Shown here piece after piece: positions 1-64,000 of a DNA stretch of 64,000 nt. The notes below the pieces were generated by a model. It searched no databases. It saw only the letters and a list, made by a program, of their open reading frames with translations, and was not told the DNA's origin. Both the position numbers and the translations under genes were made by a program. The number at the start of each line of letters is the position of its first letter. Position 1 is the first letter of the stretch. Origin of the DNA: a bacterium (lineage in GTDB: Bacteria > Planctomycetota > JAFGQW01). The stretch spans positions 1,390,861 through 1,454,860 of the forward strand of contig JAUHXU010000001.1 of NCBI GenBank assembly GCA_030426805.1, read 5' to 3'.

Positions 1-157
1 GACCGTGGAGCGTGTCCAGCGGGATCGCGACGTGCGACTGCGCCCCGACCGAACGGTGCGTCATCGACGTGCCCAACAGCGACGCGGCGATCGCGAGCGC
101 AATCACGGTGCACGCCGCGCGCTCGCGCAACGGACCGGACCGTCGGGCGTGATTCAT
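1..157 (-). CDS. N-terminus of a secreted protein of unknown function (partial, runs off the window)
   Basis: The frame opens with ATG at 157 and stays open to the window edge (52 codons). Its N-terminus reads as a classical Sec signal peptide: a basic n-region (MNHARRSGPLRER), a hydrophobic core (TVIALAIAASLLG) and an Ala-x-Ala-like cleavage region near SVGAQS. It begins 38 bases after the fumC stop on the same strand, so co-transcription with fumC is plausible. Too little of the mature protein is present to name a family. The signal peptide is seen directly; export is inferred. Confidence 0.6.
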   Translation of the reverse strand, partial: MNHARRSGPLRERAACTVIALAIAASLLGTSMTHRSVGAQSHVAIPLDTLHG

Positions 158-195
158 CGACGACGTCCCCGGTATCCCGCTCGCGCGGGCGCGAC

Positions 196-1581
196 TCATC
201 CGCCGATCATGTTCTCCGGACGAACGAGTCGATCGAACTCTTCCACCGTCAGGAAGCCCAGCGCTTCCGCAGCGGCCTTCAGCGTCGTCTCCTCGGCGTA
301 CGCCTTCTTGGCCACTTGTGCTGCTTTATCGTAACCGATGTGCTGGTTCAGTGCGGTGACGAGCATCAGCGAATTGTGAAGATTCTCGGCGATTCGCCGG
401 TCGTTCGGCTCGATGCCGACGACGCACTTCTCGGTGAAGCTCTGTGCGGCATCCGCGAGCAACCGGACGCTCTGCAGCACGTTGTAAACGATGACCGGCT
501 TGAAGACGTTCAACTCGAAATGGCCCTGGCTGCCCGCGAAACCGACCGTCACGTCGTTGCCGAGCACTTGCGTGCAGACCATCGTCAACGCTTCACACTG
601 CGTCGGGTTGACCTTGCCGGGCATGATGCTCGACCCCGGCTCGTTGGCCGGCAGCTTCAGTTCGCCGATCCCGCACCGCGGTCCGCTGCCGAGGAGGCGG
701 ATGTCGTTCGCGATCTTGAATAGAGACATCGCGACCGAGCGCAGCGTCCCGCTCAGCTCGACCAGCGCGTCCTTCGTCGCGAGTGCCTCGAACTTGTTCG
801 GCGCCGTCACGAAGTCGATCCCGCTGATGCGCGCGATCGCCGCCGCGACGCGCGTCGCGTATTCCGGGTGCGTGTTGAGCCCGGTGCCGACGGCCGTTCC
901 GCCGAGCGCGAGTTCCTGCACCGCCGGCAACGCACCCTCGACCCGGCGGATCGCGTTCGCGACCATCGTCGTGTAGCCGGAGAACTCCTGCCCGAGCGTG
1001 AGCGGCGTCGCATCCTGCAGGTGCGTGCGACCGATCTTGATCGTCGACGCGAACGCGGTCGCCTTTGCGTCGAGCGCGTCGCGCAACCCGGCGAGCGCCG
1101 GAACCAATGCGCCGATCACCTCGCTCGCGCACGCGACGTGCATCGCGGTCGGAAAGACGTCGTTGGACGACTGCGACATGTTCACGTCGTCGTTGGGGTG
1201 CACGGGCGTCTTCGAGCCCATCTCCCCGCCGGCAAGCTCGATCGCGCGGTTCGCGATGACCTCGTTCGCGTTCATGTTCGTCTGCGTGCCGGACCCCGTC
1301 TGCCACACGACGAGCGGGAAGTGGTCGTCGAGTTTGCCGGCGATCACCTCGTCGGCCGCAGTGACGATGCGCTCGCACTGGGCCGCATCGAGCTTCCCGA
1401 GATCGCGATTCACTTCGGCGGCGGCCCGCTTGACGATCCCGAGCGCGCGGACGAGCGGCTTCGGCATGCGCTCGCCGCCGATCTTGAAGTTCTGCAGCGA
1501 GCGCTGCGTCTGAGCGCCCCAGTAGCGCGACGCGTCGACCTCGACGACACCGAGGGAGTCGGTTTCGCTCCGCGTGGGCAT
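196..1581 (-). CDS. fumC: Class II fumarate hydratase
   Basis: FumC interconverts fumarate and L-malate in the TCA cycle; class II enzymes are iron-independent cytoplasmic homotetramers. The N-terminus [20 protein letters not shown] followed by WGAQTQRS is canonical, and the family signature [11 protein letters not shown] near the catalytic serine loop is intact. THLQDATPL carries the catalytic-base histidine and [12 protein letters not shown] is also present. I chose the ATG at 1581, which has GGAG six bases upstream, rather than the ATG at 1608, because homologues begin at MPTR. The product is 461 residues, usual for the family. It is divergent from the lactate-utilisation fusion gene and sits upstream of a secreted-protein gene. 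Confidence 0.97.
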
Positions 1582-1681
1582 GGCGTTCTCCAAGCGTGGT
1601 GCGGCCATCCGCGCGAGCCCGGAAGGAAGGTCGACCGCAGGGGATCGATCGGGGTGACCCCGGGGGCTCCGCGCAAGGGAA

Positions 1682-1717
1682 GGGGCGCCGCCGGGTCATC
1701 CATCCGGCGAGCGCCCC
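1682..1717. other. Strong GC-rich hairpin in the fumC/lutBC divergent region
   Basis: An inverted repeat pairs GGGGCGC (1682-1688) with GCGCCCC (1711-1717) and CGCCGG (1689-1694) with CCGGCG (1704-1709). It leaves one bulged A and a 9-base loop, giving a 13-bp stem. It lies between two divergent genes, where a simple terminator is not expected. It would fall in the fumC 5' leader if that transcript starts further upstream. A smaller GGGG-tga-CCCC hairpin lies nearby. Function is unknown. Confidence 0.45.
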
Positions 1718-1782
1718 TCGATTGCTTCCGTCGGGAAACGTCTTAGCCCATCTGCTCGGCCAGGCAAGCCCGAACGCGGGCC

Positions 1783-1791
1783 TGCTATCAT
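1783..1791 (+). promoter_or_regulatory. Candidate extended -10 element of the lutBC fusion gene
   Basis: TGC-TATCAT reads as an extended -10 (TGN plus TATCAT). It ends eight bases before the ATG at 1800, so transcription would start at or next to the start codon and the message would be nearly leaderless. No good -35 box is visible, which fits an extended -10 promoter. No Shine-Dalgarno sequence precedes the ATG. Confidence 0.4.
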
Positions 1792-1799
1792 CGGGCACG

Positions 1800-3734
1800 A
1801 TGCCCGACCTCCGCTCCCTGCGCCGACGACTCGACCGCGCGCTCGACGATCACGCCGCCGCCGACGCGGTCGGCCGCGCCACCCGCGCGACGTGCGCGAA
1901 GCACGACGCGCTGCGCGAGGCGACCGGCGAGTGGGAGGCGATGCGACGCCGGGCACAGGCGATCCGCCGCGAGGTCGTCGAACACCTCGATCCGCTCGTC
2001 GACGCGTTCGCCGATGCGTGCGCCGACAACGGCATCGAGGTGCATCACACCGCCGACGCGGCCGACGCGCGCGCGACCATCGAAGCCATCGCCCGCGACG
2101 CCGGCGCGCGCACGGCGGTCAAGGCGAAGACGATCGTCGGCGAGGAGATCGGCGTCGCCCGCGCACTCGCAGCCGCGGGCGTGGACACGGTCGAGACCGA
2201 TCTCGGCGCATTCATCGTGCAACTCCGCGGCGAACGCCCGACCCACCTGACCGCACCCGCGATCCACCTGCGCGCCGACGACGTCGGTCACCTGTTCGCC
2301 GCGCGCCTCGGCATCGACTTCACCGCCGATGCCGAGACCCTCGCCGCGCACGCGCGCCGCGTGCTGCGCGAGCGCTTTCTTCGCGCGGACATCGGGATCA
2401 CCGGCGCCAACTTCGGCATCGTCGATTCCGGCGGCGTCGTCGTCGTCGAAAACGAGGGCAACGCGCTGCTGAGCGCGGCCGCGCCGCGGGTCCACGTCGC
2501 GGTGATCGGCATCGAACGGTTGTTGCCCGACCTCGCCTCACTGCCCCTGTTCCTGCGGTTGCTGTGCGGCTCGGCGACGGGGCAGCGCATCACGAGCTAC
2601 GTCCGATGGATCGGCGGTCCGCCGGTTCGCCCAGACGGCGCGATGCACGTCGTGCTCGTCGACAACGGCCGACGCTCGCTCGCGGCTCGTCCCGAAGCGC
2701 GCGAGTTGCTGCACTGCATCCGATGCGGCGCGTGCCAGAACGCGTGCCCGGTCTACCGGCGGATCGGCGGCGCCGGCTACGGCAGCGTCTACGGCGGGCC
2801 GATCGGCGCGACGATCGCCCAGACACTGGAGCCCGATCGTGCGGGCCTCGACGCGTTGCCGTTCGCGTCGACGTTGTGCGGCGCGTGCCGCGACGCGTGT
2901 CCGGTCGCGATCGACCTACCGCACCACCTGCTGCGGCTGCGCGCCGAGGCGAACGCGCGCGGTCGCGTCGGCCCCAAGCGCGCGGCGATGCGGGCGTTCG
3001 CCGCCGCCGCCCGCCGGCCGCGCGCGTTCGCGCTCGCCTCCCGGTTGGTCGCCGCCGCGCTCCCGTGGTCGCGATGGCAGCGCGACCGGTCGTCGCCCCG
3101 GCCGGTCGCGGGTGGTTTCGCCCGAGCGTGGGCGCGGGAGTCCTCGACGACCGCCGATGCCCCGACCCATCACGCGACGACGCCAGCCCTGCACGCGATG
3201 TCGCCCGATGCCGACGGGCCGCACCCCCTCGACGCGCGGTTCGTCGCCGCGGCGACGGCCGTCGCGGCCGAGGTCGTCTCCGAACGGGATCCCGCGGCGG
3301 CCGCGGTCGACGTCGCAGCACGTCTCGGCGACGGCACTCGCGTCGTCGTGCCGGCCGATCCCGCGCTCGATCGCTTCGCCGAAGCCGCGGCGCGCGCCGG
3401 CGCGGTCGTCACGCGGGGCTGCGACCGCGACGCGACCGCGCTGGCCGACGCCGCGATCACGCGCGCGCGGTTCGGCGTCGCCGAGACGGGCACGATCGGG
3501 CTCGATCCGGCGACGCTGCCCGACCCGCTCCTCGCGGCACTCCCGCGCACGCACGTCGTCGTGCTCCCCCGCGCGGCACTCCACGCCGACCTCGCGGACG
3601 CGCTCGCGGCCCGCGACGCCGACGCCCGAGAGTGGCTCCTCGTCACCGGCCCGAGTCGAACCGCCGACATCGAGAAGCGACTCGTACTCGGTGCGCACGG
3701 GCCACGCCGGCTGATCGTCGCACTCGTCGGCTGA
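1800..3734 (+). CDS. LutB-LutC fusion: lactate-utilisation iron-sulfur protein with C-terminal LUD domain
   Basis: The product is 644 residues. Residues about 1-450 match LutB/LldF: an N-terminal LUD-type region with the KAKTIVGEEIG and ITGANFGIVDSGGVVVVENEGN segments, followed by two 4Fe-4S motifs, CIRCGACQNACPVY near residue 306 and CGACRDACPV near residue 360. Residues about 455-644 form a second LUD domain of LutC type, with FGVAETGTIGLDP and a GPSRTADIE motif near the end. LutABC oxidises L-lactate to pyruvate in the cytoplasm. B and C are normally separate proteins; here they are one chain. The LutA partner is not adjacent but lies at 58,945-59,706. The ATG at 1800 follows a -10-like element at leaderless distance. 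Confidence 0.85.
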   Translation: MPDLRSLRRRLDRALDDHAAADAVGRATRATCAKHDALREATGEWEAMRRRAQAIRREVVEHLDPLVDAFADACADNGIEVHHTADAADARATIEAIARDAGARTAVKAKTIVGEEIGVARALAAAGVDTVETDLGAFIVQLRGERPTHLTAPAIHLRADDVGHLFAARLGIDFTADAETLAAHARRVLRERFLRADIGITGANFGIVDSGGVVVVENEGNALLSAAAPRVHVAVIGIERLLPDLASLPLFLRLLCGSATGQRITSYVRWIGGPPVRPDGAMHVVLVDNGRRSLAARPEARELLHCIRCGACQNACPVYRRIGGAGYGSVYGGPIGATIAQTLEPDRAGLDALPFASTLCGACRDACPVAIDLPHHLLRLRAEANARGRVGPKRAAMRAFAAAARRPRAFALASRLVAAALPWSRWQRDRSSPRPVAGGFARAWARESSTTADAPTHHATTPALHAMSPDADGPHPLDARFVAAATAVAAEVVSERDPAAAAVDVAARLGDGTRVVVPADPALDRFAEAAARAGAVVTRGCDRDATALADAAITRARFGVAETGTIGLDPATLPDPLLAALPRTHVVVLPRAALHADLADALAARDADAREWLLVTGPSRTADIEKRLVLGAHGPRRLIVALVG

Positions 3735-3808
3735 GCGTCCGCGGACTTGCGAGCGCGGAAGCGACCGCATAGCCTGGACCCCTTCCCCCGCTTCGGAGAC
3801 CCCCGAGA

Positions 3809-5929
3809 ATGACCCGAGTGCTCGCGACGGCCCTGGCCGCGCTCCTCGCCGCGATCGCATCGACCGCCGCGACCCAACGACCGGTCGACGGCATCACGTA
3901 TTGGCCCGCGGAGACCCGCAAGCGCCAGCTTGCCTACGAACGCGCGCTCAACGCGATCCCCGACGCGGCCCGCATCGCCCGCTACCACGAACGCGTCGCA
4001 TCGATCGCGCACGAGGCGGGAAGCGACGGCGACCGCGAGACGATCGCGATCCTCGAGACGCTGTTCCGCGAGGCCGGCCTCGACGTCGAGCGCCATCCGA
4101 TCTGGGTCTACCTGCCCCGCTTCGTCAACGCGTCGATCGAGATCGTCACCGCGGACGGTTCGATGTCGCTGCCGCTGCGCGAACGGCCGCTCGACGAGGA
4201 CCGCTTCAGCCGCGACCCGGCCCTGCTGCCGGGACACAACGCGTTCGCCGCGTCCGGCGACGTCACCGCGGAGGTCGTCTACGCGAACTACGGGACCCCC
4301 GCCGACTTCGCGAAGCTGCGCGCCCACGGCATCGATTGCACCGGCAAGATCGTGATCGCGCGCTACGGGCGCAACTACCGCGGCTTCAAGGCGAAGTTCG
4401 CGGAAGCGGCCGGTGCCGCCGGGCTCATCATCTACACCGACCCCGCGGACAGCGGCTACGCGCGCGGCATCATGTATCCCGAGGGCGGGTTCGCCAACCC
4501 GTCGCAGATCCAGCGCGGCTCGGTGCTGACACTCCCCTATCCCGGCGATCCGTTGACGCCGTTTCGTCCCGCGACGAAAGACGCGGACCGTCTCGATCCG
4601 AAGGACGTCGCGCTGCCGAAGATTCCGGTGCAGCCGATCGGCTGGGCGGCCGCGCACGAAATCATGAAGCGGATGCGCGGCAAGGGCGTGCCCAGCGGCT
4701 GGCAGGGCGGCTTGCCGCTCGCCTACCGACTCACCGGCGGCGCCGACCTGAAGGTGCGACTGATGGTCGAGCAAGAACGCGCGGTGCGGCCGACCGCGAA
4801 CGTCATCGCGCGCCTGCCCGGCTCGACCCACCCCGAACAGACGATCGTGTTCGGCTGTCACCACGACGCGTGGGGCTACGGCGCCGGCGATCCGATGGCG
4901 GGCATGATCGTGATGCTCGAAGCGGCGCGCGCGCTCGGCGAGATGGCCAAGCGCGGCGAACGACCGGCGCGCACGATCGTCTTCGCCGCGTGGGCGGCCG
5001 AGGAGCCGGGCATCATCGGCAGCACCGAGTGGGTCGAGGCCAACCGCGAGGCGCTCGCGCGCGACGGCATCGCCTACGTGAACCTCGACATGGCCGCGAT
5101 GGGCACGCAGTTTCGCGGCGCGGCCGCACCGGCGTTGCGCGCGATCATCGCGGATGCGACGCGGGCGGTCGCGCAGGTCGGCACGACCGACCGAACCGTG
5201 TTCGACGTCTGGTCCGCCGGTGGCGCCGACGCGACCGCACCCGGACTGCCGCGCATGGGCAGCCTGGGCGGCGGCAGCGATCACGTCGGCTTCTACTGTC
5301 ACGTCGGTGTGCCGTCGGCCGGCATCGGCGTCGGCGGCGCACGCGGGGTGTCGTATCACTCGATCTACGACAACCTCGCGTGGTATCGAAAGGTCGTCGG
5401 AAACTACGACGGGGCGACGATGCTGACGAAGGTCGTCAACGTGCTCGCCGCGCGGCTCGCGAACGCGCCCCTGCTGCCGTACGAGCCCCACCGCATCCTC
5501 GCGCAGTTGCGCTTCGAGTTGACGACGCTCGGTCCGAAGACGGGCCACGGCGCCGAAGCCGCCGACGTCTCGGGACGCACGGTCAAGCTCGAGCGACGGA
5601 TGCGTGACGCGTATCGGCGCATGCGCGTCGGCGTCGCCGCGGGCAAGCTGGCGCCGAAGACCGTCGCGACGCTCAACCGGTGCCTGATCGACTGGGAGCG
5701 CGCGTGGATCGACCCGCGGGGGCTTCCCGAACGCCCGTGGTATCGCAACCTCTACGCCGCGACCGACGAGAACTCCGGCTACGCGGCGTGGCTGCTCCCC
5801 GGTTTGCACCACGCGATCGGCCGACGCGACGCGACGATCGCCGCCCGCGAACTCGACAAGATCGCCGCCGCGGTCGAACGCCTCACCGCGATCCTCGACC
5901 GCATCGAGGCCGCGTTGGCTGCGGAATGA
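3809..5929 (+). CDS. Secreted M28B metallopeptidase, glutamate carboxypeptidase II-like
   Basis: This 706-residue protein has the layout of glutamate carboxypeptidase II and transferrin receptor: signal peptide (about 1-21), protease-associated domain (about 150-260), di-zinc peptidase domain (about 325-570) and a C-terminal TFR-type dimerisation domain (about 600-700). The metal and catalytic residues line up with the family: H351 in GCHHDAW, D361 in GAGDP, E398/E399 in WAAEEPG (general base and ligand), D427 in NLDMA and H517 in SYHSIYD. It should cleave peptides outside the cytoplasm; the substrate is not predictable. The stop is followed directly by a strong inverted repeat. Confidence 0.9.
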   Translation: MTRVLATALAALLAAIASTAATQRPVDGITYWPAETRKRQLAYERALNAIPDAARIARYHERVASIAHEAGSDGDRETIAILETLFREAGLDVERHPIWVYLPRFVNASIEIVTADGSMSLPLRERPLDEDRFSRDPALLPGHNAFAASGDVTAEVVYANYGTPADFAKLRAHGIDCTGKIVIARYGRNYRGFKAKFAEAAGAAGLIIYTDPADSGYARGIMYPEGGFANPSQIQRGSVLTLPYPGDPLTPFRPATKDADRLDPKDVALPKIPVQPIGWAAAHEIMKRMRGKGVPSGWQGGLPLAYRLTGGADLKVRLMVEQERAVRPTANVIARLPGSTHPEQTIVFGCHHDAWGYGAGDPMAGMIVMLEAARALGEMAKRGERPARTIVFAAWAAEEPGIIGSTEWVEANREALARDGIAYVNLDMAAMGTQFRGAAAPALRAIIADATRAVAQVGTTDRTVFDVWSAGGADATAPGLPRMGSLGGGSDHVGFYCHVGVPSAGIGVGGARGVSYHSIYDNLAWYRKVVGNYDGATMLTKVVNVLAARLANAPLLPYEPHRILAQLRFELTTLGPKTGHGAEAADVSGRTVKLERRMRDAYRRMRVGVAAGKLAPKTVATLNRCLIDWERAWIDPRGLPERPWYRNLYAATDENSGYAAWLLPGLHHAIGRRDATIAARELDKIAAAVERLTAILDRIEAALAAE

Positions 5930-5933
5930 ACGC

Positions 5934-5959
5934 GACCCGGGATCAGGCGATCCCGGGTC
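5934..5959. terminator. Probable bidirectional terminator
   Basis: A perfect 11-bp inverted repeat (GACCCGGGATC / GATCCCGGGTC) with a 4-base AGGC loop lies between two convergent genes, five bases after the peptidase stop codon. There is no T-tract, so it would be a non-canonical terminator or a transcript-end stabiliser for both genes. Confidence 0.65.
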
Positions 5960-5986
5960 GGCGTCTCGTGGCAGGAATCGGCGGTC

Positions 5987-7000
5987 TTACAGGTCGGACC
6001 AGCGGAACTCCCAGTCGGACTTGCCCATCTTGACCGGCTTGCCGTCCGCTTCGGCGTACGGGAAGACGAAGTAGTTGAGCTTCTCGCCCTTCTGCGGCGG
6101 CGCGAGCGTGATGTCGCGACCGAACGTCAGCGCGACGCGGCTCTCGCCGAGGTGGCCGAAGAACCACTCGGCCTTCGCCGGATCCTTGTCGGCGACCTTG
6201 TCGGCCTCGGAGATGTCGACCGGGCGCCAGTTCGAGCCGTCATGCCAGTGCGCCCAGCAGTGGTAGCTGTTGTAGCTCGTCTTGCCGGCCTTCATCGGGA
6301 TGCCCATCGTGAACCGCACCGGGATCTTCGCGGCGCGGCCGATGCCGATGAAGCGCGCGTGGAAGTCGGTGCAGTTGCCCTTGCACACGGTCACGGCGCG
6401 CTCGAAGTCGCCCGCGCCGTAGCCCGGCACCTTCTTGTTGTATTCCATGCCGTTGAGCACGTCGTCGTAGATCGCCTTGGCACGCTTCTCGAGCGGCGTC
6501 GAGTCGTCGAGCGCCCCGAGGTCGCGCGCCATCGCGAGCGCCTTGCCGTCGACCGGGATCTTCGAGTTCGCCTTGAGGTAGTGCGCGTTCATCGGCAGCG
6601 TGCCCTGCCCACGATCCTCCCAACGCGTGATGTCGGCCGACCACGACATCTTCATCGGCCCGCTCGGGTTCGCGACCTGCACGTAGGCCATCGGATTGCC
6701 GTAGATCGGGTCGGTCGTGACGCGGTGGCCGGGGATGTTGATCGTCAGGTTGTCGACCTTTTGCACGCGGGGATCGTCCTGCGGCAGCGGGATCCACACG
6801 GCGAGCTCGCTCGTGCCCTCGGGAACGGGCACCGTCACCTCGTAGGTGAAATTGAACGCCCGCGACGGCGGGGTCTCGTTCATCGTCGTGTCGTCGTTCG
6901 AGACTTTCGCGCTCGAGTTGTTGGTCTTGGTCTCGCACGCGACGAGTGCGAACGCGGCCGCGACCAGCGCCGCGGCGTACGGAAAGACGGACTTGCGCAT
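5987..7000 (-). CDS. Transglutaminase-like lipoprotein
   Basis: The 337-residue product starts with a lipoprotein signal (MRKSVFPYAAALVAAAFALVAC), so it is probably lipid-anchored through that Cys. The core is a transglutaminase-like domain with a complete Cys-His-Asp triad: Cys in CKGNCTDFHARF, His in YHCWAHWHDG and Asp in WRPVDIS. An N-terminal beta-sandwich-like region (FNFTYEVTVPVPEG...WIPLPQDD) is typical of bacterial transglutaminase-superfamily proteins. Members act as cysteine peptidases or amidases more often than as crosslinkers; the substrate here is unknown. The ATG at 7000 is chosen because it places the lipobox correctly. It is convergent with the M28 peptidase gene. Confidence 0.85.
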   Translation of the reverse strand: MRKSVFPYAAALVAAAFALVACETKTNNSSAKVSNDDTTMNETPPSRAFNFTYEVTVPVPEGTSELAVWIPLPQDDPRVQKVDNLTINIPGHRVTTDPIYGNPMAYVQVANPSGPMKMSWSADITRWEDRGQGTLPMNAHYLKANSKIPVDGKALAMARDLGALDDSTPLEKRAKAIYDDVLNGMEYNKKVPGYGAGDFERAVTVCKGNCTDFHARFIGIGRAAKIPVRFTMGIPMKAGKTSYNSYHCWAHWHDGSNWRPVDISEADKVADKDPAKAEWFFGHLGESRVALTFGRDITLAPPQKGEKLNYFVFPYAEADGKPVKMGKSDWEFRWSDL

Positions 7001-7322
7001 GGTGTTTGGTTCTCGGCAATTGCCCGCACCGACGGAGCCGACCGACTCCGAGAGTTCACCGTCGCGATGGGGAATCGCGGCGGTCAATCCGTGGATACCG
7101 AACGACCATCGCCGGTACCGGCGTCTCGCGCGGCCAGCAGGCATCGGCCGCACCCGTGAGACGTCCATCAAAGAAGGTAGCGCGCTCGCCCCGAACGCGC
7201 CAGGCTCCGCCGCGAGGCGTTACACTTCCGTGACAAGGAAACGCGGCGTCGCCCCTTTTCGTCGCGGCTCGGGCTCGGCATCCTTGGCACCTTCCCGCTC
7301 GATCTCGCAGAGGACCCCGCCG
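7001..7322. other. Divergent intergenic region (transglutaminase / yedE)
   Basis: The region is about 320 bases between divergent genes. TACACT at 7221-7226 could be a -10 element for the plus-strand gene, which would leave a leader of about 90 bases, but I see no convincing -35. AGAGGA lies eight bases before the yedE ATG. No ORF with family support, repeat or RNA structure stood out. Confidence 0.4.
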
Positions 7323-8402
7323 ATGATGCTCCGCCGCGACGGATCCCCCTGGCTCGCCTTCGCCCTCGTCCTGGCCGCCGGCGCCGCGTGCGCGGCCCTC
7401 GTCGCGCTCGGCAACCCCGGCAACATGGGCGTGTGCGGTGCGTGCTTCCTCCGCGACGCGAGCGGCGCACTCGGATTCTTCTCGAGCAAGGGACCGAAGA
7501 TCTTCCGCCCGGAGTTGATGGGCGTCGTCGCGGGCGCGCTCGTGCTCGCGCTCGCGCGCCGCAATTTCGTCGCACGCTCGGGCAGCTACGCCGCCGCGCG
7601 CTTCGGCCTCGGCGTGTTCATGGCGATCGGCGCGCTCGTGTTTCTCGGCTGCCCGTTCCGGATGATGCAGCGCATCGGTGGTGGCGACGTCAGCGCGATG
7701 ATCGGGCTGCTCGGGTTCGTGCCCGGCGTCGGCGTCGCGGTGTGGTTCGAGAAGCGCGGCTACTCGATCGGTCGCACGACCCCGGCCCCGGCGGCACTCG
7801 GCGCGATCGGCCCGGCGTTCTTCGTCGGCCTCACGGCGCTGTTTCTCGGAGGCGTGCTCGTCGGTCCGGGCCCGGGCGTCGGCGGCCCCCCGGCCCACGC
7901 GCCGTGGTTGCAATCGCTCGGCATCGCGACGGCCGTCGGCGCCGTGCTGTCGGTGACCGGCTTCTGCGTCGTGTCCGGCGCGCGCCAGGTGTTCCTCGCA
8001 CCGAAGCGCATGCTCGTCGCGACCGCGTTGCTCGCCGCCGGCTACGCGGCGGTCGCGATGCTCACGGGCCACTTCTCGCTCGGTGTCGCAGGCCAGCCGG
8101 CGGCGCACGGCGACCACGTGTGGAACGTGCTCGCGCTCGTGCTCGTCGGCCTGACCGCCGCGTTCGCGGGCGGCTGCCCGGTCCGCCAACTCGTGATGAC
8201 CGGCGAGGGCAACGGGGACGCGTTCACGACGACGATGGGCGTCCTCGTCGGCGGCGCGCTCGCACACACGCTCGGCCTCGCGTCGTCGGGCGCGGGCACG
8301 ACAAACGCCGGGCGCGTCGCGGTCGTGATCGGCATCGTCGTCGTCGTGGCCTATGCGGCCGCGATCACCGCGCGCCACCGCGCGGACTCGACTGCGTCGT
8401 AG
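7323..8402 (+). CDS. yedE: YedE-family selenium/sulfur-compound membrane transporter
   Basis: This 359-residue polytopic inner-membrane protein of the YeeE/YedE (PF04143) superfamily has about nine hydrophobic segments. The pore cysteine motifs are all present: GVCGACFLRD near the N-terminus, GCPFRMMQRIGGGD, GFCVVSGARQ, and GGCPVRQLVMTGEGNGDA near the C-terminus. YeeE homologues import thiosulfate. The YedE branch with GNxGNMGVCGACFLRD is the one associated with selenium metabolism in selenium-using genomes, which is relevant because a probable selenoprotein gene lies 5.6 kb away. Transport of a selenium species is inference. The ATG at 7323 has AGAGGA upstream at eight bases; a second in-frame ATG follows immediately. 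Confidence 0.85.
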   Translation: MMLRRDGSPWLAFALVLAAGAACAALVALGNPGNMGVCGACFLRDASGALGFFSSKGPKIFRPELMGVVAGALVLALARRNFVARSGSYAAARFGLGVFMAIGALVFLGCPFRMMQRIGGGDVSAMIGLLGFVPGVGVAVWFEKRGYSIGRTTPAPAALGAIGPAFFVGLTALFLGGVLVGPGPGVGGPPAHAPWLQSLGIATAVGAVLSVTGFCVVSGARQVFLAPKRMLVATALLAAGYAAVAMLTGHFSLGVAGQPAAHGDHVWNVLALVLVGLTAAFAGGCPVRQLVMTGEGNGDAFTTTMGVLVGGALAHTLGLASSGAGTTNAGRVAVVIGIVVVVAYAAAITARHRADSTAS

Positions 8403-8423
8403 CCGCGCACTACAGGTTTCCGC

Positions 8424-8756
8424 ATGAGCGACACGCGGGAATCGAACCTCGTCCGGCTGCTGGCCATCGGGGGCTTCAGTGCGACGCTGGGGCTGATCGG
8501 CTTCGGCGTCGCGATGTTCACGCAGCTGGCCACCGGCTGGCTGCCGCGGCGCGCCCTCGACCCGACCTACCGCCCGGACACCGCCGCCCTCGCCTACAAG
8601 AGCGCGGCCGAAGTCGACGCGCAGAGCGCCGCGGCGGTTCCGGCCTGGGTGGCGTGGGGGATCTGCGGCGCGGCGTGCCTGCTCGGCGTGATGCTGGGGA
8701 TGAAGCTCGCCGCGGTGTTCCTGCACCACGCGGCGAACGTCCAGCGCACCGACTGA
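8424..8756 (+). CDS. Small two-helix membrane protein downstream of yedE
   Basis: The product is 110 residues with two predicted transmembrane helices, about residues 10-32 (LLAIGGFSATLGLIGFGVAMF) and 75-98 (AWVAWGICGAACLLGVMLGM). A hydrophilic stretch of about 40 residues lies between them. I do not recognise the family. It begins 21 bases after the yedE stop on the same strand and probably shares its transcript, so a role with the transporter is possible but unproven. No Shine-Dalgarno sequence is visible before the ATG. Confidence 0.65.
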   Translation: MSDTRESNLVRLLAIGGFSATLGLIGFGVAMFTQLATGWLPRRALDPTYRPDTAALAYKSAAEVDAQSAAAVPAWVAWGICGAACLLGVMLGMKLAAVFLHHAANVQRTD

Positions 8757-8760
8757 TCGT

Positions 8761-9762
8761 TCAGCCGTTGGCGCGCTTGTTCTTGCGCTCGCGGTTCCAC
8801 CAGCAGCAGTCGCAGAAGCAGTCGCCGCAACACGAGCATCCGTCGCCATCGGCACAGCAATCCGGGGCGGCACACGCACAGTCGCAGTCGCCCCGCTGCG
8901 TCGCGAACCGGGCGCTCGACGGCGCGCCGTGGCGTTCGCGCCGATCGACGCGGCTCGCGAGCGTCTCGTGCAACGCGGACAGCACCCGCCGCGATCGGCC
9001 GATCGGCAACGCGTCGATCCCGCCGCGCAGCGTCGCGAGCTCGGCGCGCGCGAGCGCGAACGCGTCGGCCTCGGTCCCGCCGACGGCGATCGAGGCGTCG
9101 ATCGCGTTGAAGCGGCCGCGACGGCGATCCACGGCGCGATCCTCGAGTGCGTCGACGACGTAGACGTAGCGCGCCAGCGCGGATCCGATTCGCGCGGCGA
9201 TCGGTTCGGCGTCGGGACGACCGGCCAGACGCACACCGGTCGCGAACCCTGCTGCCAGCGCGGCGGCCGTCGATGCGGACAAGGCGCCGAGGTCCCCGCA
9301 ACCGCTCCGCTCAATCGCGCGCTGCGTCGCGCCGAGCCGATCGAGATGCGCGACGTCGTAGCCGGCGCGATCGAGCGCATCGCGCGCCCGCGTCACCCGT
9401 CCGCCGAGTGCACGGCGTGCGACGCGCGCCCACCAACGCCCCTCGTCGGCGACGTCGTCTTCGAGCTTCGCATCGGCGAGCGCGATCGTGAACGCGGCCG
9501 TGAAGCGCGCGACCGGGGCCGAGAGCGGCTGGACGTCGACGTGGCGGATCGGCAGTGCCGTGCATCGCGCACGCGCGGGTTCGCCGGCGTCGAACGCACC
9601 GACGACGAGCGCGAACGCGGTCGCGTCGTAGTTCGTCAGCAGCGACGCCGGCCGCCCGCCGAAGTCGCGGAGCGCATGACACGTCGCGCAGAAGTGGGCC
9701 CGGTAGGCCGCGCGGTCCCCGTCGTCGAGACGGTGCCGCGCGATCCGCAGGAACCCGAACAT
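8761..9762 (-). CDS. DUF5685-family protein with Cys-rich C-terminal tail
   Basis: The first 270 or so of 333 residues fit DUF5685: MFGFLRIARHRL at the start, HFCATCHALRDFGGRPASLL with a CxxC pair, LTNYDATAFALVVGAF, and a helical body with DDVADEGRWWARVA. The family has no firm biochemical role. The last 45 residues are unusual, with about 15 cysteines in CxC and CC clusters interspersed with Asp and Gly, ending in Trp-Trp and basic residues. This looks like a metal-binding tail. The gene follows sucB by seven bases on the same strand, and its stop nearly abuts the yedE-partner gene coming the other way. Confidence 0.75.
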   Translation of the reverse strand: MFGFLRIARHRLDDGDRAAYRAHFCATCHALRDFGGRPASLLTNYDATAFALVVGAFDAGEPARARCTALPIRHVDVQPLSAPVARFTAAFTIALADAKLEDDVADEGRWWARVARRALGGRVTRARDALDRAGYDVAHLDRLGATQRAIERSGCGDLGALSASTAAALAAGFATGVRLAGRPDAEPIAARIGSALARYVYVVDALEDRAVDRRRGRFNAIDASIAVGGTEADAFALARAELATLRGGIDALPIGRSRRVLSALHETLASRVDRRERHGAPSSARFATQRGDCDCACAAPDCCADGDGCSCCGDCFCDCCWWNRERKNKRANG

Positions 9763-9769
9763 CGCGGGC

Positions 9770-11059
9770 TCAGATGTCCAGCACGAGCCGGCTCGGGTCT
9801 TCGATGCAGTCCTTGATGCGCTTCAGGAACGTCACCGCCTCGGTGCCGTCGACCACGCGGTGGTCGTAGCTCATCGCGAGATACATCACCGGCCGAATCG
9901 CGACCTCGCCATCCACCTCGATCGGCCGCTTCTTGATCGCGTGCAAGCCGAGGATGCCGCTCTGCGGCGGGTTCAAGATCGGCGTGGACATCATCGATCC
10001 GTAGACGCCGCCGTTGGAGATCGTGAAGCAGCCGCCCTCGAGCTCGCTCAGCTCGAGCTTCCGCTTGCGCGCTCGTGTCGCGAAGTCGCCGATGTCGCGT
10101 TCGATCTCGGCGAAGGACTTCGCGTCGCAATCGCGAAGGACCGGCACGACGAGGCCGTGCTCGGTGCCGACCGCGACGCCGATGTCGTAGAAGTGGTTCT
10201 GCACGAGTTCGTCGCCGTCGATCCGCGCGTTGAGCGCCGGCACCGCCTTGAGCGCCTCGACGGTGGCCTTGACGAAGAACGACATGAAGCCGAGCCGTAC
10301 GCCGTGCTTCTTCTCGAACGCGTCCTTCCACGACGACCGCATGTCCATCACCGCGCTCATGTCGGCCTCGTTGAACGTCGTCAGGATCGCAGCGGTCTGC
10401 TGGGCGTGGACGAGGCGCTCGGCGATGCGCTTGCGCAGCGAGCTCATCCGCTCGCGGGTCTCGCGCGGTCCGTCGGCGACGCGGACGGCCGACGCCGCCG
10501 GCGCGCGGCCCCCACCGTGCGACGCGCCCGCGAGGAAGTTCATCACGTCCTCGGCGGTCACGCGCCCTCCCCGTCCGGTGCCGTGGATCGCCGACGGGTC
10601 GATGCCGTGTTCGGCGACGAGTCGTCGCACCGACGGCGACAGCGGATCGTCGGAGGTGCCGTTTTCGCTCGGCGCCGGCGTCGACTCGGGCGCCGGGGGC
10701 GGGCTCTTCGGCGGCGCCTTGTCGACCGGGCCGGACTCGACCGCAGCCGGCTTCGCCTTCGCGGGGGCGTCGGCGGTCGACTGGGACGCGGCTTCCACGG
10801 ATGCCGCGACCGGCTCCGGTGCCGTCGCGGTCTCGTCGATCTGCCCGACGACCTGGCCCATCGACACCTTCTCGCCGGCGGGCACGTCGATCGTGACCGC
10901 ACCGCTCGCCTCGGCGACGACGGTCATCGTGATCTTGTCGGTCTCGAGCTCGAACAGCTCGTCGTCGACGCGAACGTGGTCGCCGTCACCGACGTGCCAC
11001 TCGAGCAGCACGCCCTCGGTGATCGACTCGCCGGCTTCGGGGACTTTGATCTCGATCAT
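9770..11059 (-). CDS. sucB: 2-oxoglutarate dehydrogenase E2 (dihydrolipoyllysine succinyltransferase)
   Basis: E2 forms the core of the 2-oxoglutarate dehydrogenase complex and transfers succinyl from lipoyl to CoA. The 429-residue chain has an N-terminal lipoyl domain with lipoylated K42 in ELETDKITM, a Pro/Ala-rich linker, an E1/E3-binding domain (about 140-176, [20 protein letters not shown]) and a C-terminal catalytic domain ending in [13 protein letters not shown] with H400 and D404. The ATG at 11059 overlaps the sucA stop by four bases (ATGA), indicating translational coupling. No E3 gene is present in the window. Confidence 0.97.
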
Positions 11060-13896
11060 GACGACCCATTCTCCGCGGATGCGCCGACATAGTCCACCTC
11101 GATCGTCCTCGATCGGTCCGACCAGCCGTTGACCGCGGCCTCGACGAGTTGCTCCTGCTCGCGTCGGTGCACGAAGACCGACCCCGACGCAGGGCTCGCG
11201 CTCGCCGCCCGACCGATGTAGCGCACGATCGCGTCGGGGAACAGCGTCGCGAGGCGCGGCGCGATGAACGTCCAGGCGCCGCGGTTCTGCGACTCCTCCT
11301 GGACCCAGACGATGTCCTCGACGCCGGTGTATCGCGCGACGATCGCTCCGATCGCATCGCCGGGGAACGGGTAGATCTGCTCGACGCGCACGAGCGCGAC
11401 GTCGTCGACCTCGGTCTCGCGTCGCTTCGCGAGCAGGTCGTAGTAGACCTTGCCGCTGCACAACACGACGCGTCGCACGCCCGCCGCGAAGCCCTTCTCG
11501 TCGGCCCGCGGGTCGTCGATCACCTCGTGGAACGAGCCGTCCACGAGTTCGTCGACGGTGCTGACCGCCTCCTTGTGCCGCAAGAGGCTCTTCGGCGCCA
11601 TCACGATCAGCGGCCGACGGAACGGCCGGCGGACCTGACGCCGCAGCGCATGGAAGTAGTTCGCCGGCGTCGTCAGGTTGCACACCTGGATGTTCTTCTC
11701 GGCGCACGCGGCGAGATAGCGCTCGAGGTAGGCGTTGGAGTGCTCGGGCCCCTGCCCCTCGTAGCCGTGCGGCAACAGCATCACGAGTCCGCTCGTCCGC
11801 TGCCACTTCGACTGCGAGTTGACGATGAACTGGTCGATGATCACCTGGGCGCCGTTGGCGAAGTCGCCGAACTGCGCCTCCCACAGGATCAACATCCGCG
11901 GCTCGGCGAGCGAGTAGCCGAAGTCGAAACCGAGCACCGCGGCTTCCGACAGCATGCTGTTGTAGACGCAGAAGCCCGCCGGCTGATCGGGCCGGAGGTG
12001 CTTGAGCGGGACGTACTTCTCGGCGGTCTCGGTGTCGATCCACGCGGCGTGGCGGTGCGAGAACGTCCCGCGCGCACTGTCCTGCCCGCTCAGGCGGACC
12101 GGATTGCCCTCGAGGATCAGCGTGCCGAACGCGAGCGCCTCCCCGAGCCCCCAGTCGATCCCCTCGCCCGACTCGACGCGCTCCCGACGACCGCGGACGA
12201 TGCGCTCGAGCTTCGGGTGCACGTTGAAGTCGTCGGGCACGCGCGCCAGCCCGCGCGCGACCTCGTCGATCAACTCGCGCGGCACGCGCGTGTCCACCGG
12301 ATCGGCCGACCACGGTTCGCTGAACGGCAGCCAGAGCCCTTCGTAGGCCTGGACCTCCACCGGCGGATGGCGCTCGCGCACCTCGTCGAACGCGTCCTGC
12401 AGCTTCTTGCGGAACGCCGTTTCGATCCGCTCCTCTTCGGCGCGCTCGAGGTCGCCGCTGTCGATCAGCTGCTGCGTGTAGATCTCGCGAACCGACGCGT
12501 GGTCCTTGATCGTCCGGTACATCTGCGGCTGCGTGTAGCCGGGCTCGTCACCCTCGTTGTGTCCGTGGCGACGATAGCAATACATGTCGACGACGACGTC
12601 GCGCCCCCACGCCTGGCGGAACCGGAGCGCGAGCCCCATCGCGTGGACGACCGCCTCCGGATCGTCGCCGTTGACGTGGAAGATCGGCGCCTCGACCATC
12701 TTCGCGACGTCGGTGCAGTAGCTCGTCGACCGGCCGTCCATCGGCGACGTCGTGAACCCGATCTGGTTGTTGACGATCAGGTGCACGGTGCCGCCGGTGC
12801 GATACCCGGTGAGCTGCGAGAGGTTGAGCGTCTCGGCGACGAGCCCCTGCCCGGCGAACGCCGCGTCGCCGTGGATCAGGATCGGCACGACCTTCTTGCG
12901 CTCGACCGTGTCGCCGCGCTGCCGTTGCTTCGCGCGCGCACGCCCCTCGACGACCGGGTTGACCGCCTCGAGGTGGCTCGGGTTCGGCGTCAGGCTCACG
13001 TGCACGGTGCGCCCGTCGCGCCCGGTGCAGTCGTTCGTGAAGCCGAGGTGATACTTGACGTCGCCGTCGCCACTGACGGAGTTCGGCAGCGTGTTGCCGT
13101 CGAACTCCGAAAAGATCATCGCATACGACTTCTGCAGCACGTTCGCGAGGACGTTGAGCCGCCCGCGGTGCGCCATGCCGACCACGACCTCCTCGACCTC
13201 GAGGGACGGCCCGAGGTCGATCACCGACCGCAGTGCCGGGATCATCGTCTCCGCCCCCTCGAGGGAGAAGCGCTTCTGTCCCGGGTAGCGCGTGTGGATG
13301 AACCGCTCGAAGACCTCGGCGTCGATCAGCTGCCCGAGGATCTCCATCTTGTGCGCGTGCTCGTACGTCGGGCGATTGCGGATCGGCTCCATCTCCTGCT
13401 GGAGCCACCGTCGCACCTCGACATCCTGGATGTGCAAGTACTCCACGCCGATCGAGCGGCAGTAGGTCTCGCGCAGCGCGCTCAGGATCTCCTGCAGTGT
13501 GCTCGTCTGCGGAAGATGGAGGTGACCGGTGTCGAACGTCGAGTCGAGGTCACGCTCGTCGAAGCCGAAGTTCGCGATCGCGAGGTCGTCGTCGTCGGTC
13601 GGATCGCCGCCAAGCGGGTTCTTCTGCGCGATCCGGTGGCCGAGCGACCGGTACGCATAGATCAGGCTCGCGACCTGGGACTGGCGCTCGGGCGATGCGG
13701 TCGCGCTCGTGCCGAGGCCGAGCGAGTAGCCCTTGAAGAACTCGTTCCAGGACGCGGGGACCGAAGACGGATCCTCTCGCCACCACGAATACAGCTCTTC
13801 GATGTAGTCCGCGTTCCAGCGCGTGGCGGGATTGTTGTGGGCTTCACGCACCACGACGGGGTTCCCTTTCGGTCGGTGACGGGCGACTGGGTTCAT
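11056..13896 (-). CDS. sucA: 2-oxoglutarate dehydrogenase E1, thiamine-diphosphate dependent
   Basis: E1o decarboxylates 2-oxoglutarate and reductively succinylates the lipoyl group on SucB. The 946 residues match the family length and contain the characteristic [17 protein letters not shown]-terminus, [32 protein letters not shown], a thiamine-diphosphate region [18 protein letters not shown], and [15 protein letters not shown]. The ATG at 13896 is preceded by GGGGA at about six bases. The gene follows the selenoprotein gene after 84 bases on the same strand, so read-through from the photolyase operon is possible but not shown. Confidence 0.97.
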
Positions 13897-13980
13897 CGAC
13901 GTCCCCGGGGAATTTCTTTGCCCAGTCCCGCCGACTTTTCCACGAGGACATCCGGTTTTTCGACGGCCCGGCGATCCGGC

Positions 13981-14319
13981 TCAGGCGCGCAGGACCTCGT
14001 CGTAGACCGACTCGGCGAAGCCGACGACCAGGCGGCGGCCGACCCGCAGGGTCGGGGCGCGCAAGTTCCCGGTCGGGCCGAGCAGCGCGCCGAGCACGTC
14101 GTCGCGCGACGCGGCGGCCGGGTCGAGGCGGGTGACCCGCTTGCCCCGGCAGGCGACGATCTCGTCGCACCCCTCGGTGACCGCGAATGCCGCATCCCCC
14201 TCGATACGGTCCTTTCGCGCGTCGACCGTCTCGCGGACGTCGAGGCCGTGGTGCCCGAAAAACTCCCGGGCTCGCGTGCAGCTCGTTCAGCTCGGGCGGT
14301 GGTAGTACCAGTCGATCAT
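13981..14319 (-). CDS. Probable selenoprotein: Spx/ArsC-fold redox protein with UxxC active site (in-frame UGA at codon 11)
   Basis: The frame starts at ATG 14319, behind a very strong Shine-Dalgarno GAGGAGG six bases upstream, and is open to TGA 13981-13983 apart from one in-frame TGA at 14289-14287. If that UGA is read as selenocysteine the product is 112 residues. It begins MIDWYYHRPS-U-TSC-TRAREFF, placing Sec where Spx/ArsC-family proteins have the first Cys of CxxC. Downstream features fit the same fold: an EFFGHHGLDV helix, and near the end LRAPTLRVGRRLVVGF, matching the RxP-(L/I)-v-dgk-vvvGF segment that carries the cis-proline. A hairpin of bacterial SECIS type follows at the right distance. 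Without readthrough the strong ribosome site would make only a 10-residue peptide. A pseudogene or sequencing error are the alternatives. It lies 27 bases after phrB. Confidence 0.82.
14253..14271 (-). promoter_or_regulatory. Candidate bacterial SECIS element
   Basis: On the minus strand a GCCCG/CGGGC stem (14271-14267 with 14257-14253) encloses the 9-base loop GGAGUUUUU. The loop begins 20 bases after the UGA, and its first bases are G. These features agree with the published bacterial SECIS pattern (upper stem of at least four pairs, loop about 16-37 bases from UGA, G among the first loop bases). Two G-U pairs and one A-U pair could extend the stem to leave a GUU apical loop, similar in having loop G and U to the SelB-binding loop of E. 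coli fdhF. SelB recognition is inferred. Confidence 0.65.
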
Positions 14320-14346
14320 CGTGGGCCTCCTCGTCGGTTCGTTCGG

Positions 14347-15795
14347 TCAATCCGCCCCGTCGCCGAGGCGCTTGTAGCTCGCGAGCGCGACGTCGCGGGC
14401 CAGCGCGTGGTCGACGATCGGCTCGGGGTAGTCGTGTCCGAGGCGCACGCCCGCGGCTGCGAGGACGTCGCTCGGGGCCGACCACGGCTCGTGGATCCAC
14501 TTGTCGGGCACATCGGCGAGTTCGGGAACCCAGCGGCGGACGTACGCGCCCGACGCGTCGAAGCGCTCCCCCTGGCGCACCGGGTTGTAGATCCGGAAGA
14601 ACGGCGCGGCATCGGCGCCACACCCGGCCGTCCACTGCCAGCCCATCGTGTTGTTCGCGAGGTCGGCGTCGACGAGCGTGTCCCAGAACCACGCCGCGCC
14701 GCGTTGCCACGGCACGAGCAGGTCCTTGACGAGAAACGACGCGACGACCATGCGCACGCGGTTGTGCATCCAGCCGGTGGCCCACAGCTCGCGCATGCCG
14801 GCATCGACGATCGGGTAGCCCGTCTTCCCGCGCTGCCACGCCGCGAGCCCGGCGTCGTCGTCCCGCCACGGAAACGCCTCGAACTCCGGTCGCAGCGGCT
14901 CCGACTCGGTCTGCGGCTCGTGGTAGAGGAGCGAGTGCGCGAACTCGCGCCACACGAGTTGCCGCAGAAACGGCGTCGCGGCATCCTCGGCGAGGTCTCC
15001 GTTCGTGACCGCGCGCGTGACGTCGTGCCACACGTTGCGCGCCGAGATCTCGCCGAAGTGCAGGTGGGGCGACAGGCGGGAGGTCCCGTAGCGGTCCGGC
15101 TGGTCCCGCTCGTCGTCGTATCGCTCGACGACCCCCTCGCCGATCGCGTGGGACAGCGCACGGCTCGCCCCCGACTCGCCGGGCGTCCACCGATCGGGAA
15201 ACCGAGCCGCCCAGTCGATCGTCGGATCGAAGCCGAGGTCGTCGATCGCGACGGAATCCGGCCACGCCTCCGGCGCGGCGATCGCCCTCGGCGCCGCCGC
15301 GAGTTCGGTCTCGACGCCGACGCGCTGGTAGGCGCGCCACAGCGGGGTGAACACGCGATAGGGCGTCCCGTCGGCCTTGAGCACGTCCCACGGCTCGTGC
15401 AGCAGTCGATCGGCGAACGTGCGAACGGCGAATCCGCGCTCGGTGAGCGCCGCCTTGAGCGCCTTGTCGCGCTCGACGGTGGCCGGCTCGTAGAGGCGGT
15501 TCCAGACGATCGACTCGGCACCGGTCGCGGCGGCCACCGCGGCCAGCTCGGTCGCGACGTCACCGCGGCGCACGATCAGGCGAGAGCCCCGGTCGCGCAG
15601 CGACTCGTCGAGCCGAGCCAGCGACCGGTGGAGCCACCATCGACTCGCGCCGCCGGGCGGCCAGGCGCCCCATTGGGCGTCGTCGTCGATCCACACCGGG
15701 ACGACCGGCCCGTCCGCGTCGACCGCCGCGCGCAGCGCCGGGTTGTCCCGGACGCGAAGGTCGAGACGCAGCCGAACGACGGTCGGTGCGGTCAC
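14347..15795 (-). CDS. phrB: Class I deoxyribodipyrimidine (CPD) photolyase
   Basis: The photolyase splits UV-induced cyclobutane pyrimidine dimers using blue light and reduced FAD. The N-terminal antenna domain begins with TVVRLRLDLRVRDNPAL. The FAD domain contains LSPHLHFGEISARNVWHDV, FLRQLVWREFAHSLLYH, KTGYPIVDAGMRELWATGWM, HNRVRMVVASFLVKDLL and DTLVDADLANNTMGWQWTAG, all canonical for class I enzymes. The product is 482 residues. The start is GTG 15795, overlapping the stop of the upstream SelL-related gene by four bases (GTGA). The proximity of a LitR/CarH-like regulator and the selenoprotein gene suggests a light or oxidative-damage regulon. Confidence 0.95.
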   Translation of the reverse strand: MTAPTVVRLRLDLRVRDNPALRAAVDADGPVVPVWIDDDAQWGAWPPGGASRWWLHRSLARLDESLRDRGSRLIVRRGDVATELAAVAAATGAESIVWNRLYEPATVERDKALKAALTERGFAVRTFADRLLHEPWDVLKADGTPYRVFTPLWRAYQRVGVETELAAAPRAIAAPEAWPDSVAIDDLGFDPTIDWAARFPDRWTPGESGASRALSHAIGEGVVERYDDERDQPDRYGTSRLSPHLHFGEISARNVWHDVTRAVTNGDLAEDAATPFLRQLVWREFAHSLLYHEPQTESEPLRPEFEAFPWRDDDAGLAAWQRGKTGYPIVDAGMRELWATGWMHNRVRMVVASFLVKDLLVPWQRGAAWFWDTLVDADLANNTMGWQWTAGCGADAAPFFRIYNPVRQGERFDASGAYVRRWVPELADVPDKWIHEPWSAPSDVLAAAGVRLGHDYPEPIVDHALARDVALASYKRLGDGAD

Positions 15796-16826
15796 GGGCG
15801 ATCGGCGGGTTCGGGCGTGGCCTGCGGCGCTGCCGGCGCCGGCATCGCGAGCGCGACGTAATCGGGGCAATCGGCCGCGGAGCGATGCACGTATGCCCGG
15901 GTGACGCGTCCGCGCGAGAACAGGAAGACGCCGGGCATCTGATAGCCATCGCCGTCGATCCCGCCCACGCCGAGCCGCTGCAGCACGCCGGCGACGAACC
16001 CGCGCCACCAGACCTTCGGGCCGAACAGCTGGTTGAATCGACCCCGCCGGAGTCCGAACGCCCAGTAGAGCGCCTGGTCGGCGCTGGCGACGAGGTCGAT
16101 GCCGTCGAGGCCATGCTGCCTCGCGTTCGCCTCGGCGACCTCCGGCTCGCTCATGTGCACCAGCACGATCCGGGTGCCGAGCCGCTCGATCCGCGTTCGA
16201 TCGGACCCGAGCGCGGCCATCGCCTCGCGACAGAAGGTGCACCCGGCGTGGCGCAGGAACACGAGCAGGAGCGGTCGGTCGTTCGACAGGTCGAGCAGGC
16301 GCTCGCCGCGATGGGTCATCGCGGTCTGCAGAATCGACTCCTTCATGAACGGGTAGAACCGCCGGATGCACGGCAGTTCGTCACCGTCGCGCCACGCGGC
16401 CCGCAGCACGGCCGCGCACGGCACGGCCCAGCCGACCGAGGCGACGGCCAGCACCGCGGCGATACCCGAAGGGATCGTCCCCGCGACCGCTGCGGCCCCG
16501 AGGACACACGCCGCCCCGACCATGCCCACGACCCCGGTGACCACGACGGGCCAGTGCCGATAGGCGTCGGACGCGGCGGCACCGGCGCCCAGGCCCCACG
16601 CGACGATCAACGCGCCGATGAGACGGACGACCGCGGGCGACGCGCCGTCGAACCCGACCCACCCCGGCACGAGGACGAGCGAAAGCCCGAACAGGCCGTG
16701 CCAGACCGCGGCACTCGCCAGCGCGTAGAACATCCACGCGGGGGCGGGGCGGCTGGGGACGTTCGCGATTGCATTGCCGAACCGGTTCGGCAGCGGCGCG
16801 TGGCGGTCTCGGTTGGGTTCGATCAT
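15792..16826 (-). CDS. Membrane-anchored SelL-related (peroxiredoxin-like) redox protein
   Basis: This 344-residue protein has about four transmembrane helices (residues about 31-53, 66-85, 94-115, 122-142) followed by a soluble thioredoxin-fold domain from about residue 150. The redox site is C196-x-x-C199 in LLLVFLRHAGCTFCREAM, which resembles the Prx-like family containing SelL; there the same positions are a UxxU pair of selenocysteines, here both are Cys. VLVHMSEPEVAEANARQHGL and GPKVWWRGFVAG are also typical of that group. It heads an operon with phrB and the UxxC selenoprotein. Partner and substrate are unknown. It starts divergently from the MerR-B12 regulator. Confidence 0.75.
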   Translation of the reverse strand: MIEPNRDRHAPLPNRFGNAIANVPSRPAPAWMFYALASAAVWHGLFGLSLVLVPGWVGFDGASPAVVRLIGALIVAWGLGAGAAASDAYRHWPVVVTGVVGMVGAACVLGAAAVAGTIPSGIAAVLAVASVGWAVPCAAVLRAAWRDGDELPCIRRFYPFMKESILQTAMTHRGERLLDLSNDRPLLLVFLRHAGCTFCREAMAALGSDRTRIERLGTRIVLVHMSEPEVAEANARQHGLDGIDLVASADQALYWAFGLRRGRFNQLFGPKVWWRGFVAGVLQRLGVGGIDGDGYQMPGVFLFSRGRVTRAYVHRSAADCPDYVALAMPAPAAPQATPEPADRP

Positions 16827-16939
16827 CGCAGTGCAAAAATACCGGACAAGTCGGATCGAGGCGACTGTTCGCCGCGAAGCGCTTCGGAGAGCGGACGGCC
16901 GTGGATTCGCACAGTCGTCGGAACCGCCGGAGCGACGTG
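16827..16939. promoter_or_regulatory. Divergent control region of the SelL-related/phrB operon and the MerR-B12 regulator
   Basis: These 113 bases separate two divergent starts. They contain a perfect 12-bp palindrome CGAAGCGCTTCG at 16875-16886 and a 7-bp inverted repeat CGACTGT (16862-16868) / ACAGTCG (16911-16917) around it. TATTTT on the minus strand, nine bases from the SelL-related ATG, could be a -10. MerR-type regulators usually bind palindromes in their own divergent promoters, so this is the obvious operator candidate. The arms CGAAG/CTTCG also occur in the leader of the desaturase operon. No binding site consensus has been tested. Confidence 0.4.
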
Positions 16940-17842
16940 ATGTTCGACCCCAGCAACGCCAGCCACTCGATCGGGACCGTCTCCCGCGCGACGGGACTCA
17001 CCGCGGACACGATTCGCGTCTGGGAACGGCGGTACGGCCGTCCGAAGCCGATCCGGCTCGCGTCGGGACACCGCCGCTACTCCGACGCGCAGTTGCGCTG
17101 GATGCAGCGGGTGGCCCGCGCGCTGTCGCTCGGGGTGCGCGCCGGCGTGGCGGTTCTCGCGTCGGAAGCCGAACTCGACCGCCTCGTCGGCGACGCGGCG
17201 CCGGGCGAAGTCGAGGCCGAGGTCGCACCGCTCGTCGAGGCGGTCGCGGCGCGCGATCGGGACGGCCTCGAGCGGCAGCTGCATCACGCCTACCACGCGG
17301 AGGGGGCGTTGCGCTTCTTCGACCGCCACCTCGCGCCGCTGCTCCGCGTCGTCGGCGACCGGTGGGCGTCGGGCGACCTCGACGTCCGGCACGAACAATT
17401 CGCGAGCGAGGTGTCGTGCGCGCTGCTTCGGGACTGGCGCCTCGCGGCCCGCACCACGACCGAGGCCGGCGTGCTGTGCGCGCTCCTCGAAGGCGAACGG
17501 CATGCGATCGGACTGCACATGGCCGCGCTGACCGTCTCGACCCACGCCGTGCCGACGTGGGTCCTCGCCGCGCCGACCGGGCCCGACGCGATCGCCGAGC
17601 GCGCCGCGACCCTCGGTTGCACCGCCGTCGCCGTGAGCGTCTCTTCGTCGAGCACCGGTCCGACGACGACCGCCCGCCTGGACGCGCTTCGGGCGGCGTT
17701 GCGCGACGACATCGCACTGCTCGTCGGCGGCGCGGGCGCGCGGCGTGTCGCGTGCGATCTCGCGGACCTCGAGGTGCTCGACGACTGCGCCGCGCTCGAC
17801 CGGTGGCTCGGCCGACGTCACGATCGTCGGCCGAAGCGGTAG
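16940..17842 (+). CDS. MerR-family transcriptional regulator with cobalamin-binding domain (LitR/CarH-like)
   Basis: The 300-residue protein has an N-terminal MerR winged helix (residues about 10-80: [30 protein letters not shown]), a helical B12-cap region (about 90-165) and a C-terminal B12-binding domain with the lower-ligand motif E186-R-H188-A-I-G191. In Thermus CarH, W131 and upper ligand H132 and the E141-H142 pair make the light-sensing site; the corresponding residues here are W142, A143, E152 and Q153, so the upper histidine is missing. Such regulators typically control photolyase and lipid or carotenoid genes, which surround it here. ATG 16940 has GGAG at seven bases. Its 3' end overlaps the convergent methyltransferase gene by 25 bases. 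Confidence 0.85.
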
Positions 17843-18861
17843 TGCGACACGATCCACTCGTCGCCCCCGCGGAAATTCCACAGCTCGGCGCAGGCCATGA
17901 AGAAGACGCGCCAGTAGGCGAACCAGCGCCCGGCGTCGGCGCCGTAGTGCTCGGCGAACACCGCTCGCACCGCGGCAGCCCGCCGGTCGAGGTTGGCGAG
18001 CCACGCTTCGCTGGTCTTGCCGTAGTGCGTTCCCGAGACGCGCCAGCGATCCTCGAGACACAGGTCGCGCTGGAAGTGCAGCAGCAGGTCGTCGGACGGC
18101 ATCGTTCCGCCGGTGAAGAAGTAACGACCGAGCCAACTCTGCTCGACGTCGTCCTCGAAGTGATACGCGTACTTGCGGTGCGCGAAGATGTGCACGAACA
18201 GCTTGCCGTCCGGCTCGAGCCAACCGGCGATCCGGCGCATCAGTCGCTCGTAGTTGCGCATGTGCTCGAACATCTCGACCGACACGACGCGATCGAACCG
18301 ACGCTCCGGGTCGAACCGGTTCACGTCGGCGGTGACGACGTCGAGGTTCCGGAGGCCACGCGCGTCGCGCTGCGCCTCGACGAAGGCGCGCTGGGTCGAC
18401 GAGTTCGACACGCACACCACTTCCGCGCGCGGAAAGTGCTCGGCGCACCACAGTCCCCACGATCCCCAGCCGCAGCCGAGATCGAGCACCGACTGGCCGT
18501 CCTCGATCGCCGCGCGCTCCGCGTAGCACCGCAACATCCGTTCCTCGGCCGCATCGAGCGCCGCCGGATCGTCGACGCGGTCTCCGTCTTCCCAGAGGCC
18601 GCAGCTGTACTTCAGACGCCGGCCGAGCACGAGCTCGAAGAAGCGCGTCGGGACGCGGTAATGCTGGTCGTTGGCGGCGTCGGTCTCGATCGCGATCGGC
18701 TCGTCGCGGAGCCCGTCGATGAACCGTCGCAGCGCGGCCTGCCGGGTCTCGAGGTCGTGCGCTCGTTGTTCCCCGAGACGATCGGCGAGCTGCCGCCGGA
18801 TGCCGAACCGAACGAGGCGGTCGGGCAGCAGGTTGCGCTCCAGCAGCTTGTCGTACCACAT
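17818..18861 (-). CDS. SAM-dependent methyltransferase, cyclopropane-fatty-acid-synthase/CNMT-like
   Basis: This 347-residue class I methyltransferase carries SAM motif [15 protein letters not shown], followed by [17 protein letters not shown] and [17 protein letters not shown]. This pattern is shared by the CFA-synthase superfamily and plant coclaurine N-methyltransferase-like enzymes. It differs clearly from the true CFA synthase two genes upstream. A lipid substrate is inferred from the operon. One possibility, by analogy with the Rhodobacter furan-fatty-acid pathway, is methylation of an unsaturated acyl chain without ring closure. I use ATG 18861, which overlaps the DUF1295 stop as TGATG; an upstream ATG at 18906 lies inside that gene. 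It is the last gene of the six-gene operon. Confidence 0.82.
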
Positions 18862-19664
18862 CACTGCACCTCCGCAACAGCGGGCCTCGCGGTCCGCGGA
18901 AACCACGGGATGAACGCGCTCGTCGTGCGCTGATACGCGCGGTAGTCGTCACCGCGCATCGCGAGCGCGCGCGCCTCCGTCGGGGGAATTCCGGTCACCT
19001 TCAGGATCGACACGAGCAACAACGCCGGCGCGAAGAGCCCGATCCATCCCCAGGGCGCGGCGAGCGCGACGATCGCGAACCCGCACCAGATGACCCACTC
19101 GAAGAAGTAGTTCGGGTGCCGCGAGTAACGCCACAAGCCGTCACGGCACGTCCGCCCGCGGTTCTCGGGTCGCGATCGGAAGCGGTCGAGCTGCCGATCC
19201 GCGATCGACTCGCCGACGACGCCGACGATCCACACGGCGACACCGACGATCTCGAGCGGGTGGAGCGTCGGCGCGGCGTTGCGTGCGACCAGCAGGAACG
19301 GCACGCTGAGCACGACGTCGAGCAGCGCTTGTGCCTGGAAGAACGCGAAGAACGTCGTCTGGCTCCAGCGGCCGCGGAGATCGCGATAGCGTCCGTCTTC
19401 CTCCGCCTCGCCGACGATCCGCGTGCGAACGAGGTGTCCGGTCAATCGCGCGGACCACGCCCCGACGACCGCGACGAGCAGCAGCGCTCGCGGCCACGGC
19501 GCCGCGCCGGTCGCCGCGTAGAACACCGCGAGCAGCCCGAGGTTCGCCGTCCACGCGACGTCGACGAGGTTCGCGTTGTTCGTGCGTCGCTGACGCAGCC
19601 ACGCGACGAGCATCACGAGCGAGCAGAACCCCCAGCCGACGGCGAGTTGGGCGAACACGCTCAC
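18861..19664 (-). CDS. DUF1295 integral membrane protein (steroid 5-alpha-reductase-like fold)
   Basis: The 267-residue multispanning membrane protein has the DUF1295 signatures: [36 protein letters not shown], and the C-terminal [19 protein letters not shown] region shared with isoprenylcysteine methyltransferases and steroid 5-alpha reductases. [17 protein letters not shown] is also typical. Enzymes of this fold act on lipids with NADPH or SAM; the reaction of this branch is not established. The start is GTG 19664, overlapping the CFA synthase stop by four bases (GTGA). In other bacteria DUF1295 genes recur with CFA synthase, DUF1365 and photolyase genes in light-stress clusters. Confidence 0.87.
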
Positions 19665-20932
19665 GCGGACTCGCCTTCGCGCGTCACGACGAGCGTGCTG
19701 CGCGGCTTCGTGAACACGAGCTGCGCGGTCCCGATGAATCGCTCGGCGAACCCGCCCTCGCAGTAGGCGAGGTAGAACAGCCATTGGCGCAAGAACGCAT
19801 CGGAGTAGCCGAGCGCGCGAACGTCGTCGGCGCGCTCGAGGAACCGCACTCGCCAGTCCGCGAGCGTTCGGACGTAGTGCGACGTGACGTCCTCGAGGTC
19901 GGCGGGTCGCAGGTCGCTCGATCGCGCCATCGCCGACGTGAGCGCCGTGACCGACGGGATGTCGCTGCCCGGGAAGATGTAGTGCTTGATGAAGTCGACC
20001 TCGCGGAGCGCACGCGCGTAGTGGTCGTCGGCGATCGTGATCGCCTGGACCAGCGCGCTTCCGTGCGGCGCGAGGCGCTCGGCGAGGACGCGGAAGAACG
20101 CGTCGTAGTAGTGGTGGCCGACCGCCTCGATCATCTCGATGCTGACGAGCTTGTCGTACGTGCCGTCGAGGTCGCGGTAGTCCTGCAGCCGCACCGTCAC
20201 GCGGTCGCCGAGGCCGGCGTGCGCGATGCGGGCAACCGCCTCGTCGTATTGCGCGCGCGACACCGTCGCCGTCGTGACGCGACAGCCGAACTCGCGCGCC
20301 GCGTGGATCGCGAACCCGCCCCATCCGCTGCCGATCTCGAGAACGTGATCGTCCGGACCGAGCGCGAGTTTCCGGCAGATACGATCGAGCTTCGCGGTCT
20401 GCGCATCCGCGAGCGACGTCGTCGCGGTCGGGTAGTACGCCGCGGAATAGGTCATCGTCGGGTCGAGCCACAGCTTGAAGAAGTCGTTGCCGAGGTCGTA
20501 GTGCGCCGCGATGTTGCCGCGGCTGCCGCGACGCGAGTTTCGCCGGAACGCGTGCAGTGCCCGGAGCCACGGGAGCGCGACACGGGCCGCTCCTCGTTCG
20601 AGTCGCATCATCGACGTACGGTTGCGCACGAACAGGCGGACGAGCGACACGAGGTCGTCGGTCGTCCACTCGCCCCGGGTGAACGACTCGCCCGCGCCGA
20701 CGGTGCCTCGCAACGCGACGCTCGAGTAGAACGCCGGGTCGAGCACGGTCAACGCCGCGGCGAGCCCGTCCGCGGCGGGCGTCCCGAAGGCCTCCTCGCG
20801 CGCCGCGTCGCGAACGGTCAGCCGGCCGTCGTCGAGCGCCGAGAACCCGCGCCGTACGCCCCGCGCCGCGACGCGTGTCGCCCACGGCACCCGGCGCTCG
20901 GCCGGGATCGTTCGGATGCCTGCGTCAGCCAC
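19661..20932 (-). CDS. cfa: Cyclopropane-fatty-acyl-phospholipid synthase
   Basis: CFA synthase transfers methylene from SAM to cis double bonds of membrane phospholipid acyl chains. The 423 residues include [20 protein letters not shown] and the MTYSAAYY motif, SAM-binding [16 protein letters not shown], catalytic-site [33 protein letters not shown] and the C-terminal [21 protein letters not shown] with the conserved Cys. It overlaps the DUF1365 gene by eight bases. The desaturase that starts this operon could provide its unsaturated substrates. The enzyme is peripheral to the inner membrane in known cases. Confidence 0.93.
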
Positions 20933-21695
20933 GGGTCGAGGACCGCTCGGGCGCGCCGCTCGACGGGTGCGCGTGAAACGGGCAGCGCTTCCACCACAGT
21001 CGAAGCGCGTGCCAGTAGATGCCGACGACGATCCGAGCCGTCATCCACGGATACCGGACGAGCATGCGCGCGAGTGAGCCGCCCGAGATCGCGCGGCGTC
21101 GCATCGCGAGGGTCGCGGAGAAGAACCGGTCGGCGGCCGGCTCGTCGAGCGTCATGTGCACGCCGAGCCCGGAGCCGGGCGTCGTGAATCGCCAGTCGTA
21201 GCGGACGTCCATGCCGATGAACGGCGACACGTGAAACGCCTTTGCGAAGCGGGTGCGCACGGTCGTGGCACCGGGCCGGGCGACGTGGACGTAGCGGTGC
21301 CGCTCGCCCCACGGGGTGTTCGTGATCTCGGAGACGACCGCGCGGAGGCGCTGGTCCCGATCGTGGCAGTAGTAGAACGTCACCGGATTTTGCACGTAAC
21401 CCCAGTAGCGAAGCTGCGTGAGCATTCGCACCGGGCCGTCGACACGGATTCCGGTTTCCGCGAAAACGACGTCCCGGACCGAGCGGTCGAGCGGCACGGC
21501 CGGATCGCCCATGTAGTCGGCGCGGCGAAAGCGGGCCGGCGCGACCCGCCGGGTGGACCAGAACCAACGGCCGCGGAAGACCTCGCCGAGTTCGTCGAGG
21601 TCGAGGTAGAGCATGAACAGCGGCACGCGAAACGCGTGCGGCACCGGCCACCGCCGGACGTGCGTTACACGCCCTTCGTAGATCGCGCTGTGCAT
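20925..21695 (-). CDS. DUF1365 family protein
   Basis: The 256-residue protein has family hallmarks throughout: [21 protein letters not shown] with [35 protein letters not shown] sequence (here [20 protein letters not shown]), [17 protein letters not shown], and [22 protein letters not shown]1365 proteins are almost always next to an FAD-dependent amine-oxidase-like protein and CFA synthase, as here, but their reaction is not settled; a lipid-binding role is often proposed. The ATG at 21695 overlaps the FAD-protein gene by 31 bases. Soluble or peripheral location is inferred from the lack of a signal peptide. Confidence 0.9.
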
Positions 21696-22939
21696 CGTTC
21701 GCCGTCGGCGGCGTGATGGGCGAGTGCGGCAAGCGCACTCTTCACGCCGTCCTCGTGAAAACCGTATCCCCAGTAGGCACCGCAGAAGTAGATCCCGTCG
21801 CCGTTCACGTCCCGGTGGCGCGCCTGCGCGGCCACGCTCGCGGCGTCGTAGTGCGGGTGGTCGTAGGTCCACCGACCGAGGATCGTCGCGGGATCGATCG
21901 CATCGGTGCGGTTGAGCGTCACGCAGAACGTCGTGGCGACGTCGATGCCCTGCAGGATGTTCATCGAATACGTGACGGTCGCCTGCGACGGCGCGCCCTC
22001 GAACCGGTGGCAGTTCCACGCCGCCCACGCGCGCCGCGACCGGGGCAGCAGCGATCGATCGGTGTGCAGCACGACGTCGCTCGGCGAATACCGGAACGCG
22101 CCGAGGACGTCGCGCTCGACGGCGGTCGGCGCGGCGAGCATCGCGAGCGCGTCGGGGGCGTGCGCCGCGACGAAGACGCGGTCGAACCCCACCGGCTCGC
22201 CGTCGCGAGGCGTGACGGCGACGCCGCCGTCCGTCCGCCGGATCGACGCGATCGGCGCCGACGTGTGCACGGTCCCCGGGAACCCGTCCAGCACGCGGTC
22301 GACGTAGCGCGACGACCCGCCGACGATCGTGCGCCATTGCGGTCGGTCGTCGACCTCGAGCATGCCGTGGTTCTGAAAGAAGCCGAGGAAGAAGCGCGCC
22401 GGGAAGCGGGCGAGCGTCTCGTCGCCGCACGACCAGATCGCGCCCCCCATCGGCCGGAGGTAGTAGTCGACGAAGGAGCGGGCGTAGCGGCCGCGCGCGA
22501 GAAAGTCGCCGACCGTTTCGTCGTTCCCGCCGCCGGCGAGCCAGCGCTTTGCGTCGCCGTTGAAGCGGAGGATCTCGCGCAGCATGCGCCAGAAGGACGG
22601 CCGAAGCAGGTTGCGCCGCTGCGCGAAGATCGTCCCGAGCGTGTGGCCGTTGTACTCGAGACCCGTCACCTCGCAACGCACACTGAAGCTCATCGTCGAC
22701 GCGCGCGTCGGAACGCCCCAGCGCTCGAGCAGCCGGACGAAGTTCGGATAGGTTCGCTCGTTGTAGACGATGAATCCGGTGTCGATCGCGAAGTCGCGCC
22801 CGTCAGCGCGGACGTCGACCGTGTGCGTGTGGCCGCCGATCCGGGTGTCGGCCTCGAAGACCGTGACGTCGTGGTCGGCCGCGAGGGCGTCCGCGACGAC
22901 GAGGCCCGATATCCCGGATCCGACGACCGCGACTCTCAA
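21665..22939 (-). CDS. FAD-dependent oxidoreductase (NAD(P)-binding Rossmann, amine-oxidase-like)
   Basis: The 424-residue flavoprotein opens with the dinucleotide fold [17 protein letters not shown], and the [12 protein letters not shown] segment contacts [21 protein letters not shown] is the signature of this subgroup, which partners DUF1365 and CFA genes. The C-terminal FAD segment [17 protein letters not shown] is present. It probably oxidises or desaturates an acyl chain; UfaD of the Rhodobacter furan-fatty-acid pathway is a plausible functional analogue, not a demonstrated one. The start is TTG 22939, overlapping the desaturase stop by four bases (TTGA); no ATG alternative gives the intact Rossmann motif. 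Confidence 0.88.
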
Positions 22940-23892
22940 TGACGCCGACCGTCCTCCAGCAACTTCGCCGGCACCGGGTGCAGATCCCAGATCAGCCCCA
23001 GCTTCGACATCACCCAGAGTCCGTAGTAGGTGAGGTCGATCTCCCACCAGTAGAACCCCTGACGCACGGAGCCGGGGTATCGGTGGTGGTTGTTGTGCCA
23101 GCCTTCGCCGAACGTCAGGAGTGCGAGCAGGAGGTTGTTCCGGCTGTCGTCCTTGGTCTCGAAGCGTCGGCTGCCCACGAGGTGCGCGAACGAGTTGATG
23201 GTGTAGACCGCGTGGTAGAGCACGACGGTCGAGATGAAGAAGCCCCAGATGAGCATCTGCCAGGGGCCCGTTCCGAGTTGCGGTGCGACCGCCTCGAGCA
23301 ATGCACCGAGGCCGAGCATCGAGAGCGCGAGCAGCGCGGGCACGAGTGCGTCGTGCCGATCGAGGAAGCAGAGCTCCGGGAACTTCGCGAGGTCTTTGAC
23401 CTGCGACACGTCGGTCGCGTAGTTCGGTCGCGTCGTGAACCAGCCGCAATGTGCCCACGCGACGCCGTGTTGGATCGGCGAGTGCACGTCGGCGGGCTGG
23501 TCGGAATAGCGGTGGTGCTTCCGGTGGTGAGCCGCCCACCAGAGCGGACCGCGCTGAACGCAGGATGCACCGGCGACGGCGAGCATGAACTGGCCGAAGC
23601 GGCTCGTCTTGAACGTGCGGTGCGAGAAGTAGCGGTGGTAGAAGCCCGTGATCGCGAACATTCGCAGCGCGTACATGAGCGCGGCGACGCCGACCGCGGT
23701 CCAACTCCAGCCCACCCAGATCACCGCGATGCAGGCGACGTGAATCCCGATGAACGGGATCACGCGCATCCAGTCCACGCGATCGCGCGTCTCGAGGCCG
23801 GATCGCGCCTCCTCGACGGTCAAACGCGTCAACGATCGCACGAAGCCGGCGGCTTGCGTGGTGCGGGATGGGCGGTCTTGCGTGTCGGTCAT
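22936..23892 (-). CDS. Membrane fatty-acyl desaturase (acyl-CoA desaturase type)
   Basis: This 318-residue integral-membrane di-iron desaturase has all three histidine boxes: HRYFSH, HRKHH and HNNHH, with DQPADVHSP after the second. This arrangement is typical of delta-9-type acyl desaturases of the stearoyl-CoA/acyl-CoA group. It would introduce the double bond used by the CFA synthase in the same operon. The ATG at 23892 has AGAGGA seven bases upstream; an ATG at 23928 is in frame but less well placed. It is the first gene of the operon and is divergent from the ECF sigma factor gene. Its leader contains two overlapping hairpins. Confidence 0.93.
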   Translation of the reverse strand: MTDTQDRPSRTTQAAGFVRSLTRLTVEEARSGLETRDRVDWMRVIPFIGIHVACIAVIWVGWSWTAVGVAALMYALRMFAITGFYHRYFSHRTFKTSRFGQFMLAVAGASCVQRGPLWWAAHHRKHHRYSDQPADVHSPIQHGVAWAHCGWFTTRPNYATDVSQVKDLAKFPELCFLDRHDALVPALLALSMLGLGALLEAVAPQLGTGPWQMLIWGFFISTVVLYHAVYTINSFAHLVGSRRFETKDDSRNNLLLALLTFGEGWHNNHHRYPGSVRQGFYWWEIDLTYYGLWVMSKLGLIWDLHPVPAKLLEDGRRH

Positions 23893-23943
23893 GAGGAGAT
23901 CCTCTCGGCGGGTTACCGAATACCGCATCGTCGGGTGAATCGG

Positions 23944-23973
23944 CTTCGTCCGCCGGGACGAAGGATTCCTTCG
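23944..23973 (-). promoter_or_regulatory. Two mutually exclusive hairpins in the desaturase leader
   Basis: An 8-bp perfect inverted repeat CTTCGTCC (23944-23951) / GGACGAAG (23956-23963) overlaps a second one, CGAAGGA (23959-23965) / TCCTTCG (23967-23973). They share the CGAAG segment, so an RNA could form only one at a time. The site is 52-81 bases before the desaturase ATG. This is the geometry of an attenuator or RNA switch, or simply a protein-binding palindrome. Confidence 0.4.
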
Positions 23974-24003
23974 ACCCGGCCGCGAGCGCGGATTCAGCAG
24001 GCC

Positions 24004-24037
24004 TCGACAACCATCCAGGCCTGATCATGGTCGACAA
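24004..24037. repeat. TCGACAA direct repeat with internal inverted repeat (possible operator)
   Basis: TCGACAA occurs at 24004-24010 and again at 24031-24037. Between them are ACCAT (24010-24014) and ATGGT (24027-24031) in inverted order. It lies in the divergent region between the desaturase operon and the sigma gene, upstream of the sigma promoter. It could be an activator or repressor site; no regulator can be assigned. Confidence 0.3.
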
Positions 24038-24148
24038 TACTTGCACGCCCGGTGGTGGGACGCGAATGAGAAACGGGAATTGCGAGAGGCAGCCGCCCCG
24101 CCCGCACCGAGCCGGGCGCTCGATTCGGCGTCCAGACGGGAGAGTCGG

Positions 24149-24177
24149 TTGCAACCCGCCGCGACGCTGCCTATAAC
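24149..24177 (+). promoter_or_regulatory. Housekeeping-type promoter for the ECF sigma gene
   Basis: TTGCAA (24149-24154), a 17-base spacer, then TATAAC (24172-24177): a good match to a sigma-70 promoter in otherwise very GC-rich sequence. Initiation is expected near 24184. That is downstream of every conventional in-frame start codon except none, which bears on the start of the sigma gene. Confidence 0.6.
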
Positions 24178-24241
24178 CGGGCGGTTCCCCAGATCGCGCT
24201 CGGCCGATCGGCCGTGTGCGGCTCGCCCCGGAGAGGACACG

Positions 24242-24784
24242 ATCGACACCCCGCTGCTGCCCGAGATCGCACGCGGACGACCGGAGGCGGTCGAGGCGTG
24301 CCTCGCCCGCTACAGCGCGCTCGTGTGGGGTCTCGCCCGCCGATTCCTCAACAACCCGTCCGATGCCGAGGACGCGGTGCAGGAGATCTTCGTCGACGTC
24401 TGGTCCAACGCGGCCCGCTTCGACCCGGACACCGCGTCTGAGAAAACGTTCATCGCGATGATCGCGCGGCGCCGGCTGATCGACCGCGGCCGCCGGGCCC
24501 GCGCTCGCCCGGCACCGGACGCGCTCCCGGACGCCAACGAGATGCTGGCCGACGTCGGCGCGGATCAGACCGCGGAAGTCGAGCGACGCGACGAGGCCTC
24601 CCGGATCGAGCGACTGCTCGACGGCCTCCGCCCGGAGCAGCAACGCGTGATTCGCCTGTCGGTGTTCGAGTCGCTGTCCCACGCGGAGATCGCGGAGCGG
24701 CTCGAGATGCCGCTCGGCACCGTCAAGACCCACATCCGTCGCGGCCTGATCGAGATCCGACGGCTGCTCGACGCCGACGACTGA
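24242..24784 (+). CDS. ECF-type RNA polymerase sigma factor, apparently with an AUC start codon
   Basis: The product from 24242 is 180 residues, normal for an ECF factor. Region 2 is FLNNPSDAEDAVQEIFVDVW; region 4 is a helix-turn-helix with LSVFESLSHAEIAERLEMPL and GTVKTHIRRGLIEI. The domain begins at DTPLLPEIARGRPEAVEA. No in-frame ATG, GTG or TTG lies between the predicted transcription start (about 24184) and this point. GGAGAGG at 24230-24236 sits five bases before the codon AUC at 24242, so AUC initiation is the simplest reading. An in-frame TTG at 24149 coincides with the -35 box. No anti-sigma gene follows; the next gene is convergent. Divergence from the lipid operon suggests it may control it, as RpoE does in Rhodobacter. 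Confidence 0.82.
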   Translation: MDTPLLPEIARGRPEAVEACLARYSALVWGLARRFLNNPSDAEDAVQEIFVDVWSNAARFDPDTASEKTFIAMIARRRLIDRGRRARARPAPDALPDANEMLADVGADQTAEVERRDEASRIERLLDGLRPEQQRVIRLSVFESLSHAEIAERLEMPLGTVKTHIRRGLIEIRRLLDADD

Positions 24785-24787
24785 GCC

Positions 24788-25294
24788 CTACCGGCTGCGG
24801 CGCGCGCGGACCCGGACGGCGGCGAGGAACGTCTCGAGGCGATCCGGATCGGCGAGGTCGACCTCGTCGACGACGGGGAGGTCCGGCGCCGCGGCCCGCA
24901 CGATCGCGGCGAACCGGCCCGGCTCGGGCGCACCCCCACGCACGCGCACCGCTCGGGGCTCGCAACTCGGGGAGCCCCGCTTGAGGACGAGCCCGGCGAA
25001 CGCCGACACCCCGAGTGCCCGCGCGACGCCTTCGATCGCGTCGGTGCGATCGATCCGCGAGCGCACGCCCACGACGCGAACGCCGGCGGTGGTCCGGACC
25101 AGCTCGATCGGCTCGCGTGGCGCGCCCAGGCCGGCGTCCACCTCCGGGCAGATCGGCTCGACCGCGACGTGTCCGCGGAGCGCGTCGATCAACGTCGGTG
25201 CGCGCTTGTCGCGACCGTCGTAGCGCACGCGGTGACCGAGCAAGCACGCCGACACCGCGACGCGCGGCCGGTCAGCCCGCCCGGTCATCGGCAT
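24788..25294 (-). CDS. DUF523 protein (TudS-like iron-sulfur thiouracil desulfidase family)
   Basis: The 168-residue protein carries the three family cysteines in their usual motifs: [34 protein letters not shown] and LKRGSPSCEPR. In the characterised member TudS these cysteines hold a [4Fe-4S] cluster that removes sulfur from 4-thiouracil. Whether this protein has that activity or acts on another sulfur-containing substrate is not known. The ATG at 25294 lies 23 bases inside the end of the CNNM gene; a second in-frame ATG is at 25288. It is the downstream member of a two-gene minus-strand unit and converges on the ECF sigma gene. Confidence 0.88.
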   Translation of the reverse strand: MPMTGRADRPRVAVSACLLGHRVRYDGRDKRAPTLIDALRGHVAVEPICPEVDAGLGAPREPIELVRTTAGVRVVGVRSRIDRTDAIEGVARALGVSAFAGLVLKRGSPSCEPRAVRVRGGAPEPGRFAAIVRAAAPDLPVVDEVDLADPDRLETFLAAVRVRARRSR

Positions 25295-26348
25295 TCGGAA
25301 CCGATCGGAAGCCGGTGTAGCGGTCCTTGCGCTTCTCCCACAGGTCGAGCGCGAGCTTCCGCATGCTCGTCACCGCGTCGGACTCGTCGACGATCTCGAC
25401 GCCGAGCAACGTCTCGATCGCGTCTTCGAGCGTGACGATGCCCTCGGTCCCCCCATACTCGTCGACGACGAGCAGCATGTGTTCGCGACGACGGATGAAC
25501 TCCTCGAGCGCGTGTGCGACGGTCGCGCTCTCCGGGATCGCGCGGATCGGCTGCATCAGCGTGACGAGCTGCGTGTCGTGCGCATCGCGCGCGACGGCCT
25601 CGAGCACCTTGTGACGAAAGACGATGCCGACGATGTCGTCGACGTTGCTTCCGAAGACCGGCAGTCGCGAGAACGGCAGCGGCGCCGCCTCCCCCATCAC
25701 GTCACTGACGGTCTGGTCGCGTGCGACCGCGTGCATCACGCGTCGCGGCGTCATGATGTCCTTGACGAGAACCTCTTGCAGCAACAGCAGGTTGTTGATG
25801 ATGCGCGACTCGCGGCGCCGCAACACGCCCTCGTCGCGCCCGATCTCCGCGAACACCATGATCTCCTCGCGCGACACGCGCTTCATCGCGTCGTCGCTCG
25901 ACAGCGTGCGTGACAGCCACTCGAGCACCCACACGACCGGTGCGAGCGCCCACACCATCACGCGTAGTGCGTAGGCCGCGAACGGCGCGATCCGCATCCA
26001 GTGGGCCGCGCCGAGCGTCTTCGGGATCACCTCGGAGACGACGAGGATGCCGAAGGTCAGCAGCGCCGACCCGAGCGCGACCCACTGGCTCCCGAACTGG
26101 CGGTGCACCTCGGCGCCGACGCCTGCCGCGCCGGCCGTGTTCGCGACGGTGTTCAACGTGAGAATCGCGATGATCGGCCGATCGACGCGCGCTTTGAGAC
26201 GCTCGAGGACCGGGCCGCTGCGCTTGCCCTCCTTGACGAGCAGGGCGACATAGCCGTGCGAAACGCTCAGCAACGTCGCCTCGAGCAGCGAGCACAAGAA
26301 CGAGACGCCGATCGCCAGCGACAAATAGAAGAGCAACAGGCCGGACAT
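25272..26348 (-). CDS. CNNM/CBS-domain membrane protein (CorC/hemolysin-C family, no C-terminal CorC domain)
   Basis: The 358-residue protein has an N-terminal CNNM transmembrane module (about residues 1-170, with FLCSLLEATLLSVSHGYVA and SEVIPKTLGAAH). A pair of CBS domains follows (about 195-330, with DIMTPRRVMHAV, SRLPVFGSNVDDIVGIV and LLVVDEYGGTEGIVTLED). The acidic CorC/HlyC domain that usually follows is absent; the chain ends about 30 residues after the second CBS. CNNM proteins move or sense Mg2+ and other divalent cations at the inner membrane. It overlaps the DUF523 gene by 23 bases. Confidence 0.9.
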   Translation of the reverse strand: MSGLLLFYLSLAIGVSFLCSLLEATLLSVSHGYVALLVKEGKRSGPVLERLKARVDRPIIAILTLNTVANTAGAAGVGAEVHRQFGSQWVALGSALLTFGILVVSEVIPKTLGAAHWMRIAPFAAYALRVMVWALAPVVWVLEWLSRTLSSDDAMKRVSREEIMVFAEIGRDEGVLRRRESRIINNLLLLQEVLVKDIMTPRRVMHAVARDQTVSDVMGEAAPLPFSRLPVFGSNVDDIVGIVFRHKVLEAVARDAHDTQLVTLMQPIRAIPESATVAHALEEFIRRREHMLLVVDEYGGTEGIVTLEDAIETLLGVEIVDESDAVTSMRKLALDLWEKRKDRYTGFRSVPNADDRAG

Positions 26349-26490
26349 CGCCGGGGCATCCTACGGTATGATTGAGGGAGCATCCAGGCGCCGGAATCGG
26401 TGCTCGGGTGCAACGCGCAGGGATCGGCGCCGTTTGCCTCTCCATGGCCCTCGACGGCCGGACGGGAACGGCGAAGCGAAAGCGGACTGC

Positions 26491-27735
26491 ATGATCCAGC
26501 GGGTGGGACAGATCCGGCGCATCGGCGTCGCCGCGGCACTTCTCGTGCTGGCGACGCCCGCCGTGCGAACGACCGCACAGTTGCGGCCGGGCGACCTGAT
26601 CCTCGTCGACGGCAACCAGCGGCTGTGCGCGTTCGATCCGTCCAGCGGGACCCTCTCTACGCTGGCAGCCTTGCCGGCCCGCACGGAGATCTCCGGCATC
26701 GCCGCCGCGACGGACGGACGCTCGCTGATCGTCGCGGAACGCGGCGGGCTGGCCACGACGCTGACGCCGGCGCTCTACGGGGTCGACCGCACGGGCACGG
26801 TCACGACGCTCTTCGGCTATGCCAGCTCGCTCTACTTCTGGGATCTGGTGGGGCTCGCCGAGGACCAGTACGGCGGGTACGTGACGACGTTCCTCGGCGC
26901 GTTGTCGCGCGTGGACAGCGGCGGACTGATCCCCGTCGCGAGCGCGGCCATCGCCCCCGAGGACATGATCCGCGACGACGACACCGGCGGGTTCACGGTC
27001 ATCGAGAACTCCCTCGCGAACCAGGTCGGCCTCGTGCGCTTCGAGCGCCCGTCGTTCCGGGCGACGACGATCAACATCGTGCAGGGCACCGGTGTCGTGC
27101 GGCCGCGACTCGCGTTCGACGCGAAGTCCGGCCACTACTGGATGGCGCTCCCGGGTCAGGGCGTCTTTCTCGTCGACCGCCACCTCGGGATCGTCCTGCA
27201 CGCGGCGACGCTCGGCTACGGCACCGACGTCGTGGTCGAGCCGCGCAGCGGCGACCTCTTCGTCATCGACGCGACGCACGTGCACCGTGTCTCACGAAGT
27301 GGCGGCGCCACCCAGACGTGGGGGCCGTTCACCGGCCGCGACTTCCGGCGCGTCGACATCTGGGGGCGGCGCAATCTGATCGGCATCGGCAGCGGATTCG
27401 CCGGGTCGCGCTACCAGGTCAACATGCACCTCGGCGTGCCGAACGCACCGGTCGCGGCGGCGCTGTCGCTGTCGTTCCGGCCGGGCATCTCCCTGTCGAA
27501 CGGCGACATGATCGACATGGCCGCCGACGGGTTGTTCCAGGCCACGTTCGCCACCGACATTCCCGGCTTCACGAGCGGGTTCAACACGACCCTCGACGCG
27601 AACGGACGCGCGACCGCGTGGATCGACGTGCCGACGTGGGCGCCGAGCGGCTTGCGGGTCGTGTTCGGTGCGGTCGCCTGGTTGCCGTCGGGGCGCCTGA
27701 TCAGCGGGACCCCGATCTCGGTGATCATCGGGTAG
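26491..27735 (+). CDS. Secreted beta-propeller-like protein with planctomycete-type C-terminal domain
   Basis: The 414-residue product has a signal peptide (MIQRVGQIRRIGVAAALLVL to TTAQ) and then repeated strands such as GDLILVDGNQRLCAFDPSSG, ALYGVDRTGTVTTLF and DLFVIDATHVHRVSRSG, which suggest an NHL/PQQ-like propeller. The last 85 or so residues (ALSLSFRPGISLSNGDMIDM... to the end) form a separate beta domain that recurs at the end of the secreted protein at 49,101-50,282. No catalytic motif is visible. I use ATG 26491 because it puts the signal peptide at the N-terminus; no clear ribosome site is present. Function unknown. Confidence 0.75.
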   Translation: MIQRVGQIRRIGVAAALLVLATPAVRTTAQLRPGDLILVDGNQRLCAFDPSSGTLSTLAALPARTEISGIAAATDGRSLIVAERGGLATTLTPALYGVDRTGTVTTLFGYASSLYFWDLVGLAEDQYGGYVTTFLGALSRVDSGGLIPVASAAIAPEDMIRDDDTGGFTVIENSLANQVGLVRFERPSFRATTINIVQGTGVVRPRLAFDAKSGHYWMALPGQGVFLVDRHLGIVLHAATLGYGTDVVVEPRSGDLFVIDATHVHRVSRSGGATQTWGPFTGRDFRRVDIWGRRNLIGIGSGFAGSRYQVNMHLGVPNAPVAAALSLSFRPGISLSNGDMIDMAADGLFQATFATDIPGFTSGFNTTLDANGRATAWIDVPTWAPSGLRVVFGAVAWLPSGRLISGTPISVIIG

Positions 27736-27743
27736 CGCCGGGG

Positions 27744-27749
27744 TACAAT
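27744..27749 (+). promoter_or_regulatory. Candidate -10 element of a leaderless SRAP message
   Basis: TACAAT ends six bases before the SRAP ATG at 27756, so transcription would begin at the A of the start codon. There is no Shine-Dalgarno in the gap. The same arrangement occurs at three other genes in the window. Confidence 0.4.
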
Positions 27750-27755
27750 GAGGGC

Positions 27756-28493
27756 ATGTGCGGTCGCTACGCCCTCGTCCACTCCGCCGACCAGCTGCAG
27801 CTGATCTTCCACGCCCGCGGCACGGGCGGGATCCTCGACGCGCGGTTCAACATCGCGCCGACGCAGTTGGTCCCCGTCGTGCTGCCGGGCACCGGCGAGC
27901 GACTACTCCGCGCGATGCGTTGGGGATTGATCCCCCACTGGGCCAAGGACGACAAGGTCGGCGCTCGGCTGATCAACGCACGCGCCGAGACGGCCGCCGA
28001 GTTGCCGTCGTTCCGCGGCCCGTTCGAGCGACGCCGCTGCATCGTCCCGGCGAGCGGCTTCTACGAGTGGAAGACGGGTGAGTCGGGCAAGGTGCCCTAC
28101 TACATCCACGCGGTCGACGGGGAACCGCTCGCGTTCGCCGGCCTGTGGGACCGCTGGACCGCCGACGCAGACCACGTCGTCGAGTCGTGCACGATCCTGA
28201 CGACGGAACCGAACGAACGACTGCGGCCGCTGCACGACCGGATGCCGGTGATCCTCGACCACGACGGCATCGAGCCATGGCTCGAAAGCCGCCGCAAGGA
28301 CGCGCCGATGCTCCGCGCCCTGCTCGGCCCGTGCTCCTCGGAGCGCCTCGCGCTGCACCCGGTCTCCCGCCGCGTCAACCGCGTCGAAAACGACGATCCG
28401 TCGCTGATCGAGCCGGCCGACGAGACGCCGGAGCCCCCGCGGTCCGGCAGCCGCCGGAAAAAGGGCGACGACCGGACGCCGTCGCTGTTCTGA
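27756..28493 (+). CDS. SRAP-domain protein (HMCES/YedK family, abasic-site shield)
   Basis: SRAP proteins form a thiazolidine crosslink with abasic sites in single-stranded DNA through Cys2. Here the N-terminus is MCGRYALV, so Cys2 is exposed once Met is removed. The other active-site residues are visible: FNIAPTQ, MRWGLIPHWAKD, INARAETAAELPSFRGPF, the Glu of ASGFYEWK and the His of LHDRMPVIL. The protein is 245 residues with a basic C-terminal extension (GSRRKKGDDRTPSLF) beyond the usual domain. It acts in the cytoplasm in DNA-damage tolerance. It may be transcribed as a leaderless message. Confidence 0.95.
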   Translation: MCGRYALVHSADQLQLIFHARGTGGILDARFNIAPTQLVPVVLPGTGERLLRAMRWGLIPHWAKDDKVGARLINARAETAAELPSFRGPFERRRCIVPASGFYEWKTGESGKVPYYIHAVDGEPLAFAGLWDRWTADADHVVESCTILTTEPNERLRPLHDRMPVILDHDGIEPWLESRRKDAPMLRALLGPCSSERLALHPVSRRVNRVENDDPSLIEPADETPEPPRSGSRRKKGDDRTPSLF

Positions 28494-28520
28494 CCGCGCC
28501 GGGGGCACTACCTTTCGGGC

Positions 28521-29537
28521 ATGGAACGCGCCGTCTCCCACCCGGACTTCGCCCCCGCCGAGCGCGCCGCGACCGACGAGCGGTCGACGGTCAAGCCGGC
28601 CGGCAACGTCCTCGCCGACCTGACGAAAGCCCGTCTGTCGGCGATGGTCCTGGTGACGACCGCGATCGGCTACGCGCTCGCGGCCTTCGGCGAGACGATC
28701 GCTCCGTGGCACCTCGTCGCGACGCTCGTCGGCACCGCGCTCGCCGCGTTCTCGGCGAGCGTGTTCAACCAGGTGATCGAAGCCAACCGCGACCGCACGA
28801 TGGACCGCACGCGCAACCGCCCGATCCCGAGCGGCCGCGTGTCGCGCGCCCAGGCGATCGCACTCGGCACGGTCCTCGGCATCGCCGGCCCGGCGCTCCT
28901 GTGGTTCGCGGTCAACCCGCTCGCATCGCTGCTCGCGATCGCGTCGCTCGTGATCTACGTCGCGATCTACACGCCGCTCAAGCCGCGCACGACGCTGAAC
29001 ACGATCGTCGGCGCGGTGTGCGGTGCCCTGCCGCCGATGATCGGCTGGGCGGCGATCACCGGCGGCCTCGAGGCGGGCGCTTGGATCCTGTTCCTGCTGC
29101 TCTTCTTCTGGCAGATCCCGCACTTCATGGCGCTGGCATGGCTCTATCGCGACGACTACGCGCGCGGCGGCTTCCGGATGCTGCCGGTCGTCGACCCCAG
29201 CGGTGAGCGCACCGGAACGATCGCCGTGCTCTACGCGGCCGCGCTGCTCCCGCTCGGACCGCTGGCCGCGATCCAGGGCGTGTCCGGCTGGGCGTTCGCC
29301 GCGGAGGCGACAGCGCTCGCCGTCGCATTCACCGTGCTGTCGTGGCAGATGCGCCAGGCGCCGACCCGCCGCAACGCGCGCGTCCTGTTCTTCGCGAGTC
29401 TGATCTACCTGCCGGCGGTCCTCGGCCTGATGCTCGCCGATCGCGGCAACGCACCGACGCCGAGCGGCTACTTGCGCGGCGCGACGCCGACGAATGCGCT
29501 GCCGGCACTCGAAGTGTCGGCCCCGGCCCGCCGCTGA
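28521..29537 (+). CDS. ctaB: Heme O synthase (protoheme IX farnesyltransferase)
   Basis: CtaB/CyoE attaches farnesyl to heme B, giving heme O, the precursor of heme A for the caa3 oxidase encoded downstream on the other strand. It is a polytopic UbiA-family prenyltransferase of 338 residues. The two Asp-rich motifs are NQVIEANRDRTMDRTRNRPI and YRDDYARGGFRMLP. About nine transmembrane helices are evident. The ATG at 28521 follows TACCTT at leaderless distance (six bases). It is followed closely by a DUF3179 gene. The heme A synthase gene lies 16 kb away. Confidence 0.95.
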   Translation: MERAVSHPDFAPAERAATDERSTVKPAGNVLADLTKARLSAMVLVTTAIGYALAAFGETIAPWHLVATLVGTALAAFSASVFNQVIEANRDRTMDRTRNRPIPSGRVSRAQAIALGTVLGIAGPALLWFAVNPLASLLAIASLVIYVAIYTPLKPRTTLNTIVGAVCGALPPMIGWAAITGGLEAGAWILFLLLFFWQIPHFMALAWLYRDDYARGGFRMLPVVDPSGERTGTIAVLYAAALLPLGPLAAIQGVSGWAFAAEATALAVAFTVLSWQMRQAPTRRNARVLFFASLIYLPAVLGLMLADRGNAPTPSGYLRGATPTNALPALEVSAPARR

Positions 29538-29551
29538 ATCCCGGAGGATCG

Positions 29552-30643
29552 ATGGGCACCCCCGACCGCGAGCCCGAGCGCATGCTGACGATGTCGAGCG
29601 GCGGCTGGGCGATCGTCGCCGGCCTCCTGATCGGCCTCGTCATCGTCGGGTGGCGCCTGTCCAAGGTGTCGTTCGGCCAGGAGCAGCAGGGCCGCGGCGA
29701 CGGCAAGACCCTCGAGTCCTACGGCTTCGACCTGACGAAGACCGATGTGCCGATCGCCGACATCGTCCCGGCGAAGATGGCGAAGGACTACGTGATGGCG
29801 CTGGTCGATCCGGGACACATCGCCGGCACGGACGTGCCCACCGTGAACAAGGCGCAGCGCGGCAAGTTCCTCGTGCCACGGGACACGGTGATCGGCGTCG
29901 CGATCAACGGCGACGCGTGCGCCTATCCGCTTCGCTTCATGATCTGGCACGAGATCGTCAACGACGTCGTCGGCGGCGTGCCGATCGCGGTGACCTACAA
30001 CTTCCTGACCGACAGTGCCGCGGTGTTCCGCCGCACGATCGACGATACGGTCTGCACGTTCGGCGTCAGCGGCCTCGTCTACCGCTCCAACCTCGTGCTC
30101 TACGATCGTCGAGCCAACCACGTCGGCGAGAGCCTCTGGAGCCAGATGGGCGAGCGCGCGATCGCGGGCCCCCTCTCAGGCACGCGACTCGAGCGCCTGC
30201 CGGCGCGGGTACTCGCATGGGGCGCCTGGTACAACCGCCACCCGGGTTCCGCCGTGCTCGAACCGCCGCCGAAGCTTGTGATGAAGAAGCTCTACAACAC
30301 GAAGCCGCGGCCGCTCTACGCGCACAACAAGTCGCTCTTGTTTCCGTTCGGGCGGACCCCGCCGGAGTCGAGCGGCGTGCACCTGAAGGAAAAAGTGATC
30401 GCGGTCACGATCGGCGATACGACGCGCGTCTACCCGATCGAGCGCCTTCGCGCCGCCGCCAGCGACGACCACATCGTCACGGTCGAGCAAGCCGGCCTCA
30501 CGCTGCGCTTCACGTGCGACCGCAACTCTCGCACTGCCGAGGTGGAGATCCCCGCCACCGACCGCCCCACCCGGGTCGACTACGCGAACTGGGTCGGCTG
30601 GTACGCGTTCCACCCCGACGACGAGTTGTGGGCCGGGGCGTAG
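29552..30643 (+). CDS. Membrane-anchored DUF3179 protein lacking the usual CxxC
   Basis: The 363-residue chain has one N-terminal transmembrane helix (about 16-36, GGWAIVAGLLIGLVIVGW) and a DUF3179 domain outside the membrane. It matches the family at DPGHIAGTDVPTVNKAQRGK, GVAINGDACAYPLRFMIWHE, IVNDVVGGVPIAVTY, FGVSGLVYRSNLVLYDRR, ESLWSQMGERAIAGPLSGTR and WYNRHPGSAVL. The family's hallmark TYCPLCGTA, with a CxxC, is replaced by TYNFLTDSA. Function of DUF3179 is not established. GGAGG lies four bases before ATG 29552; a second in-frame ATG at 29582 is possible. The gap from ctaB is 14 bases, so they are likely co-transcribed. Confidence 0.82.
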   Translation: MGTPDREPERMLTMSSGGWAIVAGLLIGLVIVGWRLSKVSFGQEQQGRGDGKTLESYGFDLTKTDVPIADIVPAKMAKDYVMALVDPGHIAGTDVPTVNKAQRGKFLVPRDTVIGVAINGDACAYPLRFMIWHEIVNDVVGGVPIAVTYNFLTDSAAVFRRTIDDTVCTFGVSGLVYRSNLVLYDRRANHVGESLWSQMGERAIAGPLSGTRLERLPARVLAWGAWYNRHPGSAVLEPPPKLVMKKLYNTKPRPLYAHNKSLLFPFGRTPPESSGVHLKEKVIAVTIGDTTRVYPIERLRAAASDDHIVTVEQAGLTLRFTCDRNSRTAEVEIPATDRPTRVDYANWVGWYAFHPDDELWAGA

Positions 30644-30657
30644 CTCCGCCCCGCGAT

Positions 30658-31212
30658 TCAGTCGCGGAGCTCGTCCGGTACGACGACCGGCTCCATCGCC
30701 CGTAGCCACGCGGGCTCGATGCACGGCAGCACCGCCTGAATCTCGTCGTGCGGGTGGGCCAGCCACGGCGGCTCGAACATCATCCGTCGCTCGGCGAGGC
30801 CGGCTTCGTCCTCGGGGATCGGCTCGAACAGGATGTCGTTGAAGCGCGAGTAGGACGAGAGAAGGACGTGGGTGGTCGGCACGTCGAGTTCGAGCCGAAC
30901 GAGCCCGCGGCACGCGTCGCGACTGCCGAACAACCAGTATGCGGTCGTCGCCGTCGGCGCGGTCCCGACGACCGTCTCGGCGTCGTCGCGCGTCGCGCAC
31001 GAGTGCCAGCACCAGATCGGCGCGCCGTCCGCGGGCGGGATCCCGCGCACCGCCAGATGCCGATCGAGTTCCACGGCCATCCACCGATACGCCGGACGCC
31101 AGTTCTCCGGCGTCGCGTCCCAGTCGGCGATCCAGCGGCCCCGTGCGAGCGCATCGACGACCGGTGCGTATTGAAACGTCCAGAGCCGGAGCGCTTCGTC
31201 CGGCGCGGTCAC
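30658..31212 (-). CDS. DUF3841-like protein at the end of the oxidase operon
   Basis: The 184-residue soluble protein has features resembling DUF3841: an N-terminal LRLWTFQYAPVVDALARG, an AYRWMAVELDRHL region, APIWCWHSC, and a C-terminal IQAVLPCIEPAWLRAME. The family has no known activity. The start is GTG 31212, overlapping the stop of the COX3-like gene by four bases (GTGA), so it is translationally coupled to the respiratory operon even though it has no obvious respiratory role. It converges on the DUF3179 gene. The family assignment is from memory of the motif pattern and is moderate. Confidence 0.65.
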   Translation of the reverse strand: MTAPDEALRLWTFQYAPVVDALARGRWIADWDATPENWRPAYRWMAVELDRHLAVRGIPPADGAPIWCWHSCATRDDAETVVGTAPTATTAYWLFGSRDACRGLVRLELDVPTTHVLLSSYSRFNDILFEPIPEDEAGLAERRMMFEPPWLAHPHDEIQAVLPCIEPAWLRAMEPVVVPDELRD

Positions 31213-31844
31213 GCCGCGAGCAACAGGATCGCGAAGAGGACCGCCCAGACGACCCCGAGGTAGTGCCAATACCAGTTGCAATACTGCACCGCCGGGTGGA
31301 ACAGGCTGTCGTAGTGGCCCCGGAACGCATTGCGCGTCGTCACGACCATCGGGACGATCCCCCCGAGGACGTGAAGCGCGTGGGTGACCGTGAGCATGTA
31401 GAACGTGAACACGTAGAGGCCGGTGAGTTTGCCGGCCGGTGCGTTCACGAACAAGTCGACCCACGCGACGCCCTGGCCGAGGACGAACACGCCGCCCAAG
31501 ATCGTCGCGACGAGCATGCCGCGGCGCAGACCGCGCTGATCATCGCGCCGAACCGCCGAGAGCGCCGAGTAGAGCGGCCAGCTCGACAGGAAGAGCACGC
31601 CGGTGCTGAACCAGAGCGTCACCGGCCAACCGCCGGTGAACGCCGACTCCCGCCACTCCTTCTTCGCAGCGACGACGAGGTAGGCGACGATCGTCGCGGC
31701 GAACAGAACGGTCACCGACGCGAGGAAGAGCTTCATCCCCATCGCGCCGGAGCCCGGCGGCGCGACGGCGCCTTTGGACTGTCCCCACCATCGCCGTCGC
31801 GTCGTGCGCGGTTCGCGCTCGGTGTCGTGCAGTCCGGCCGCCAT
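31209..31844 (-). CDS. Heme-copper oxidase subunit III-like protein (short)
   Basis: The 211-residue integral-membrane protein has about five helices and the subunit III pattern: GMKLFLASVTVLFAATIVAY, FSTGVLFLSSWPLYSA, VLGQGVAWVDLF, FYMLTVTHALHVLGGIV and AVQYCNWYWHYLGVVWAVLF. It is the second COX3-type gene in the operon and is shorter than the first. Paired subunit III genes of this sort are common next to ACIII/caa3 operons. It is followed without a gap by the DUF3841-like gene. Confidence 0.85.
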   Translation of the reverse strand: MAAGLHDTEREPRTTRRRWWGQSKGAVAPPGSGAMGMKLFLASVTVLFAATIVAYLVVAAKKEWRESAFTGGWPVTLWFSTGVLFLSSWPLYSALSAVRRDDQRGLRRGMLVATILGGVFVLGQGVAWVDLFVNAPAGKLTGLYVFTFYMLTVTHALHVLGGIVPMVVTTRNAFRGHYDSLFHPAVQYCNWYWHYLGVVWAVLFAILLLAA

Positions 31845-31866
31845 CGTCGTCGACCGCCGTGAGGCG

Positions 31867-32226
31867 TTACCGCTTCTCTTCTTCGATCTTCGGCGCGTAG
31901 CCGGGGATCTCGTCCTCGTGATACTCGTTCTTGTCGGTCATCACGAACCCGATGAAGAGCGCGACGAACCCGAGCGACGAGAGGAACACGATCGTATTGA
32001 ACGGCCGGTCCCAGCGGAGGTGCATGAAGTAGAGGCAGACGAGCGCCGCCTTCACGGTCGCGATCAGCATCGCGAGCGGGAAGTTGAACTCGCCGAGGTC
32101 GATGTAGGTCGCCGCGACGGTGATGTAGGTCAGCACCATCAGCGCCAACCACACACCGACGAGGATCTTCATCGAGACGACGTGGCCGACCGCGTTCGGG
32201 TCGTGATCGTGTGCGTGATCCGACAT
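31867..32226 (-). CDS. Cytochrome c oxidase subunit IV (prokaryotic, CyoD-like)
   Basis: A small (119 residues) three-helix membrane protein. Hydrophobic segments lie at about 20-42, 51-71 and 79-99, with the subunit IV motif ATVKAALVCLYFMHLRWDRP in the second and following loop. The N-terminus is His/Asp-rich (SDHAHDHDPNAVGH). It helps assemble or stabilise the oxidase. The gene sits between the two subunit III genes. Confidence 0.9.
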   Translation of the reverse strand: MSDHAHDHDPNAVGHVVSMKILVGVWLALMVLTYITVAATYIDLGEFNFPLAMLIATVKAALVCLYFMHLRWDRPFNTIVFLSSLGFVALFIGFVMTDKNEYHEDEIPGYAPKIEEEKR

Positions 32227-32239
32227 GGCTAGGTCTCCC

Positions 32240-33130
32240 TCAACCGATCAGGTAGAGCAGCGGGAAGAGGTAGATCCAGATGAGATCGACCAAGTGCCAG
32301 TAGAGACCCCCGAGGTCGACCGGCGCGAAGTAGTCCTTGTTGAAGTGGCCCTTGATCGAGCGGTAGAGCAACCACCCGATCACGCCCATCCCGGCGAGCA
32401 CGTGGAAGCCGTGCAGGCCGGTCATCAGGAAGTAGATCCCGAAGAACCACCAGACGCCTTCCGGGCGCTCGCCGTGCGGCTGGACGTGGCCCGCAGCCGC
32501 GTGCTCGTCGGCCTTCTCCGGCGTCTCGGTGTGGATGCCGTCGCCTTTTCGGAGGCCCTTCGGGCCGCGCGGCGCTGCGGCGATCGTCGATTGCTCGATC
32601 GGCTTGCCGTCGGCGGTCTTCTGCGGCGCCGCCGCTTCGGTCGCCACCGCGGCCGCGGCCGCCTTCAGTTTCGCCTCGCGCGCGCTCTTCAGCGACTCGG
32701 GGTCGTGTCCGCCCGGATCGTAGTAGGTGCCCGGGAGCAGGCCGTCGTGGATCTTGTGGGCATACTCGACGTACTTGATCCCCATGAAGCCGGCGCCGCC
32801 GAGCAGCGTCAGCGCGAGACCGAGGATCAGCCCCTTGCGGTTCTCCGTCTGCGCGCAACGCACCGCCCACGCCATCGTGAACGAGCTGCAGATCAGCACG
32901 ACCGTGTTGATGCCGCCCATCACCTTGTCGAGGTATTGGTGCGCGTAGTCGAAGACCTCCGGATACATGTAGCGGTAGACCGCGTACGCGCAGAACAGAC
33001 CGCCGAAGAGCAAGATCTCGGTGGCGAGGAACAGCCACATCCCGAGCTTGCCCGATTCGAACTGCTGCTGCGGCGTGTCGAAGTGGTGCGCCAGATGCGG
33101 CGGGTGGTCGTGAGCGTGGTCGTGGGCCAC
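32240..33130 (-). CDS. ctaE: Cytochrome c oxidase subunit III with a hydrophilic insert
   Basis: The 296-residue membrane protein starts with a His-rich tail and has the COX3 features GKLGMWLFLATEILLFGGLF, NTVVLICSSFTMAWAV, GIYFLMTGLHGFHVLAGMG and GGLYWHLVDLIWIYLFPLLY. Between helices four and five is a Lys/Ala-rich insert of about 85 residues (about 130-215). That insert is typical of subunit III proteins in ACIII-linked oxidases of planctomycetes and relatives. The start codon is GTG at 33130. It has no catalytic metal; it stabilises proton uptake in subunit I. Confidence 0.92.
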   Translation of the reverse strand: MAHDHAHDHPPHLAHHFDTPQQQFESGKLGMWLFLATEILLFGGLFCAYAVYRYMYPEVFDYAHQYLDKVMGGINTVVLICSSFTMAWAVRCAQTENRKGLILGLALTLLGGAGFMGIKYVEYAHKIHDGLLPGTYYDPGGHDPESLKSAREAKLKAAAAAVATEAAAPQKTADGKPIEQSTIAAAPRGPKGLRKGDGIHTETPEKADEHAAAGHVQPHGERPEGVWWFFGIYFLMTGLHGFHVLAGMGVIGWLLYRSIKGHFNKDYFAPVDLGGLYWHLVDLIWIYLFPLLYLIG

Positions 33131-33165
33131 GGTCGCGGTCCTCCTATTTCAGAGTGTTCGGTGCC

Positions 33166-34847
<1,682 letters not shown>

Positions 34848-34848
<1 letters not shown>

Positions 34849-35900
34849 TACTTCAGCCCCTTGAGGAACTCGATGATGCAGTAGATGTGGCGGTCGGTGA
34901 GCCGGCCTTGGAAGCTCGGCATCGAACCGTCGTAACCCTCCACGATCTTCGCCTGCGGGACCAGGATCGATTCTCTGAGGTAGTTTTCGTCCGCCTTGTC
35001 GAGCGTCGAGCCGTCGGTGAACTTGCGGGCACCGCCGTAGACGCCCTTGAAGCCCGGCCCGATCAGCTTCTCGTCGGTGAGGAGGTGGCACGACTTACAG
35101 CCGAACTTGTCGTAGAGCGCGCCCCCCATCGCGGCCGGCGGGAGCAGTCCCTTGAAGTCCGGGTTCTTCTTGATGAACTCGACCGGATCCTTCTCGTACT
35201 CCGCGAACTGCTCGTCGGTCATCCGCTTGATCGGGTCGGCGTTCTCGAGCCACGTCTCGAACTCGTCCTTCGGATGCACGACGCACTTCGTGATCATCCG
35301 CGAGTGATCCGTGCCGCAATACTCGGTGCAGAAGAAGTCGTAGGTGCCCGGCTTGATCGCGTTGAACCAGACGTGCGTGAAGCGGCCCGGCACGGCGTCG
35401 TTCTTGACGCGGAACGCCGGGATGAACACGGAGTGGAGCACGTCCTCCGACGTGATCAGGAGCTTCACGTCGGTGTCGGCCGGCACGTGCAACTCGGTGT
35501 CGACGTGGCCGTTCGGATAGGTGAACAGCCACTTCCACTTCTGCCCGGTCGTCTGAATCGTGTAGCAGTTCTCCGGCGGGTTCGCGAGGTCCATGAACCC
35601 CGAGAAGCCCCAGAGGAACATGATCACGACGAGGATCGTCGGAATCACCGACCAGCTCACCTCGAGCGTCGTGTTGTGCGTGACGGTCGACTCCGGCTGG
35701 GAGCCCTTCGGCTTGCGATACTTGATCGCGAACCAGACCAGCAGCACCGTGATCAGGATGAAGAAGAAGACGCTGACCCAGTAGACGAAGTAGAACGCGT
35801 TATCGACGTTGTACGCGCCTTCCGACGCCTGCTCCGGGAGCCAGAGGGTCTTCGGTCCGCCCTGGGCGAACACGCCCAGCATGTCCGTGAAGCGCATCAT
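34848..35900 (-). CDS. ctaC: caa3 oxidase subunit II with fused cytochrome c domain
   Basis: The 350-residue protein has two N-terminal transmembrane helices (about 35-59 and 82-102) and an exposed CuA domain with H156, C191, E193, C195, H199 and M202 ([12 protein letters not shown]). A C-terminal cytochrome c domain has C268-x-x-C271-H272 and likely distal ligand M327 (GSMPSF). This fusion defines caa3-type oxidases, which accept electrons without a separate soluble cytochrome c. The first ATG at 35900 overlaps the SCO stop (ATGA); a second ATG follows directly. Electrons probably come straight from ACIII, as shown for Rhodothermus and Flavobacterium. Confidence 0.97.
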
Positions 35901-36835
35901 GCTTCTCTTTCCACTATCCCCCCCGACCGCGCATTGCGGCGGCGGAGATTCAAAAACAGCAATCCGACCGCGACGAGTGTCAACACGCCGCCGGTACGCA
36001 TCAAGCGAAGCGCCGAAACGCTGTAGCCGGACTTGCCGTCATACTGCATGCAGGTCAGCAACAGGACGCTCTCGAGGAACGACCCCGTCTTGCCGCCGGA
36101 CGCCTGCTCGAGCGCGACGCGAATCGCGTCGGACTCGAAGTCGATGCCCGGGAGGTATTGCGACACCTTGCCGTCCGGCGTGCACACGACGGCGACGGCC
36201 GGGTGCGCGAACTGCTGGACGTCGGGATTCCACTGGTAGCTGAATCCGACCGCCTCGCAGAGCTTGCCGATCGCCGACTCTTTACCGGTCAGGAAGTGCC
36301 AGCCGGTGTTGGCGGTCGCGCGCTCGTACTCGGCGACGTACGACTGCTTCTTCAGCTTCGCCATCGCGGGCGTCTCGGTCGGGTCGAAGCTGACCGTGAC
36401 GAGCTCGAAGTCGACCGCCGGATCGAGCGACAAGCCCCGCAGGCCGCCGAGGCGGCCGGACTGCCGCATCGCCGCGCCACCGTCGAGCAGCGCGTTGAGC
36501 TGCATCGAGCAGAGCTGCGGGCAACGGAAGTAGTTGAGCGTCAGGATCACCGGCTTGTGCGACTTGAAGTAGTCGCCGAGCGTGCGCTTGCGTCCGAGTT
36601 CGTCGCGAAACGCCAGCTCGAGCGGCAGCTCGGTGCCCTGGCGCTGCACGAGCCCCGACCCACGCATCGACGGCGGCACGGGCTCGGTGCGCGTGAACAG
36701 CTCGTCGGCCGCCACCCCACCGACCGTCGTCGCGGCCTCGTCCTGTGCCACGCCCACCGCGCACACCCCGACCCACGCGCACACGCCGAGCGCGTGCGTC
36801 CACAGGCCGAGACGGTGAGCGGTGAGTCGCTTCAT
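35897..36835 (-). CDS. SCO1/SenC copper chaperone for CuA assembly
   Basis: SCO proteins deliver copper to, and reduce, the CuA site of subunit II. The copper ligands are the Cys pair in NYFRCPQLCSMQLN (CxxxC) and the His of QFAHPAVAVV. The 312-residue chain has an N-terminal signal peptide/anchor and, unusually, an additional C-terminal transmembrane helix (about 285-305, RTGGVLTLVAVGLLFLNLRRR) that would fix the domain to the membrane from that end. Its start overlaps the stop of the upstream small protein (ATGA), and its stop overlaps ctaC. Confidence 0.93.
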   Translation of the reverse strand: MKRLTAHRLGLWTHALGVCAWVGVCAVGVAQDEAATTVGGVAADELFTRTEPVPPSMRGSGLVQRQGTELPLELAFRDELGRKRTLGDYFKSHKPVILTLNYFRCPQLCSMQLNALLDGGAAMRQSGRLGGLRGLSLDPAVDFELVTVSFDPTETPAMAKLKKQSYVAEYERATANTGWHFLTGKESAIGKLCEAVGFSYQWNPDVQQFAHPAVAVVCTPDGKVSQYLPGIDFESDAIRVALEQASGGKTGSFLESVLLLTCMQYDGKSGYSVSALRLMRTGGVLTLVAVGLLFLNLRRRNARSGGIVEREA

Positions 36836-37158
36836 CGCGTGGCGTGCTCCTCCGCGACGATGTCCATCGCGCGATCGATCGGGATGCCGACGACGGCCTT
36901 CTCCGCGTCGACCCAACGGTAGCCCTCGAGCTGCGCGCCTTGCGCCGCGCGGCCGTCCTCGAGGTCCCGCGACGAGCGCGTGACGACCTTCGACTCGGTC
37001 TCGCCGTTCTGATACGCGCGGAACGCGGCCTGCAGTCCGACGATCGAGAGGACCAGGATCACGATCCCGACGGTCCCCACGTACGCCGTCGACGTCGAGT
37101 TCGGATCGGACTCGTCGTGGGCGTCGGCGTGGTTGTCGTGCGGTTGCGGTTCGCTCAT
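36832..37158 (-). CDS. Small single-helix membrane protein of the ACIII/oxidase operon
   Basis: The 108-residue product has a His/Asp-rich cytoplasmic-looking N-terminus (EPQPHDNHADAHDESD), one transmembrane helix (about 27-47, AYVGTVGIVILVLSIVGLQA) and a soluble C-terminal part with GYRWVDAEKAVVGIPIDRAM. I know no family name; similar small proteins sit between actF and SCO in related operons. It may help assemble the complex. ATG 37158 is preferred over 37176 because it follows the actF region more naturally. It is coupled to SCO by ATGA. Confidence 0.75.
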   Translation of the reverse strand: MSEPQPHDNHADAHDESDPNSTSTAYVGTVGIVILVLSIVGLQAAFRAYQNGETESKVVTRSSRDLEDGRAAQGAQLEGYRWVDAEKAVVGIPIDRAMDIVAEEHATR

Positions 37159-37172
37159 CTCTACGCTCCCGA

Positions 37173-38399
37173 TCAATAGTTCTCGAACCGGAGGGACTCG
37201 CCGAGACGCGGGTCACGCTCGGGCACGAGCGACACGTCCTGCAGTCGGCGGAACAACGCCCACACCCACAGGCCGCCCATCCCGATGAACAGCGTCAGGT
37301 CGAAGACCGACGACTGGAGTGCCGGCATGTCGGCGCCCGGCTTCACGAGCCAGAACATGTCGATCCAGTGCATGAACAGCATCCAGATCGCGGCCGCGAG
37401 GAGCGTCCCGTGGCGGCGCTTCTGCCAGCGCGACATCAGGAACAGGAACGGGCCGAAGAAGTGGCCGAGGAGCAGGAAGAGCGACAGCCCCTTCCACCCG
37501 TCACCGAGGCGGTTCTGATACCAGAACGTCTCCTCGGGGATGTTCGCATACCAGATCAGCATGTACTGCGAGTAGGCGATGTAGCACCAGAACACGACGA
37601 ACGCGAAGACGAGCTTGCCGAGGTCGTGGTAGTGCTCCTTCGTGACGCTCTCGGTCAGCAGGCCACGGCCTTGCAGGAACGACAGCGTCAGGATCGCGAC
37701 CGCGAAGAACGCGCCCGCGGTGCCGGCGAAGTAGTAGACGCCGAACATCGTGCTGAACCACGCGTACTCGAGCGACATCAGCATGTCGACCGCGAAGAAC
37801 GTGAGCGACAGCGCGAACAGGATCACGGCGAGCGGGCTGCGCCGCTCCATCGCCAGCGTCAGGTTCGGATCGCCCGACTCGTCCTGCTTCACGCTCGTGC
37901 GGAAGAAGTACTGCGACAGCACGATCCAGATCGCGAAGTAGGCGACGAACCGAATGTAGAAGAACGTGTGGTTCAGATACGGCGCCTTGATGTCGTAGAG
38001 GTGGTTCCCGTGGCCCGGGTGCAGGTGCCACCACTCGTACAGCGAGCCCATCCCCCCACCGAGCACGAAGCCGGCGCCGAGGAGCGCCATCAGCCACGCG
38101 TTGCACGCGACCGCCTCTGCGACGCGACGGACGACGACACTCCAGCCGGCGTGCGTCACGTGCTGGATGATCACGAAGAACAGGCCGCCGAGCGTCAGGC
38201 TCGTGAAGAACGCGAAGTTGATCAGGTAGGACTTCCAGAGCGGCTTGCCGCCCTCGAGCGTGACGCCCCACGCGATGCTCCCGCCGAGCGCGATCAGCCC
38301 GAGGATCAGCGCCGCGTGCGCGATCTTCGGCCCGACGTCACCGAGGCGCGTCTTGTCCTTGAGCACCGGCCGCTCCATCGATGCAGCGTGGGCGTTCAT
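37173..38399 (-). CDS. actF: Alternative complex III subunit ActF (NrfD-like)
   Basis: ActF is the second polytopic quinol-binding membrane subunit of ACIII, homologous to ActC and NrfD/PsrC. The 408-residue chain has about ten helices with GGLFFVIIQHVTHAGWSVVV, EWWHLHPGHGNHLYDIKAPY, LNHTFFYIRFVAYFAIWIV, SLEYAWFSTMFGVYYFAG and YSQYMLIWYANIPEETFWY. These residues are typical of ActF in published ACIII structures. ATG 38399 overlaps the actE stop (ATGA). It works with ActA and ActB to pass electrons from menaquinol or ubiquinol towards the caa3 oxidase. Confidence 0.93.
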   Translation of the reverse strand: MNAHAASMERPVLKDKTRLGDVGPKIAHAALILGLIALGGSIAWGVTLEGGKPLWKSYLINFAFFTSLTLGGLFFVIIQHVTHAGWSVVVRRVAEAVACNAWLMALLGAGFVLGGGMGSLYEWWHLHPGHGNHLYDIKAPYLNHTFFYIRFVAYFAIWIVLSQYFFRTSVKQDESGDPNLTLAMERRSPLAVILFALSLTFFAVDMLMSLEYAWFSTMFGVYYFAGTAGAFFAVAILTLSFLQGRGLLTESVTKEHYHDLGKLVFAFVVFWCYIAYSQYMLIWYANIPEETFWYQNRLGDGWKGLSLFLLLGHFFGPFLFLMSRWQKRRHGTLLAAAIWMLFMHWIDMFWLVKPGADMPALQSSVFDLTLFIGMGGLWVWALFRRLQDVSLVPERDPRLGESLRFENY

Positions 38400-39106
38400 T
38401 TCTCGTTCTCCTGCGCTTTGCGGTCGGATGCGCGTCGCTGCTCGAGCTGCCGGCGCTCGGCCTCGGGCACGTCGTCGATCGACGCACCCTGGCTCCGCTG
38501 GAGCGCCTTCACGTAGGCGACGATCGCCCACCGGTCTTCGGTGGAGATCTGGTCGCCGTATGCCGGCATCGTGCGGATGCCGTTGGTGATCGTGTTGAAG
38601 AGGTGGCCGACCTCGCGCGTCAGCGGGTCGCCGGTGTGGTAGGACGTCGGCGGCACCCACAGCGCCTTGCCGGCGAGCATCAGCTGGTCGGCGCGGCGGG
38701 CGACCGGCCCGTCACCGTAGCCGGAGACGCCGTGGCATACCGCGCAGTAGACGCCGTATTGCGTGCGTCCGCGGTCGAGCAGCGCGCGCGTCACCGGCAT
38801 CGGGAACGTCTTCGCGTAGGCGCCGTCCACGAGGCCCGTCGTCAGGTGCCCGTTCGTCACGAGCTGACCGCGCGCGATCGTTCCACCGACCTGCGGGCGC
38901 ATCGCCCGGCCGTCGGCGAACAGCGGGTTGGCCGACTGCGCCTTGAACTTCTTCTGGTTGTCCATGTCCGGGACGAGGTGGATGCGCGGCGAGTCACTGC
39001 GGGTGACGCGTGCGCGCGCCGCAAGCAGCGGCGGGATCAGCGCGACGAAGCAACCGATCACGGCCAGCCGTTTCATCCAGGCGGGGATTTCGCCGGTATC
39101 TCGCAT
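38396..39106 (-). CDS. actE: Alternative complex III subunit ActE, monoheme cytochrome c
   Basis: The 236-residue protein has an N-terminal signal anchor (WMKRLAVIGCFVALIPPLLA) and a single class I cytochrome c domain with YGVYCAVCHGVSGYGDGPV (CxxCH) and a plausible axial Met in IRTMPAYGDQI. The Lys/Arg/Glu-rich C-terminal tail is longer than usual. ActE is a periplasmic heme carrier in ACIII. The ATG has GAGGAG six bases upstream, inside the end of actD. Confidence 0.93.
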   Translation of the reverse strand: MRDTGEIPAWMKRLAVIGCFVALIPPLLAARARVTRSDSPRIHLVPDMDNQKKFKAQSANPLFADGRAMRPQVGGTIARGQLVTNGHLTTGLVDGAYAKTFPMPVTRALLDRGRTQYGVYCAVCHGVSGYGDGPVARRADQLMLAGKALWVPPTSYHTGDPLTREVGHLFNTITNGIRTMPAYGDQISTEDRWAIVAYVKALQRSQGASIDDVPEAERRQLEQRRASDRKAQENEK

Positions 39107-39109
39107 CGT

Positions 39110-39697
39110 CTACTCCTCGAGCCGATCGACGTGGGTCGCGCCGATGCTCTCCAGAAACGTCGTCGTCTGGGCCGCGTCGAACTTGGGGTCGTCGGCCATG
39201 ACCGAGACGAAGAACTTGTCGTCGGACGCGCGCTTGAACCGCTCGCTGAAGAACAGCGGGTGATGCAGCTGCGGCAGGCCGTTCATGCCCCACATGCCGA
39301 AGAACGTCGTCAACGCGCTGAACAGGACCGTCAGCTCGAACACGACCGGCACGTAGATCGGCCAGCTCGCCATCGGCTTGCCACTGATCACGAACGGATA
39401 CTCCATCACGTTCGTGAAGTACTGCAGGCCGATACCGGTCAGGAAGCCCGTCAGGCCGCCGCAGAACACGAGCCACGGCAACACGGTGTTCCGCACACCC
39501 ATCGCCTTGTCCAGCCCGTGCACCGGGAACGGCGTGTGGCAGTCCCAGTCCGTGAAGCCGTGGTCGCGGCACTTCGCGGCAGCCGCGAGGATGTCGTCGA
39601 CGGTCTCGAACTGCGCGACGACCCCGTGCAGGTACGCCGGCGCGTCGGCCGACGCGGGCGCGTCCCCCGGAGGGGTCAGGGTTCCAGCTTCGCTCAA
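39110..39697 (-). CDS. actD: Alternative complex III subunit ActD (DUF3341)
   Basis: ActD has a cytoplasmic N-terminal domain (about 20-60, HGVVAQFETVDDILAAAAKC, FTDWDCHTPFPVHGLDKAMG) and two transmembrane helices (about 72-95 and 115-140), as in known DUF3341 proteins. Its length is 195 residues. I use the TTG at 39697, which has GGAG at seven bases. A TTG two codons upstream (39703) would put the ribosome site only one base away. It binds the cytoplasmic face of the ActC/ActF membrane core and has no cofactor. Confidence 0.9.
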   Translation of the reverse strand: MSEAGTLTPPGDAPASADAPAYLHGVVAQFETVDDILAAAAKCRDHGFTDWDCHTPFPVHGLDKAMGVRNTVLPWLVFCGGLTGFLTGIGLQYFTNVMEYPFVISGKPMASWPIYVPVVFELTVLFSALTTFFGMWGMNGLPQLHHPLFFSERFKRASDDKFFVSVMADDPKFDAAQTTTFLESIGATHVDRLEE

Positions 39698-39719
39698 CGT
39701 CAAACTCCGTTCGTCCTGC

Positions 39720-41114
<1,395 letters not shown>

Positions 41115-41161
41115 TCGATCTCTCGATACCGCCTACGGGTCGTGCGTCCCTTGGGTGTTCG

Positions 41162-44100
41162 TTAGTGACCGCCGCCGTGCGAGGCCTTGTCTTTTCCGGC
41201 CTTGTCCCCATCGCCCTTGCCGTGCCCATCGCCGTGGTCATCACCGTGACCGCCGCCGTGGCCGTGGCTGTAGTGCTGGGCGACCGAGTCGAGCTTGCCG
41301 TGCGCGACGTTCTTCACCTCGGCGAGGTACTTCGTGCGCGGCTGCGTCTTGATCGCGTCCAGCAGGCCGTAGCTCAGGCTGTCCGCCTGCGCCTTCGCGA
41401 CCTGGCTGTCCTTGTCGTTCAAATCGCCGAACACGATCGCATCGGTCGGACAAACCTGCTGGCACGCGGTCTGGACCTCGCCGTCGGCGATCGACCGCTT
41501 CTCGTTCTTCGCCTTGATCTTGACCGCGTTGATGCGCTGCACGCAGTAGGTGCACTTCTCCATCACGCCGCGGGAACGCAGCGTGACGTCGGGGTTGTGC
41601 CGCATCTGCTCGACCTCGTCCTGGTCCTTGTGGTTCAGGAACCAGTTGAAGCGCCGCACCTTGTAGGGGCAGTTGTTCGAGCAGTAGCGCGTGCCGATGC
41701 AGCGGTTGTAGACCATGTCGTTGAGGCCGTCGTGGGAGTGCACGGTCGCGGCGACCGGACACACCTGCTCGCACGGTGCGTTCTCGCACTGCATGCACGG
41801 GATCGGCTGGTGCGCCATCCCGGGGTCGTCGACCTCCTGGGTGTAGTAGCGGTCCACGCGCAGCCAGTGCATCTCGCGCCCGACGCTGACCTCTTCCTTG
41901 CCGACGACCGGGATGTTGTTCTCGGCCTGGCAGGCGATCACGCACGCGCTGCACCCGGTGCAGGAGCCGAGGTTGATCGACATCCCCCACCGATTGTGCT
42001 TCGTGAAGTCGACCGGGTGGTCCCACAGCTTCGACTCGGGGACGTGCGGCCCCATGTGCTTCGCGAAGTCGGGGTGCTCCTTGTAGAAGTCGTAGCCCGC
42101 CTGGCGGACGAGCAGCCCCTCGCGATAGTCGGTCGCTTCCTGACCGATGTCGCTCGCCATCGCGTGGTGATCCTGCGTCGTGACGAGCGCGGTGTGGCCC
42201 CCGGCCACCGCGACCGCGGCGCCGGCCACGGCCAGCCCCTTCGTCGTGCGGATCGGGTAGCTGTTCGCGCCGGGTCCGTTGCCGACGCGACCGGCCGCCG
42301 AACGGCCTTGGCCGAGCCACACGACGACGGTGCCGTCGGCGATCCCGGGCACCTTGAACGCCGGCTGCTCGATCGAGCGACCGTCGACCGTGATGCGGAC
42401 GTGTCCGCCGTAGCGCGTCGCACCGAGCTTCTCGGCGGTCGCCGGCGACATCAGCACCGCGTTGTCCCACGTGAGTTTCGTAACCGGCTCGGGCAGTTCC
42501 TGCAGCCAGCCGCTGTTCGCGAACCGGCCGTCGAACACGCACGGATCGACCGCGAGCAGCACCTCGACGTCACCCGACGGCCGCTTGTCCGCCGCGATCG
42601 ACGCGAGCGCGTTCGCGATCGTCGCCGGGTTGAGCGTCATCGCGCGCGGCGCGGCGGCGCTGTCGGCGACGAGCCCGTCGTGCAGTGCCTTCTCCCACGC
42701 CTCGTCGGAGCCACCGCCGTGGTTCGCGTCGAACGTCGCGCGGACGAGCGCCATTCCGGTCACGTCCTCGCCGCACATCGCCGCGACGACGTCTGCCGGG
42801 GTGCGGCCGCCGAAGAGCGGCTCGATCATCGGCTGGACGACCGAGTAGGTGCCGTCGAACGCGCGGACGTCGCCCCACATCTCGAGCGCGTGGGCGCGCG
42901 GGACGTGCCACGTGCACGCCGCCGACGTCTCGTTGCGGTAGACGCTCAGGTGCACCGACGTCTTCGCCTTCGCGAGCGCCGCGGCGAAGTCGAGATCGGC
43001 CGGCGCATCGAAGGCCGGGTTGCCGCCGAGGATCACGACGGCGGTCGCGCCGCCGTTCATCGCCGCGACCGCACCGCGGATCGCGTCCGCGCAGCTCGGC
43101 CGGGTCGCGTCCGGCGCATCGACGTAGTCGACCGTCTTGCCGACGTTTCCGAGCGCGGCGTTGAGCGCGTGCGCCATCGCGTGCACGGCCGCCGGCTGAC
43201 GCTCACCGACCGTGACGACCGACGAGCCGCGGTTGGCGGCGAGGTCCTTGACGATGTGTGCGAGCTGCTCGTCGGTGACCGAGACCGACTCGCCGGCGAG
43301 CGCCTCGAACGTCGCGCCGCTCAAGCCCTGCACGGTGATGCCGAGCTTCTTGACGATCCGCGCGAGCACCGCGCCGATCTGGCTCGAACGCACCGCGTGG
43401 CGGTGATCCGCCATGCCGCCGGTGAGCGAGTAGTTCGCCTCGATCACGTAGAGGCGGTTCATCTTCGCCTCGCCGGGCTTGCGGGCCGCGGTGAAATCGC
43501 GCGCGTAGCGCAACGCGGCCGGGTGGCCGTGGACGAAGTCGTCCTCGAGCGACAGCACGACCGATGCGCGATCGAGCCGCAGCAGCGTGCGGCACGGCTG
43601 GCCGAACGCGATCCGCGCGCCCTCACGCGAGTTGTCGTCGCTCGCGACCTCGTACTCGAACCACTTCGCCTGCGGCATCGCGGCCGCGAACTTGCGCTTC
43701 ATCCGCGCGATCGACGGCGAGCTGCTCAGCTCGCTGATCACGACGAGACCGCGTCCACCGTTCTGGCGACACTCGGCAGCCACCGGGACGAACGCCTTGT
43801 CGAACGCCTCGTCGGTCGAATCCTCGAACGCGCCGCCCTTGACCTGGGCGACCCCGCGGCTGCGATCCGGGTCGTACATCTCGAGCAGCAGGTTCTGCTC
43901 GTAGATCGTCGACGCGCCGCGGTTCTGCGGGTGGAGCGGGTTGCCCTCGACCTTGATCGGACGGCCGTCGACGCTCTCGACGAGCAGGCCGCTGCCGACA
44001 CCCGCGAGGTCGTAGCCGGTCGCGAAGTGCTGCGGCATCCCCGGGATCCGCCCCGTCGGACGCTTCGCGAACGGCAGGATGTTCTCCTTCGGCCAACGGC

Positions 44101-44332
44101 AACTCGTCAGCCCCGCCATCGCGAGCGACGCGCTCATCACCTTGAGAAAGTGACGCCGCGACGTGTTGTCGAACAGCTCGTTCGTGCCGCCCGGGAACTC
44201 CTTGTGGAGGAACGTCCGGAATTGCGGCGTGTCCGCGAGATCGTCGAGACTGCGCCAGTATGCGCGACCGGTCGCCGGCGTGCCCTCGTCGTCGATCCGA
44301 GGAGTGGGGTGCGCGGGTTTCGCGTCGTCCAT
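41162..44332 (-). CDS. actB: Alternative complex III subunit ActB (molybdopterin-oxidoreductase-like plus four Fe-S cluster module)
   Basis: The 1056-residue periplasmic subunit begins with a TAT-like RRHFLKVMSASLAMAGLTSC segment (about residues 59-78) that also resembles a lipobox. About residues 80-720 form the molybdopterin-oxidoreductase-like domain, which holds no Mo cofactor in known ActB proteins. The rest is a ferredoxin-like domain with four Cys groups: CTGCSACVIACQAENN, CMQCENAPCEQVCPV, CIGTRYCSNNCPY and CTYCVQRI...ACQQVCPTDAI. The C-terminal His/Gly/Asp/Lys-rich tail (about 30 residues) is distinctive. I prefer ATG 44332, which has GAGGA at a normal distance, over the GTG at 44344. 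Confidence 0.95.
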   Translation of the reverse strand: MDDAKPAHPTPRIDDEGTPATGRAYWRSLDDLADTPQFRTFLHKEFPGGTNELFDNTSRRHFLKVMSASLAMAGLTSCRWPKENILPFAKRPTGRIPGMPQHFATGYDLAGVGSGLLVESVDGRPIKVEGNPLHPQNRGASTIYEQNLLLEMYDPDRSRGVAQVKGGAFEDSTDEAFDKAFVPVAAECRQNGGRGLVVISELSSSPSIARMKRKFAAAMPQAKWFEYEVASDDNSREGARIAFGQPCRTLLRLDRASVVLSLEDDFVHGHPAALRYARDFTAARKPGEAKMNRLYVIEANYSLTGGMADHRHAVRSSQIGAVLARIVKKLGITVQGLSGATFEALAGESVSVTDEQLAHIVKDLAANRGSSVVTVGERQPAAVHAMAHALNAALGNVGKTVDYVDAPDATRPSCADAIRGAVAAMNGGATAVVILGGNPAFDAPADLDFAAALAKAKTSVHLSVYRNETSAACTWHVPRAHALEMWGDVRAFDGTYSVVQPMIEPLFGGRTPADVVAAMCGEDVTGMALVRATFDANHGGGSDEAWEKALHDGLVADSAAAPRAMTLNPATIANALASIAADKRPSGDVEVLLAVDPCVFDGRFANSGWLQELPEPVTKLTWDNAVLMSPATAEKLGATRYGGHVRITVDGRSIEQPAFKVPGIADGTVVVWLGQGRSAAGRVGNGPGANSYPIRTTKGLAVAGAAVAVAGGHTALVTTQDHHAMASDIGQEATDYREGLLVRQAGYDFYKEHPDFAKHMGPHVPESKLWDHPVDFTKHNRWGMSINLGSCTGCSACVIACQAENNIPVVGKEEVSVGREMHWLRVDRYYTQEVDDPGMAHQPIPCMQCENAPCEQVCPVAATVHSHDGLNDMVYNRCIGTRYCSNNCPYKVRRFNWFLNHKDQDEVEQMRHNPDVTLRSRGVMEKCTYCVQRINAVKIKAKNEKRSIADGEVQTACQQVCPTDAIVFGDLNDKDSQVAKAQADSLSYGLLDAIKTQPRTKYLAEVKNVAHGKLDSVAQHYSHGHGGGHGDDHGDGHGKGDGDKAGKDKASHGGGH

Positions 44333-44349
44333 CGGGGTCCTCACTCAGC

Positions 44350-45081
44350 TTAGCGGTGGCACGTCGAACAGTCGGTCGACGGGTTGATGTTGTTCTTGAT
44401 GCGCAAGTGGCGCTGGAACTGCTTCACGACGGCTGCATCGTCGAGCGTGCTGCCGTTCTCGAGGGTGTCGAGGTACCGGACGAAGTCCGGGAAGCGCGCC
44501 TTCAACTCGTCGCCCGTGGGGTTCCAGGTCATGTTGGTCACCTCTTCCGGCGGACGCAGGTGCGGCTCCGGGTTGCGGTGACAGTCGAGGCACCAGCCCA
44601 TGCTCAGGGTCTGGTCCTGGTAGACGACTTCCATCTTGTCGACGCGGCCGTGGCACGACATGCACCCGACGCCGCGCTGCACGTGCGCGCTGTGGTTGAA
44701 GTAGGCGTAGTCCGGCAGGTCGTGCACGCGAACCCACTTCACCGGCATCCCCGACGCGTAGCTCTCGCGCAGCGGGGCGAGCTTCTCGCTCTCCGGGTGG
44801 ATCTTCTCGTGGCAGTTGATGCACGTCTGCGTCGGCGGGACCGACGCGTGCGGCGAACTGTCGACGGTCGTGTGGCAGTAGCGACAGTCGAGGCCGAGTT
44901 CACCGACGTGGAGCCGGTGCGAGTACGGGATGGGCTGCTCGGGCGCGTAGCCGACGTCGGTCGTCTTCGGCGACGCCCCGTAGGCCACCAGCAGCGTCAC
45001 GTAGATCACGGTGACGACGACGCCGACCGTGAGGTGTAGACGGATGGTGTTCGTCCACTTCGGAAATACGAAATGCGACAT
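44350..45081 (-). CDS. actA: Alternative complex III subunit ActA, pentaheme cytochrome c
   Basis: ActA is the membrane-anchored multiheme cytochrome that collects electrons from ActB. The 243-residue chain has one N-terminal helix (about 15-35, LHLTVGVVVTVIYVTLLVAY) and five CxxCH motifs: CRYCH, CINCH, CMSCH, CLDCH and CSTCH, the standard number. SHRLHVGELGLDCRYCH and ASGMPVKWVRVHDLPDYAYF with FNHSAHVQRGVGCMSCHG are typical. It is the first gene of the 14-gene respiratory operon, with ctaA divergent upstream. Confidence 0.95.
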   Translation of the reverse strand: MSHFVFPKWTNTIRLHLTVGVVVTVIYVTLLVAYGASPKTTDVGYAPEQPIPYSHRLHVGELGLDCRYCHTTVDSSPHASVPPTQTCINCHEKIHPESEKLAPLRESYASGMPVKWVRVHDLPDYAYFNHSAHVQRGVGCMSCHGRVDKMEVVYQDQTLSMGWCLDCHRNPEPHLRPPEEVTNMTWNPTGDELKARFPDFVRYLDTLENGSTLDDAAVVKQFQRHLRIKNNINPSTDCSTCHR

Positions 45082-45399
45082 GGGTGCCTTCGTGGAGAAG
45101 TTCGCGGGGAGCCTCGAGAGAACCCGGCCATCGGTCGCCGGCGAGACCGCGGACAGCACGTCTGCAATCCAGCGCAAACTTGTTACATCCGCCAGAGGGG
45201 TTCAAGCGCAAATGACGCCGTTCGGGCGACCTCGCGCGTGTTTCGCGAACGCGATTCGAGACGCCGCGCGCGTGCGCGACCGACGAGGGAATCCGGACCA
45301 AAACCTTCCCGTTTCAGGTGGCGCGTCGCGCGCGATACCGACGCTGGGACGGACCGGGCGCACGCACTATGCGTTGCTCGGAGACTCCGCGAGCAACAC
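45082..45399. promoter_or_regulatory. Divergent promoter region of the ACIII/caa3 operon and ctaA
   Basis: About 320 bases separate actA (minus) from ctaA (plus). On the minus strand TTGAAC (45205-45200) and TAACAA (45185-45180) could be promoter elements, but the 14-base spacer is short for sigma-70. No ORF with family support was found. The ctaA-proximal end holds a hairpin listed separately. Shared control of heme A synthesis and the oxidase operon from this region is a reasonable inference. Confidence 0.4.
45374..45396 (+). promoter_or_regulatory. Hairpin in the ctaA leader that would bury its only purine-rich ribosome site
   Basis: TTGCTCG (45374-45380) pairs perfectly with CGAGCAA (45390-45396). 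An inner GAG/CTC pairing is also possible. The sequence GGAG (45380-45383), the only Shine-Dalgarno-like stretch near the ATG at 45400, is inside the stem-loop. Such a structure could restrict translation of ctaA. Confidence 0.4.
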
Positions 45400-46701
45400 A
45401 TGCGTGATCACGACCCCGGACGCGACGTCGGCGACCTCCTGACCTTCGGCTTCGGCATCGCGATCGCGATGTGGGCGATCGGCTACGTCGCGCGAATCCC
45501 GCCCGGTCTCGCACCGAATTGGCTCGTCTTCGGGGCGCTCGTCGCGTGCATGGTCGCGGGTGGCTGGCTGCTCGGTCGCACGACGCGACGCGGCGTGCGC
45601 GGCGGACTCGCGGCCGGCGCGATCAGCGGCACCGTGAACCTGCTCGTGCTCGGCAGCCTGCTGAAAGACGACCACGGCGGCGCCGAGATCGCGCTGGGGA
45701 TCGGCGCGGCCATCGCGATCAGCGGCGCCCTCGTCGCGGTCGGAACCGCGATCGGCATGCGGTCGCGTCGCGGGACGCCGCGCGCGGACTGGGTCGCACC
45801 GTTTGCGGTGGTCACCGCGGTCGCGACCGTCGTCCTCGTCGCCTCGGGGGGGCTCGTCACCGGCTTCCAGGCCGGCCTCGCGGTGCCCGACTGGCCGAAC
45901 AGCTACGGCCGCTTCATGTTCCTCTACCCGCTCGCCAAAATGACCGGCGGGGTATATTACGAACACGCCCACCGACTCTACGGCAGCCTCGTCGGGCTCA
46001 CGACGCTCGTCCTGACGATCTACACGTGGCGCGTCGACCGCCGGCCGTGGTTTCGCTGGCTGGTCACGGCCGCGCTCGGCCTCGTCATCGTCCAGGGGAT
46101 CATGGGTGGCCTCCGGGTCACCGGCCGCCCGACGCTGAGCACGACCGACGTCGCCCCGAATCTGACGCTCGCCGTCGTGCACGGCGTCGTGGGGCAACTC
46201 TTCCTCGCGACCGTCGCGGCGATCGCGATCTTCGCGACCGAGGCGTGGAAGCGGGCGCCCGGGCCGCGGCCCGACGGAATCGAGAGCGACATCAGCCTGA
46301 CGACGCTTCTCGGCGTCGGGCTGATCGCCCAGCTCGGTCTCGGGGCGATCGTGCGTCACTTCGAGGCGCTGCCGATCGTGCACATCACGGTCGGGGTCGG
46401 CCTGTTCGCGCTCGGCCTCGCGGCGGGGCTCCGCGCCTGGGCGAGCGAGGGGCGGCCGCCGCACGTCCGGCGGATCGGGCGGCTCCTCGTCGTCGGCCTC
46501 TCGTTGCAGATCCTGCTCGGGATCGCCGCGGCCGTCGTGACGGGCGTGCTCGGCGGCCACCGCCAGCCGCTGGGGATCGAGGTGCCGTTCACGAGTGCGC
46601 ACCAGGTCGTCGGGGCGCTCCTGTTGACGGCGGCCGTCGCGCTCGCGCTCTTCACCCGCCGGATGGCGGCGCCGCCGCCCGGGTCAGCGTCCGCCCTGTA
46701 G
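45400..46701 (+). CDS. ctaA: Heme A synthase (CtaA/COX15)
   Basis: CtaA oxidises the C8 methyl of heme O to give heme A. The 433-residue protein has extra N-terminal helices, then the eight-helix COX15 core with conserved histidines and motifs: GGLVTGFQAGLAVPDWPNSY, YYEHAHRLYGSLVGLTTLVL, IVQGIMGGLRVTGRPTLSTT with LAVVHGVVGQLFLA, VRHFEALPIVHITVGV and PFTSAHQVVGALLL. The ATG at 45400 gives a start near MRDHDPGRDVGD. It is divergent from the oxidase operon it serves; ctaB is 16 kb away. The 3' end overlaps the convergent PEP-binding-domain gene by 18 bases. Confidence 0.92.
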   Translation: MRDHDPGRDVGDLLTFGFGIAIAMWAIGYVARIPPGLAPNWLVFGALVACMVAGGWLLGRTTRRGVRGGLAAGAISGTVNLLVLGSLLKDDHGGAEIALGIGAAIAISGALVAVGTAIGMRSRRGTPRADWVAPFAVVTAVATVVLVASGGLVTGFQAGLAVPDWPNSYGRFMFLYPLAKMTGGVYYEHAHRLYGSLVGLTTLVLTIYTWRVDRRPWFRWLVTAALGLVIVQGIMGGLRVTGRPTLSTTDVAPNLTLAVVHGVVGQLFLATVAAIAIFATEAWKRAPGPRPDGIESDISLTTLLGVGLIAQLGLGAIVRHFEALPIVHITVGVGLFALGLAAGLRAWASEGRPPHVRRIGRLLVVGLSLQILLGIAAAVVTGVLGGHRQPLGIEVPFTSAHQVVGALLLTAAVALALFTRRMAAPPPGSASAL

Positions 46702-48987
46702 AAACCCGACCGCGCGGTCGATTCGCCCGTCCATCGCGAGTTGGAAGCGAGCGCCCGGACGAACCGACGGGACGTGGATCACGCGCAGGCAGTCCGCGAA
46801 CCCGTGGTCGTCACCGAGCAGCGACGTGAGAACGCTCGGCGACTCGGTGAAGAACCGCTCGTTGTAGACGACCGACGGATCGCTCGGGTAGAGCGGCAAG
46901 TAGCGAATCCCCGCCTCGACGAGGTCTTGGAAGAAGTGCGTCCCGAACGACACTTCCGGCTCGTAGCCCTCGCGCTCGTATGCAATCTCGATCAGCGTGC
47001 GCGTGTTGCTGATGTCGGCGTAGGACACGGGCACGCCGAGGTTGACGTCCGTCGACCCCCACCGACCCGGCCCGAGCAGCACGAACGCCTTGCCGTGGAG
47101 CGCCTCGTTGACGAGGCCGACCACGCGCGACAGCCGGATGCGTTCGTCCCGCCGCGGCAGCGCGTCGTACACGCGCGGGTCGACATAGACGAGATACTCG
47201 ACGTCGCGCACCCACGCGGTCGCGACCTCGCGGTTGGCCGTGAAGATGATGTCCTCGGTCTTGATGCCGGGCGGGATGTCGACATCGCCGGTCTCGTCGC
47301 GCCCGGTGAACGGGCGGCACTGCAGCAGGTAGAACTTCTCGCCGTCGCACGCGAACTCGACGTCGACCGGCGACTGGAACCCCTCTTCGAGCCGGTCCAG
47401 CATGTTGCGGATCAGCTGCGGGAATTGCCCCTGCGTCAGCAGCTTGTCGAACGTCAAGACGAGGTTGTCGGTGTCCTTGCCGATCAGCGACCCGACGGGC
47501 GTCATCAGGTGGCCCTCGTCATACGACGACACGACGAGGTCGAGGTTGGGCACCTGCACTTCGCGAAGGACCTGGCGGATCGGCACGGAGCGGAACCGCT
47601 GTTTCTCGAGGTCGATGACGTCGATGTAGCGCTGCGAATAGCGCCGGATCAGCTCCGGCTTGACCTGCGGGTGCAGGGTCGGGCACGTCATCGCCACCAT
47701 GCGCGGATAGTCGTTCGCGCGGTCGACGGCGTGCGTGCCGAGCCCCATCACGAGCCGCAGGAAGCCGTCTTCGCGCTTGATGCGTTTGGACCAACGGTAG
47801 TCGTTGCGCGAGAACGCGACGCCCGCGTAGAGCGGAAAGAAGTACTTGCCATACCGACGACCGACGACCTTCTGAATCAGGATCGCCATGCGCTCGTCGT
47901 AGTCGATCAGGTCGCGACGCTTGCGGTACTCGATCGGATCCGGCGCGAACGTGCTCGCGTAGACCTCGGCGATCGCGGTCATCAGTTGCCGCAACCGCTG
48001 ATCGAGAGACCCCTGGTTCGCGACGAAGATGCTCTGGTACTTGCCGGAGAACGCCGCCGTGAAACTGTCTTCGAGCAGGCTCGACGAGCGCACGACGAGC
48101 GGGTGCTCGCCGACCTGCTTGAGCAGCTTGCGCAACCGCCGGGTCAGGTACTCCGACCACTGCGCGTTGACGAGCAACTGCTTGATGAACGGGAAGTCGC
48201 GGCGCACCTTCTCCGGCGGGTCGTACTTGTGGTCGTACAACTTCATCATGTGGTTGCGCATCATCAGGTCGTTCAAGACGTCGGTGCGCAGGTGGTACGA
48301 CTCGGGGATCGCGATCGGGAGCGGCTCTTCTTCCCGCTTGCGCCGGAGCTTGCCGCACAGCACGCCGTGGGCGACGTAGATGCCGGTCGCCTTGCCGCCG
48401 ATCTTGCCGATCCCCTTCGGCGGCCCGATGCTGCGGGAGAGGATGGGCGGCAAGTCACGGATGCGGATGAAGTGCTTCGCGACGCCGAGCACCTTCAGGT
48501 TCTCGGTGATGAAGTGCCGGAGCAGCGCGACTCGCGTGCCGAGCGCCTCCTCCTTCGGCACGCGTGCGGTCCCCTCGGGGATCTGCGCGAACTCGTCGAC
48601 CTTCTCGGCGAGCAGGTTCGACGAGATCCCGATCAGAGACGCGTAGTCGACGAGCGCCTTCGCCTCGGAGCGCTTGCGCGCGAGGTTGAAGACGTCGTCG
48701 ATGTCCTCCTTCGTCAGGTGGCTGGCCGCGTGCTCCTTGACGGTGTCGATCACCTGCTGGCGCCCGTCCTCGTCCCACGGGTTGAGGCTGGGTCGGTTCG
48801 GGTTCGGCTCGTCGTCGGCGAGGCCCTTGAGCTCGTCGAAGATGTTGTCGACCGAGACGAGCCCCTTGGAGTGCATCTCGAGCAGGATCTGGCGGGTGAC
48901 CTTGTCGATCAACCCCGCATGGGCCTCGAACTGCTCCTCGAGATACGCCCGCACCTCGGCGCGCTCGGCTTCGCTACGCGTGCTCAT
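46684..48987 (-). CDS. PEP/pyruvate-binding (PPDK N-terminal) domain protein, standalone
   Basis: The 767-residue protein contains a nucleotide-binding PPDK_N/PEP-synthase-like domain: IGPPKGIGKIGGKATGIYVA, EHPLVVRSSSLLEDSFTAAF with SGKYQSIFV, RYGKYFFPLYAGVAFSRNDY, and ending PVDVEFACDGEKFYLLQCRP. The phosphohistidine swivel domain and the C-terminal PEP/pyruvate barrel of true PEP synthase or PPDK are not there. The N-terminal 150 residues are helical and unassigned, and the last 170 (GKAFVLLGPGRWGSTDVNLG, VPVSYADISNTRTLIEIA) form a conserved extra domain. Homologues are annotated only as PEP-utilising-like proteins. ATP binding is likely; the acceptor is unknown. Confidence 0.8.
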   Translation of the reverse strand: MSTRSEAERAEVRAYLEEQFEAHAGLIDKVTRQILLEMHSKGLVSVDNIFDELKGLADDEPNPNRPSLNPWDEDGRQQVIDTVKEHAASHLTKEDIDDVFNLARKRSEAKALVDYASLIGISSNLLAEKVDEFAQIPEGTARVPKEEALGTRVALLRHFITENLKVLGVAKHFIRIRDLPPILSRSIGPPKGIGKIGGKATGIYVAHGVLCGKLRRKREEEPLPIAIPESYHLRTDVLNDLMMRNHMMKLYDHKYDPPEKVRRDFPFIKQLLVNAQWSEYLTRRLRKLLKQVGEHPLVVRSSSLLEDSFTAAFSGKYQSIFVANQGSLDQRLRQLMTAIAEVYASTFAPDPIEYRKRRDLIDYDERMAILIQKVVGRRYGKYFFPLYAGVAFSRNDYRWSKRIKREDGFLRLVMGLGTHAVDRANDYPRMVAMTCPTLHPQVKPELIRRYSQRYIDVIDLEKQRFRSVPIRQVLREVQVPNLDLVVSSYDEGHLMTPVGSLIGKDTDNLVLTFDKLLTQGQFPQLIRNMLDRLEEGFQSPVDVEFACDGEKFYLLQCRPFTGRDETGDVDIPPGIKTEDIIFTANREVATAWVRDVEYLVYVDPRVYDALPRRDERIRLSRVVGLVNEALHGKAFVLLGPGRWGSTDVNLGVPVSYADISNTRTLIEIAYEREGYEPEVSFGTHFFQDLVEAGIRYLPLYPSDPSVVYNERFFTESPSVLTSLLGDDHGFADCLRVIHVPSVRPGARFQLAMDGRIDRAVGFLQGGR

Positions 48988-49100
48988 CGCCGGCCCAGCC
49001 TACGGGGCGGCCGCTCCGATGGGAAGATCGTGAGGGGACGGACCGCGTACTCACGTGTCGTGGATCAGTAGCCGATGAACCGACTGAGAGGAGTTGCACG

Positions 49101-50282
49101 ATGCGTCCGATCCCCATCTGCCTCGCCCGACCGATCGCCCTCGCGCTCGGTCTCGCCGCGGCGGTCGCCAGCAGCGGCCCCGCCCAATCCCGCGTCTGGG
49201 TGACCGCCGGAGGACCCAACGGGGGCGTCTTCGCGGTCGCTCCGGCGAACGGATCGATCACGACCCTGTGCGCCGGCGCCTATCGCGGCGTCCATGCGGC
49301 GCCGGCCGGACGGGGCGCGTGCGTCGTCGCGGTCGCCAGCGGCGGCGGGGCCGGGGATCGCCTGGATTGGATCGCCGGCGACGGATCGGTCGTCTGCCGT
49401 GACGCCGTCCCCACCTGCACCGACCTCGCTCTCGACCAGACCGCCGGATTCGCCGCGGTCGACGCCGGTGCGTGCGTCTTCGAGATCGGCCTCGGGCCGA
49501 CGCGCACGCTCTGCACGATCGCGACGGCCCCGCCGAGCGCGATCGCCCGCGACGGTGAGCGCGGCGGCTTCGTCGCCGGAAGCTGGAACGGAACGCTGAC
49601 CGCGATCGATCGTGCGACCGGTGCCGTGACGACGCTCGCGACCGGCCTCGGTCGGATCACCGGCATCGTGTGGCTGCCCCGCACCGGCGGCTACGCGGTC
49701 AGCCGCTACCATCCGACCCACGGCGTGCTGCTCGTCGACGCGGCGGGCGCGATCCGGACCTCGCTCGCGTTCCCGATGTCGACAGGCTTGTCGGTGGACG
49801 CGTGCCGCGAGCACGTCTTCGCGGTCAACGCGCGCGGCGAGTTGCTCGAAGCCGGCGGCGACGGCACGGTGGTGCAACGCCGGACCGTCACACCGAGTCG
49901 GCCGCTGAGCGGCGTCCACGTCGACGGGGGCAACCGCATCCGCATCGCGGCGAGCAGCACGTCGGTCGCGATCGACGTGACGTTCGACGCGGCGCCGAAC
50001 AGCCCCTACGCGATCGGCATCGCACTGACGCCGCGGCCGGTGATCGGACTCGGCGGCGGCCGTGCGCTCAACGTCGCGGCCGACCCGCTGCTCCGCGCGC
50101 TGCTGGCCGGGGTGCTCGGGCGCTGGACCCGGGGGTTTGCCGGAACGACCGATGCGAGCGGGCACGCGCCGGCGACGCTCACGCTGCCGCCGATGCTCCG
50201 CGCGGGCACCCGCGTCTATCTCGCCGCCCTCACGCTCGACCCGGCGCGGCGCGCGACCGACGTCGCGATCCTGCGCCGATAG
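49101..50282 (+). CDS. Secreted beta-propeller-like protein, paralogue of the protein at 26,491
   Basis: The 393-residue product has a signal peptide (MRPIPICLARPIALALGLAA to GPAQS) and repeat-like strands such as GGVFAVAPANGSITTLCAGA, GTLTAIDRATGAVTTLATGL and GVLLVDAAGAIRTSLAFP. A C-terminal beta domain (about 310-393, TPRPVIGLGGGRALNVAADP ... RVYLAALTLDP) has the same length and pattern as the tail of the earlier secreted protein. AGGAG lies seven bases before the ATG. No enzyme motif is visible. Function unknown; surface or periplasmic location is inferred. Confidence 0.75.
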   Translation: MRPIPICLARPIALALGLAAAVASSGPAQSRVWVTAGGPNGGVFAVAPANGSITTLCAGAYRGVHAAPAGRGACVVAVASGGGAGDRLDWIAGDGSVVCRDAVPTCTDLALDQTAGFAAVDAGACVFEIGLGPTRTLCTIATAPPSAIARDGERGGFVAGSWNGTLTAIDRATGAVTTLATGLGRITGIVWLPRTGGYAVSRYHPTHGVLLVDAAGAIRTSLAFPMSTGLSVDACREHVFAVNARGELLEAGGDGTVVQRRTVTPSRPLSGVHVDGGNRIRIAASSTSVAIDVTFDAAPNSPYAIGIALTPRPVIGLGGGRALNVAADPLLRALLAGVLGRWTRGFAGTTDASGHAPATLTLPPMLRAGTRVYLAALTLDPARRATDVAILRR

Positions 50283-50299
50283 CGGCTTCGAAATGACGC

Positions 50300-50325
50300 G
50301 AGCCGGAGCGAGAACGCTCCGGCTC
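50300..50325. terminator. Probable bidirectional terminator
   Basis: A perfect 11-bp inverted repeat (GAGCCGGAGCG / CGCTCCGGCTC) with an AGAA loop lies between two convergent genes. It has the same size and loop length as the one at 5,934-5,959, suggesting this is the organism's usual transcript-end structure. No T-tract follows. Confidence 0.65.
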
Positions 50326-50354
50326 GGCGCCAATCAGACGATCGCCCGTCGGGC

Positions 50355-51443
50355 TTACGTCTTCGACTTGCTGCCGCAGCAACCGCCGGTCTTGGCCTTG
50401 GCCTTGCTGCTACCGCAGCAGCCGCCGGCCTTCTCGGTGCTCGTCTTGCTCGGGCACTCGCTGCCACCGCAGCAACCGGCCTCGGACTTGACCATCGAGT
50501 AGCCGGCCTTCTTCCAGTCGGCGACGCCACCCTTGAACTCGATGACGTTCGTGTAGCCCGCCGCGCGGAGCTTCTTGGCGACCGTCGAGCTCAGCGGGCA
50601 GACCTTCGCGCCGCAGTAGGTCACGACGAGCGCGTCCTTGCTCTTGACGATGTTCTTGTAGGTCTCGGCCTTCGTCCAGCACGAGCCGGTGCAGTCCTTG
50701 ATCGCGCGCGCACCCGGGATGCGCATGCCGTCGTCCCACTTGCCGGTGCGGGCGTCGACGATGACGACCGGAACCTTCGCGTTGATCAGCGTGCGGAGGC
50801 CCGCAGCGTCGATCGTCGAGGCGGGCATCTTCGGCGCGGCGGCCTTCGCGACGGCACCGGTCGACGGGCAGCAGCTGCTCCCCTTCGCGGTCTCGCCGGT
50901 CGACGGGCACGCGCCCTTGCTGCAGTCGCCCTTGGCGGCGCCGTCGGTGCAGGCACCCTTGCTGCACTCACCGTTGGCCTTGGAGCCGCACGCGGCGTTC
51001 GCCATCGCGCTCTTCCAGCCCTGGATGCCCTCGCTGTACTCGACCACGTTCGTGTAGCCGGCAGCGCGGAGGCGAGCGGCCATCTTCGTGCTCGCGGAGC
51101 ACTTCGGGCCGGCGCAGTAGGTCACGACCAGGCGGTCCTTCGGGCCGACGACCTTCGCGAGGGTCGCCTCGCAGCCGGCCGACTTCTCGCAGACCGACTT
51201 CGCGCCCGGGAGCGCGCCAGCCGCATCCTTGCGGGCGTCGACGATGGTCATCGGGACCTTCGCCTTCATCATCGCGACGAGGGCACCCGTCGAGACGTGA
51301 CCGGTCGCCGCCTTCGCGACGCCGTCTTCGGCGGAGCAGGCGGCCGGTTTGTCGCCGCATTTGGACTTCGAGCCACAGCACTGAGCGTCGATCGCCGTGG
51401 CGAGGACGGCGAGCAACGGAAGCAGAGCGATCAGCTTCTTCAC
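50355..51443 (-). CDS. Exported tandem rhodanese-domain protein with Cys-rich tracts
   Basis: The 362-residue protein has a signal peptide (VKKLIALLPLLAVLATAIDA) and two rhodanese-like domains. Domain 1 has its active-site Cys in VTYCAGPKCSASTKMAARLR; domain 2 has VTYCGAKVCPLSSTVAKKLR. Both end with the AAGYTNVVEY/AAGYTNVIEF-type strand and a GW or DWKKAGY motif. Cys-rich segments lie before domain 1 (CCGSKSKCGDKPAACS), between the domains (repeated CSKGAC and SSCCPS) and at the end (GGCCGSSK, GGCCGSKSKT). These could bind metals or metalloids. The GTG at 51443 has AAGGAG at eight bases. It is divergent from a DUF2064 gene of the arsenosugar type. Confidence 0.85.
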   Translation of the reverse strand: MKKLIALLPLLAVLATAIDAQCCGSKSKCGDKPAACSAEDGVAKAATGHVSTGALVAMMKAKVPMTIVDARKDAAGALPGAKSVCEKSAGCEATLAKVVGPKDRLVVTYCAGPKCSASTKMAARLRAAGYTNVVEYSEGIQGWKSAMANAACGSKANGECSKGACTDGAAKGDCSKGACPSTGETAKGSSCCPSTGAVAKAAAPKMPASTIDAAGLRTLINAKVPVVIVDARTGKWDDGMRIPGARAIKDCTGSCWTKAETYKNIVKSKDALVVTYCGAKVCPLSSTVAKKLRAAGYTNVIEFKGGVADWKKAGYSMVKSEAGCCGGSECPSKTSTEKAGGCCGSSKAKAKTGGCCGSKSKT

Positions 51444-51765
51444 GAAAACACTCCTTAGGGAAAGGACCTCTGGGTCGAGAAGATCTGCCTGATTCTCCAT
51501 CGCGGAGAACCTACCCCCGCCCGGGCCGGAAGGAACGAGCCTCCCGGAACGAGATCGGGTGCGGGAAACGCGCCTCACGCGCTCCGGCGCAACAACGGAA
51601 ATCGTAGTCGATGCGTGAGGGAAAGTGAGAACGAACCCTCGGGCACGAGGACTTTTTACACCGCTGTGACTCTCGGCGAAAACGGCCGTCCAAATGCCGA
51701 GGAACGGGCTCCGGAGCACGGCTCGAAATCAGACTCGAAGGTCCCGGTTTGGGCCGCTGATTCCG

Positions 51766-51793
51766 TTGATCGTCGGGGGATGCGGACTATACT
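51766..51793 (+). promoter_or_regulatory. Sigma-70-type promoter for the DUF2064-DUF547-GT2 operon
   Basis: TTGATC (51766-51771), a 16-base spacer and TATACT (51788-51793). Transcription should start near 51800, leaving a leader of about 145 bases before the ATG at 51946. Confidence 0.6.
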
Positions 51794-51815
51794 CAGTGGG
51801 CATTCGGCGGGGACA

Positions 51816-51866
51816 CCCACCGGGACGGTGGGCCGCAACGGCCAGATTCGGTGCCGACGAGTCGGC
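51816..51866 (+). other. Three tandem hairpins in the leader of the DUF2064 operon
   Basis: CCCACC-GGGAC-GGTGGG (51816-51832), GGCCG-CAA-CGGCC (51831-51843, touching the first) and GCCGAC-GA-GTCGGC (51853-51866) form consecutive perfect stems. They lie shortly after the predicted transcription start and about 80 bases before the start codon. This could be a cis-acting RNA element. No known riboswitch was matched. Confidence 0.4.
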
Positions 51867-51945
51867 GCGAATCGGCGAGCGCGACGTCGCGGGGCGCGAC
51901 GTGATGGTCGGGGGCAAGTGGTGGGCCTTGGTGGAGGCTGTTCCG

Positions 51946-52653
51946 ATGCGCGAGCGAGCCGAGCCCGTCGACACGTCGACGATCGAGGATTCCCCGGCGC
52001 CGAGCCAGATCATCTCGATGCTGGGCCGGTGGCCCGAGATCGGTCGATCGAAGACCCGTCTGGCGGCGGCGATCGGCGGCGTCAACGCCGACCGCGTCTA
52101 TCGCCAGCTGCTGCGTCACTGCGTGTCGAACGCGCGCCGCGCCTGCACGTTGAGCCACCGCCGCTCGATCTTCTTCGTCGATCCGCCGGAGCGCGTGCGC
52201 GTGATGACCGAGTGGCTCGGCGGCGACCAGGTCGTGTATCCGCAGAGCGAGGGCGACCTCGGCAAGCGGATGCGCCACGCCGCGGAGCAGGGCTTCGAGC
52301 TCGGCGCGGAAGCAGTGATCGTGATGGGCAGCGACTGCCCGCACCTCACGCCGGCCCGCCTGGATCGCGCATTCCAGGAGCTGACCTCCCACAAGGCCGT
52401 GATCGGCCCGGCCGACGACGGCGGCTTCTATCTCCTCGGCCTGAGCGAGATGATCCCCGAGCTGTTCAAACCGATGCAGTGGGGCTCGGAGCACGTGATG
52501 AAGACGATGCGCAACCGGTGCCGCCGCCTCGGGATCGAGTTCGCCGAGCTCGAGACGCTGCCGGACGTCGATCGGGTGAGCGACCTGAGCGACGAGGTGC
52601 TCCGCGTGCTGAACCTGACGCGCGCCCAGGTCTTCGCCGAAGCCGAGATGTAG
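51946..52653 (+). CDS. DUF2064/TIGR04282-family glycosyltransferase-like protein (arsenosugar cluster type)
   Basis: The 235-residue protein is a nucleotide-diphospho-sugar-transferase-fold protein of the DUF2064 group. It shows SMLGRWPEIGRSKTRLAAAI in place of the usual ArmPvpGkvKTRL, QSEGDLGKRMRHAAEQGFEL, VIVMGSDCPHLTPARLDRAF with the SDxP metal site, and GPADDGGFYLLGL. The GSDCPHL and DDGGFYLLGL motifs are diagnostic. In other bacteria the family occurs with radical SAM and methyltransferase genes of arsenosugar synthesis. I use ATG 51946, which has GGAGG at eight bases. It leads a three-gene unit with DUF547 and GT2 genes. Confidence 0.85.
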   Translation: MRERAEPVDTSTIEDSPAPSQIISMLGRWPEIGRSKTRLAAAIGGVNADRVYRQLLRHCVSNARRACTLSHRRSIFFVDPPERVRVMTEWLGGDQVVYPQSEGDLGKRMRHAAEQGFELGAEAVIVMGSDCPHLTPARLDRAFQELTSHKAVIGPADDGGFYLLGLSEMIPELFKPMQWGSEHVMKTMRNRCRRLGIEFAELETLPDVDRVSDLSDEVLRVLNLTRAQVFAEAEM

Positions 52654-52663
52654 CGTCCGGCCC

Positions 52664-53470
52664 GTGCGCGTCTCGCTCTGCGCGGCCACCCTCGGCGTTC
52701 TGCTCGCGACGGGTTGTCCCGCACAACCGGATCCCGCCCCGCATCCGAGCGCGCGCTGGGATGCCCTCGCCCGCCGCCACGTCGATGCGCAGGGCCGCGT
52801 CGACTACGGCGCTCTCCGCGACGCGCCGTCGTTCGGACGCCTCGTCGCGTCCCTCGCGACGTTCGACCCGGCGACGCTGAACGACGATGCGGCGCGGCTC
52901 GCATTCTGGATCAACGCCTACAACGTGCTGACGATCCACGGCGTGCTCGAACGACTGCCGACCGATCGCGCCGCATGGCCAGCGTGGAAGCCGACGTCGA
53001 TCGAGGTCGACGGCAAGTCGTTCTGGAAAGGCGTCTCGTTCCGCGTCGCGAACCGCTCGTTGACGCTCGACGCGATCGAACACGACGTGATCCGCGGCGA
53101 CCGGCGCTTTCGCGACCCACGGATTCACGTCGCGCTCGTCTGCGCGGCCCGCAGCTGCCCGCCGTTGCTCAACCGCGCCTACGTCGGCCCGCGCCTCGAT
53201 GAACAGCTCGACGCGCGGATGCGCCACGAATTGACCAGCCCCGCGCGAACGGAGTGGCGCGGCGCGCGGACCGTTCGACTCTCGAAGGTCTTCGAGTGGT
53301 ATCGGGCGGACTTCACGAGCGCGGCGTTCGCGCCGCGCGCCGACACGCTCGGTGCGTTCCTCGCCCGCTACGTCGCCGAACCCGCGAGGGCTCGCGCACT
53401 TGCCGGCGGCACCTGCACGATCGAGTTCCGGGAGTACGATTGGCGCCTGAATCTCCGACCGTCGCGGTGA
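52664..53470 (+). CDS. DUF547 lipoprotein
   Basis: The 268-residue product starts with a lipoprotein signal, MRVSLCAATLGVLLATGC, so it is probably lipidated at Cys18. The DUF547 body includes ARLAFWINAYNVLTIHGVLE, SLTLDAIEHDVIRGDRRFRD, and RIHVALVCAARSCPPLLNRA followed by Y. The pattern of conserved Asn, His and Cys residues suggests a papain-like fold seen in some members, but no activity is established. DUF547 genes commonly occur beside DUF2064 genes. The start is GTG 52664, ten bases after the DUF2064 stop. Its end overlaps the GT2 gene. Confidence 0.85.
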   Translation: MRVSLCAATLGVLLATGCPAQPDPAPHPSARWDALARRHVDAQGRVDYGALRDAPSFGRLVASLATFDPATLNDDAARLAFWINAYNVLTIHGVLERLPTDRAAWPAWKPTSIEVDGKSFWKGVSFRVANRSLTLDAIEHDVIRGDRRFRDPRIHVALVCAARSCPPLLNRAYVGPRLDEQLDARMRHELTSPARTEWRGARTVRLSKVFEWYRADFTSAAFAPRADTLGAFLARYVAEPARARALAGGTCTIEFREYDWRLNLRPSR

Positions 53471-54147
53471 TCGTGCCCGCACTCGACGAAGCCGCGACGA
53501 TCGGAGACGTCGTGCGTGGCCTCGCGTGCGATCATCCGTTCGAGGTCATCGTCGTCGACAACGGCAGCCGTGACCGGACGGTCGACGTCGCACGCGCGGC
53601 AGGCGCACGGGTCGTCGCCGAGCCGGCGCGTGGCTACGGCGCTGCGTGCCTCGCGGGCATCGCCGCGCTGTCGGATACCGTCCGCGTCGTCGCGTTCATC
53701 GACGGCGACCTCAGCGACGACCCGAGCGAACTGCCGCGGCTCGTCGACCCGGTCCTCGACGGCGACGTCGACCTCGTGATCGGCTCGCGCACGCAGGGCA
53801 CGGCGGAGCCCGGGTCGCTGACGTCCACGCAGGTCTTCGGCAATCGACTCGCCTGCACGCTGATGCGATGGTTCTTCGGCGCGCGCTACACCGACCTCGG
53901 TCCGTTCCGCGCGATCGACCGCGCGGCGCTCGACCGGATCGCGATGCGCGATCGGACGTGGGGCTGGACCGTCGAGATGCAGGTGCGCGCGAAGCGCCTC
54001 GGGCTCCGCACGCGCGAAGTGCCCGTCGTCTACCGCTGCCGACGCGAGGGGCGCTCGAAGATCAGCGGCAGCATCGTCGGCAGTGCGAAAGCCGGCTGGA
54101 AGATCATCACGACGATCCTCCGGGAACGGCTGCGGCCCGCGCGGTAA
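53440..54147 (+). CDS. Family 2 glycosyltransferase
   Basis: The 235-residue GT-A enzyme has the start VAVIVPALDEAATIGDVVRG, FEVIVVDNGSRDRTVDVAR, EPARGYGAACLAGIAAL and the metal-binding FIDGDLSDDPSEL. It ends in a region with EVPVVYRCRREGRSKISGS, typical of dolichyl/polyprenyl-phosphate hexose synthase-like GT2 proteins. No transmembrane anchor is present. Substrate unknown; transfer to a lipid or arsenosugar precursor is only suggested by context. I chose TTG 53440, with GGGAG five bases upstream. The alternative is GTG 53467, which overlaps the DUF547 stop as GTGA but would cut into the first beta strand. Confidence 0.85.
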   Translation: MAPESPTVAVIVPALDEAATIGDVVRGLACDHPFEVIVVDNGSRDRTVDVARAAGARVVAEPARGYGAACLAGIAALSDTVRVVAFIDGDLSDDPSELPRLVDPVLDGDVDLVIGSRTQGTAEPGSLTSTQVFGNRLACTLMRWFFGARYTDLGPFRAIDRAALDRIAMRDRTWGWTVEMQVRAKRLGLRTREVPVVYRCRREGRSKISGSIVGSAKAGWKIITTILRERLRPAR

Positions 54148-54149
54148 CC

Positions 54150-55403
54150 CTACAGCGCCGGCTCGATCGTGCCGCGGCACTCGCCGAAGCCGATCCGATA
54201 CCCGTCGCCCTCGCACCACGCGCGCATCACGAGCGTGTCGCCGTCTTGCAGGAACTTGCGCGTCTCGCCGCCGGGCAACTCGATCGGCTCGGTGCCGCGC
54301 CAGCACAGCTCGAGCATGCTGCCTCGCGACTCCTTCGTCGGCCCGCTGATCGTTCCCGACGCCATCAAATCGCCCGGGTTGAGCGGGCAACCGGTGGCGG
54401 TGTGGTGTGCGAGTTGCTGCGCCATGCTCCAGTAGAGGTAGCGGAAGTTCGACAGCGAAATCGGCGCGGGCGCGTCCATCGCCGGCGTCTGCAACCCGAC
54501 CTCGAGCCGGATGTCGTAGGTCTGCTCGCCGGTCGCGCGCAGGTAGGGCAACGGCTCGGGATCCTGTGCGGGCCCGGCGCAGCGGAACGGCTCGAGCGCC
54601 TCGAGCGTGACGATCCACGGCGAGATCGTCGTCGCGAAGTTCTTCGCGAGGAACGGACCGAGCGGCTGATACTCCCACTTCTGGATGTCGCGCGCGCTCC
54701 AGTCGTTGACGATGCACATTCCGAAGATGTGGTCGGTCGCGCGGTCGATCGGCACCGGCTCGCCGAGGCGCGTCGCCGGCCCGGTGAAGAAGCCCATCTC
54801 GTACTCGTAGTCGAGCAGGCGGCACGGGCCGAACGACGGTGCCTCCGCATCGTCAGCCTTCGTCTGGCCGCTCGGTCGGCGGACCGGCGTGCCGGACAAC
54901 ACGACCGAACTCGCGCGGCCGTGGTAGGCGACCGGCAGGTGCAGCCAGTTCGGCATCAGCGCGTTGTCCTTGCCGCGGAACATGATGCCGACGTTCGTCG
55001 CGTGCTCGCGCGACGAGTAGAAGTCGGTGTAGTCGCCGATCGTCACCGGCATCACGACGTCGACCTCCGCGACGGGCCGGATCGCGCGATCGCGCAGCGC
55101 CGCATCGTCGCGAAGGCGCGGCTCGTCCTCGGCGAGGAGCCGCAACAGGGTCGCGCGCGCGGCGCGCCACGCCGGCCGACCGAGCCCCATCAACGCGTTC
55201 AACGTCGGCTGCGCGAGCGCGTCCGCCAGCGCGGCATCGTCGAACGAGCCGGCCTCCGCGAGCGCGCGGAGGTCGACGACGTGGTCGCCGAGGCGCACCG
55301 CGAGGCGTGTCTCGTCGCCGGCGCGGAATGCGCCGAACGGCAGGTTCTGGATCGGGAAGTCGGAGTCGGGCGAGACCGGGACGAACGACCGGGTGGCGAC
55401 CAT
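54150..55403 (-). CDS. fahA: Fumarylacetoacetase
   Basis: FahA hydrolyses fumarylacetoacetate to fumarate and acetoacetate, the last step of tyrosine/homogentisate degradation. The 417 residues contain the N-terminal SH3-like domain ([15 protein letters not shown]) and the catalytic FAH domain with [65 protein letters not shown] and [20 protein letters not shown]. Metal-site Asp/Glu residues and the catalytic His are in place. It is the last gene of a three-gene unit. Other tyrosine-degradation enzymes are not in the window. Confidence 0.96.
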
Positions 55404-55426
55404 CGTGATCCTCCTGCGGCAGGCGG

Positions 55427-56419
55427 TCAGAGCAAGCGGAGCGCGCGCAAGTCGTCGCGCGGCTCGTCGAAACTACAGCTTCCGTAGCTCAGCGCGAGCC
55501 CGTCGCGCACGTCCTCGATCGTGTCGAGCGACACGCCGAGATGACGCCACGCGAAGCGCTCGTCGGTGACCTTGAAGTTCGCGGCGACCTCGTCGTCGAG
55601 GATCTCGACCAGGCCGTCGACGTCGAGCGAGTGGCGCGCCGCGAGCGTCGCCGCACCGAACACGTTGAGGAACCCGTGCATCTTCGTGCCGACCGAGGGG
55701 GCGTCGTGTCGGATCGGGTGATGCAGGCCGGCCGTGGCCTTGAACGGCAGGTCTGCGCGCCGGCACGCGTCGATGACTGTCGCGACCTGTTCGCTCGACG
55801 GGAACGCGCTCGCCTCGACGCCCCCGGTCCGGATCTTGTAGCCGGCGCCGGTGTAGCGCTCATACGCCATCGCGTGCGTCTCTGCGTGGTCGGCGAGCGC
55901 CGACACGACCGCCGGGATCGCGTCGCGCCACGCGTCGTCGAGGATTCCCTCGTAGAACAACGTCAACGCCGGCGGACCGGCGCGGTCGACCGCCTCGGCG
56001 ACCCGGGTCAGGAATGCCCCGGTCCGCTCGGCGTCCTCGGCACGCGCGATCGCCGGGTCCGCGGGCAAGCGCACCTCGAACGCATCGACGACGACGCGCT
56101 CGCCGTGCGTGTCGCGAAAGCGCTCGATCGCCGCGAGGTCCTCGTCGAAGGCAGCGAGGAACGACGCTTCATCGTTCGTCGGTCGGCCGACGATCGAGAA
56201 CGAGAACGGCGGCGCCTCGGCGAACAGTTCGGCGCCGATCGCGTCGAGTTCCTCGAGCCGACCGGCCGGGCAGATGAACCGGCCGAGCATCCACTGCTCG
56301 CCACACCGCCGGTAGGCGGCGTAGTTCCGGATCGCCTCGTCGAGCGGCAGCTTCGCCGGGGGAAAGATCCCCGCGTAGTCGATGATCCCGCTCAGCAGCG
56401 AGCGCAATGCAGGCTTCAT
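55427..56419 (-). CDS. Conserved protein of unknown function between gdh and fahA
   Basis: The 330-residue soluble protein has no signal peptide or membrane segment and I do not recognise a named family. It has strong internal motifs that look like a conserved active site: [55 protein letters not shown] and [18 protein letters not shown]. The alternating strands and helices suggest a TIM barrel. It is seven bases downstream of the glutamate dehydrogenase gene and 23 bases upstream of fahA, so a role in amino-acid or aromatic catabolism is likely. Homologues I associate with similar loci are labelled only hypothetical. Confidence 0.8.
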
Positions 56420-56426
56420 CGCGCGA

Positions 56427-57704
56427 TCAGGAGTAGACGCCGCGCATCGTCGTCACTTCGAGGACCCGCTGGATCGCGAGCATGAACGCGGCGATGCGCA
56501 TGTTCACGTCGTGCAGGCGGCTCATCTCGAGGACGTCGCCGAACGCGCGGACGAGGATCGTCTCGAGCCGCCGGTTGACCTCTTCCTCTTCCCAGAAGTA
56601 GCCGATGCGGTCCTGGACCCACTCGAAGTAGCTGACCGTGACGCCGCCGGCGTTGCACAGGATGTCGGGCACGATGAAGATACCGCGCTCGTTCAGCACC
56701 GCGTCGCCGTCCGGCGTGATCGGGCCGTTGGCCCCCTCGGCGATGATCTTCGCGCGCACGCGGTGCGCGTTGTCGCCGTCGATGACGCTCTCGAGCGCCG
56801 CCGGCACGAGGATGTCGCACTCGACGAACAGCACGTCGTCGCGCGGAATCTCCTCGGCGCCGGGGAAGCCGCTGACGCGACCGTTGTCGTGGGCGTAGTC
56901 GATCAGCGCGGGGACGTCGAGGCCGGCGGGATTCTTGATCGCGCCGAACACGTCGCTGACCGCAATCACCTTGCAGCCCTGCTCCGCGAGGAGCTTCGCG
57001 CTCACCGAGCCGACGTTGCCGAAGCCCTGCACCGCGACGGTCGCACCGTTGAGGTCGAGCCCCAGGTGCTTCGCGGCTTCGCGGGCCGTCAGCATCACGC
57101 CGCGGCCGGTCGCCTCGACGCGACCGCGCGACCCGCCGATCTCGAGCGGCTTGCCCGTGACGATCGCCGTCGTCGTCTGGCGCGCGTGCATGCTGTACGT
57201 GTCCATCATCCACGCCATCACCTGCGGGTTGGTGTTGACGTCCGGGGCCGGCACGTCTTTCTCCGGCCCGATGATGTCCATGATCTCCGCGGTGTAGCGA
57301 CGCGTCAGGCACTCGAGTTCGCGGCGCGACATGCTCGTCGGGTCGCACGCGATGCCGCCCTTGCCGCCGCCGAACGGGATGCCGACGACCGCGCTCTTCC
57401 ACGTCATCCACGCCGACAGGGCCATCACCTCGTCGAGGGTGACCTGCGGGTGGAAGCGCACGCCGCCCTTCGCGGGCCCGCGGGTGAACGAGTGCTGAAC
57501 GCGGTAGCCTTCGTAGACGGCCCACTCGCCGTCGTCGCGCTGGATCGGGAGGGTGACGATCATCGCCCGGCGCGGCTGCTTGATGAACTCGAGCAGACCC
57601 GGGTCGACGTTCAACCGGGAAGCGGCCTCATCGAACTGCCGCATCGCATGCTCGAACACGGACATCGAGATGCTGGTGGTCTTCGACGTCTTGGACGTTG
57701 CCAC
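56427..57704 (-). CDS. Glutamate dehydrogenase (Glu/Leu/Phe/Val dehydrogenase family)
   Basis: The 425-residue enzyme interconverts glutamate and 2-oxoglutarate. Diagnostic segments are YRVQHSFTRGPAKGGVRFHP, MTWKSAVVGIPFGGGKGGI with the catalytic lysine, VPAPDVNTNPQVMAW with the catalytic Asp, ATGRGVMLTAREAAKHLGL and the Rossmann motif VAVQGFGNVGSVSAKLL. The spacing and KGGVRFHP motif are of glutamate rather than leucine dehydrogenase type. I use GTG 57704, with GAGGAG six bases upstream. The product could collect amino groups from aromatic amino acid degradation, given fahA in the same unit. Confidence 0.93.
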   Translation of the reverse strand: MATSKTSKTTSISMSVFEHAMRQFDEAASRLNVDPGLLEFIKQPRRAMIVTLPIQRDDGEWAVYEGYRVQHSFTRGPAKGGVRFHPQVTLDEVMALSAWMTWKSAVVGIPFGGGKGGIACDPTSMSRRELECLTRRYTAEIMDIIGPEKDVPAPDVNTNPQVMAWMMDTYSMHARQTTTAIVTGKPLEIGGSRGRVEATGRGVMLTAREAAKHLGLDLNGATVAVQGFGNVGSVSAKLLAEQGCKVIAVSDVFGAIKNPAGLDVPALIDYAHDNGRVSGFPGAEEIPRDDVLFVECDILVPAALESVIDGDNAHRVRAKIIAEGANGPITPDGDAVLNERGIFIVPDILCNAGGVTVSYFEWVQDRIGYFWEEEEVNRRLETILVRAFGDVLEMSRLHDVNMRIAAFMLAIQRVLEVTTMRGVYS

Positions 57705-57902
57705 GACGAACTCCTCGGCGAGAAGGCCCGGCGGTGCGGTGCCGGATCCGGGCGGGGGTCCAGGGGATGGGACCGCCGCTGGACGGCGATCCGGATAGGG
57801 CCGGCGAAACCGGAAACATGTCTTAACGGGTGCCCGTGGCCAGGACAAGATCCTCCGGGAATTCGGCGGGCGCCGGGATTGGGCGGGGCGCGGCGGCGGT
57901 GC

Positions 57903-57908
57903 TACACG
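57903..57908 (+). promoter_or_regulatory. Candidate -10 element for a leaderless thiS message
   Basis: TACACG ends seven bases before the thiS ATG at 57916, matching the spacing at lutBC, SRAP and ctaB. No Shine-Dalgarno is present. No TPP riboswitch features were found between 57705 and 57915. Confidence 0.35.
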
Positions 57909-57915
57909 TTCGGGC

Positions 57916-58113
57916 ATGACCGTCGAGATCAACGGCCGCGCGCACACGCTCGAGTCGCCGCGCCTCGTCGAAGCGCTCCGCGCGCTCGGCCTCGACCCGT
58001 CCGCGGTCGCCGTCGAGATCAACGGGCACTTCGTCCGCCGCGACGCGATCCCGGCGACCGAGCTCAGCGACGGGGATCGGATCGAGATCGTCCGCATGGT
58101 GTGCGGGGGCTGA
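57916..58113 (+). CDS. thiS: Thiamine biosynthesis sulfur-carrier protein ThiS
   Basis: The 65-residue ubiquitin-like protein ends in Gly-Gly (MVCGG), the site that is adenylated and converted to a thiocarboxylate. [20 protein letters not shown] and [20 protein letters not shown] with SDGDRIEIV are standard ThiS features. It passes sulfur to ThiG for the thiazole ring. The thiG gene starts four bases downstream. Confidence 0.95.
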
Positions 58114-58117
58114 CCCC

Positions 58118-58948
58118 GTGACCGCCTCCCCACCCCCCGACACGCCCGCCGACCCGCTCGTCATCGCCGGAGAACGCCTCGCCTCGCGGCTGTTCATCGG
58201 CACCGGTCGATACCGGCGAGCGGCCGATCTCGTCGACGCGGTCCGAGCCGCGCGGCCGTCGCTGATCGCCGTCGCGATCCGTCGTGTGGCGCTGGACGCG
58301 CCGGAGGCCGCCGAGCCCGACCCGGTCGCCGCCCTCCTCGATGCCGACCTGGTCGGCCCCGAGGGCGCGCGGCTGCTGCCGAACACGTCCGGCGCGCGGG
58401 ACGCGGCCGAGGCGGTGCGCATCGCACGGCTCGCGCGGGAGGTCGTCGGCCACGGGTGGGTCAAGCTCGAGATCACGCCCGACGAGACGACGCTGCTTCC
58501 CGACCCGATCGAGACGCTCGCCGCGGCCGGCACGCTCGTCGCGGACGGGTTCACGGTGCTCCCCTACATGCCCGCGGACCCGGTGCTCGCGAAGCGGCTC
58601 GAGGACGCCGGTTGCGCGGCGGTGATGCCGCTCGGCGCGCCGATCGGAACCGGGCAGGGCATCACCACGCGGCGCTTCGTCGAGCTGATCGTGCGCGACG
58701 CGTCGGTGCCGGTCGTCGTCGACGCGGGCCTCGGCGCGCCGTCGCACGCGTGCGACGCGATGGAACTCGGGGCCGACGCGGTGCTCGCCAACACGGCGAT
58801 CGCCCGCGCGGCCGACCCGGTCGCGATGGCGCGCGCGTTCGCCGGCGCGGTCGTCGCCGGACGCACCGCACGCATCGCCGGGCGCATCCCGGAGTCGCCG
58901 ACGCCGACCGCGTCGAGTTCGCTCGAGGGCCGCATCGGGCACGGATGA
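58118..58948 (+). CDS. thiG: Thiazole synthase ThiG
   Basis: ThiG forms the thiazole phosphate from 1-deoxyxylulose 5-phosphate, dehydroglycine and ThiS thiocarboxylate. The 276-residue TIM barrel has [38 protein letters not shown] and [16 protein letters not shown] with the Schiff-base lysine. It also has [38 protein letters not shown] and [13 protein letters not shown]. It starts at GTG 58118 and ends in the sequence that also begins lutA (ATGA overlap), so thiS-thiG-lutA form one unit. ThiF and ThiO/ThiH are not in the window. Confidence 0.96.
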
Positions 58949-59706
58949 CGATGGCGCCGCGCGTCGCATTGTTCGTGCCGTGCGTCGTCGACCGCTTCGC
59001 GCCCCGCGTCGCGATCGCGACCGCGCGAGTGCTCCGACACCTCGGGGTCGAGGTCGACGCGCCTGCCGACCAGACGTGCTGCGGCCAGCCGGCGCTGAAC
59101 GCCGGATTCCCCGACGAAGCGGCGGCCGTCGTCGCGGCGTGGCTCGATCGCTTCGCCGACGCGGACGCGATCGTCGCGCCGTCGGGCTCGTGCGTCGCAT
59201 TCCTGACGCGTCACACGGCCCAGCTCCCGCTCGACGCGCCCGACCGCACACGCGCCGACGCGCTCGCGGGTCGCGTCCACGAGTTCACCGCGTTCGTCAC
59301 CGACGTGCTCGGGCACGCGACGGTCGGCGGCCGATTCGCCGGGCGCGTCGCGTGGCACCCGAGCTGCCACGGGCTGCGCGACCTCGGGGTCGACCGCGCA
59401 GCGGAGGGGCTCGTCGCCGGGGTCGACGGCGTCGAACTCGTCACGATCGCCGACCGCACCGAGTGCTGCGGGTTCGGGGGCACGTTCGCGGTCGACCTGC
59501 CGGCGCTGTCGGCGCGCATGGCCGCGGACAAGTGCGCCGCGCTCGAAGCGGCCGGTGCCGAATGGGTCGTGTCGGCAGACCTGTCGTGCCTGCTGCACCT
59601 GGACGGGTGGCTCCGCCGACACGGCCGTGCGGTGCGGACGATGCACGTCGCCGAGCTCCTCGCGCACGCGCTCGGGCTCGGCGACGGACTCGACGCTACC
59701 GCTTGA
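58945..59706 (+). CDS. lutA: LutA-like cysteine-rich (CCG-domain) iron-sulfur protein
   Basis: The 253-residue protein has two CCG domains with the canonical pairs. Domain 1 has [20 protein letters not shown] and [14 protein letters not shown], with APSGSCVAF; domain 2 has [29 protein letters not shown] and [14 protein letters not shown]. This is the LutA/LldE subunit of the lactate-utilisation complex, normally encoded with LutB and LutC. Here LutBC is a fusion 55 kb away, and lutA is translationally coupled to thiG. The ATG at 58945 lies in ATGA; an in-frame ATG follows two codons later. The end overlaps the convergent VWA gene by 11 bases. Confidence 0.9.
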
Positions 59707-62158
59707 TCTGCTGCGCGCGGCGCACGAGGTCGACGAACTCGGCGCGCCGGCCCTTCGGGTCGTTCGACAGCCCGACCATCGCGAGCTCGAGCACCTGCGC
59801 GAGCGACGCGTTGCCGCGGAACGCCGAGTCGCGCAGCACCATGCAGAACGCAGCGACCGACACCGCGAACTGCGTGTCGTGCGACGCCTGCGCGAAGCCG
59901 AGCCCGGTATCGGTCACCGGCACGTCGAAGCGCGTGCTCGCGTCCGACTCGGGCAGCTTGTAGCGGAGCTTCACGGTCATCAGCTCGGGCGACGCGACGG
60001 CCGCCCGCGCCGCGGCGCGCGGCTTCTGATACTTCAGCGGATCCACGCCCGGTCGCGCCCACTCGACGCCCGCGGGGACGATCTCGTAGAGCGCGGTCAC
60101 CGTGTGTCCGGCACCGATCTCGCCGGCGTCTTTCGTGTCGTCGTTGAAGTCGCGCGCGGCCATCGTGCGGTTCTCGTAGCCGAGCAGCCGGTAGCCGCTC
60201 ACCTTCCCCGGGTTGAACTCGACCTGGATCTTCACGTCCTTGGCGATCGTGATCAGCGTGCCGGCGAGTTCGTCGACGAGCACCTTCTTCGCCTCGGCGA
60301 GCGAGTCGAGGTAGTGGTAGTTGCCGTTGCCGTGCTGCGCGATGCCCTCGAGCTTGTCGTCCTTGTAATTGCCGGAGCCGAAGCCGAGGATCGACAGGAA
60401 CGCGCCGCCCTTGGCCTGCTCGCGGATCAGCGCGATCAGCTCGTCGTTGCTCGACACGCCGACGTTGAAGTCCCCGTCGGTGCAGAGCAGCACGCGGTTG
60501 TTGCCGCCGCGGATGAAGTTCTTCGCGATCAGGTCGTACGCCGACCGGATGCCGGCCGCGCCGTTCGTCGAGCCGCCGGCACGGAGCGCGTCGATCGCCG
60601 CGATCACGCGCGCCTTCTCGTTGCACGGCGTCGACGGCAGTGCGATCCCGCTCTGGCCCGCGTAGGTGACGATCGCGACGCGGTCGCCCTCGTCGAACTG
60701 CTCGACGAGCAGTCGCATCGCCTGCTTGACGAGCGGCAGCTTGTTCGGGTCGCGCATCGAGCCCGACACGTCGAGCAGGAACACGAAGTTCGACGCCGGG
60801 CGCATCGCCTTCGGGACCTCGCGCCCCTTGATGCCGATCCGGGCGATGCGGTGGGCCGGCGCCCACGGGCAGCTCGCGGTCTCGACGTTGACCGAGAACG
60901 GGCGGCCGTCGACCGGGTGCGGGTAGTTGTAGCGGAAGTAGTTCAGGAACTCCTCGATCCGGAGCGCCCCCTTCGGCGGGATCGCGCCCTGGTTCAGGAA
61001 GCGGCGCGCGTTCGCGTAGGACGCGGTGTCGACGTCGATCGAGAACGTCGACAACGGCTCGTCGGTCGGGCGCTTGAACGGGTTCTCGACGATGTAGCCG
61101 TACGACTCGGTGTTCGTGCGGCCGCCCGCGCGGCGGTCGTAGGCGAAGCCGGCGCGGGACTGCTTCTCGTCGGCGTACTTGCGCACCTCGTCGACGTTCT
61201 CGTCAGCGCGCAACGGGACCTTGCGACCGAAGAACGAGTCGGTGGAGTCGGAGCTTTGGGTCGGCGCGTTCGGATCGGCAACCGGGCTCGGGGACAGCGT
61301 CGGAGCCGGCCCCGCGGTCGGCTCCGGCGCCGGCGGCGGCTTCAATGAGCCGCCGGGCTGGTTGTTCGGCGGCACGCGGCCGGCGGGTCCGGTGTACGGC
61401 GCCACCGGCGTCGGCTTGTTCCGGGTGACCGCGCCGACGATCACGTCCTTCAGGCGCGGCGCGGCGTCGGCCGGCTTGTCGACGACCTTCTCGCCGCTGG
61501 TCTTCTTCTCCCCGGCCTTCTTCGCTCCCGCGCCGCCCGCGCCACCGTCGAGTGCAAACCGCGTCCGCGCGGCAGCCGTCTCGGTCCCGAGCGGCTTCGC
61601 GACCGGCGGGTTCTTCGCGAGTTCGTTTCGCTTCGCGAGGCGGTCTTCGCGAGGCGTCTCGCGAAGCCGGTCGTGCACCTCGAAGATCACGTCGGCGTCG
61701 TCGTCGGCATCGTGCTCGATCAGGGTCTCCTCGACGACTTCGAGGCCGTGCTCGACCCGGGCCGGGTCCGGCTTCGCGGCCACGCGCCGGTCGACTCCGC
61801 GGCCCTCGCGATCCAGCACGACGTAGGTGCCGGCGGCGACGATGCCGACGATGCCGGCAGCCACCGCGACACGTTGCAGCGTCCGGAGCGCGCCGGCCCG
61901 GTCCGCGTTCGCGGCGCCGCGCTCGAAGAGTGCGCTGCGCTGGTCCTCGGTGAGGCCGTCGTCGGTCTCGGCCTGCAGCTCGCGTTCGAGCCACGCGGCC
62001 GAGTTGCGGATCTCGTCGACGATGCGGCGCGCCTCCGGGTCGGTGTCGAGGCGGGCTTCGATCGCGGCGCGCTCGGTCGCGAACGCGTCGTCGTCCAGTT
62101 CGCCGAGCGCGTAGGCGGTCAGCATCGGATCGTCGTAGGCGTCGTGGTTCGCGGTCAT
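59696..62158 (-). CDS. Membrane protein with anti-sigma-like N-terminus, VWA domain and DUF3520
   Basis: The 820-residue protein is of the YfbK type. Residues 1-85 are a cytoplasmic helical region resembling an anti-sigma factor (YDDPMLTAYALGELDDDAFA). One helix (about 93-115) crosses the membrane, then a Pro/Ala/Lys-rich linker runs to about residue 330. FSTFSIDVDTASYANARRFL-like sequence (here LSTFSIDVDTASYANARRFL) precedes a VWA domain (about 446-630) with a complete MIDAS, DVSGSM at 453-458. DUF3520 ends the chain. The gene overlaps the upstream ECF sigma gene by ATGA, so it is the likely cognate anti-sigma and signal-sensing protein. Metal-dependent ligand binding outside the membrane is inferred. 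Confidence 0.88.
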   Translation of the reverse strand: MTANHDAYDDPMLTAYALGELDDDAFATERAAIEARLDTDPEARRIVDEIRNSAAWLERELQAETDDGLTEDQRSALFERGAANADRAGALRTLQRVAVAAGIVGIVAAGTYVVLDREGRGVDRRVAAKPDPARVEHGLEVVEETLIEHDADDDADVIFEVHDRLRETPREDRLAKRNELAKNPPVAKPLGTETAAARTRFALDGGAGGAGAKKAGEKKTSGEKVVDKPADAAPRLKDVIVGAVTRNKPTPVAPYTGPAGRVPPNNQPGGSLKPPPAPEPTAGPAPTLSPSPVADPNAPTQSSDSTDSFFGRKVPLRADENVDEVRKYADEKQSRAGFAYDRRAGGRTNTESYGYIVENPFKRPTDEPLSTFSIDVDTASYANARRFLNQGAIPPKGALRIEEFLNYFRYNYPHPVDGRPFSVNVETASCPWAPAHRIARIGIKGREVPKAMRPASNFVFLLDVSGSMRDPNKLPLVKQAMRLLVEQFDEGDRVAIVTYAGQSGIALPSTPCNEKARVIAAIDALRAGGSTNGAAGIRSAYDLIAKNFIRGGNNRVLLCTDGDFNVGVSSNDELIALIREQAKGGAFLSILGFGSGNYKDDKLEGIAQHGNGNYHYLDSLAEAKKVLVDELAGTLITIAKDVKIQVEFNPGKVSGYRLLGYENRTMAARDFNDDTKDAGEIGAGHTVTALYEIVPAGVEWARPGVDPLKYQKPRAAARAAVASPELMTVKLRYKLPESDASTRFDVPVTDTGLGFAQASHDTQFAVSVAAFCMVLRDSAFRGNASLAQVLELAMVGLSNDPKGRRAEFVDLVRRAQQIKR

Positions 62159-62739
62159 GCAGCACCTCCTCGCTCGGTCGCTCGCTCCGTCGGGATCGCT
62201 CCGGACCCCGCGCCCGGGATCCCGAGGTCGCGCAGGTCGCTGCGGCCGAAGTGGCGGCGCAACGTCTGCATCGCGTGGTGGACGAGCACGCCGACGTAGC
62301 TGACGCTGTGCTCGGTGATGCGGCTGATCTCCTTGTAGGAGAGGCCCTCCTGGAACTTCAGCCGGATCACTTCCTGCTGCTTCTCCGGCAGCCCGGCGAC
62401 GACGCGGATGACCGCGTCCCGCGCTTCGAGCTGCTCCACGGCCTGATCGGGCCCCGGCTCGGCGCTCGTGCGCGTGTCGATCGGGACGTTGTCCAGGGAC
62501 TGCATTCGACTTTCCTTCCCCCGCACGTCGAGCGCGAGATTGCGGACCACGGTGAACAGCCACTCGGCGAGCCGCGGTTCGACCCGGGCTCGGTCCTGCT
62601 TGGCCAGGCGGAGGAACGCTTCCTGGACGACGTCCCGCCCTCGCTCGACGTCGAGCAAGAGGCGACTGGCATAGCGGACGAGGCGCCGCTCGTAGCGGTC
62701 CACCACGTCCCGAAACCAGATCCCGAAGTCGTCGGCCAT
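62155..62739 (-). CDS. ECF-type RNA polymerase sigma factor
   Basis: The 194-residue sigma factor has region 2 sequences YASRLLLDVERGRDVVQEAF with LRLAKQDRARVEPRLAEWLF. Region 4 follows as LPEKQQEVIRLKFQEGLSYK, EISRITEHSVSYVGVLVHHA and MQTLRR. ATG 62739 has AGAGGA six bases upstream. Its stop overlaps the start of the VWA/anti-sigma-like gene, a pairing that recurs in planctomycetes and related bacteria. It probably controls its own operon; no promoter motif was assigned. Confidence 0.92.
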   Translation of the reverse strand: MADDFGIWFRDVVDRYERRLVRYASRLLLDVERGRDVVQEAFLRLAKQDRARVEPRLAEWLFTVVRNLALDVRGKESRMQSLDNVPIDTRTSAEPGPDQAVEQLEARDAVIRVVAGLPEKQQEVIRLKFQEGLSYKEISRITEHSVSYVGVLVHHAMQTLRRHFGRSDLRDLGIPGAGSGAIPTERATERGGAA

Positions 62740-62830
62740 CCGCGTTCCTCTCGGTCCATTGCGCGCGTCGGACACACGACGCCACGCCGCGGGGCGAAGT
62801 TTCTTATTCGAAAAGAGCATACCGCCGACC

Positions 62831-62877
62831 TCGCTGCAGCGAATCTGTCCCACTTCGCGCCAGATCAGCCGCAGCGA
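62831..62877. repeat. REP-like element, copy 1 (47 bp)
   Basis: An imperfect palindrome with outer arms TCGCTGC/GCAGCGA and inner arms ATCTG/CAGAT around a TCCCACTTCGCGC loop. It lies just downstream of the RAYT gene and is followed after CCCC by a second copy of identical length. The outer arms carry a compensatory change relative to copy 2. Confidence 0.75.
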
Positions 62878-62881
62878 CCCC

Positions 62882-62928
62882 TCGCTGGCCGCCATCTGTC
62901 CCGTTTCGCGTCAGATCCGCGCCAGCGA
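62882..62928. repeat. REP-like element, copy 2 (47 bp)
   Basis: Same architecture as copy 1 with outer arms TCGCTGG/CCAGCGA and inner arms ATCTG/CAGAT around TCCCGTTTCGCGT. The seventh base pair of the outer stem is G-C here and C-G in copy 1, so pairing is kept. The last 18 bases fall inside the end of the RAYT coding sequence and include its stop codon. Confidence 0.75.
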
Positions 62929-63720
62929 CGTGAGAAAGCGCGGCTCGGCGATACAGCGAAGTGTCGCGCCGACCGCGCGCTCGTCGGCGACGCGCCGTCG
63001 CGCGCGATGTACCGTGCGCCGGGAGCACCCGACGAGCGTGGCGAGTTGACTGCTGTTGCTCCAGCCCAGACGCGCCGCAACCTGGATGAAGAGGTCGCGG
63101 GCCGCCGGAGTCGATCCGACGCGCACCGGATCGACCCGAAGCGCCGCCGCGACCGCCGCCCAGACCACATCGAGCGAGGGCGCGGTCGGCACGTTCGCGG
63201 CCGGCAGCGGCGTGCCGCCGACCCGGCACGAAGGGTCGGACGAGACGAACGTGTGCAGCCACTCCTCGAAGCCGCGCCGCGGCCATCCGAACGCGTCGGC
63301 GACCCGATCGACGGCGACCCACGGGCGTGCGACCGCGCCCATCACATCGCGATACGTCGAGTAGAGCGAAACGAGCGGATCGTCGACGAGGTCCGCGCGG
63401 CAGCCGTTCAGCGCGACGTAGCGGAACTGGTATCGAAGCTTCTGGCGGTCGGCGATGGGCTCGCGTAGCCGGACCGGCTGCCACGCCTGCGGTTGATCGC
63501 GGAAGCGGCGCGTGAACCGACCGAGCAGTGCGCCGACGCGCCGCGGGATCGTCGGCGACACCGGCACGATGAGGTGCGCGTGATTCGGCATCAGGCACGC
63601 CGCCAACGTGCCCGGGAACGAGCGCTCGAGCCCGCGCCACAACCAGCTCGCGTGCTCGGGTTCGAGAAGGTCGCGATGACCGGCGGTCCGGAATGTGACA
63701 TGGATCCACGGGGTCGCCAT
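62911..63720 (-). CDS. REP-associated tyrosine transposase (RAYT, IS200-like Y1 fold) with DnaA-like C-terminus
   Basis: The 269-residue protein has the Y1 transposase HUH pair in CLMPNHAHLIV and a likely catalytic Tyr in YQFRYVALNGCRADLVDDPL, preceded by HVTFRTAGHRDLLEPE. A C-terminal region (about 175-255, with WAAVAAALRVDPVRVG and LGWSNSSQLATLVGCSRRTV) resembles the DnaA-domain helix-turn-helix found in some RAYT proteins. RAYTs are single-copy domesticated transposases that bind or cleave REP palindromes; two matching repeats lie at its 3' end. No IS ends are visible, so it is not an ordinary insertion sequence. Confidence 0.85.
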   Translation of the reverse strand: MATPWIHVTFRTAGHRDLLEPEHASWLWRGLERSFPGTLAACLMPNHAHLIVPVSPTIPRRVGALLGRFTRRFRDQPQAWQPVRLREPIADRQKLRYQFRYVALNGCRADLVDDPLVSLYSTYRDVMGAVARPWVAVDRVADAFGWPRRGFEEWLHTFVSSDPSCRVGGTPLPAANVPTAPSLDVVWAAVAAALRVDPVRVGSTPAARDLFIQVAARLGWSNSSQLATLVGCSRRTVHRARRRVADERAVGATLRCIAEPRFLTSLARI

Positions 63721-63762
63721 GCCGTGTCAGTCGGCCGCGAGGCGAGAAAGTCGCAGCCTTTC

Positions 63763-64000
63763 TCACCGAGGCAATTCGATGACCTTCACCCACGAGTAAA
63801 GTTGGGCGGGGTCGGACGGCTGGTAATCCTGGACGAGCGTTTCGAGCGTCGGCTCCGCGAGTCCGGAGAACCGCACCCTGCCGTCGACTTCGATCGTGAC
63901 CGGCCGGTCGAGGTCGAGCAGCTTGTGGTTGAGGCGGAACATGAGTTGGGCGATCCCGCGCGTCGTCGCCGTGATCCGGTTGCGGTCCTTGTCGATCGTC
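63763..64000 (-). CDS. C-terminus of a probable hydrolase or secreted protein (partial)
   Basis: A frame open from the window edge to TGA 63763-63765 gives 78 residues containing IDKDRNRITATTRGIAQLMF, RLNHKLLDLDRPVTIEVDG and SWVKVIELPR at the end. The LLDLDRPVTIEVDGRVRFSG stretch resembles the C-terminal beta region of bacterial alpha/beta-hydrolase-like exported proteins, where DLDxPVxVxxNG is common. The rest of the gene is outside the window. It stops 42 bases upstream of the RAYT start on the same strand. Family assignment is weak. Confidence 0.5.
   Translation of the reverse strand, partial: TIDKDRNRITATTRGIAQLMFRLNHKLLDLDRPVTIEVDGRVRFSGLAEPTLETLVQDYQPSDPAQLYSWVKVIELPR

Follow-up and report, generated by a model that had tools for sequence, protein, structure and literature searches.

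The window analysed here is a 64,000-nucleotide stretch of planctomycete DNA, and it carries on its minus strand a short ArsC/Spx-like gene whose reading frame contains a TGA at codon 11 (Table 1). The initial annotation had described a Shine-Dalgarno sequence (GAGGAGG) and an ATG leading into this frame, and both are seen in the sequence, together with the 101 sense codons (codons 12–112) that stay open beyond the TGA until the TGA stop at 13983–13981. When the inner TGA is read as U, the product starts with MIDWYYHRPSUTSC and its active-site motif is PSUTSC. The TGA occupies the place of the first Cys of a CxxC motif, as had been claimed, with UTSC aligning to the CTSC of Spx.

Table 1. Positions of the predicted selenoprotein gene, its elements and selected neighbours in the window
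Feature	Position	Strand	Evidence and remarks
ArsC/Spx-like predicted selenoprotein gene	13981..14319	minus	112 codons plus stop TGA; NF041106, 122.3 bits; translation with TGA as U
Inner TGA (codon 11), predicted to encode Sec as the first UxxC residue	14287..14289	minus	Translation; TGA in 76 of the best 80 of 493 related loci
Cys codon 14 of the UxxC motif, predicted to be the resolving residue	14278..14280	minus	Cys in 30/30 loci read directly and in 80/80 by motif search
Hairpin, predicted SECIS element	14253..14271	minus	Stem 14271–14264 with 14260–14253; loop 14263–14261 (GTT)
Shine-Dalgarno-like GAGGAGG	14326..14332	minus	Six bases before the ATG at 14319
Immediate upstream neighbour (27 bases), a DNA photolyase/cryptochrome-family gene	14347..15795	minus	PF03441, 313.7 bits; PF00875, 164.6 bits
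First gene of the likely operon, SelL-related redox protein (Cys form)	15792..16826	minus	NF040769, 133.9 bits (cut-off 120)
YedE family putative selenium transporter	7374..8402	plus	TIGR04112, 309.6 bits (cut-off 200)

The bare pattern of an early TGA followed by a long frame is common in this DNA, which is 69% GC: the whole window has 53 ATG or GTG codons with a TGA no more than 20 codons further on and an open stretch of at least 95 codons after it. Coding-like GC3/GC2 values occur in three of these 53 frames, and just one of the three, the ArsC/Spx-like gene, has a Shine-Dalgarno sequence. Past the codon-11 TGA, the GC content at the three codon positions (0.75/0.53/0.93) resembles that of the adjoining genes. 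For the photolyase-family gene, no NCBIfam model scored above its cut-off. The yedE gene lies 5.6 kb from the selenoprotein gene on the opposite strand; its span is given from the first matched residue of the open reading frame 6846–8402 to the stop, and its start codon is not fixed.

Family assignment and database homologues

The NCBIfam family NF041106, 'ArsC family (seleno)protein', spans the TGA and matches residues 2–106 with 122.3 bits (cut-off 85), the query carrying one surplus residue from the final TGA being read as C; the score in the genome scan is 114.6 bits (cut-off 85). The Pfam family ArsC (PF03960) scores 28.6 bits, above its gathering threshold of 24. A metagenomic protein (P0002) is 86% identical to the window protein over 75% of the query, and together with the NF041106 match this indicates that the sequence beyond codon 11 is shared with homologues. 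Another database homologue, P0020, has Leu at position 11 and keeps Cys14.

Among the 120 database homologues listed (P0002–P0121), 102 are without the N-terminal active-site motif, and 48 of these short homologues begin at residue 12, right after the Sec position. Gene callers thus seem to read the TGA as a real stop, beyond which would lie either a pseudogene or a distinct short gene with a start of its own downstream. Such a reading is very improbable for the locus itself, since loci whose titles span many phyla share the TGA at this codon, which correlates with tRNA-Sec, is followed by a conserved hairpin and is flanked by conserved residues on either side, as described below. The short homologues are probably clipped gene calls, some of them perhaps contig-end fragments, in agreement with the earlier expectation that standard callers drop or truncate the gene. 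Public protein collections seem to hold the NF041106 family mostly without its active-site end.

ArsC-like selenoproteins had been said to be known from metagenome surveys, and this is borne out by an entry of a 2008 survey of the Global Ocean Sampling data, 'Arsenate reductase 2, cd03032, UxxC', with 42 Sec sequences and 238 Cys homologues (PMC2398784). In its listing, the survey separates a UxxS form of ArsC (ArsC 1 selenoprotein) from the UxxC form. A 2026 review has the entry 'Arsenate reductase-like protein, NF041106, UxxC' and cites Zhang and Gladyshev 2008 for it (PMC13188914), and it is this citation that ties NF041106 to 'Arsenate reductase 2, UxxC'. An ArsC UxxC entry also appears in a 2022 review (PMC9312934). 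A passage of the 2026 review describes predicted selenoproteins of this kind, as a group, as largely uncharacterised in function (PMC13188914), and no assay of the NF041106 family was found in the accessible parts of the literature searched.

The window gene is a fresh member of an already known predicted selenoprotein family and not a new family: with NF041106 already in print in the 2008 survey and the 2026 review, it adds a member and not a kind. It resembles the family in its full-length match over the cut-off, its UxxC with an in-frame TGA, its length and its GPTGNLRAP loop, and no distinguishing feature of the window copy was found. The present analysis adds support for the SECIS element from synonymous shuffles and pair counts, a correlation with tRNA-Sec, a count of Sec/Cys exchanges and a sign of the clipping of database entries.

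For the member alignment, 144 places were found, of which 130 were distinct and 115 were kept under 90% identity (103 Sec, 12 Cys). A motif filter required R or K at residue 8, U or C at residue 11, C at residue 14 and the loop G[PS].G.L[RK][AS]P, so the invariance of those columns across the 115 rows is partly built in. Copies missed by the filter have GRSG (L164, L158 and L132) or Asp at residue 11 (L131). Among the 115 rows, the window copy forms a long branch (1.07) with a top identity of 54%.

Recurrence of the TGA and the decoding machinery

A query carrying Cys at residue 11 served to rank 493 related loci from named species genomes; among the best 80, this codon is TGA in 76 cases and encodes Cys in the other four. 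The 80 loci come from records assigned by title or placement to Planctomycetota, Acidobacteriota, Myxococcota, Binatota, Walliibacteriota, Melainabacteria, Zixiibacteriota and others, where the organism titles of MAG contigs were accepted as given and could be wrong. Records with a TGA copy whose titles do not mark them as MAGs include Gemmata sp. IIL30 (L076) and Planctomycetes bacterium K23_9 (L066). Such repetition at the same codon means that the TGA is not a sequencing error for TGC or TGT, which the initial annotation had named as an alternative. Cys14 was found in all 30 loci read without the motif filter, and in all 80 when R..x..C was sought before GPTGNLRAP.

A same-phylum draw of 294 genomes gave 87 with some match and 63 with a copy over the cut-off. 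These 63 genomes hold 64 such copies, comprising 54 with TGA and 10 without it (nine Cys and one Asp). The Asp copy (L131, about 6001–6318, minus strand) is a paralogue with SSDATC at the Sec position; it shares its genome with a TGA copy and is perhaps a non-redox copy. Just one more genome from the host's taxonomic family was drawn (G025, a 90% complete MAG), and it gave no protein match and 23.6 bits, below the cut-off, in the genome scan; the gene is thus patchy among close kin.

A clear tRNA-Sec accompanies 51 of the 54 TGA copies and three of the 10 other copies (Fisher p 2e-5), where clear means E < 1e-10, a threshold set after the values were known because 293 of the 294 genomes and all 14 controls match tRNA-Sec at E 0.001, and where the 24 genomes with sub-cut-off matches alone (87 less 63) were left out. 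The three TGA copies lacking a clear tRNA-Sec lie in assemblies that are 77, 80 and 92% complete, and selB exceeds its cut-off in all three and selA in two. Of the 10 genomes with a non-TGA copy, six have neither selA nor selB over the cut-off, one has selB only, one has selA only and two have both.

In a tree of the 115 members, built on 113 columns and leaving the position of the window copy not fixed, the Sec/Cys label takes eight changes, at least five of them by well-supported branches. TGA is the predominant form of the family in the sampled genomes (76/80 loci; 54/64 copies), unlike the Cys majority of the ocean survey, by whose figures (238 Cys, 42 Sec) most relatives, as drawn there, need no Sec. 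The family therefore offers a workable system in which to ask why Sec persists or disappears and what role an ArsC/Spx fold with a UxxC site plays.

The host genome assembly (5.58 Mb, six contigs, 91% complete) holds each of the decoding genes that the initial annotation had listed for checking. A tRNA-Sec with the anticodon TCA (ARAGORN) scores 77.4 bits, and selA adjoins it with 482.5 bits. The selB gene scores 393.7 bits, and selD follows just after it with 368.4 bits; all four are over their cut-offs. Sec machinery in planctomycetes is already reported in the literature (PMC4807772). The host selD (L018, C5:853822-854748, minus strand) has an in-frame TGA of its own in the active-site stretch SCAGUAGK, so Sec is predicted elsewhere in the genome and SelD is itself a predicted selenoprotein.

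The open frame alone would also suit a genome-wide reassignment of TGA to some other amino acid. This is the least credible of the readings considered, with a probability close to nil, since TGA terminates four genes here (the photolyase-family gene, the SelL-related gene, sucA and the selenoprotein gene) and a tRNA-Sec is present. Decoding of the codon-11 TGA as Sec, taken alone, is regarded as highly probable.

The hairpin downstream of the TGA

The initial annotation had placed a hairpin with a G-first loop at SECIS distance, and an eight-pair stem with the loop GTT indeed starts fifteen bases past the codon-11 TGA. The 25-nt hairpin piece alone folds at −11.3 kcal/mol with a z of −2.59, but the window's own 51-nt fold is unexceptional (z −1.25), and the codon-shuffle z over 48 nt is likewise (−0.88). 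A scan of the window with Rfam gathering thresholds gave no match.

The conservation of the stem was assessed across the 115 non-redundant members by counting stems that have six pairs or more, enclose a loop of 3–8 and are centred 20–30 nt after the TGA. Such a stem is present in 92 of the 103 Sec members and in one of the 12 Cys members. In synonymous-codon shuffles that preserve the protein, it appears in 21.3 of the 103 on average and in 29 at most. GTT stands at the loop in 84 of the 103 Sec members against 51.7 in the shuffles, and in two of the 12 Cys members. The mean folding-energy z against codon shuffles is −1.43 for Sec and −0.70 for Cys members (one-sided p 0.02), a modest contrast given the 12 Cys rows and the relatedness of the sequences.

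The covariation score on the Sec alignment is 0.261, compared with 0.133 when partners are redealt, and none of 500 redealings was as high. Moreover, both the covariation score and the share of paired cells peak in the drawn register, in which 64.1% of the cells are paired and 36% are unpaired. Two of the five pair-count measures do not rise above the shuffles: pairs changed on both sides were equally frequent or more so in 131 of 500 shuffles, and further pair types in 127 of them. RNAalifold on the 103 Sec rows returned zero pairs and no consensus structure, perhaps because the stem occupies several registers; at least three are seen by eye across members, and a pair count in one register blurs the signal of such a stem. 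As the rows are related, these stem and pair numbers are not independent events. The conserved hairpin after the TGA is a predicted, candidate SECIS element.

Fold, probable function and genomic setting

The AlphaFold2 model of the product is a thioredoxin fold with a pLDDT of 96.9. The nearest structures among the 50 best matches listed are Spx and ArsC-related, with Foldseek TM-scores to the top matches of just ~0.5–0.57. Together with the PF03960 score, these results agree with the Spx/ArsC-type fold that had been proposed from the sequence.

With Spx of the Bacillus subtilis type, the window protein shares the thioredoxin/ArsC fold and a redox pair with CxxC spacing (CTSC there, UTSC here). 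The two differ in that Spx has Cys10 and an RPI motif, whereas the window protein has a Sec codon in place of the first Cys of the Spx/MgsR redox switch and RAPT at the aligned place of RPI. The Spx/MgsR model TIGR01617 scores 31.4 bits against a cut-off of 75.05, and the RPI motif is given as an identifier of Spx (PMC12822559). Membership of Spx was rejected by sequence on these two grounds. Residue 88 is Ala in 113 of the 115 rows and Ser in two, the rows having been preselected on Ala/Ser-Pro. The equivalent of Spx Gly52, the residue associated with the RNA polymerase alpha subunit, is Gly in the window protein and in 48 of the 115 rows, and the alignment is loose there.

A redox switch of the Spx kind was nevertheless considered, in which a bond between Sec11 and Cys14 under oxidative stress would alter the binding of a partner such as RNA polymerase, and the protein would regulate and not reduce. 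The spacing of the redox pair fits, but the sub-cut-off TIGR01617 score and the RAPT sequence, with its near-constant Ala at residue 88, make this an unlikely reading. In its wider form, planctomycetes and allied bacteria would use a selenium-based Spx-like stress sensor, whose Sec-Cys pair would outpace a dithiol switch with oxidants and signal by binding a partner, perhaps RNA polymerase, and not by substrate turnover; the odds of this are similarly slim.

The superfamily fold is also shared with classical ArsC, and a further reading considered was a genuine arsenate reductase in which Sec would serve as the nucleophile. The NCBIfam arsenate reductase model TIGR00014 is not among the seven NCBIfam families matched at E up to 1, and membership of the arsenate reductases was rejected by sequence on this basis. 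In addition, the ArsC 1 selenoprotein that the 2008 survey lists apart from the UxxC form is UxxS (PMC2398784), and here the motif is UxxC. An arsenate reductase is considered even less likely than an Spx-like switch. The YffB-type ArsC-related proteins (1rw1, 2kok) are a further point of comparison: Brucella YffB is described with a single Cys (PMC3169414), and a Sec/Cys pair is present here. For arsenate reductase, the same source gives an Arg60/Arg94/Arg107 triad as essential (PMC3169414).

The function considered most likely is that of a Sec/Cys thiol-disulfide oxidoreductase. Two features fit a redox pair, namely the switching of residue 11 between Sec codon and Cys and the kept Cys14. 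In the proposed scheme, the SelA/SelB/SelD/tRNA-Sec set of the host would decode the TGA as Sec, with the downstream hairpin acting as the SECIS element. The Sec11 selenolate would be the nucleophile that attacks an oxidised substrate, which may be a disulfide, a persulfide or a peroxide. Cys14 would then resolve the Sec11 adduct into a selenenylsulfide, and a donor of the thioredoxin or glutaredoxin type would reduce the selenenylsulfide and regenerate the pair. The joint reading, an NF041106 member in which the TGA is decoded by the host's own machinery and which serves as a thioredoxin-fold thiol-disulfide oxidoreductase, is judged quite probable. Both this reading and the earlier proposal of a hidden selenoprotein gene with a UxxC site draw on the family match through the TGA, the decoding genes, the recurrence of the TGA and the conserved hairpin, together with the open frame and the Sec/Cys exchange, all of which are read from sequence.

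The yedE and SelL-related genes had been taken to fit selenium use. Their identities hold, but the support that they lend is local. In 99 loci, whose neighbours were called crudely and scored by codon-position GC, no neighbour family holds a fixed place beyond about four kin, and none points to a substrate. The larger neighbour clusters (6 to 12 loci) are scattered in place; judged by eye, examples are ABC transporter, kinase and sulfatase-like proteins. A conserved operon was rejected, since fixed-place clusters reach four of the 99 loci at most, and nothing general about function can thus be drawn from the SelL-related, photolyase and yedE surroundings. A link to oxidative or light stress would be a guess from the neighbours in this window. 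A GTG at 15795–15793, in frame with the photolyase-family gene and a possible start for it, overlaps the stop of the SelL-related gene, and these two genes may be translationally coupled.
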